Positions 1-34,042 of a stretch of 34,042 nucleotides of DNA are shown piece after piece; positions within the stretch are counted from its first letter, which is position 1, and each line of letters starts with the position of its first letter. Position numbers and translations under genes: made by a program. The notes beneath the pieces were generated by a model. The model did not search any database. It was not told where the DNA came from and saw only the letters and a list, made by a program, of their open reading frames with translations. This stretch comes from Dicyema japonicum (Eukaryota; Dicyemida; Rhombozoa; Dicyemidae), in contig RDEW01000012.1 of NCBI GenBank assembly GCA_011109175.1, positions 717,932 to 751,973 on the forward strand. Reading direction: 5' to 3'.

Positions 1-94
1 TTGTTCGTGATATTTAGCTCTACAAGTTGGCTCTAACTACAATTTTTCTGTCTGAAAGTATATATTGGGTCTTTATTTCGCCTTCTTCGTGTTT

Positions 95-1093
95 TCAATG
101 TATTTTTTTCCCAGTCAGGTGCTTTTTTACACAAAGTTTTGCAATGACGATCCTGTGGTCGCTGTCGGTTGTTGTTCCCTGGTAGGAACGTGCATCATTT
201 ATCATGTGTTTATCAGACTTTCGGCAGATAATGTAGTCGATTTGATTATATATATTCACGGCCTCTCCGACAGAGTTTTTTCTTTGTCCGTGCCACGTCG
301 TCTTGTGGCAAGCTGAGTGCGTAAAGGCCGTGTTGCTATTAGCCTCGCAGAAGTTTACCAGAGAGGCTCCAGATGCATTTCTCCTTCCGCGCCCGTGTCT
401 TCCAATAGAGGATTTTTCGGGCCCCATTCGCATTCCGGCCTTTGCATTCATATCTCCCGCAACAAAGACAAGAGACGAGGAAGCATTGTTAGAGTATGTG
501 CTTGATAGTTCTGAGTAGAATTCCTCGAGTTCACCGGGGTTCTTGATTACTCGTCCACAGTGTGGTGAATAGACATTTATGACGGTTAGTAGACTCTTGG
601 ACGGGCATAGTTCATTTAGTTTGACTTGTAGGACACATATTCGGTCGTTGACACTCCAATAGCGATGTAATTTTTTGAGGTAATTCACGTGTAGGGCAAA
701 TCCCATGCCGTAGTGCTTGCATTCAGTTGGGAAGAGAATCAGTCGGTAGTGGTTCCATGTCTCATCATATTCGGTCGTTGACTCTCCAATAGCGATGTAA
801 TTTTTTGAGGTAATCCACGTGTAGGGCAAATCCCATGCCGTAGTGCTTGCATTCAGTTGGGAAGAGAATCAGTGGTAGTGGTTCCATGTCTCATCGAATC
901 CATTTTCGATTTTCTTCTCTTGTAGACAGCCAATAGATATTTTGTATTTCTCAAGATCGTCACAAAGTACTTTCCTTGTCAAATCTTTCGATATTCCTCG
1001 TACGTTGAACGTCAATAGCCTGAGTTCTCGATTGTATGATGAGTGTTTTTCAGACATTTTTCTTAACTGTTGTACAGAGAATAAACAAGGCAT
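95..1093 (-). mobile_element. RTE-type LINE endonuclease domain, broken
   Basis: This is an apurinic-type endonuclease (EEP fold) of a non-LTR retrotransposon; in an intact element it nicks target DNA. Two reading segments carry the family motifs in order: TFNVRG near the start, LQEKK (catalytic Glu), INVYSPH, GDMNAKAG, TTWHG, QIDYI and a terminal SDHRIVIAKL. The layout matches the RTE/craniofacial-protein-2-like family. The frame breaks inside a 130-bp tandem duplication (637-895), where the gene-proximal copy lacks one base and runs into TGA. The matching reverse transcriptase would lie below position 95, outside the window. It is almost certainly non-functional as assembled. Family assignment comes from motifs only; CR1/L2 endonucleases look similar. 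Confidence 0.8.
637..895. repeat. 130-bp tandem duplication in endonuclease relic
   Basis: Bases 637-766 are repeated almost exactly at 767-895. The differences are a few substitutions and one missing base in the second copy. The duplication destroys the endonuclease reading frame. Confidence 0.9.
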
Positions 1094-1102
1094 GTCACCA
1101 CC

Positions 1103-2530
1103 TCACCAAAAAAAGGAAGTATATAGGTCGAAATTTGTTTCATCAATATATTTGAACATAATGGAGTGTAGTGTTCTGCAATAAATTATTTTTAATAAAT
1201 ATTTTTTCTGAGTGTCCTTGAGGGACTTAATATCCATGCTTTCCCTATCAGCAATTGCATATTTAGAGGCAAGAAATCTTCGATTGTAGCTAAGTGCCAT
1301 TTTTTTGTTTTTATTACTTGCAGAATCCCCGACCTTCGCAAACACACAGTCGAATGTTTTTCCAAACTTTAAAGGAACTGGAAAAGTATTAATTCGCTCT
1401 TTAATGAAATCGAGGTAATTCCTCTTCCAAAAGTCTTCCTGTCCAAATACAGCCTCTCTTTATTGCAACTTGAGTGACGTAAGCAGTTGCCGTATTTGTT
1501 GGTCAATATCATCAAATTCATAAGGTTAATATTAATTAATCCTATATAATAGTTAGGGACATTGCGTATTCATTTATTGCACAAATAAGTTAACAAAATT
1601 TAAATTTGTTTTTGAAAGCATGGTTATTCTCTTCTTAACATTTTCAAGTATGGACTCCATTACTTTGCTTTTAAGAACATTTCTTCCCTCGTCTTCAAAA
1701 ACACCCAAATATCGATATTTACTGACTCCTTCCAGATTCTCACAAAATGATAACGATTTTACATTAGAAAATGACATTTCCGAATTCATTTCCAAGCCGG
1801 CAACATGAAAAAAACGCGAACAACTTTCATCATTTTAATAATAATATCTTCTTTTTGCTCAAATATCTTTACGGCATCAATGAATAACAAATGATTTGTG
1901 GAATAAGTCAGTGTATTAGGATTCTCCTGATTAATTTGGAGTTTTGGGAACATAGAGTTAAGGGTCCTGCTCAAGGTTTCCATTACCATAACAAATAGTT
2001 GAGAAGATAATGAATCTCCTTGCAGAATTCCACGTCCCAGTTTTTACAGAAACAATTCTTCTTCTATTTAAGTGGAGATTTACAGTCCACTTCTTGACTA
2101 TTGTCTTTACATAGTTAACAATCCAACGGGGATTTTCTGAACAGTCCAATACATGAAATAAAAATTCATGGTCAACAGAATCAAAGTCCTTCTTACATCA
2201 ACCCAGACAGAATAAAGGGCGTTTCCATACTCCTTATTTAAGCATTGATTAATAAGGGCCTGTTCCTTAGCGCCCTGACAATGTTTCCACGTTCCCAGCT
2301 GACTGTCAGATTATAGCCCAAACGAATCCACAAAATCTGAGAGTTTGGAATTAACACATTTGGTAATAAGTTTATATAATGTTGGCATACATGTTGTAGG
2401 ACGTAAGTCTTTAGGAGTCTCACAATCATCCTTTTTAGGAATTAAATAGGTTATTCCAGAATAAAACCAACTTTCAGACATATATGCCACACATTCTCCC
2501 CCTACAACATACATTATAGTGCCGTTGGAG
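1103..2530 (-). mobile_element. R4/Dong-like LINE reverse transcriptase relic
   Basis: Reading minus from about 2514 to 1574, separate frames give successive reverse-transcriptase blocks. They are a YLIPKKDD...RPTTCMPTLYKLITKCVN block, a WIVNYVKTIVKKW block, a block matching the GDSLS...FVMVMETLSR region with a degraded LLFIDAVKIF catalytic segment (normally F/Y-x-D-D), and a thumb segment with YRYLGVFEDE. This order and wording resemble R4/Dong-clade elements, which also carry a C-terminal restriction-like endonuclease. The segment 1103-1570 may be the remnant of that region but shows no clear motif. Multiple stops and frameshifts make it dead. The clade call is inferred from remembered family patterns. 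Confidence 0.65.
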
Positions 2531-3689
2531 CCTGTTCTGCTACCGAGAAGGTTGAGAGGTCAAAACGGGCAATTATGAAATCATAAAAAACATGAAAAAA
2601 ATCCCCTAAATGAGGCTTGTAAAAACAATTTTCGTATGCGAAATAATTTGCGTGCAGTTTTCATTGAAAAAAGTAAATGCGCTATGTAATACATTTGTAG
2701 CATCTTCCTTCAAGTAAGATCAAAACTTTTCATTTTGTATATTGTAATCACTGATATAATTGTTGTTAATAATTATATTTATTGATTAGATTTTAACAGA
2801 TGCTTGGTTGTAAGGTTCTCGTTATTCTAATAAAAATGACTTGGGAAGAATTGCAACAAAGTACTACAAGGGTTATCTAAAGCAGTTAGAGGTAGATATG
2901 AAACTCCAGGCCTATCTACAGTTCAAAGTATTAAAGCGGACCCTAGATAGCCAGACATTGTAGTGTAGGAGACAGAGCCTCGAGATGCCACATGGACAGA
3001 GGGCTCAATTGGAGAAAGCGCTCTTGGAGCTGTTTCAACAACCTAAATCGAATCTCCCTGAGGAAGCTGGTGAACAGGCAGGAAGCTGAGAAGGTTGTTG
3101 TTAGTAAATATTAACTTTTTTGATGGTTAAATAAAGCTGAGTTAAATTAGATTTTATTTTTTATTGAAAGACAATTATTAGATTTTAGTAAAAAATTAAT
3201 GACCTTTTATTCGATATTAAATGTATAATCGAATTAAATGTTAATGATTTTTAATTCTATAATTAGCATGTCTAAGCTTTAAAATCTCAAGTTTATTCAA
3301 AATTTATAATAAAAATTGTTAGTGATCTGAAGGTTGAAGTAGTCAAATACTTGATTGCACGCTGTGTCGTCATTTCATAATAATAAAAATATTGAAATTA
3401 TCTTATCGATCGATTTTATAATGTTGGAATCTGATAGTCAATTACACGCTATGGGATTAACCACATCGATGAATTAGTAAGCTTATCAATTTTCCAATAT
3501 GAACACTATAAACCGCTACTATAAAATGAGTTTGTCGCTACCCTGTGCACAATATCGAAATCTGTCGTTTTATATGGTCATAATGATTTACGTTTGGTAA
3601 TCTAGCATAATTCATAACTAGGAAATACAAAGTCCACAAAAAATAGTTGTTGATGGTTAAATAGCTAATTTCAATCTTAGAAGTCGAAA
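2531..3689. other. A+T-rich intergenic, one coding-like patch
   Basis: Mostly low-complexity A+T-rich DNA with no recognisable gene. Within it, about 2820-3100 on the plus strand is richer in G+C and stays open for roughly 90 codons with one TAG, for example GRIATKYYKGYLKQ and GQRAQLEKALLELFQQ. I do not recognise the product; it could be a decayed exon. Confidence 0.4.
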
Positions 3690-4115
3690 TCTGAATAAAT
3701 CTGTTGGACTTTGTGGGAGTGACGTTGCAAGCTGGACTTAATAACTTGATAAATCTGCGACCTCTTCGACAGGGACACGAACCACCTGGAATTGTATAAG
3801 AAGTCAGGTCAAATGTTACAAATTTAAGACCAGGTCTTACAGTGGATAATCAAGTAGGAGACAGAGTTGCAGTTGAGCCTCTTATAAGATGTAATGATTG
3901 TAAATTTTGCAAAGAAGGAAAATCAAACAATTACGAAAATCTCAATTATTTGGGAGATGTCGATCAAGATGGAGCTTTTCAGAGTATCACACGCAGAAAG
4001 CTTCTTGTTGCTTAAGAGTCTTAGCCTTTTCCGAAGAAATTATGAGTGAGTTTTCTTATTGCAAGGTTGGATGTAGAGAGGCCATACACGTTATTATTTT
4101 TTGCACCTTGGCTAT
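3690..4115 (+). pseudogene. Zinc-dependent medium-chain dehydrogenase relic (sorbitol/alcohol type)
   Basis: The plus strand encodes signature blocks of zinc-dependent medium-chain dehydrogenases. VGLCGSDV carries the first catalytic-zinc Cys. GHEPPGIV carries the His-Glu pair. Then come NVTNLRPGDRVAVEP and the structural-zinc lobe CNDCKFCKEGKSNNYE, whose fourth Cys is replaced by Tyr. Removing a 24-nt GT-AG segment (3834-3857) restores the RPGDRV family sequence exactly, so it was once spliced. Lesions include an in-frame TAA at 3797-3799, frame loss between the first two blocks, and one missing base near 3973 after GAFQ. The cofactor domain is absent. The substrate cannot be told. It is a dead gene copy, possibly bacterial-like in sequence. 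Confidence 0.6.
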
Positions 4116-4373
4116 GTCATAGGACTTGACAACGCATGTGCAACACGAGTTAAAAAATCTTCCTCATATTCAATGATGAAGTGTTTAACCAGTCAAGATC
4201 CTCTTCATTTCCAGGATGCCGTCCCATTTCTTTAATGTCTTCGTCGAGAACGACTGGCAGTGTCGTCCTTCGGCGACCACGGAAAAGGGGGGCTTCCAAT
4301 TGAAGTAATCCTCCATGGCGACATTCGCGAGGGCATCTAGCTCCAGTTTGAAATATATCCGAAAAGCCTCCAT
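4056..4373 (-). CDS. Possible CZIB (UPF0587)-like small protein, split by tiny introns
   Basis: ATG at 4373 begins MEAFRIYFKLELDALANV, resembling the N-terminus of CXXC-motif zinc-binding proteins (CZIB/UPF0587). Removing candidate introns 4254-4277 (24 nt) and 4163-4189 (27 nt), both GT-AG, gives EDYFNW then KKWDGI with the same spacing as the family's DFRW...DKWQYI. A CCTC motif follows where the second CXXC is expected. The family's first CXXC is missing (VSFS in this splice model), and the tail is short, ending at TAA 4056-4058. G/C-ending codons stand out from the surrounding A+T. It may be a fast-evolving gene, a degrading copy, or a chance resemblance. The family's molecular role is poorly known. 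Confidence 0.35.
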
Positions 4374-4459
4374 CGTGTATCAAGAATTTCATTTGAAATT
4401 TCAGGCCATACACATTTATATATTAAATAGTATAATTCATGCGCAATTATAAAAATATT

Positions 4460-5312
4460 ATATCTAAAATTTTAGATAATTGTTGAACAATATTATGAAA
4501 TTTTAGATAATTGTTAAACAATATTATAAAATCGTTTTTCTTCCAGAATATTTCTGTCTACCGTGGGCTATTCCTGTCCATTCGGCTCTTTTGGATTCGC
4601 TGATTAACTTACTAACTGTTTGGGATCCACTGTCAACAGAGGACACTGGTGATCTATCCGTTTGCATTCTAATATCCGAGATCGTATTCTTAGGCGTGAT
4701 TGGATTCCATCCTGTTTAAGTTGGTTTGGCCAAATCTTTATTGTCTCCGATCTTCCTGGCAACATTTCTTCCTTTATCAACCCTTTCATTGCGAGGTTTA
4801 CTTTGAGATAAGAATTTATTTATCATGAGTTTATTAGCTGCTTAAATAAGAGCGACCTGCGTAGTTAGCCATGTGGTTAGTTGATCCACAATATATGCAA
4901 TTTTTACCGTTCTTTAAGTCATGTTGACTATCCGACCTTGTGTAATTTCCTGAGCAAATCAAACATCTTTTTACATTTTTGCAGATACGCGCAATATGAG
5001 CATTGGATTTCAGGTTTTTTAAACCATTCAGCTGTGACTTGTGCGAAACCAGTTTTAAAACCAAGTCTAATAAAGACTGAGTTTCTCCACGGATTTCTAT
5101 TATTAGTTTTGCCATAGGTAATCTTACGCCACGATTTCAAATCTTTTGATAGAGAACTCAGAAAATATAATAGTAGCAAGGTAATCAATGATCTCTTTAA
5201 GTTCTACCCACTTTAATAAATTTTTTAAAATAATTTCCGAAGGTGGCTCAAGGCAGAGCCATGTTGAACTCTTCTCTTCAATATGATATCTTTTGACATA
5301 TTTGCCCAACAC
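4460..5312 (-). mobile_element. Jockey-like LINE ORF1 (nucleic-acid-binding) fragment, copy 1
   Basis: The minus strand encodes part of a gag-like ORF1 protein of a Jockey-type LINE. A PRE_C2HC-like region (MAKLIIEIRGETQSLLDL) is followed by zinc-knuckle residues RCLICSG and CIYCGSTNHMANYAGR, close to the CxxCGGxHxANYxGC pattern typical of these proteins; the last Cys is changed. Downstream it stays in one frame with single stops into a Ser/Thr-rich tail. ORF1 proteins bind RNA and DNA and coat the transposition intermediate. A second copy lies at 8943-9590, roughly 90% alike by eye. The 3' flank carries a 31-bp direct repeat (4470-4531) containing a short palindrome. Stops make this copy non-functional. 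Confidence 0.65.
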
Positions 5313-5329
5313 GTACTCGGGAAGTCCGT

Positions 5330-5900
5330 CCTGTTAGGAAGTCCTTTATCCATATGAAAAGTTACTTTTGAATATCAGCAGCTGCTAGCCAGTATAGGAA
5401 GGCTTCATGCCACACGATATCAAAAGCCTTGGAAAGATCCAAACGTAACAGGTTGATTTGTCTCTTGAATTTCAGACCTCCCAATACCGCCAAATGCATC
5501 TGGTAGATTCAATCCGCCCAGGATTTAACCAGGTCTGAAACCACACTGTTCTGCGAGGCGGAAACCACTATCTTCTATGCTCGTTTAGCCTCTTGAAAAT
5601 AATTCGCTCAACAATCTTGGAAATAGAGCAAACGAGGTTGATCTGCCTATAGCTGACAGGGTCCCTCCTCGACTTTCCCGGTTTCAAGATCATTCTGACT
5701 ATGGGGTTTTCCAGCGTTAAAAGGACATTGCCATAATCTATGCTCACGTTGAATAAATTCTTCAGTGCGAGCAACAAATCCTCTAGGTCTTCCTTGAACA
5801 ACATCATGCTATTTTGGTCATGTCTAGGGGCGTTAGCTTTGCATGTCTTGACGTCCTCTGTCGTAGTCCTCATTTCAGTATCTTCAAAAATTATTGAGAA
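5330..5900 (-). mobile_element. Jockey/CR1-like reverse transcriptase fragment
   Basis: A minus-strand frame near 5873-5568 contains ILKPGKSRRDPVSYRQINL then CSISKIVERIIFKRLNEH, the classic 'K-P-G-K...Y-R-P-I-S-L-L...K-x-x-E-R' start of Jockey/CR1 reverse transcriptases. Later frames give degraded palm pieces, such as the LSKAFD-like segment around 5420-5460. It lies upstream, on the minus strand, of an ORF1 fragment (5312-4460), the reverse of the normal ORF1-ORF2 order, so these are separate insertions. Several frameshifts; inactive. Confidence 0.7.
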
Positions 5901-5972
5901 ACTTGTATTTTCTGTAATTATTCCTCTGTCGTAATCCTCATTTCAGTATCTTAAAAAAATATGGAGAAACTC
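5855..5972. repeat. 68-bp diverged tandem repeat
   Basis: A segment beginning cctctgtcgtagtcctcatt at 5855 recurs at 5923 with several mismatches. Confidence 0.7.
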
Positions 5973-6049
5973 AGTTATTATTCATTACTCCGTATCTTCT
6001 ACGTCCTATATTTTTACATGGTTTCCTCCGCGGTCGATCCACGCTACAT

Positions 6050-7140
6050 ACTTGGCTACCATCGCAGTTCATTGGCAACGGTTTTAAAACCCATTCCCAG
6101 CCTCACAAAAGCACAATCATGGTTTCTTTTGACAACAAAAACTTTGACATTGTTTCAAAAAAATCCCTGGTTGGAAAAATATTTCCTACTAATATTCGTC
6201 CGAATATGAATTTATGGCTGGCCAACATTTTGTCTGGAAAACGTGGAAAAGTAATTAGTCGTGATCTCAGATCTAGATCACGATTACTACCGAACGGGGT
6301 ACCCCATTTGTCTTCACTTTCATCAATTTTATTCAACTTATTCCTATACGACCTACCTAATGATGGAGACGAAGATTCCCTGTAATTATCCTGGCAGACG
6401 ATGGAGTCATTGCAAAACGGAACCGTCGACGCAAGTAACATCCTTAAAGACTCAGGCAAAATTGAGCATTCTCACGATTGGATCGTTGGCAATCGACTTA
6501 CGATTTCTGCAACCAAGTCTATTTGTACCATTTTCACTTCGGTACATCGTTCTAAGTAAGAATTGAGCATCTTTTTTGGTGCCACTCAGATTCCAGTCAC
6601 AAGGTCCCCCACTGTCCTTGGAGTCAAGTGACAGTCTACTCAATTTTTAACTCTCAAGCGAAAGACATGATCACCAGGGGCCTCCAGAAAATTAACGTTT
6701 TACCCACCCTTGTCTGAGTACCCCGAGGAATATGGACTTTTCTTTTTTACCTTCTACCAACTAACAATCGCGCCAGCCATTGAGTATGCCTTCGTTGCAT
6801 GAAGATTTGGGCTATCGGTGATTATATTCTATTGAATCAACTCTGTACACCAGAAAACCTATAAGTATGCTTTGGTCACGTAATGGATCAACAGTCGACC
6901 CACTTGTCAAGGAAGCTACGACCGGTTGTCTTGGTTTTGGATTTCTTCGCGTTTGTGAGGAAATGGAAACCCGCTTTGGATATAATTTCCATTGCAAGAG
7001 AAAACGGATTGGATAGGAAATTCCCCTCCACGATTGGATTTCTATGCAAGATTGAGAAAAGGATCTTCGGAAAGTAGAGGGGACAATGAAAGATCACAGA
7101 CGTCGAATGGCACAATTGATTTCGGGGACTGGGATCACCT
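6050..7140 (+). mobile_element. Jockey/CR1-like reverse transcriptase relic, plus strand
   Basis: Plus-strand frames give an ordered RT palm and thumb. These include a VSFDNKNFDIVSKKSLVGKI block (motif A-like), WLANILSGKRGKV, NGVPHLSSLSSILFNLFLYDL (motif B, normally GVPQGSVLSP) and, after a frame change, a LADDGVIAK catalytic box. Beyond about 6650, scattered C-terminal pieces such as TIAPAIEYAF follow. Amino-acid losses in motif B and many stops mark it as old. It faces the opposite way from the RT fragment at 5330-5900. Confidence 0.7.
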
Positions 7141-7569
7141 AACTGTTTGACTCTTTTGTCTTTCTTTCTCGGTGTTCCGGGGGTTCTTAAAATAATTAAA
7201 TATAAATTTCATCATAAGTTCCATCAATTACATTATGATCTAACAATAAACTAAATTATACTTGAAAATAATTTGAATGTAAAATTAATATAAAAATTAA
7301 AGCCAGCATTAACAAATTATACAAACATTCATTATATAAAACAAGCACCAGAATAGGAAGTCATACCTAAATCGTTTACACGATTATTAATATATTTTTG
7401 TTGTTTTTGAGTTCTTAAATTGGATAGACAAGTTAATCAATTTGAGTCATGGTCGAGATGCTATTACGTTAAATGTCTAATTAATTTCATATTATGTCTC
7501 CCGGTGTAATAAATAAATGGATTTGTTTTTCTCTCACATGAGTCTATTGTTTATACAAATCATTGGGAA
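7141..7569. other. A+T-rich spacer
   Basis: No gene-like structure seen. A+T-rich sequence between two LINE fragments. Confidence 0.6.
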
Positions 7570-7800
7570 ACCACCTGTGTGGATAGCCTTTCTTCTTCCA
7601 ACCTTGTTATGACAGCGACTAACCCAGGGTCTGCTTCGGAGAAGGCTGAGACCCTAAAGATGAAAACATACGCATGTCTCGATGGACAATTCATTTTTAA
7701 TAGTAGCCGTGGAAACGTCTTTCATCGTGGAAATTTAAAGGAAGCATGTCATTGATTCTGCTAGACACAATCAGATCGCTCATTTCGAAGATGAAAATTG
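7570..7800 (+). mobile_element. LINE-B 3'-end fragment
   Basis: A plus-strand frame reads CVDSLSSSNLVMTATNPGSA followed by SEKAETLKMKTYACLDGQF. This is near-identical to the endonuclease-domain tail of LINE-B (24789-26620, minus; VDSLSPSNLVITATNPGSAS). Only about 70 codons survive before frames break. Confidence 0.7.
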
Positions 7801-8029
7801 ATAAGGAGTTAAAAAATAAATGATAAATTCAAAATCATTATACCGCAAAATCGATTGTTACAATTAATATAAAAGGTTGCTCAATTTTGATATCATTGTC
7901 ATAAGCGATCTTAAAGAGAGACATTTTAAGGCCCTATGACTGCACACGTCTCGGCGACAACATATGAAATCTAGTCAGAGAGTGTTGTATTTTGTTATTT
8001 AAAGTTGTCGAATACTAGCAATGCCTCAT

Positions 8030-8375
8030 AAGCATTCAATCGGGAATCTTATAATATTGAATGCGAAAAGTGTATGCAGATGCCACATTGCGAATCAGAT
8101 GCAGATGCCACATTGAAAAAACAAGAAAAGGGCTTCTTGAAAAATGATAATTAATGAAATTATTGTGAACCTAATTGGGATTACGGAAAATAAAAAACAA
8201 AAAATAACAAGAAAATTAATAGCCGTTAAAGAAGAGAATATATTACATTGGTCTTATCCTATTTCGACGTTTAATCTTAACAAAATCGATGACTCCGATG
8301 ATTGCAAGTGTTTGAACAGTGAGTATAATTTCTATATTTAAAAAATTTTTGAATAATTATAATAAAAACTTCTAA
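8030..8375 (-). pseudogene. LAMP-like C-terminal relic (copy c)
   Basis: This stretch is homologous to the transmembrane/tail exon and 3' flank of the LAMP-like gene at 9881-10862. The shared text includes the aatcgggaatcttataat flank, a gcgaaaagtgtatgcagat motif, and the region encoding the membrane helix and the KRR-type cytoplasmic tail. Here the tail has stops and no usable YxxPhi ending. It shows that the cluster once held at least three LAMP-like copies. Confidence 0.6.
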
Positions 8376-8630
8376 ATGTTCTGATTTCATTATTTCCAAT
8401 AAACATTTGCCGTCAGAATTAGTTTTCACACAACTATATAAAATATTTTTTGCATTGCAATCTATTACAAGGATTGGGTTCAATCTATTAGCGAAAAAAT
8501 ATTTTACAATTCTTGAATAAATCCTTAATCTTTTAGAGTAATTTCCACCAAGTGAATCCAACCAATGAAAGTGTACAAATCTATGCATAATATTTCGCAG
8601 ACATTCTCTTCTATAATTCTTGGCAATCAC
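8277..8630 (-). CDS. Unidentified open segment (about 117 codons)
   Basis: An open stretch of 117 codons on minus includes FVHFHWLDSLGGNYSKRLRI, ILVIDCNAKNILYSCVKTNS and LEIMKSEHLEVFI. I do not recognise the family. The open length is notable for A+T-rich DNA and the composition looks coding. There is no ATG at its upstream end (GTG opens it), so it is probably an internal exon or a fragment. Its last ~30 codons overlap the LAMP-like relic in a different frame, so the true end probably lies before 8375. It might be a piece of an unrecognised mobile element. Confidence 0.3.
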   Translation of the reverse strand: MIAKNYRRECLRNIMHRFVHFHWLDSLGGNYSKRLRIYSRIVKYFFANRLNPILVIDCNAKNILYSCVKTNSDGKCLLEIMKSEHLEVFIIIIQKFFKYRNYTHCSNTCNHRSHRFC

Positions 8631-8783
8631 GTTTTAATACTCTTTATGTAGAAAATAGAGGTTCCTGTCAGCTATGGCACCGGGACGCCATGGAATATCA
8701 ATCGAATTATAACCCGGGATATTAATAATTCCAGGTTTTTTCATCTTCGTTTCATTAATAATTTATACATTCATCTCAACAGC

Positions 8784-8919
8784 GCTGGTAAGGGATACCA
8801 GCTCCGCAGCTCTCTTTCTAAGAGTCGGGAAATAACCAGGGTAATCCTGGTTATATCTGATTTATTTGGTGGCTGTCCTCTATTCTTAAGAGCGCCACCA
8901 GGCCAAGTAAAAACTTGGC
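8784..8919. other. Five consecutive perfect hairpins (structured RNA candidate)
   Basis: Within 136 bp, five inverted repeats follow one another. GCTGGTA/TACCAGC lies at 8784-8802 with a 5-nt loop. CTCT/AGAG lies at 8812-8824. ATAACCAGG/CCTGGTTAT lies at 8832-8854 with a 5-nt loop. TGGTGGC/GCCACCA lies at 8867-8900 with an inner CTCT/AGAG stem. GCCAAGT/ACTTGGC lies at 8902-8919 with an AAAA loop. The patch is clearly more G+C-rich than its surroundings. It could be a non-coding RNA gene, a LINE 3' UTR fold or a transposon end. I cannot match it to a known RNA family. Confidence 0.45.
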
Positions 8920-8942
8920 ATACTTTTTCGTTCTTGTCATGT

Positions 8943-9590
8943 TTTTGATATTTTTAGATAATTGTTCAACAATATTATGAAAACGTTCTTCTTTTAGAAT
9001 ATTTCTGTCTACCGTGGTCTTTTCCTGTTCATTCGGATCTTTTGGATTCGCTGATTAACTTACTAACTGTTTGGGATCCACTGTCAACAGAAAACACTGG
9101 TGATCCATCCGTCTGCATTCCAATATCCGAGATAGTATTCTTAGTCGTGATCGTATTCCATCCTGTTTGAGTTGGTTTGGCCAAATCTTTATTGTCTCAG
9201 ATCTTCCTGACAACATTACTTCCTTTATCAACACTTTCATTGCGAGGTTTACTTTGAGATAAGAATTTATTTATCTTGAGTTTATAAGCTGCATACACAA
9301 GAGCAACCTCTGTAGTTAGCCATGTGGTTAATTGATCCACAATTTATTCAATTTTTACCGTTCTTTAAGTCATGTTGACTATCCGACCTACTGTGGTTTT
9401 CTGAGCAAATCAAACATCTTTCTACGTTTTTGCAAAAACGCTCAACATGAGCATTGGACTTCAGGTTTTTTAAACCATTCAGCTGTGACTTCAGGCTTTT
9501 TAAACTAACCAATTTTAAAACCAAGTCAAATAAAGACTGAGTTTCTCCACGGATTTGTAAGATTAGTTTTGCCATAGGTAATCTTTCTAT
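8943..9590 (-). mobile_element. Jockey-like LINE ORF1 fragment, copy 2
   Basis: This is a second copy of the repeat at 4460-5120, aligning almost end to end. It has MAKLILQIRGETQSLFDL and RCLICSENHSRSDS, and the downstream tail MQTDGSPVFSVDSGSQTV. It carries a small in-frame expansion (LKSLKSQLNG for HKSQLNG). Its stop codons fall at different places from copy 1: where copy 1 has a stop in the PT-TGW segment, copy 2 has Gln. Both therefore descend from one open ORF1. Non-functional. Confidence 0.65.
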
Positions 9591-9880
9591 GCCTCTTAAG
9601 CATTAAGCATTGAATCGGGAATCTTATAATTTTGAATGCGAAAAGTGTATGCAGATTTCACATTGAGAATCAGATTTTCCAGAGAGATTAGAATAACTGT
9701 GATCTTGTCTGTGAGTATCAATATTCAGGATATCTGAAAAAGAGTTAAATGTGCAGAATACCTTAACTACTTAAGTGAGAAAACAAGAAAAAGCTACTTG
9801 GAAGAAAATAATTAATGAAATTAGTATGTAGCGTGCTTGGGAGAATTTAAATAAAGAAAAAACGTGAAAATTAATAACAG

Positions 9881-10862
9881 TTAAAGAATAGGGACATATA
9901 CCATTTGTCTTATCATATTTCGGCGCTTAATAACAAATGCGACGACTCCGATGATTGTAAATGTTATAACAGTGAGTGTAAGTCCTATAATTATATACAT
10001 TTTTGAATGATTAGAAAGTGTATTTTTTCTAGGAGAATTTATTTCATAACACTTCGACTCTAAATTCGGAAAAAATCAAACCTTTTCCAATATAACTGAA
10101 TTTAGAATCATCCTGAAGAATTTGTACCTTAAATTGTGAAAATTCACCATATATGTTATCAGAAAATTTAGTGAGAGACAATTCGAATTTACAAGAATTT
10201 CCAACATCAATCAATTTGTAATTAGTAGGACTCCAATACCCATTATTGATTTTATCGATGATTAACTGAATTTTGGACATATAATATTTGTTTTGAGACA
10301 AAATAAATGTAAAATGTATTTCTAAATATCCCCTCTCAAGAGATAACTCAACACTATTTTTATCAAAATTAATCTTCGTTTTAAAACTCTCGAAAAAAGT
10401 TGAGAAATCATTAATCTAATATTAAAGTATACAATTTACAATTTCAACTTTGTTATTAAAAAAATTTGTGACTATTAAATGCCCACTTAATATAGCTTTC
10501 AGTCGATTTTTCGCAATAAAATACCAATATCGAATATTTGGATCGTTTGATGGATCACAGTCATGTGCTGAATAAAACTATCTCAAACCTTTTTCAATAA
10601 AATGTGAATATGAGTGATTATTGTAAAATTTTATTGCCAAAGAATATAATGTGAGAATACTACCATTCTCAAAAAATACGGATCTATTTCTGCATCTGTA
10701 ATAATCTCCATGTTTAATATTCGGAAAATATGTTGTATTTGTATAAATTTCATTATCTTTATGTGTTAACTATTAAATACTAGAATTTAATTTTATTTTT
10801 ATTGAGATGTTGTAAAATTCGTCTGAGAATTCAATAAAAAATTGGTAGATCAAGTTATTCAT
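9881..10862 (-). CDS. LAMP: LAMP-like lysosomal membrane glycoprotein (copy b)
   Basis: Five exons (10862-10781, 10756-10589, 10567-10440, 10415-10082, 10059-9881) joined over introns of 24, 21, 24 and 22 nt give a 296-residue frame with consistent phases. The first lumenal domain has GDYYRC and AHDCDPSN (Cys pair 38 apart). The second has GNSCKFELS and ESKCYE (40 apart). This is the paired-Cys spacing of LAMP domains, including FSQFKVQILQDDSKF, which matches the family's 'VQAFxVxxGxF' strand. A single membrane helix (MYIIIGLTLTVITFTIIGVV) is followed by a KRR stop-transfer and a tail ending MVYVPIL, a tyrosine sorting signal like LAMP's terminal GYQTI. Several N-x-S/T glycosylation sites are present. 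The N-terminus is incomplete: no signal peptide at ATG 10862, and the upstream sequence is frameshifted relative to copy a. It lies 75 bp beyond the Max-like gene on the same strand. Confidence 0.75.
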
Positions 10863-10937
10863 TTTGATTGTAAATGACAATACATCTTTAAAAATGGTGG
10901 AAATACGTACAATTGAATTATTGGGAGATAGAGCTAG

Positions 10938-11535
10938 TTAAATAGAGAATGTGGGAGATAGAGCTAGTTCAAATAATCTGTGGACTTTACTAAAGACCCT
11001 ACCATATCCATTAGAAAAGTTGTTGTAAGCAGAATTGCCTAAATAAGAAGGGTTCTCAGTATTCTTATAACCAGTAATGGTGTTACAATCAATCTGAGAG
11101 TCATCCTAGAGATCTTTGATGGTGGAGTAGCAGTCATCCTTCACCTTATTCTCCCCGTTGTCGATTAATCCTTTTTTCAAGAGATTTTCTGAAATAAAAC
11201 GATTCCATTAACTGCAGCACAGCGAGTAATTTTTACCTTTGTGGTGGAGGGACTCCATTTGTTTCTGGAAAATTGAAATTTTATCATCAACGCTGTCCAT
11301 CTTGCCATTCAAATAATAAATATAATCAATTGAGCCGTTTAAAACGTCGAAGCGGGAATTCTAGATTCATAATGCTTACAACCATCAATGTATTTTCAGG
11401 GACAATGCCTCGGAGATCATCGAAATAGGAATCGATTTCTCTTCTCCGATTTCTTTCACGTTCGTTATGGCGTTGTCTACGGCTCTCGTATTGGTCCTCC
11501 TCAAAGTTTTTCCAATCAAAATTGAATCCGTCCAT
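10938..11535 (-). CDS. MAX: Max-like bHLH-leucine zipper transcription factor
   Basis: Exons 11535-11380, 11360-11237, 11188-11145 and 11105-10938 give 163 residues. The basic region RRQRHNERERNRR carries the His, Glu and Arg that class-B factors use to read CACGTG. Helix 1 is EIDSYFDDLRGIVP. Helix 2 begins SRFDVLNGSIDYIYYLNGKM and aligns without gap to Max SRAQILDKATEYIQYM once a 19-nt intron (11361-11379) is removed. A zipper with I/L/M heptads follows (KISIFQKQMESLHHKENLLK). The second intron is 48 nt (11189-11236); a 25-nt alternative acceptor at 11212 would give a much shorter end. The third, 39 nt, removes an in-frame TAG and extends an Asn/Ser-rich tail to TAA 10938. Max proteins dimerise with Myc- and Mad-type partners in the nucleus. 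Mlx or Mnt relatives are possible, but the short Max-like length favours Max. Confidence 0.75.
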
Positions 11536-11742
11536 TCGAAAAATGCTAAATAATTAAATTTATAATTTTTTGACGATTTTATTTATTTATATTATAAATA
11601 AATTTATAAAATAAATAAAATTATATTTAATCTTTTCTAAATTATTCAAAAAAATAAATAAATAAAGTCATTCAAGAGTTTATGAGTAAAAAATATCAGT
11701 TTTTGGTAGACAAGAATATCCAAGCCACGGCAGAGTGAGACC

Positions 11743-12105
11743 NNNNNNNNNNNNNNNNNNNNNNNNNNNNNNNNNNNNNNNNNNNNNNNNNNNNNNNNNN
11801 NNNNNNNNNNNNNNNNNNNNNNNNNNNNNNNNNNNNNNNNNNNNNNNNNNNNNNNNNNNNNNNNNNNNNNNNNNNNNNNNNNNNNNNNNNNNNNNNNNNN
11901 NNNNNNNNNNNNNNNNNNNNNNNNNNNNNNNNNNNNNNNNNNNNNNNNNNNNNNNNNNNNNNNNNNNNNNNNNNNNNNNNNNNNNNNNNNNNNNNNNNNN
12001 NNNNNNNNNNNNNNNNNNNNNNNNNNNNNNNNNNNNNNNNNNNNNNNNNNNNNNNNNNNNNNNNNNNNNNNNNNNNNNNNNNNNNNNNNNNNNNNNNNNN
12101 NNNNN
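11743..12105. other. Assembly gap (363 N)
   Basis: A run of N. The LAMP-like copy a enters it from the high-coordinate side. The sequence on the low side (11646-11742) does not match the LAMP-like gene, so the 3' half of copy a must lie inside. Copy b has about 625 bp beyond the corresponding point, more than the N count, so the gap length is probably nominal or copy a is truncated. Confidence 0.95.
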
Positions 12106-12600
12106 GATTTTTCCCAATAAAATACCAATATCGAACATTTGGATCGTTTGATGGATCACAGTCATGTGCTGAATAAAACTATCTCAAACCTTTTTCAATA
12201 AAATGTGAATATGAGAGATTATTGTAAAATTTTATTGCTAAAGAATATAATGTGAGAATATTACCATTCTCAAAAAATACGGATATATATCCGCATCTGT
12301 AATAATCTCCATGTTCAATATGCGGAAGATATGTTGTATTTGTATAAATTTCATTATCTTTATGGAAGATATGTTGTATTTGTATAAATTTCACTATTAA
12401 ATACTAGAATTTAATTCTATTTTTATTGAGATGTTGTAAAATTCGTCTGAGAATTTAATAAAAAACTGGTAGATCAAGTTATTCTTTTGGATTGTAACTG
12501 ACATTTCATCAAAAGACAATTGGAAATACTTACAATTGAATTATCGCTTGTCTACCATTATTATTTATAAAATACATTTGTAATTGTACTTTTCAATAAA
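12106..12600 (-). CDS. LAMP: LAMP-like gene, 5' part (copy a, cut by gap)
   Basis: This segment parallels copy b (10505-10900) at high identity, including the same 21-nt intron (12169-12189) and the exon reading KNNLIYQFFIKFSDEFYNIS, then HGDYYRC and AHDCDPSNDPN. Upstream, the frame remains open further than in copy b (YFQLSFDEMSVTIQ), so this copy keeps the better 5' end. A 40-bp tandem duplication (12324-12403) repeats the acceptor region of the second intron, giving two possible acceptors. The 3' part is lost in the N-gap. Whether it is expressed is unknown. Confidence 0.6.
12324..12403. repeat. 40-bp tandem repeat in LAMP-like copy a
   Basis: The segment starting ggaagatatgttgtatttgt occurs at 12324 and 12364. 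It duplicates an intron acceptor and the first bases of the next exon. Confidence 0.8.
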
Positions 12601-12818
12601 CTTTTAAAATCTATTGACGTTCTATAAATAAAGTCGAAATTCGTTATTGAGAACAAAAACATTAACAACAACATAAATATGTAAAATGAACACGTCGATG
12701 TGTATAATTTAGGTCACTTGTATTGATGAATTTATTTTTAATAATTTAAATAAATGATATTTATAATGATTTTATAATTATAATAATCTTATTTTCATTA
12801 ATTCATTAATCAAAATAG
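12601..12818. other. A+T-rich spacer upstream of LAMP-like copy a
   Basis: No coding or RNA signal seen. It may hold the promoter and 5' leader of the minus-strand LAMP-like copy. Confidence 0.4.
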
Positions 12819-13120
12819 TCCTATGCCTTCCTGGCTGAATGTAACGTACCCTCTAATGAAGATTGCATTATGAAAACTATTCCGCTAAAGAATGAAGTGA
12901 TGTCTGCGACGGTAGGACGTGGGACAAAAAATGGAAGAGAGCGGAATTACTTCTCCACCTCTCTTCGGAAACAAAGGCTTGTAATGAAATATTGGAAGAT
13001 GGATTTGGTCGGCACAAGCAGATGTTCTCCCTTTGGTTCCATTTTTTTTATAAAAGTTTTCCTCCCCTATGGCTTTGATAACCTATTGCAGTTGACATAT
13101 TCATTTCTGAGCATCTCCCT
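12819..13120 (+). CDS. Unidentified split gene fragment with a 26-nt intron
   Basis: After an acceptor-like tag at 12816-12818, the plus strand reads SYAFLAECNVPSNEDCIMKT and continues to VMSAT. A 26-nt GT-AG intron follows (12912-12937), then RAELLLHLSSETKACNEILE and DGFGRHKQMFSLWF. The continuous sense across the splice, with no stops and a plausible helical composition, supports a real gene. I do not recognise the family. The 3' end is unclear: either a stop follows quickly, or a further intron leads into 13090-13130. The 5' end is also missing. Confidence 0.35.
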
Positions 13121-13249
13121 GGTAGCTCATGAACTATAAACGCATTGTATATAGCTTGAGTAAATTTTGATTATAGTCAATTAAATTAGATTGGACCTCG
13201 TGAAAGTTCTTTCTAGCAATATTTTCTTCTATTTACGACGCGTGCCACA

Positions 13250-13450
13250 GTTAATTTGGATTCAAAACACGGAGATCAAAGACACAAATAGCCTGAGGTC
13301 ACAAATGACGTCGCAGTTAAAACCAATGATAACGATTCTCAACTAAAATCCTTTGCACTGACTTCCTGAAATTTTATGAAGTTGGCATAGGTGAGTTAAT
13401 TTATGCTGACGACGTCGACTTCATACAGAGGGATAGACGATGTCTCTTAA
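13250..13450 (+). mobile_element. Short reverse transcriptase scrap with YADD box
   Basis: The plus frame at about 13384-13440 reads FYEVGIGELIYADDVDFIQR, the catalytic YADD motif and flanks of a LINE reverse transcriptase. Surrounding frames are broken. Too little remains to name the clade. Confidence 0.6.
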
Positions 13451-13477
13451 TGAACTTGAATAATGGTTCCTAATAAT

Positions 13478-13552
13478 TATAACTGAGTAAATTTAATAAT
13501 AAATGTTTTAATTGCTATAACTGAGTAAATTTAATAATAAATGTTTTAATTT
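13478..13552. repeat. 38-bp tandem repeat
   Basis: The unit starting tataactgagtaaatttaat occurs at 13478 and 13516. Confidence 0.85.
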
Positions 13553-13653
13553 TTGCGCATTTTTTTCAGCGATTTTTCCAAATCATTGGCTATTTTCTTG
13601 AGTATCTGGATGGACTCCTAGTATATCTTTACGTTGACAAAGAAGACGTTAGG

Positions 13654-14067
13654 TCACAACCGTTCGTAGATAGCCTCGTGGGAATTGAATTCTGAATTAC
13701 TGGGCTTCTCGTTGGCCACAACGTAGATTAAGGGAGAGTCCTTTCTGAGGCTTCGTATCTTCATTTGTAGGTTGTACACGTGTTTGAAGGACCGTTGTTC
13801 ATGTTGGTCAAACACGAGGATGAATGCGTCCGACTCCACAATGTTGATCCTCTCCATTGAAGGAAAGAAACAGCTCCCACCTGAGTCGATGACTTTAAGG
13901 TTGATTTCTTTCTTTAAAACTCTCATTTTGAGATTGTAGCAGTTCTCTACGGTGGCTTTGTACGGTCTCTCTTGGTGAGGGAACATGATGCTCTCTATGA
14001 AGGACGTCTTCCCAGTTAGAGGACTACCCATTATACACAACCGTATCTGTTTCTGACAGTTCAGCAT
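13654..14067 (-). CDS. Ras-like small GTPase, C-terminus interrupted
   Basis: An uninterrupted 137-codon frame from ATG 14067 encodes a Ras-fold protein. The P-loop is GSPLTGKT. An effector-like TVENCYN resembles the TVEDLY of RASD/Rhes-type proteins. The switch II region is VIDSGGSCFFPSM (a DxxG variant of DTSGNYSFPAM), followed by DAFILVFDQHEQRSF. The guanine-specificity motif NKxD is degraded to NEKP, so nucleotide selectivity may be altered. After TGA (about 13651) the same frame continues with VFFVNVK, which fits the SAK region, a TAG, then a helix ESIQILKKIANDLEKSL that fits the last Ras helix. Several GT-AG pairs of 15-40 nt lie here, but none I tried restores the whole frame. Either splicing is more complex or the gene is truncated. 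No prenylation box is visible. Confidence 0.65.
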   Translation of the reverse strand: MLNCQKQIRLCIMGSPLTGKTSFIESIMFPHQERPYKATVENCYNLKMRVLKKEINLKVIDSGGSCFFPSMERINIVESDAFILVFDQHEQRSFKHVYNLQMKIRSLRKDSPLIYVVANEKPSNSEFNSHEAIYERL

Positions 14068-14852
14068 TATTTTTAGTAAATCACCTGTTTTATATATTCA
14101 CATTGATCGGTTCTATTAATAGGAACTGTGGAGGTCATAACTTTTGTTGGCCTTTCTTTCATTTCGGGGACATTTCGTTCATAATATTTTGGCTGTTTGC
14201 TCGGGGGATAGCTTTATTAAATGTTTCCATCTCCTCAAGGTCGATATGCCACCTTGTCCCCTAGACTTGTAAACATTGGAAATAAAAGCTGTGACATAAG
14301 GAGAAACGGATGCACGAATATGTAGGTTTGAATCCCATCGGACTCCAATTGGATGAAATTGGAGAAGTCTAGTTTGGGGAGAACAAGGTTATTACTTCTC
14401 GAATGTTCTTACAATAAGGAATTTGAGTTTTCAAGACGAATATCATCCACCCTACATAAAATACGATGAGCTATCCAAACTCTAAGCTTTCCGTGAGTAG
14501 GGGTACCACGAGCATATGAGTTTTCAAAAAATAATTTCTTAAATTTTGTGGCCTAACATGATCGAAAATCAAAAATGATAGATTTATAAAATATGGTTAT
14601 AAAATGAAATAAGTGAAGGAATCTAACGTGGAAGATTATCCAGGGTGTTGCAGAAGAAGATTACTAGTTGCCTTAAAACAATAATAAGTTTGACGAATCA
14701 ACACACTTGATCTCTTCGGATCAATGCACTTATGCACTTATTTAGTAATATAAGTCGATTTATACTAAATATAAATTAACAATTTAAATAAACGTAATTA
14801 ATATTATAAATAAATAAATTTATAATATAAGATAGGTTAATTTCCAGTAGTG
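14068..14852. other. Intergenic, no clear gene
   Basis: No family recognised. At 14322-14335, ggtttgaatccca resembles a tRNA B-box, but the T-stem is mismatched and no tRNA fold forms around it. Short minus-strand stretches such as EEMETFNKAIPRANSQN look coding-like but cannot be assembled. Confidence 0.4.
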
Positions 14853-15340
14853 CAGTGGTGTGAAACTCATTTCGCTTAGAGGGCCGCATTTATAATAATT
14901 CCTCATAAAGGGAAGATTAGTTCTGGTATATTAATTTTTAAGAATATATTTATTATAATTAAAACCAAAAATAAGAGAAAGCTAATTTAATTATTACTCT
15001 TTAATTTTGGGGATTAAATCGCTACTTCCAGAGGATTGACTTCTTTTTTGGATACAATTTTGATATGTCGGGCGTGTTGTTCCAAATTTTGTTAAAACAG
15101 ATAAATTTTCATAAGTGAGTCTCGTTATTTGAGCAGTTTTTGTCAATTTCATAATATAAAAAAGCTGTTCAAGACATATCTCGAACCAAACATAGCAAGA
15201 TTTTTGTCACAAACTTTTTAAAGTTTTAAACTTTCTAGGAAGATACGAAAAAACAGGTATTCCAGCCTCCAAATAATTAGCTTAAGCATAGAATCTGATT
15301 GGATTTCCTATAGTTTCATTTATAAGTTTTCATATGCATT
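14853..15340 (-). mobile_element. hAT DNA transposon 3' end relic
   Basis: The plus strand at 14853 begins CAGTGGTGTGAAACTCATTT and continues to GAGGGCCGCAT, a typical hAT terminal inverted repeat. Reading minus from about 15330 to 15010 gives pieces of the C-terminal dimerisation domain. They include GIPVFSYLPRKF, AMFGSRYV (the family's SMFGSTYVCEQ) and, after frame changes, LTKTAQITRLTYENLS and a TTRPTYQN...KRSQSSGS end. Frames are broken and the rest of the transposase is absent. Hallmarks match ZBED5/GTF2IRD2-like hAT elements. The opposite terminal repeat was not found. Confidence 0.65.
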
Positions 15341-15849
15341 GTAAAAATTAAAAAAATGGTGCAGTTAGTATATTGAGAGAAACCTACAAGTTTTAAAAGA
15401 ATCCTCGGAAACTACAAAAATTAAATGAAGATGACTCAAACATCTCAAGACGATAAAGAGAACGTTTAATGATAATAGCTAAGAATTTTATTTTTAAAGA
15501 ACGAACTTTGTATATGGGAGCAAGGGATGAAACCTCTAAATAGTCTAATCATTTGGAAAATAACCAGACTATCTATTTCAACACTTTATTACATCAGACC
15601 GCCTGTAATACTTAACACCGACAATGTCCAATGATTATGGATCGATTGTGTGAAATACATTGTATATGTGGACAACCTAGAACCCATTATTATTTATTAA
15701 CCCCGGATACACCGAGAAAGAAGTTAAAGTAAACAAATAATTAAGTGTATCCAGTTTTCACTTCTACAGAAACAGAGTCCATCCGGAATCAGCATAAATG
15801 GTAAGACGTCCATAGTTGCAGTTGTGGAAACCCCTCCAGTGGAATGGGG
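15341..15849. other. No recognisable content
   Basis: A+T-rich DNA; probably older transposon debris. Nothing supportable. Confidence 0.4.
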
Positions 15850-16010
15850 GAGAGCAAATGATCTTTTTCGTGCCGACCTGGCACTGGGCGCTACCTAGAC
15901 AGGTGGATCACATGACGCCACTCTAATAGGAAGAGAGGAGGAACAGACAAACAAAACAGAAACTTGAATCAATTAACCACGAAGCACCACATGGCTCCAC
16001 GCGGCTAATT
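15850..16010 (-). mobile_element. SINE-like dispersed repeat, copy 1
   Basis: On minus, this segment contains GTCATGTGATCCACCTGTCT then GTAGCGCCCAGTGCCAGG. It shares most positions with 29165-29350 (GTCATGTGATGCGCCTATCT, then AGTGCTAGG), in the same orientation and both preceded by a T/C-rich TTCCT stretch. No protein coding is seen. Two copies in one window suggest a short non-coding repeat family. Confidence 0.45.
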
Positions 16011-16061
16011 TTTTTTCATTGGATTCAGGGTCAAGTTGAAAGATTTTAATTTATTAACTCA

Positions 16062-16359
16062 AAGTGTTGGACATCTTCGAAAAGCTTGAATATATTTACG
16101 AGAAAAAACTTTTCTTTTCCTAGTGGCTAATCTATGATTCCATGACCAACCTCACGAGAAAGCTCGGCTTGGATCTGAAATGATTTAATTTAAACGATCA
16201 CTCTACCCTGAAGTGTTGGACATCTTCGAAAAGCTTGAATATATTTACGAGAAAAAACTTTTCTTTTCCTAGTGGCTAATCTATGATTCCATGACCAACC
16301 TCACGAGAAAGCTCGGTTTGGATCTGAAATGATTTAATTTAAACGATCACTCTACCCTG
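16062..16359. repeat. 149-bp tandem duplication
   Basis: Bases 16062-16210 repeat at 16211-16359 with a single visible difference (ggcttgg versus ggtttgg). Each unit contains an open stretch on plus, VLDIFEKLEYIYEKKLFFS, then TAG, then YDSMTNLTRKLGLDLK; the family is not recognised. Confidence 0.9.
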
Positions 16360-16989
16360 TGGTATCAGTGTTAATTAAATTATAGCATCCAACAGTAACT
16401 TTAATTATGTCGGTTTTCTACGAAATAGGCATATAAACAAATGTGCTAATGAACCACACTCATTTAGAGTCCTAGTTAACAATCAGGGTACGTAAAAGCG
16501 GTTGATATTGGATATTATTAAAATGAACAATACAAAATCCTGATTATTCCTGGTTTGAATCCCGTTCTGTCAACTCCCGTTGAAGGTTCCACATATCTAG
16601 ATGCTTATGGGATTGACAAGTGACACTTCACCAGTGATTCATCACTGCGGAACCGGATTATCTCAGGAACTAACATGCAAGCAAAAAAGTTAGGAACACG
16701 ATGTCCCGGATTAATTAGCATCATTTTTCTTTACCTCTTAAATAAAGCGTGAGTTCTGGCTATGGTGAGGTTTAAGTCATGGAAACATGAGTACTCCTAG
16801 GGGGAAGCACTGAAATACATATCAAACTCTCATTGTTTCCTCTTAACCATCATATTACTTATGCATATATGGTCTCATTTTTATTTTTAAATCGAAAAAT
16901 AAAATAAGTTTAATTAAGCACATTAGTCGGTAACTTTATAGATATTTAAAATAGTCTGAATTTTTAATTGATTATTACTAAATCAACTC
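16360..16989. other. No recognisable gene
   Basis: Intergenic. ggtttgaatcccg at 16552-16564 resembles a B-box but no tRNA fold can be built around it. Confidence 0.4.
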
Positions 16990-18640
16990 GGTCATGACTT
17001 CTGAGAGCGTCAGATGCTCTTGAGAAAAAAACGAAAACTTTCTATTTATCCTTCCACTTGTCTTATGTGAACCGCTTATTAGTTCTGTATTTTTTTCCTT
17101 AAGCCTTTTTCGCCTTATCTGCAAACATAGTCTAGTGTATTTGCAATTTTTTTAATTTAGGCAAGAAAGGTAGATGTCTTTGAGAGATTATCGAAGATAC
17201 AGTAGGATGTTCAGTATTAGTCCTTAGGTATAGTTAGCCAATCAACTTCCTTGGGAATTTGGGACAGATAGATCTTTCGAATCAAGATTTTTCTGGGTAT
17301 CGAGTCAAAGGCCTTGTGATTATTGATAGAGCAAATCAGAGTTTTGTGATGGCTAGGCTTTATGAAAGTGATTAGGCCGCGACATCATCTTGGCTTCAGG
17401 CAAGACAGAAGAGGGCCTTGATGCATGAAATTTCATCAAATTGTTTATTTCCTTTTTACTGTCTTCCAATTTGTGGCTCTTCACCTGATTTTTAACATTA
17501 CTGCTTCACATTTTAAATTATGTTTTTCGCTCACTTAGAGCGGGAGTGAGTTATATCCAGTTACATTCCTTTCTTTTTCTGATGCTGTTTTAATCTCACT
17601 GTCAGGCAGCCGGGTTCTCTCCTTAACTTCCTTTGTTTTTTGAGACTTTTCGTTATATAAATTTTTGTTTTGCGGTCAAATGATTTAGGACTGGGCTGTC
17701 CACTTGTGGATGCATAGTTTGATGGCCACTTATGCTGAAATGTTACACTGCATTATCAAGTGATTTGTAACTTTCTCAGTCTAAGAAAATGGGTAGGGTG
17801 AAATAATATTTTAAGGTATTCTCGTATTTGTCCAGTGATGAGAGTATAGACAGGTAATAATAATAACGATTTATTAACGAGAGTTGAGGGTATTACCTCT
17901 GAGTCCTATCATAAGAGTTGGACTCCACACCTGGACCCTTCCTCTTTTTTAAATTTTTTTTTCAGCACGTTTCTCCCAGTTTTATATACGTGTCCTGGAT
18001 CATTGATCTCCTCCTGAAACCATTGATCCGATCCTCCACAATAATGCTAATCAGTTAACAGCTTGTTTTCGTCCTCGCTTAGACAGTCTTTCAGTTTCCT
18101 GTTTAAGGAGAGCTTAATTGCAGCTCTCCTTGTCTTGTCTAGAAGGGATAAGATTTTCTTCCCTCTTCGGAAAGAAGAACCACCCATGAAGTATGCTAGG
18201 AAGAGTAACTCCATTGAAGATTAACAAGTAGGTGTCACGGTACATAGGAGCGACTGAAAAGCTCTTTTTTTCCAGGTATAAACAGATGGCGGGGTTTTGG
18301 CTTTTAAACTAGGTCAGGTGGTTGAGCTGGTGTTGTGCTCTATTCGTATGTATTAAAATTCCAAGATATTCTATTGAAAATGAGAACTCGTTATGACAAG
18401 GGGTCGTCGTGTAAAAAATATTATTTTTAACAAGAGTAATAATTCTTTCTCCACAGCTAGAGGTCTATCCTCTGATGATGGCATAGCCTGTAAATGTCGG
18501 CGTGGAAGAGGAGAGTATTAGCTTCGTCTCTTTGAGAAGCATACATAAATGTTGTGTTTCTTTAGGATATTTAGGAGATCACTTACCTTTCCTTCCATTC
18601 CGTTCACATTCAGTTGAATAATGGATATAAATTTTGGTGG
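16990..18640 (-). mobile_element. Jockey/I-like LINE relic: endonuclease, linker, RT
   Basis: Reading minus, about 18630-18530 gives IIQLNVNGMEGKVSDLLNIL then KKHNIYVC, the first block of a LINE apurinic endonuclease. A degraded ITLVKNNIFYTT block follows. Around 18130-18060 is a basic linker (LLDKTRRAAIKLSLKQETER). At 17390-17240 comes an RT motif A region reading NNHKAFDSIPRKILIRKIYL. Order and orientation fit one heavily mutated element of about 1.6 kb. Stops occur throughout. The plus strand of this region shows nothing coding. Confidence 0.6.
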
Positions 18641-18837
18641 TCCCCGGTTTGGTTTGACGTCACAAGAAAGTTTCCCTCAGGTTAGATCAATAGCATCAAC
18701 AAGAGAGTTTTGCTGTAAAGTTAAGTCCACAATTAACACCACCAGAAACAGTAAACAAAATGACTATCACTAACTTACAATTATTATTAACCAAAAGTCA
18801 CCAACAGTTAATTAAAGGAATTAATTAATGATTCCGA

Positions 18838-19147
18838 CAACTCTGAAGAAGCTCTTCAACTTTCCCCGATGTTGGACGTTTGATCCACCACAGCTACGGA
18901 TTGGGAGTGAGTGTTTCCTATATATTCCTCCGACGTGATGTATTTTCTATTTTTCTTTTTAGGTGCGGAATGGTATTTCTGTGGTAGGCACTTTAGTTTT
19001 CGAAGTATTCCAAGCAATTTGTTCTACAAATCCTACCACCAGCCAACTTAAACCCTTTATATTAAAGATTGAGGAAGTGATAAAGGAACGTTTACCTTAT
19101 CTTTCCCTTGTAAACCTAGGAGTGGACTCTGAGTGTTCCTTTCCATA
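18838..19147 (+). CDS. Unidentified coding-like segment, probably spliced
   Basis: A plus frame from 18963 reads NGISVVGTLVFEVFQAICST and later IEEVIKERLPYLSLVNLG, then stops at 19145-19147. Immediately before it lies a strong donor/acceptor pair (GTGAGT at 18907; pyrimidine-rich ...TTTTTAG at 18962). Removing those 56 nt joins it to LIHHSYGLG or, with another 23-nt GT-AG removal, to SEEALQLSP. I do not recognise the product. The splice model is one of several. It abuts a LINE fragment downstream. Confidence 0.3.
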
Positions 19148-19189
19148 AAAAATTGTAAATTATACTCGATGTGAGTTTAAAGTTAAACA

Positions 19190-19830
19190 TAAAATGACTC
19201 CCAGAAAAATTACTCAAAGCATCAAGATAAGGGATCTCTGCTAGAGTTTATCGACAATTCTCTATTGACAAGGATGCCGGCCATGCTCGTGAGGATTGGA
19301 GCCGCACTTATCAGCATTCCCTGCCTTCTTCGTTCTCTCAGCGGGGATTGGACGATGCTATATTGTGGAATTCTTTCTAAGATTTGCTATTGTCATCTAG
19401 TCAACATCGCCGTGCTTGTTTGTTGTCGGGGGGCGTCTTCCGAGAGCGGTACCTGGATAAACGCCATTCCCAATGGAGTTTTGCTTACCTTCCTGGATGA
19501 TGAATGCGTCTGTATTGGGATCTCATTGCGACTGGGATTAAAAGTCTGTGTTCCACATGCGTGCCGATGCGGAGACCAGATTGACTATTTTGGCCTACAC
19601 CCTCTCTACTGCAGGAAGAGTGCAGGCAGATTTCCCAGACACGTGGCCTTGAACGAAGTTGTTAGACGAGCTTTGGAAGCCGTCGGACACTCCTCAATTC
19701 TCGAACCTGTCGATCTTTGCAAAAAAGACGGGAAACGATTGGATGGAATGACAATCTTCCCTTTTTAAGCCGAGAAACTTCATGTCTGGGACGGTTGCCT
19801 CTTGCAGTCAGGGCAGCCGATATATAACTG
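19190..19830 (+). mobile_element. RLE-type LINE 3' fragment (plus-strand copy)
   Basis: This segment encodes the C-terminus of the same LINE family as LINE-A. It contains the SSQHRRACLLSGG region, GTWINAIPNGVLLTFLDDEC, the Cys/His knuckle CRCGDQIDYFGLHPLYCRKS and ILEPVDLCKKDGKRLDGMT, where the nuclease Pro-Asp-Gly appears as Leu-Asp-Gly. A degraded LHVWD (for WDVTC) follows. One frameshift lies before GTWIN. The reverse transcriptase part is missing, as expected for a 5'-truncated insertion. Confidence 0.75.
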
Positions 19831-19869
19831 TTTACTCTATTTTCTTTTTTTACGAGATATGGCAAATCA

Positions 19870-20524
19870 TTCATGTTAGCGCTGCATCATGTGGTTCATT
19901 AGCTCTGTAAGTTCTGGTGGAGCTCAAAGGCCGTTAGATGTACCTATAAAAATAATATTCACACTATCGGGAGACAATCCACTCCGTTCACTGCTGCCGC
20001 GACGGATCAGGGTCACACGATTAGTTATTTTGGGTCTATCGTGATCTTTTGAGTCTTAAACTCATATTAGTTCCACAGAGACCATATTTGACCTTTCTGG
20101 TTGAGGTGATGACGACGCCTCTGTTGTACCATGTCTTATTCATATCTTTTACCTACTTGTCCGTTGACTCTGGCATCTTTTAATTGCAGATAACTTAAAC
20201 AACCTTACAAGAAACATCAACTGGCATGCGATCTAACAAAATACGACGTTTTTGTCCACAAGAGACAAAAACGACCGTTCAATGTACATAACTGTTTGGC
20301 AAATTCCACCTTTTTACCCTCCCATCTCCCTGCCGATTTTATGGTCTCGGATTTGCAGTCCATCAGGACCTGATTCACTGTGTTACAATAGTGTGGTAAG
20401 CATCTGACATTATAATGGAAATCGTGGACGACCTGGACTTCCTAAGAGAACTAGTTCGCAACAGAAGATCATGGTCGAAGCTGACGGGAAAATGATTCGG
20501 AATACGGCACAAGGAAACTTTAAA
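19870..20524. other. Intergenic; one 10-bp hairpin
   Basis: No gene recognised. A perfect inverted repeat CGTTTTTGTC/GACAAAAACG lies at 20247-20273 with a 7-nt loop. A short plus frame at 20415 (MEIVDDLDFLRELVRNRRSW) resembles LINE C-terminal tails but is too short to assign. Confidence 0.4.
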
Positions 20525-21641
20525 TCATTTATTAATTTCACTAGCACATTGTCCTTTATTAAACTCAATAAGAGCCACCCCTGAGATGACAATGAGGAAG
20601 GAGAACCCTGATCCGACAATATCATGCAAATTCATCTGTTTATAATCTCCGAAAGCAATCGACGAGGCCGTTGTTACTGCCAACGTGAACTCCACTTAGT
20701 ATATGGAGGTTACCAATGAGATTGGGAAGGAATCCAAAGCCTTGTTTAAAAAGTTGACTTGTAGGCACAGAGCAGGACCAATAGCAACACAAATGTACCA
20801 AAACAAAGATCTTGACAGGGCATCCAATAAATATGTAGAGCGAAAGAGAAGACCGAGGGATTTTGACAAAATTACAAGGAGAGATCCGAATAGTGAGCAT
20901 ATTGTGATGTATATTATCGGCGTTTTGTGCCCAAATGAGGGACTGAGAAAATAAAAGATCCCAGAAACAGCAACACAGACTGTGCAATACCCAATAAACT
21001 GTTGACTCGTCAAAGCGGTCTGTATGTCATATTGTGATGTATATTATCGGCGTTTTGTGACCAAATGAGGGACTGAGAAAATAAAAGATCCCAGAAACAG
21101 CAACACAGACTGTGCAATACCCAATAAACTGTTGACTCGTCAAAGCGGTCTGTATGTTCTCCTCTGATAAAGTGAACGAGTCTTTGGGAACGAAATATAT
21201 GATACAAATGCATCCAGTGATGCAAAGCAGGACTCCAACCTTGGCTAGTTTTGACAGTCGTTCGCTGAATATGAAGGAGGCGAATATGAGGCTTTATTTA
21301 AACCATTACAGGATAACCTGAAAAGAAGGCTGACAGACCCAAGAGATGCGACGATTGGGGCAGGAATTTGACTGAGAGCTGTAAAGTTGGCCATCTCACC
21401 AATCCCCACTAAAAATGTCATAAAGGCAATACTAAAGCAAAGACCTGCCCACCAAAACGGGGATTTCAGATAATCGTGTCCTCCGTATTCTACGTGTAAA
21501 AATAGAAGAACTGGCTTTGTTATTGGTAGAATTGTTGTGAGCCTTTTTCTTTAGTACATAGCAAATTCCAATATTGAGTGACGCGAAAATTGTAAGTAGA
21601 ACACCAGCTATAAAACCACGTGAATCATGGGTAGAAATCAT
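20525..21641 (-). CDS. NIPA-family magnesium transporter-like gene, interrupted
   Basis: Exons 21641-21512, 21489-21318 and 21291-20525 are joined over GT-AG introns of 22 and 26 nt. They give a NIPA-type multi-pass membrane protein, a family of Mg2+ transporters. Landmarks are GFIAGVLLTIFASLNIGICY (first helix), YLKSPFWWAGL, EMANFTALSQIPAPIVASLG, ERLSKLAKVGVLLC, HKTPIIYITICSLFGS, QVNFLNKALDSFPISLVTSI and a final helix FSFLIVISGVALIEF. There are two lesions. A 130-bp tandem duplication (20898-21157) shifts the frame and ends at TGA; removing one copy gives 312 codons. An in-frame TAA at 20696-20698 replaces the second Tyr of the family's PIYY. The duplication may be an assembly error; the TAA may be real, an error, or spliced out (see findings). 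Confidence 0.75.
20898..21157. repeat. 130-bp tandem duplication in NIPA-like gene
   Basis: Bases 20898-21027 recur at 21028-21157 with one visible mismatch (gtgccc versus gtgacc). The duplication adds a frameshift and an immediate TGA in the gene. Confidence 0.92.
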
Positions 21642-21929
21642 TCTAATTTAATTAAACAAAAACAACATAAAATTTATAAAATTAGATTTTAAATGTCTCA
21701 TTAACATCACGTGACTTTTTTATATAAATTTGGTGTTAAGTACCGCCATCAACGGAGTTAGCGGAATAGTGATAGCAAATAACCTGGGACCAGCTTTGAA
21801 TATAGATCGGTCTTGAGTTGGAAGGAATGATCTAGGGCATGTAAGTCCTGTTGTGGCATTTCAGATCAAATACGTTGATCTAATTCTTTTATTAGCTACA
21901 GAAAACGATGATCCTTGTTCTGTGACTTT

Positions 21930-24782
21930 TTTTTTAAATTTATTTTATTTAAATTTAAACAATAGAAGTCAGGTAGTAGCCGCCCTCACCGCGTGGCTGT
22001 TTTCTCTCAAAATTGCGAGCGAAATTCGCTCAAATAGCCAGCGGCGTTCGCGGAGATCTCCAGTGCATGAGGTGATCCGGTTTCCAAGACGTCCGAAAAA
22101 CTCGAGTGTAGAGGGGGAGTAGGATCCGGAAGTCTCCATAGCAAGGGGAACAAATTTGACATCATCGGGAAGGTCGACGTATTTAACGAGTTTGGCCTTC
22201 TCCGCCTTTACGGATGCTGAACAGGCCCTTGTAGCACTCTCGTGAAGATTTTTCTGATGGAACGTGTCTGTACATGTCACATCCCAATCCAGTGGTTTCC
22301 CGGCCTCAAATGGAAATATGGTCATCCCGTCCGGTCGTTTCCCGTCACTTCTGCATAACCCGACCGGTTCAAGAATGGCCGAGTATCCAGCAGCATCCAT
22401 AGCTTGCCTGATAATTTGATTCAAAGCCTTGGGGATCTGCCAGCGCTCCTCCTGCAGGCGAGAGGGTGCAGGCCATAGCAGTCTATCAGGATGCCACATC
22501 GGCACGGTGAAGTACACATACTTTTAGTCCCAGCCGCAGAGAGATACCAGTTCTAACGCATTCATCATCCAGAAAAGTGCCCAAAGCTCCATTGGGGATG
22601 GCGTTTAGCCAAACTCCGCTCTCAGGGGAAGCCCCTGAAAGCAAACAAGCGCGTCGGTGCTGATTGGCAGATTCTAGTAGGAGTCCAAATGATTTCCAGC
22701 ATAATAAGTTGTCCAGGTTTCGCTGGCGATCTTGGGAAGGAGGCAGGGGGAGGTTGGTGGCATTCCAGGCTTCTCGTGCGTGGATTATCTCTTGGTCAGT
22801 TGAGAATTCGGGTGGGGAGTGTAGAATCCTCCTGAACAAAGGTTCGCAGGCCGTGAGTGATGATAAATGAGCGGGAAGTGAGACGTCCAAAGTTCGACGG
22901 ATTCAAAGACCCCCGAATCTAACTGGGAGTGTAGCCTGCATCCATGTATCATCTTCGAATCGGACATTAAATATTTGCTCCGTCGAGCTGAGTAGAGACA
23001 AATCAAAATTTTCGAGCAGCTCCAGTTGAGAATAATATGGAGCTGTCCTTAGTAGATAGGAGATTCTCTGGATGTTGAGACTTCTTTTCAATAGGAATAG
23101 TGCTGTGTGCAAGTCCAGCAGCTGTAATCTTTCTAGCGAATCGCATAGGAGTTGTTTTTTGTCAAGGAGGACATGCTTCATCGCATTACTAGTGATCGGG
23201 GATCCAAGAAAAATCAATTCATTTTCAGGGCTCGAAATCCCACCGGGAAACAAGGAGTGAAATTTTTGAACAATTGAAGAGAAGTCATCGTCAGCAAGAC
23301 CAGAGTTTGTTATTTCACATTTCGTTATATTCAACTGAAGACCCACCTCGGACAGCGCGGGGGTGAGTACTTCTAAGTCCTGGAAGACCGTTTCCGGGGG
23401 ACCTCCTAAGACAGCGTCATCGAGGTACCAGATGTTGAGTGGGCATCTAGAGAGCTTCGTGATCCTCTCAATGCCGAGGGAAACAGCAGTGGTCCGAGGG
23501 GGTCGCCCTGTTGAACACCTGAGGACGATGGAACTATGAAATCCCCGTGCAATAGTGATGAAGGTTTTGCGTATGAATAATTGACCAGTTCAAATATGTA
23601 CGGACATCTTTCCTTGCAGGCCTCCAGAATGCAGTCTCTTCTTAAGCTGTTAAAAGCGTTCTTGATGTCCAGTTTTACCATAATGTGCCTTTTAAAGTCT
23701 TGAATGCTGCTGTTCCTGAATCTTCTGACGGAGTGAACGGCTGCCTCACATCCAAGACGGACTCCGACTCCAACTTGACTGGGAAGTAAAAATTTTGACA
23801 AGATTGACGTAGAAAATCTGGAAGCAATCTTGGCTGCTACTCTTATGAAAGTGAATCCGACCGCGATCGGGCGGATTCCACCTCCCTTCTTGTCGACGGC
23901 AATCAGACTAGCCGAAAACAAGATATGACGTATCAAATCAGGCAAATGTCCAGATAATATCCTGTTCATAAGAGAAGTGAGTGAGTATGAAAGACGACTT
24001 GCTTGGTCTCCAATAGTCGGTGAAATAAGGTCTTTAAGATGGCCGGGCCTTAAGCCATCGAGACCTCCACAGCTACTTGGTGCAAAGTTCCATAACGCCG
24101 TTCTGACATCCTCAGGCGGCGTGGTCAAAGGGGTCGCTTCTGATGGGGGCGAGCAATGGCGTAGGTCATTCGGAGAGGGTGGATGTTTCCCCAATAGCGT
24201 CTTGTAAGTATCAATGGTTGGATTGCGTGGTCCATCTGAGAGTGAGAGGGCCTTCAATGCGGATCGGGTTCCTCCTTCAAGCAACTTCGATCGTACGGTC
24301 TTTCTTAGGCGAAGAATCTCCGTTTTCCGAGTTGAACTCCGAGTCTCAGTTGAACGGATGCAGAAGGACGTGAGGTCCGTAAAGTGAGTTCCATCCATAA
24401 ATGCGCGGATGTTGTTCTTCATCTCAATCGAGAGAGACTCCTTCCCATTGCGATCTCTAGAGGAGCCAAGACCGAAAGGAGCAAAATTAAACAAACGTAT
24501 CCAGTCGTTTATAGAGTCGGAGCGGAGTGCATCGTCGATTGCTTTGGTTAAGGCTTCGGCAGCTAGGGGGCGGGCTGCTTTAGGGATCTTCACCGGGATA
24601 CTCCTCGATGACCGGCGTTCATTGATAATTTTGAGCAGCGAATCTGGATCCAAATGGGAAAGGTCTGCCCCCGGGGGTACATGCACTCGCGTGACCATTA
24701 GGAAACCCCGAACCAATTCCAAGGCACGAGCGGCAGTGCCATACCCCAAGAGCACGGATAGAGGCCTGATTTTTATAAACAC
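21930..24782 (-). mobile_element. LINE-A: RLE-type non-LTR retrotransposon, nearly intact
   Basis: About 930 codons on minus encode a reverse transcriptase followed by a restriction-like endonuclease, as in R2/NeSL/CRE-type LINEs. RT blocks in order are GGLDGLRPGHLKDL, KKGGGIRPIAVGFT, MVKLDIKNAFNSLRR, SSGVQQGDPLGPLLF and the catalytic WYLDDAVLG. Thumb and linker follow (ATLPVRFGG), then the CRCG...GLHPLACRR knuckle and the nuclease PD-D core KRPDGMTIFP...WDVTC. Only three lesions are visible: one base missing near 23487 (before YLDD), TGA for Gly at 22903-22905, and one base missing near 22500 in the knuckle. The 3' UTR is very short and ends in an A run at about 21931. No ATG opens the frame; it starts at the junction with LINE-B, so the 5' end is truncated. 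Confidence 0.85.
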
Positions 24783-24788
24783 ATTTAT

Positions 24789-26620
24789 TTAATCTAAAAA
24801 CAGGTAACAGCTACTGGATGCTCTCATTACTGAAAAACTATTTTTCCTGACGACTTGCAAGGAAATCCGGTCAATGAACCAGCTGCTTTCCCTTCTATCA
24901 TATTTCCTCTTAGCCAAGAGCGGTCCGATTTTGTTTAGCAGGGTTAGTGACCTGCTTCCTATGATTGCTGACGTTTCCATGGCGACTGGTTCAAAATGTC
25001 CATCGATGCATTCGTATTTCTTCATGTTTATGGTCTCAGTCTTCTCCGAAGCAGAACCTGGGTTAGTTGCTGTAATAACAAGGTTGGAGGGAGAGAGGCT
25101 ATCCACAGAGGTGGCGTCCCAGGAAAGGTACCTACCACTCTCTTATGGGAAGAGAGTTGTTCCGTCAGCTCTCTTGTTTTCTGGGGTCAGTCCGAGACGC
25201 TTCAATTGGACAGGAAATCCGACCGCTTCTAGTCATCACACAATAAATCTGTTGATTGCGGTGTGTCTTGGACTCCTTCCAGCAGACCTCCAGCAGGAAA
25301 GAGCGTCAATACTTTCGCGTCGACCATTCCTTCTCGTCTACAGCGGTAGATCGCGCAAATATCCATTCCGAGGCAGGCGGAAACCCCAATTCTCTTGACG
25401 TCGTCATCCGATAGTGTCCCAAGTGAGGAGAATAGCAATGCTCTGAGACATGCAACACTTTCGTTTGTCATTGCAGAAGACAGACATGCTGGTCAAGTTC
25501 AGATTTTATCTCATCTTTGAGCATAAAAACTTGTTCCATTCTCGTTGTTTACCATGTTCTTCGAGAACCCTACACTCAGTCACGTCCAGACTTCCCGAGC
25601 CGTGTATGCCACTGGTTCAGCGTCCGGTCCATTAATGTACCGTAGAATCTGGCGTGTGAGACCACTGAAAGCATATGTCGAAGATAGAAAGGGCAAGTTT
25701 TAGTGGTAAGCGTTCAATAAAGTTACATAATACAGTCATTTAGAGGAGAGCCGAGAAAAATGTCTTTTTCGAGTCGAGTGACTGAGACATCCTTGAGATA
25801 ATTAAAAATCGTAGCCAATGAGTGGTTGAAGTCGTCCTCATTGCAAGTAACGTTAATGATTTCACATTTTGACAGATTCTGTTACAACCCAAGTGTTACA
25901 AGTGGAGAGATGACGGACTTGACTTCTGCCACCACAATTTCCCAATTGGTCGCATCATCCAGATACCATAAGTTCATTAAGGTTCTGATCATTGAAACTG
26001 CACGATACCCAAAGTCGCCTTGTTAAACTCCAGTCTTGTATTCGATAATGAGTTGTCAGAAGATCAGCGTATATGGGGAACCATATGAGAGTTTCACCAT
26101 CGTGATAATTCCCGGGATCCTGGGAATGCTATTGAAAGCATTGCGGATGTCCAGACTGACTATTGTAGCATTGGTAGTATCAGGCGGACTGGCAACGATT
26201 TCCGGATTGAATAGATTACTGGATCGCATCCATGAGGAACCCCAAGTTGAGTAGGGCTCAGTTCGGGGCTTAGAGTCTTGCTTGCTACTCTGGCAGCAAT
26301 TAACGACGTCAGGCACCTGAATACGTAGCGATGGGTCTTAAATCACCACAAATCGTGGAGTCGAAGATTTTAGCCCGAAGAATGCAGTCTGCTAGGGTCT
26401 TTATTGAATTAATGAGGGAGTTCCCTATATCGACGGTTGTTGCAGAAGTAAAATCTTTCATTTGGCTAGGACGTAGTCAGTCCAAGCCAGCACTGCTGTT
26501 TCCTAGAAAACATGAAACAGCAGATCGTATATCACCTGTTGTGGTGTCCAAATGTGAAATTTCCTTTCCAATTTCTGTCTCACAGGTGGATGTTTTTGGA
26601 TGATGAGCTCGAGGGTTTCT
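24789..26620 (-). mobile_element. LINE-B: related RLE-type LINE, degraded
   Basis: This is a second LINE of the same general type, read minus. RT pieces are GLDWLRPSQMKDF, GDLRPIAT and TIVSLDIRNAFNSIPR (motif A) at 26600-26060. The region 26000-25480 is heavily decayed. Near 25471-25229 come SLGTLSDDDVKRIGVSACLG and YRCRREGMVDAK (knuckle remnant), then VDSLSPSNLVITATNPGSAS and FEPVAMETSAI, ending RISLQVVRKNSFSVMRASSS at 24789. Its 3' end touches the 5' end of LINE-A. Many stops and frameshifts. A plus-strand copy of its tail is at 7570-7800. Confidence 0.7.
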
Positions 26621-26689
26621 CTAGTTAGTGAAAGAACTCTGCGTTCCTGGAGAGCGTGCTCAGGGTTCTCCGACCATGCTCTTCTTATT

Positions 26690-26830
26690 CACTTTTATGA
26701 ATAAACCTATTATTATAGAACCTATCCATACCCAAGTATAGATGCCATTGGAATAATACCCGGAATGATCCCAAGAAATGTTATTGAAGTCTTGTGATGG
26801 TAGAGTCTGGATACTATGAAGACGGAAACT
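26690..26830 (-). mobile_element. Short LINE-B RT fragment
   Basis: The plus-strand text acccggaatgatcccaagaa with flanks parallels the RT motif A region of LINE-B at 26090-26150 (cccgggatcctgggaatgct). On minus it reads DFNNISWDH, a decayed NAFNSIPRI. Confidence 0.4.
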
Positions 26831-27030
26831 TGAGAATAGGAATCATTATTAAGTGTTGTGGAATCGAAAATGAATCTGATACTTGATTTTGTCAGTAAAT
26901 TGTAGATTTTGTGAGTTTGAAACGATTCCCCATTCAAACAATAATGATTATGCACGAGATGCTTACTAAAGCTGAGATTTGAGGATGTTGTTATTAGGGT
27001 TCCTGGATTGATGAGTACCACAAACGCGAA

Positions 27031-27960
27031 AAGTACATAGAGTTAATTGATCCAGGTAAGTCCGAAGATAAAAATCAAACCTCTCCAATTTGAATTTATT
27101 GACTTTTTAGTTGATAAGGCAATCGAGAGATATACCTAAAGATTTCTGGAAGCGCTTTATTTTTCTGTTAGCCATATTTTCAAATGACCGTTGTAAATTT
27201 GGTCAATGTTGGATGTAATTTGGCCTTTCTTGGTATATTTGTTAACCTTGTTGCATGTAATTGCTATCGATTACAAATATTTAACCTCATTTCTATTTTT
27301 GTTTTCTGAAATTGATGAATTAAAACCTCAATGTCTTGAGTTTCCATTATTATTGGTTTTGATTTTCCCTCAAAATTCCAAAAAGTACAGTTTTATTCGC
27401 AACTCTTCTAGTCAAAGTCCTGAAATCATTTTTTTATTTTTTTCGGGATATAGAAAACATTTTTTTGGAAAAGAACTTTCCAATAAAAAATATCTCATTT
27501 TATGAATCCCGTACTTTATATTAAGTCTCCGTGTTGATCACCTCAGGACATAAGCCTCCTACTAACCACCTATCATTCCATGAGCTTCCACACTCTCCTA
27601 GTCTCATTAGTATCCAAGTTATTTCCCAATGAAGATATTAATAGGTTGCGATTAGGTAGAGTCCACATAAATGGGAAATTGAATCACCACGTGTGTATCG
27701 AGTCCCTTTCTTCAACCAACATTATTGTAGCTCATTAGACGCATTCTCAGCGTCAGAAAAGACGGAAGCCTAAAAAGAAGAAATAGGATTTCCTTGGACA
27801 TATTAACGTGATTGTTGTTGGACAAGCCATTTTTTGTCAAAAAGCTGGCTTCCAAAAACCCAATGGCTAATCCATTCGATCTCTATCATGAGAGACCACG
27901 TGGATATCAGTCTTCCACATGATCTCCATTGCTACAATGAGAGACAACCAACGAGGGGAT
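27031..27960. other. Mostly unassigned; weak open frames
   Basis: A plus frame at 27206-27505 (about 99 codons) starts with a hydrophobic stretch (WPFLVYLLTLLHVIAI) that could be a signal or membrane segment. It is very A+T-rich and I recognise no family. Near 27600-27760 a plus frame reads FPNEDINRLRLGRVHINGKL followed by SSTNIIVAH, faintly like an S4/pseudouridine-synthase N-terminal segment. Neither is supportable as a gene from sequence alone. Confidence 0.3.
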
Positions 27961-28288
27961 CAACAGTTAAAACATAATAAACGCTTTTGTTTAAAAAAAT
28001 GACAAATCAGGTCAGAACAATCCCACTAACAACAATTTTTGAATTTTTACAGTTGATTATAGCAGGCCACATAAAGTACTTAATATTCTTATTACTCACA
28101 TCAGAACGGGAGTGTCGCACGTGCCAACAGTTAAAACATAATAAACGCTTTTGTTTAAAAAAATGACAAATCAGGTCAGAACAATCCCACTAACAACAAT
28201 TTTTGAATTTTTACAGTTTATTATAGCAGGCCACATAAAGTACTTAATATTCTTATTACTCACATCAGAACGGGAGTGTCGCACGTGC
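27961..28288. repeat. 164-bp tandem duplication at Mieap-like gene 3' end
   Basis: Bases 27961-28124 recur at 28125-28288 with one visible difference (gttgatta versus gtttatta). The unit contains the C-terminal codons and stop of the Mieap-like gene, so the extra copy lies just past its 3' end. Confidence 0.92.
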
Positions 28289-28851
28289 CACAGTCCATTA
28301 AACTCCCTGTCCATATGTTTGTACACATATGACCTATGTCTTAGTTTCATGCACCAATTGAATCGCACACAACGTTCAATAAACTGACTCCACATGCCAC
28401 AATGCTCAACCTCTTCAAAACCCTCCAAATTATCAAGGAGTTTGTTGTTGACCTCATTTTCGACCTCCTTCAGGTTAAATCCAACACATGTCTTGCTTAA
28501 GTAGGTGGTAATATGCTGCTGTAATGTCAGGACTTCTTCGTTGTTGGCTTTACAGACTGGGTGGTACAAAAGTTGTTCCACGGTCTCCATTATGGTCTCC
28601 AAATGACGAGCAGTCACCTTTTCAGCCAAAAGTAGAACAGTGGTCACTATTTTGTCCTGGAGGACAGTCTGACCTTCAAAACAAGGAAGATTTCCGAATT
28701 CGTTCAAGATCATGCTCTGTCCTAGGTTATAGAGATCACGGAATTTGTCCACGATATAGAAACAAGGTCTACAAGTCAAAGAATTCGTATTATGATCCAC
28801 AATGTTATTGTTTCCACTTTGAAGACCACCTGTTCGATCGAGTGACTCCAT
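28171..28851 (-). CDS. Mieap-like C-terminal domain protein
   Basis: A 226-codon frame without introns runs from ATG 28851. It resembles the C-terminal domain of mitochondria-eating protein (Mieap/SPATA18). CRPCFYIVDKFRDLYNLGQS matches the family's 'P-x-x-x-A-x-x-F-x-E-L-Y'. Helices with LL.. patterns follow. The end FIERCVRFNWCMKL, then EFNGLWHVRHSRSD, IKYFMWPAI and VVSGIVLT, fits the domain's closing strand pattern. In vertebrates Mieap acts in mitochondrial quality control; many invertebrates have divergent copies of unknown role. The coiled-coil N-terminus of full Mieap is absent. The family call rests on a remembered pattern, not a search. Confidence 0.55.
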   Translation of the reverse strand: MESLDRTGGLQSGNNNIVDHNTNSLTCRPCFYIVDKFRDLYNLGQSMILNEFGNLPCFEGQTVLQDKIVTTVLLLAEKVTARHLETIMETVEQLLYHPVCKANNEEVLTLQQHITTYLSKTCVGFNLKEVENEVNNKLLDNLEGFEEVEHCGMWSQFIERCVRFNWCMKLRHRSYVYKHMDREFNGLWHVRHSRSDVSNKNIKYFMWPAIINCKNSKIVVSGIVLT

Positions 28852-28975
28852 TTATTAAAACTCAACGCAGCCTGGTAATATATAGCGCGTATTATTTGAT
28901 TTATCGATATATTTTGTTTATTATTATATTTTATTAACAATTTAATCAATAAAATTTTAAATATCTGTAAGAGCA

Positions 28976-29100
28976 CAGGGGAGTGTCTGGGGAGTGGTTA
29001 TATGCCCGATACGTGCTTTTGTGTACTCGAGGGAGGAGCATCAGCCCAAGATGAGGTCTCTGCTGGAGTGTATCGGGATCAAGTAAGTAGTTAATGTTGC
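28976..29100 (+). other. Coding-like G+C-richer patch, unidentified
   Basis: The plus strand is open in one frame (GYMPDTCFCVLEGGASAQDE, then VSAGVYRDQ) up to a donor-like GTAAGT at 29082. It could be an exon or a transposon remnant. No family recognised. Confidence 0.25.
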
Positions 29101-29164
29101 CCTCGACTTATTTCATTTATATTGGACACCATGTCATCAAATATTCAATTTAGTAGGTCTGATT

Positions 29165-29350
29165 CTTAATTGGCCATCCTAGCACTAGGGTTTACTTGAG
29201 ATAGGCGCATCACATGACGGCACGCTAGCATAACAAAGGAAGAAAGGAAATAGAGGAACATAAGAGAAATCCTCTAACAAATAGCCAGTGGAAAGAATCG
29301 AACGCACTGAGTATTCTTAATGACATTCAAACCACTACGTCACCTGATCT
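29165..29350 (-). mobile_element. SINE-like repeat with tRNA-like promoter, copy 2
   Basis: On minus, TAGTGGTTTGA (complement of 29328-29338) resembles a pol III A-box and GCGTTCGATTC (29295-29305) a B-box, about 33 nt apart, as in tRNA-derived SINE heads. The following ~110 bp match 15850-16010. No intact tRNA fold is present. Confidence 0.45.
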
Positions 29351-29451
29351 GAAAGTGATAACAGCCTCCACCAACTTCACCTGATTATGTAACTAAGTAG
29401 ATAAAATATATTACAAAAAATTAAAATTTTAAATAATGTAAATAATATTAT

Positions 29452-30110
29452 ATGATAAGAGCAGTGTTGATTTTTAATCTGGCAGGAAAACTAAGATTTG
29501 TCAAATTTTACACAAATTACGTAATTAATCTCTTATTTTAATTAAAGACAGAAAAAGAACAATCCTATATCACTCGGGAGATATTTATGTCGGTTTCCTC
29601 GAGAAAAAAGCAAGATTCCTCGTTTCTTGAGGGAGTTAGGTTGACACATATATTATTCCAGAATGTTGGGAGACAACGACAACATCCTCGTTTGCCGAAC
29701 CTACGCAACACTGCATTTTATATTCTGCGTTGATTCCGTGGAGAATTACCTAGGAATCCTGGACTTGATCCACGTTTGTGCTCAAATTTAGAATTAGGTT
29801 TTTGTGGAGGTTCTTGATTATATTTTTACGAATGTCTGCGAGGTTGATTTGGTTTTTCACTCGGAAAAAGTAATCGTGGCTTTCACTTTAGGTCCACTCG
29901 GTTCTCAATGAGATCATCGTAGGAGGACTCGTCTTGGAGGTTTCTAAGAATCAACTCGTCTCGAGGATCAATAAGATCGAAAAGATGGAACGATCACAGG
30001 TCTCCATTTATGGATTAATCTAGAATGGACTTGTGGAGAACGCGAAAAGTCTATTGAACATCAAATACAGGGATATTTCCAATTTTGTAAAATATTTTTC
30101 TAAAAAATAA
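29452..30110 (+). CDS. AP3S: AP-3 complex subunit sigma
   Basis: Six exons (29452-29520, 29548-29639, 29662-29773, 29798-29869, 29892-29999, 30024-30110) joined over GT-AG introns of 27, 22, 24, 22 and 24 nt give 179 residues with all phases consistent. The product matches AP-3 sigma along its length: IRAVLIFNLAGKLRFVKFY at the N-terminus, FLEGV, RTYATLHFIFCVDS, ENYLGILDLIHVFVEVLD, NVCEVDLVFHSEKVHSVLNE, VGGLVLEVSKNQ, IEKMERSQ and a short C-terminal tail (human about 193 residues). Sigma subunits are the small longin-fold core of adaptor complexes; AP-3 sorts cargo from endosomes to lysosomes and related organelles. No lesion is seen. AATAAA follows 15 bp after the stop. AP3S1 and AP3S2 cannot be distinguished. 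Confidence 0.93.
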
Positions 30111-30125
30111 CATTCTTGGAATTCC

Positions 30126-30131
30126 AATAAA
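30126..30131 (+). promoter_or_regulatory. Poly(A) signal of AP-3 sigma gene
   Basis: AATAAA begins 15 bp downstream of the TAA of the AP-3 sigma frame. The position fits a very short 3' UTR. Confidence 0.6.
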
Positions 30132-30139
30132 TTTATTCT

Positions 30140-30590
30140 AATAATTTAATTTGCCAGTCATACGGAGGAGGTGTCAACCAAGGGTCTTATATTTTCAAGT
30201 TATTGCGCCGACGATTGAATATGCCTGTTCTGCCTGGAGATTCGCCATTCCTTCTACGAGGGTGGAGCGTGTGAGTTCTCTCAGACGGAAGATCATGAGG
30301 CACATACAATCAGACTCCACATCCGTCCCCAGTCTGCTTTCAGAGGAGGTGACAGTGAGAAATGTCCTGGGCTTCCTACGTATGTGCAATGAGCTATGAA
30401 ACCCATTCAGAGAGAGGGTGGTTCATGCGGAGGAATTCAGATCGGCACTAAAAAATGCACTCCGATAGAATTCCTCTGCAGACATAAAAGAAGACACTTC
30501 AGAAACGTTGTTGGTTCACTGGCGGAGTATTCGAAGAGAATTTTGGCCAACAGACGTTCAGCCGACAATTTAATTAAGCATAAATGATCA
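30140..30590 (+). mobile_element. LINE reverse transcriptase C-terminal fragment
   Basis: The plus strand reads VIAPTIEYACSAWRFAIPST, then RVERVSSLRRKIMRHIQSDS and VTVRNVLGFLRMCNEL. This is the typical 'RP.LEYA..VW....K..ie.iQrr..R.i' end of Jockey/CR1-type RT proteins. After a stop a tail continues in another frame (RSALKNALR). The catalytic part is absent. It lies directly behind the AP-3 sigma gene. Confidence 0.6.
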
Positions 30591-30605
30591 AGAAATAATC
30601 TATGT

Positions 30606-31565
30606 ATGTTAATAACGGTAAAAATGGAATTTACACAAACCACTCGTGGAAAGAGCAAACTTGTGCATGATGGCTATGCGTACATTATGGATAGACAGAG
30701 AGAGAATGTCATATATTGGAGATGTGAGCTGAAAGGAAAATGCAAAGGCAGAGTAAGAACTGTTAACGAAAAACTTAATGGAACTTTGACACCACACGAA
30801 CATCCATTAATTGCAAGACGTTTACATGCGCTGAAAACCGTCAATACGATACAGAAGAGAGCGAGAGATTCTGAAGAAACTACATCCACAGTTAAGCACA
30901 TACCCTATTGATGCTGCTTGTGCGCTACCCAAAAAAAAACTCTTGCACGTACAAGATGGTAATGTTCTAACTAATGAACTTAAATTTTTACAAATCCAAA
31001 TGTGTATGGCTGCTAATTTCACTTTGGGCAGTGTTTATGGCAAAAATACAAAATCTAGGACTGCAGGTATGGTACAATGACCCAGCAAATGCAAACTTAA
31101 TTAAAAATATTCAAGCACTGGCATTTGTTCCTGTACCTCAAGTCATTGAGAGTTTCCGAGCGCTCCTTGAAACTATAGATGACGAGACTGATGACGTGTT
31201 GGGAGATTTTCTTACCTATTTTGAGACAACGTCGATCAGAGCCTTGCAACGTGGAAGGAGAAGACCATTGTTTAGTTTGGAAATCTGGAATGTACACGAC
31301 AGACAAGCAGAAAGCCTCCCAAGAACTACAAATTCACTTGAAGGATGGCACAGATCTTTTTCAAAAAAAATGTCTATAAAACATCCAACCGAAAGAACAG
31401 TCAGAGTGGGAGCTCACAGTAGAACAAGTGATAACCGGAGCGTTGGAATTATGAAGATCAAATAAAAGTACCAGGATGTGAACAAAAAAATAAAGATTAT
31501 TATTGAAAATATGATGAATACACTCCAGTTGAATTTTTGAGTGCGCTTTCTCATAACTTTTAAGT
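30606..31565 (+). mobile_element. FLYWCH/MULE-type element, internally deleted
   Basis: The first frame encodes a FLYWCH zinc finger (MEFTQTTRGKSKLVHDGYAY, then NVIYWRCELKGKCKGR and HEHPLIARR; Cys-Cys-His-His ligands visible). After a break, a second frame gives the C-terminal region usual in FLYWCH-MULE proteins: AKIQNLGLQVWYNDPANANL, IQALAFVPVPQVIESFRALL, YFETTSI and RTTNSLEGWHRSF. The transposase catalytic core that normally lies between is missing. A further small gap follows HPT: the next block KEQSEWELTVEQVITGALEL is in another frame. The relic ends near YDEYTPVEFLSALSHNF. It is an inactive deletion derivative. No terminal inverted repeats were identified. Confidence 0.7.
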
Positions 31566-32639
31566 AAATCTTAACTGTTTTCCCCAAACGTCTTGGAATG
31601 GCAATTGTTAGGGGAATGCCTATGACTTACTCTTTTATTCTTCTAGAATTACTAAATTCTTTAAATAACTTTACTATGAATTAAGCATCGGTGAATTGCT
31701 CATTATCCGCTGACTTGAACTGAAGAGTGCTCATTACCACGGAAGCTTATCATGGAGTGACGTTCACATCATGGAACAACACATATTATACCCAAGAGAC
31801 TGGATAAGATGTGCTCTTCATGAGGTCATGCCAATGCATGCAAGTATGGGCTTTTCTGGTCGTCTAGCAGAGACTTTTTCCACCTCGGATGTATAAAAAA
31901 CTGCTATGTCTGCATGGACACTGGTCGGAAACCCTAATCTCATGTCAAACGAGCCCGTCGAATCAAATGAGTCGTTGGATCTCAATAATACGGACTCCCT
32001 TTGCTCTTCTTTTCGGAGCAAAAGAAAGCCAGAAAGATTCCAATCAAGATTCCAGGACCCGTTCGGATCCCCGCAGCTACATTTCTCCCGATATCCGGCG
32101 AAAGATTGCTCCGAAAAGATGCGAACCTCGTGAAGGAGGTTGCAGAGGTTCGAAATGGCGGTGATCCTGGCCTCTTAACTAAAAGACTTTAGTTGTTTTC
32201 TTATAAATAAATATTGTTTATTAAAGAGGTTGCCGGTAGTCGGGCAGAAATTTCCAGCGGAAAACCTACGAAAGAGATGGAGAAGGCTAACGGAAAGAAT
32301 AGTCGAAAACATGGCACAAGCAAAATCATAAAGACTGTTAACTGGTAACGCGAACGTGCATTAACTAACTTAAGTACGAACTCTGGCTGGAAATTTGAGT
32401 TTGTAGTAGTATTCATATTTTCATAATGTGACTTAGCCATTAATTTTTTCAAAAAGATATATATCCATTTTCTAAAAATTTTTTATTTCTGTCACACATT
32501 AAAAATTGGAACGCTATATTGCCAAGATTTAAGAAATTAACGAAAGAATATCACTTTATAGTTTTATAATTAAATTTTCTTGATTAAATCTCATCAAATT
32601 TCACTTTATCAAATTAGTTCTGTTGAAAAAATAAACAAT
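31566..32639. other. No recognisable gene
   Basis: Open frames at 31889-32190 and 32201-32452 show no family I know. A plus frame near 32225-32342 (SSGKPTKEMEKANGKNSRKH) is basic and ends at a GTAACG donor-like site, but cannot be extended with confidence. Confidence 0.35.
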
Positions 32640-33560
32640 CAACCGAGGGTCAGTAGCCGCCATGACTTCATAGCTATTCCCTTTAAGGATAGCAAGCGAG
32701 AATCACTCGAATAAGCAGCAGCGTTTACGAGGGGGTCTCCTTTTAGTGTAGAAATCCGATTAGCTAGTCGACTCAGGAATTCTAGCGTTTCATGTGCAAG
32801 GGAAACGGACATTTCAACCGTGAACAGAACAAACCTGTAGAACCGCATAAATTGCAAGTAGAAATCCGATTAGCTAGTCGACTCAGGAATTCTAGCGTTT
32901 CATGTGCAAGGGAAACGGACATTTCAACCGTGAACGGAACAAACCTGTAGAACCGCATAAATTGCAAGTTTTGACCTCTTGGCCTTCTCAGCGGTAGAGC
33001 CGACTCCAGAGGCACTCTGATGTAGATGTTTTCCGGGTTCAAAGGTGAAGATAGTAATCCCATCGGGTCGTTTCCCGTCACGTCTGCAAAGGCCGACTGG
33101 TTAGAACATAAAAGGGTGTCCTGCAACATCCAAAGCTTGCCTAATGACTTCATTCAAGGCCATGTGTCTAGGAGATCTTCCCGCACTCTTCCTGCGGGAG
33201 ATTGGGTGCAGGCCAATAAAGTCATTCTGGTCCCTGCATCGGCATCTGTGCGGGACATATACTTTCAACCCGAGTCACAATAAGATCCAAATACGGATGC
33301 ATTCATCATCAAGAAAGTTACCCAAAACTTTGTTAGGAATGGCATTGATCTAGGCATCGCTCTCCGAAGACGCCTCCCAAGACAAACAAGCACGGCGATG
33401 TTGTTTATATGACACCAGCAGATCTTAAAATGACTACCGGTATATGGTATCGTCCGGACCCCGTTGAGAGTTCAGGGAAGGTGAGGGGGAAACGGTTTGG
33501 TTTGGTCCCAGGCCTCACGCTGGTCAGTAAAAAATTCGGGGAGGGAGTTTAGAATCCTCT
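32640..33560 (-). mobile_element. RLE-type LINE 3' fragment (minus-strand copy)
   Basis: Read minus, this is another C-terminus of the LINE-A family. It carries AWINAIPNKVLGNFLDDEC, a knuckle remnant CRCRDQNDFIGLHP, KSAGRSPRHMALNEVIRQAL, VGLCRRDGKRPDGITIF (nuclease Pro-Asp-Gly) and an end block SLAHETLEFLSRLANRIS. A 110-bp tandem duplication (32748-32967) and scattered stops disrupt it. The RT part is missing. Confidence 0.7.
32748..32967. repeat. 110-bp tandem duplication
   Basis: Bases 32748-32857 recur at 32858-32967 with one visible difference (gaacagaac versus gaacggaac). It lies inside a LINE 3' fragment. Confidence 0.9.
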
Positions 33561-33729
33561 TGACAAGGATGTTAAGGAACTCACACTTAATTTTAAGAAA
33601 TAAGAACAGCAATATTAATTAACCTAAGGCATATATGAGCGTTTAATGTTCAAGAACATGATCACCAGATGATTATAAGAAAATTTATCAGTTAAAAGAA
33701 GCATATTTACATATTAATGATATTTTTTA

Positions 33730-33945
33730 ATGAAAACAGTTAACATGTGCTCTATCTTCAGAGGGCAGTTAGAAAATATAAGAGCAATCATCAAGCTTGT
33801 GTTAGAGATAGAGATGAATAGTGAGCTCAGAACTGAAGAAAACGGCCTGATAAAGCTAATGAAAATGGCGATACAAGACAAAATGGCCAATTTTATGGAA
33901 CAGAGTGATGTTAGAGAATCGTATATAAAACTTCAGGATCAGTAA
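33730..33945 (+). CDS. Unidentified small open frame, helix-rich
   Basis: 71 codons from ATG include QLENIRAIIKLVLEIEMNSE, ENGLIKLMKMAIQDKMANFM and VRESYIKLQDQ. The charged, amphipathic, helix-like pattern looks coding. A GT-AG pair of 23 nt (GTTAAC at 33740 to TTCAG at 33762) lies within the first codons, so the true start may be in an upstream exon such as 33670-33720 (KKIYQLKEAYLHINDIF). Family not recognised. Confidence 0.35.
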   Translation: MKTVNMCSIFRGQLENIRAIIKLVLEIEMNSELRTEENGLIKLMKMAIQDKMANFMEQSDVRESYIKLQDQ

Positions 33946-34042
33946 ATAAATAGAGATAGATACTGGCAAAGAGTTTAAACCATACGGTAACTAGCCTATC
34001 TCCCTTATCTAACCCAATAAAAAACTTCACTTTTACGCAGAG

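Follow-up and report, generated by a model that had tools for sequence, protein, structure and literature searches.

Five predicted introns of 22-27 nt in a dicyemid AP-3 sigma gene and a candidate branch-point adenine near the 3' end of tiny introns

Very short introns have been described in dicyemids, which are minute parasitic animals, from several sources. In the available text of these reports, intron length averages 26.2 nt for 16 introns (PMC2222250) and is about 25 nt for 41 introns (PMC2483917), the median in the predicted genes of Dicyema sp. is 27 nt (PMC6543705), and the 67.5 Mb genome of D. japonicum has a mean intron of 38.2 nt (PMC6736024). No branch-point signature is reported for dicyemids in the available text of PMC2483917, whose table gives shared hexamers in the 41 introns; this paper was the sole relevant item among the matches listed for dicyemid branch points. 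Introns of 20-35 nt in Paramecium tetraurelia, as cited in PMC2222250, fall in the same size class in an unrelated lineage and are likened here by length alone. The branch adenine of the introns of Stentor coeruleus lies at position 10 of 15 (PMC9505925). The window considered here is the whole stretch of DNA that was analysed, 34,042 nt of D. japonicum. The introns found in it and elsewhere in the genome belong to the same size class as those of Dicyema acuticephalum, D. japonicum and Dicyema sp. and have similarly weak 5' splice sites (PMC2222250, PMC6736024, PMC6543705, PMC2483917). At its core the finding concerns an ordinary gene, and tiny introns had been recorded in the lineage before; the regime is published (PMC2222250, PMC6543705, PMC2483917) and the present gene adds one case. 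The new value lies in a positioned adenine and in an expansion of the sigma subunits.

The stretch from 29452 to 30110 very likely encodes AP-3 sigma, which is the small subunit of the cargo-sorting AP-3 complex, in six exons on the forward strand, with introns of 22-27 nt that are predicted to be removed by the ordinary major spliceosome. Exon 1 (29452-29520, 69 nt) begins with ATG and holds codons 1-23, and the alignment to AP-3 sigma-1 starts at residue 1. It is followed by predicted intron 1 (29521-29547, 27 nt, phase 0), exon 2 (29548-29639, 92 nt), intron 2 (29640-29661, 22 nt, phase 2), exon 3 (29662-29773, 112 nt), intron 3 (29774-29797, 24 nt, phase 0), exon 4 (29798-29869, 72 nt) and intron 4 (29870-29891, 22 nt, phase 0). 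Exons 2, 3 and 4 are placed by the joined model and the AP-3 sigma-1 alignment. Exon 5 (29892-29999, 108 nt), where the conserved sigma domain ends, is covered by both Pfam and AP-3 sigma-1 alignments. Predicted intron 5 (30000-30023, 24 nt, phase 0) separates it from exon 6 (30024-30110, 87 nt), a C-terminal tail that ends in YFSKK and a stop. All five introns are GT...AG, and the joined exons make 540 nt, that is 179 codons plus stop, with no internal stop.

The identity of the product is supported by several searches. PF01217 aligns to the joined protein with all but one of its 142 profile positions, 1-141 (E 4.8e-40), which is the whole domain at residues 1-147, and AP-3 sigma-1 chains in the PDB match the protein without gaps over residues 1-156 (E 2.6e-49, 170.6 bits). 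The AP-1, AP-2 and AP-4 sigmas in the PDB score 93.9 bits or less (E 9.7e-26 or weaker), and a chain named just 'AP complex subunit sigma' gives E 3.5e-26. The best seven proteins in a large database are fluke AP-3 sigmas with 53-55% identity, and a tree groups the window protein with AP-3 (100/98, bootstrap/SH-aLRT). The AP-3 complex subunit sigma-1 of PDB 9c58 (chain S), which we take to be mammalian, has the same whole sigma domain, alignable without gaps over 156 residues, whereas the C-terminal tail of the window protein is short and unlike that of the PDB chain. An earlier note on this DNA had proposed a complete AP-3 sigma spread over six exons, with five GT-AG introns of 22-27 nt in correct phase, and the protein search with the joined exons bears this out. 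The same note held that no open frame exceeds about 40 codons, which is slightly off: the sense strand has a stop-to-stop frame of 63 codons at 29542-29733, which contains exon 2, and another of 48 codons at 29645-29791, which contains exon 3, and the antisense strand has one of 50 codons. It had also suggested that gene callers would miss such genes. Pfam profiles run against the six-frame translation, in which introns are not modelled, match the exon 3-4 region, with exon 3 inside the matched stretch (E 4.4e-12), so gene finding is hindered but not blocked. A published dicyemid genome was annotated by a trained AUGUSTUS together with RNA reads (PMC6736024).

The predicted introns 1-4 are fixed by homology. 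A dynamic-programming spliced aligner that was blind to the gene model recovers all four at three penalties; its sole reference was human AP3S1, which is identical over 1-156 to the first-listed PDB AP-3 sigma-1 chain. When the GT-AG rule is removed, the lengths 27, 22, 24 and 22 nt are returned again with borders off by 0-6 nt. Intron 5 is retrieved at the lowest penalty only. Beyond exon 5, where the tail matches weakly, the aligner is unreliable and places spurious long or non-GT-AG gaps downstream.

A census of introns was taken across the genome, which was searched as 64.67 Mb in 191 contigs. It covered 55 loci, 12 of them sigma loci and 43 Ras-family loci (a subset of the loci behind 97 Ras-family matches), with 20 human proteins as references (15 Ras-family, 5 sigma-type); 54 of the 55 loci scored at least 150. 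An intron was taken as well supported when at least 8 residues aligned with a good score on either side and no gap lay near the junction. There were 111 such introns from 47 loci, with a median of 24 nt, and 104 of them measured 19-28 nt. The remaining seven ranged from 44 to 184 nt, and the one of 184 nt, in the paralogue L047, contradicts the paralogue-comparison model and is probably false. Related loci are not independent, and eight of the 104 tiny introns are near-copies. When GT-AG was exchanged for another border pair, of which 16 were tried on the same loci, the procedure gave between 1 and 14 introns per pair, against the 111 for GT-AG. The median lies below the published D. japonicum mean (PMC6736024), the comparison being with 111 introns of conserved genes; because the census leans on conserved domains, the small gap to the published values of 26.2, about 25 and 27 nt means little.

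The 5' site of these introns is almost free past the GT (n=83): position +3 is A in 48% and T in 42%, and position -1 is G in 54%. In the 83 introns, in-frame stops occur in 22 of the 30 whose length is a multiple of three, against 17.3 ± 2.5 expected, an excess that is at most suggestive. A scorer trained on 77 Ras-family introns told 27 sigma introns apart from 151 GT-AG decoys at an AUC of 0.948. Trained on other genes, the scorer ranks the five window introns 1, 2, 6, 8 and 9 among 27 GT-AG pairs, so sequence alone fails to single out the true introns; together with the AUC, these imperfect ranks indicate that length, base content and the adenine hold much of the information, not all of it. 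The earlier note had called this gene proof of the splicing regime. The regime is borne out by the 104 short introns among 111, but 'proof' is too strong a word for splicing predicted from sequence, with paralogues needed for intron 5.

Adenine is in excess at positions -7 (z 5.5) and -8 (z 3.8) from the intron end and nowhere else from -14 to -4. Counting positions from the 5' end instead makes the peak less sharp, with a largest z of 3.1 against 6.3. Of 96 non-redundant introns, 63 contain a T-N-A with its adenine at -8 to -6; shuffled introns give 34.7 ± 4.6, and 0 of 600 shuffles reach the observed count. The held-out set comprised 48 introns (56 before near-copies were removed), many of lower confidence, and there the adenine is found in 29 against 16.0 ± 3.2, reached in 0 of 2000. 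It is present in 92 of 144 introns, compared with 192 of 889 exonic GT-AG decoys of the same lengths and 74 of 229 A+T-rich decoys. More elaborate motifs give a varied picture. Over -9 to -5, YTNAY is mildly enriched (28 of 96 versus 21.3 ± 4.0), and over -8 to -6 the enrichment is clearer (24 versus 12.9 ± 3.2). Within the set of 83 introns the strict motifs are not enriched (CTAAC 0 versus 0.8; YTRAY 18 versus 19.1) and looser motifs are mildly so (TRAC 15 versus 8.6 ± 2.6; TNAY 69 versus 60.0 ± 3.6). The adenine is a statistical signal and as such a candidate branch point.

All five AP-3 sigma introns of the window carry a candidate T-N-A adenine 7-8 nt from the 3' end, at 29541 (or 29540) in intron 1, 29655 in intron 2, 29790 in intron 3, 29885 in intron 4 and 30017 in intron 5. 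This positioned adenine contrasts with the dicyemid literature, where no branch-point signature is reported in the available text (PMC2483917). It resembles what is described for Stentor coeruleus, whose 15-16-nt introns are likewise A+U-rich and have a fixed adenine near the 3' end (a 5-nt tail), with the snRNA cores kept (PMC9505925). There are also differences. Stentor is a ciliate with introns of 15-16 nt, whereas the introns studied here are those of an animal, are mostly 19-28 nt long and have a tail of about 5-7 nt; and several introns per gene are usual in the present sample, most Stentor genes being without any (PMC9505925). We lean towards the view that the branch point of tiny dicyemid introns is fixed 6-8 nt from the 3' end, that an ordinary animal spliceosome would measure from this end with hardly any room for a polypyrimidine tract, and that a Stentor-like design was reached independently; the five introns of the window gene would exemplify it.

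Does the genome encode the components that such splicing would call for? Nine of ten U6 matches lie above the Rfam cut-off, with ACAGAGA in 7 of the 7 that were read, as do 22 of 25 U2 matches, with GTGTAGTATC in 6 of 6 read. None of the 11 U1 candidates is above the cut-off (best 69.0 versus 69.5), and ACTTACCTG is present in 7 of 8 read. These eight U1 candidates (L056-L063) differ among themselves, and the 5' end is normal in seven. U2AF1 (contig C88) was matched by the human protein over 189 residues, 123 of them identical, and is itself predicted to be interrupted by six introns of 22-26 nt. Exons of U2AF2 (C114) and an SF1 domain (C45) were found as exon-level matches. Judged by these matches, the major snRNAs U1, U2 and U6 and U2AF/SF1 are present in this genome. 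It has been proposed here that recognition would take each tiny intron as a single short unit. Pairing of U1 at the near-degenerate GT would be weak, and U2 would pair at the T-N-A adenine 6-8 nt before the intron end, which in an intron of 22-24 nt leaves about 15-18 nt between the 5' splice site and this adenine; U2AF and SF1 may assist recognition. The genome has kept U1, U2, U6, U2AF and SF1, their cores being near-normal as far as they were read, and its introns nevertheless have a median of 24 nt with an adenine near the 3' end. With this combination, the way in which a complete animal spliceosome handles an intron of 22 nt becomes testable by lariat sequencing. Several common tools have a default minimum intron length near or above about 19 nt, and for dicyemids gene callers and spliced aligners have to accept introns down to about that length.

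The window gene is one of a family. The 23 PF01217 matches in the genome resolve into 12 sigma loci, namely the window gene (L004) and L045-L055, and their best alignments are to AP-3 sigma for five, AP-1 sigma for five and AP-2 sigma for two. Mu C-terminal domains were found in four loci and large-subunit domains in about eight, both counts being lower bounds. Set against these, the 12 sigma loci suggest a one-sided widening of the small adaptor subunit. In a tree of 23 rows (values as above), the five AP-3 sigmas form one clade (97/92) apart from the fluke and human AP-3 sigmas, the five AP-1 copies another (100/99), and the two AP-2 copies group together (98/94). Long terminal branches occur at several tips, and a program warning marks the grouping with human AP-4 sigma as possibly false. 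The copies vary in integrity under short-intron models: L050 aligns over just 102 residues, L045 and L053 contain a stop, and L054 starts a few residues in. Endocytosis is described as the dicyemid route of nutrient uptake, and a potential link to it is stated for six of ten gene clusters in D. japonicum, those with the strongest multiplication (PMC6736024). There was no dicyemid item among the matches listed in the literature for dicyemid adaptor subunits. The widened sigma family may suit feeding by endocytosis, and AP-3 would use the window protein as one sigma isoform among several. A second lead from this work is that, in an animal group known for reduction, a single small adaptor subunit has become numerous and the subunits that partner it have not.

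Introns are placed alike in the AP-3 sigma copies. Those at residues 24, 92 and 116, which correspond to introns 1, 3 and 4 of the window gene, occur in 4 of the 4 paralogues, that at residue 152 in three, and that at residue 54 (intron 2) in two, L047 and L054; at the intron 2 position L048 has no modelled intron and L053 has a shifted one of 18 nt. Intron 2 of L047 (C126:801961 region) is modelled at 38 nt, its counterpart in the window having 22 nt. Use of an AG that lies 22 nt into the L047 intron would put the reading frame out of register, which suggests that the 3' site was displaced downstream by 16 nt. In a comparison of the two genes that excluded this 38-nt intron, introns diverge more slowly than third codon positions (16/97 versus 45/145, p 0.011), but with the fixed borders left out the intron figure becomes 16/81 and the difference is no longer significant (p 0.085).

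The 3' end of the gene requires separate discussion, as homology to AP3S1 ends near intron 5 and the unspliced frame past 30000 stays open for seven further codons to a TAG at 30021-30023, so that homology alone leaves the 3' end undecided. The alternative is that introns 1-4 are real and the last segment is exonic, always or as an isoform, which would give a 158-aa protein with the whole sigma domain that ends at this TAG. In its favour are the open frame, the failure of AP3S1 homology to reach firmly into exon 6, and the nearest paralogue L047, which has an identical TAG-ending layout. Between the window gene and L047, exon 6 has 5, 7 and 5 changes by codon position and the other exons 16, 13 and 45; the lack of a third-position excess in exon 6 fits this alternative too and indicates that constraint on the tail is weak there. 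These points are countered by the other copies. At exactly the position of intron 5, and in its phase, an intron of 24 nt is modelled in L047, one of 23 nt in L048 and one of 25 nt in L054; those of L048 and L054 differ from it in length and letters. The tails end in YFSKK in the window and in L047 and in YFHKK in L048, whose intron thus precedes a tail ending like that of the window protein; in L053 a clean model fails past exon 5. Moreover, segment 30000-30023 resembles the other introns both in length and in its T-N-A adenine. We regard the 158-aa form as unlikely and intron 5 as real with good confidence, a judgement for which the paralogues in the same genome are the basis. Retention of introns 1 to 5 singly would bring a stop at codons 30, 85, 97, 129 and 159, respectively. 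Any one retained intron leads to an early stop, so an unspliced message would not yield the full protein, although with intron 5 retained the whole Pfam domain (residues 1-147) is still intact.

Two further explanations concern whether these segments are spliced out of a working message at all. The locus might be a decaying duplicate whose protein is not made, as the genome has five AP-3 sigma loci in all and remnants of mobile elements occur in other parts of the window. Its full-length frame, stop-free once joined, and the splice positions that it has in common with its paralogues speak against decay. So does the comparison with L047, in which dN is 0.12 and dS 0.57 (dN/dS about 0.2), values that point to purifying selection on the window gene; decay is accordingly considered very unlikely. 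The segments could also be cut from DNA rather than RNA in body cells, like internal eliminated sequences. Dicyemids are a group with small circular DNA, and 24,065 'circular' contigs are given for a published dicyemid assembly in the available text of PMC6543705. Against this stand the GT-AG borders, far above the 16 other border pairs, the presence of spliceosome components, and Pax6. The Pax6 gene of this genome, joined over tiny introns, has intron phases of 0 in the paired domain and of 1 and 0 in the homeodomain, in agreement with the phases stated for Dicyema Pax6 from cDNA compared with genomic DNA (PMC2222250); the comparison was of stated phases only. We hold DNA elimination to be extremely improbable, and removal of the five segments by splicing is the reading kept here.

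Pax6 also bears on the origin of the assembly. Its product is 65% identical over 100% of its length to Dicyema acuticephalum Pax6 (336 bits). Among the best 120 of 4664 matched proteins the next match has 52% identity over 98% (272 bits), and partial matches reach up to 63% over about half of the query. By this single gene the genome very probably has dicyemid affinity. An additional 20-nt intron in the paired-domain model is doubtful. Four paired-domain loci were seen (L009, L010, L012 and L014), of which L009 is Pax6-like and L012 and L014 are more divergent. Matches to the chaperonin family are spread over nine loci, which would correspond to eight CCT subunits plus mitochondrial HSP60, as expected of a haploid single-species assembly.

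Other features were noted in the window. From about 11740 to 12150 every frame listed translates to X (unreadable or withheld bases). Retroelement remnants on the reverse strand at 98-868 and 23409-24788 carry endonuclease (PF14529) and reverse transcriptase (PF00078) domains. A divergent Ras-like GTPase frame lies at 13657-14097 on the reverse strand (PF00071, E 3.4e-13), and a second match of near-equal score is located about 45 kb from it on the same contig (C23:686451-686786). Adjoining the AP-3 sigma gene on the reverse strand, at 28174-28851, is an open frame of 226 aa that matches PF16026 (mitochondria-eating protein) with E 4.3e-24.
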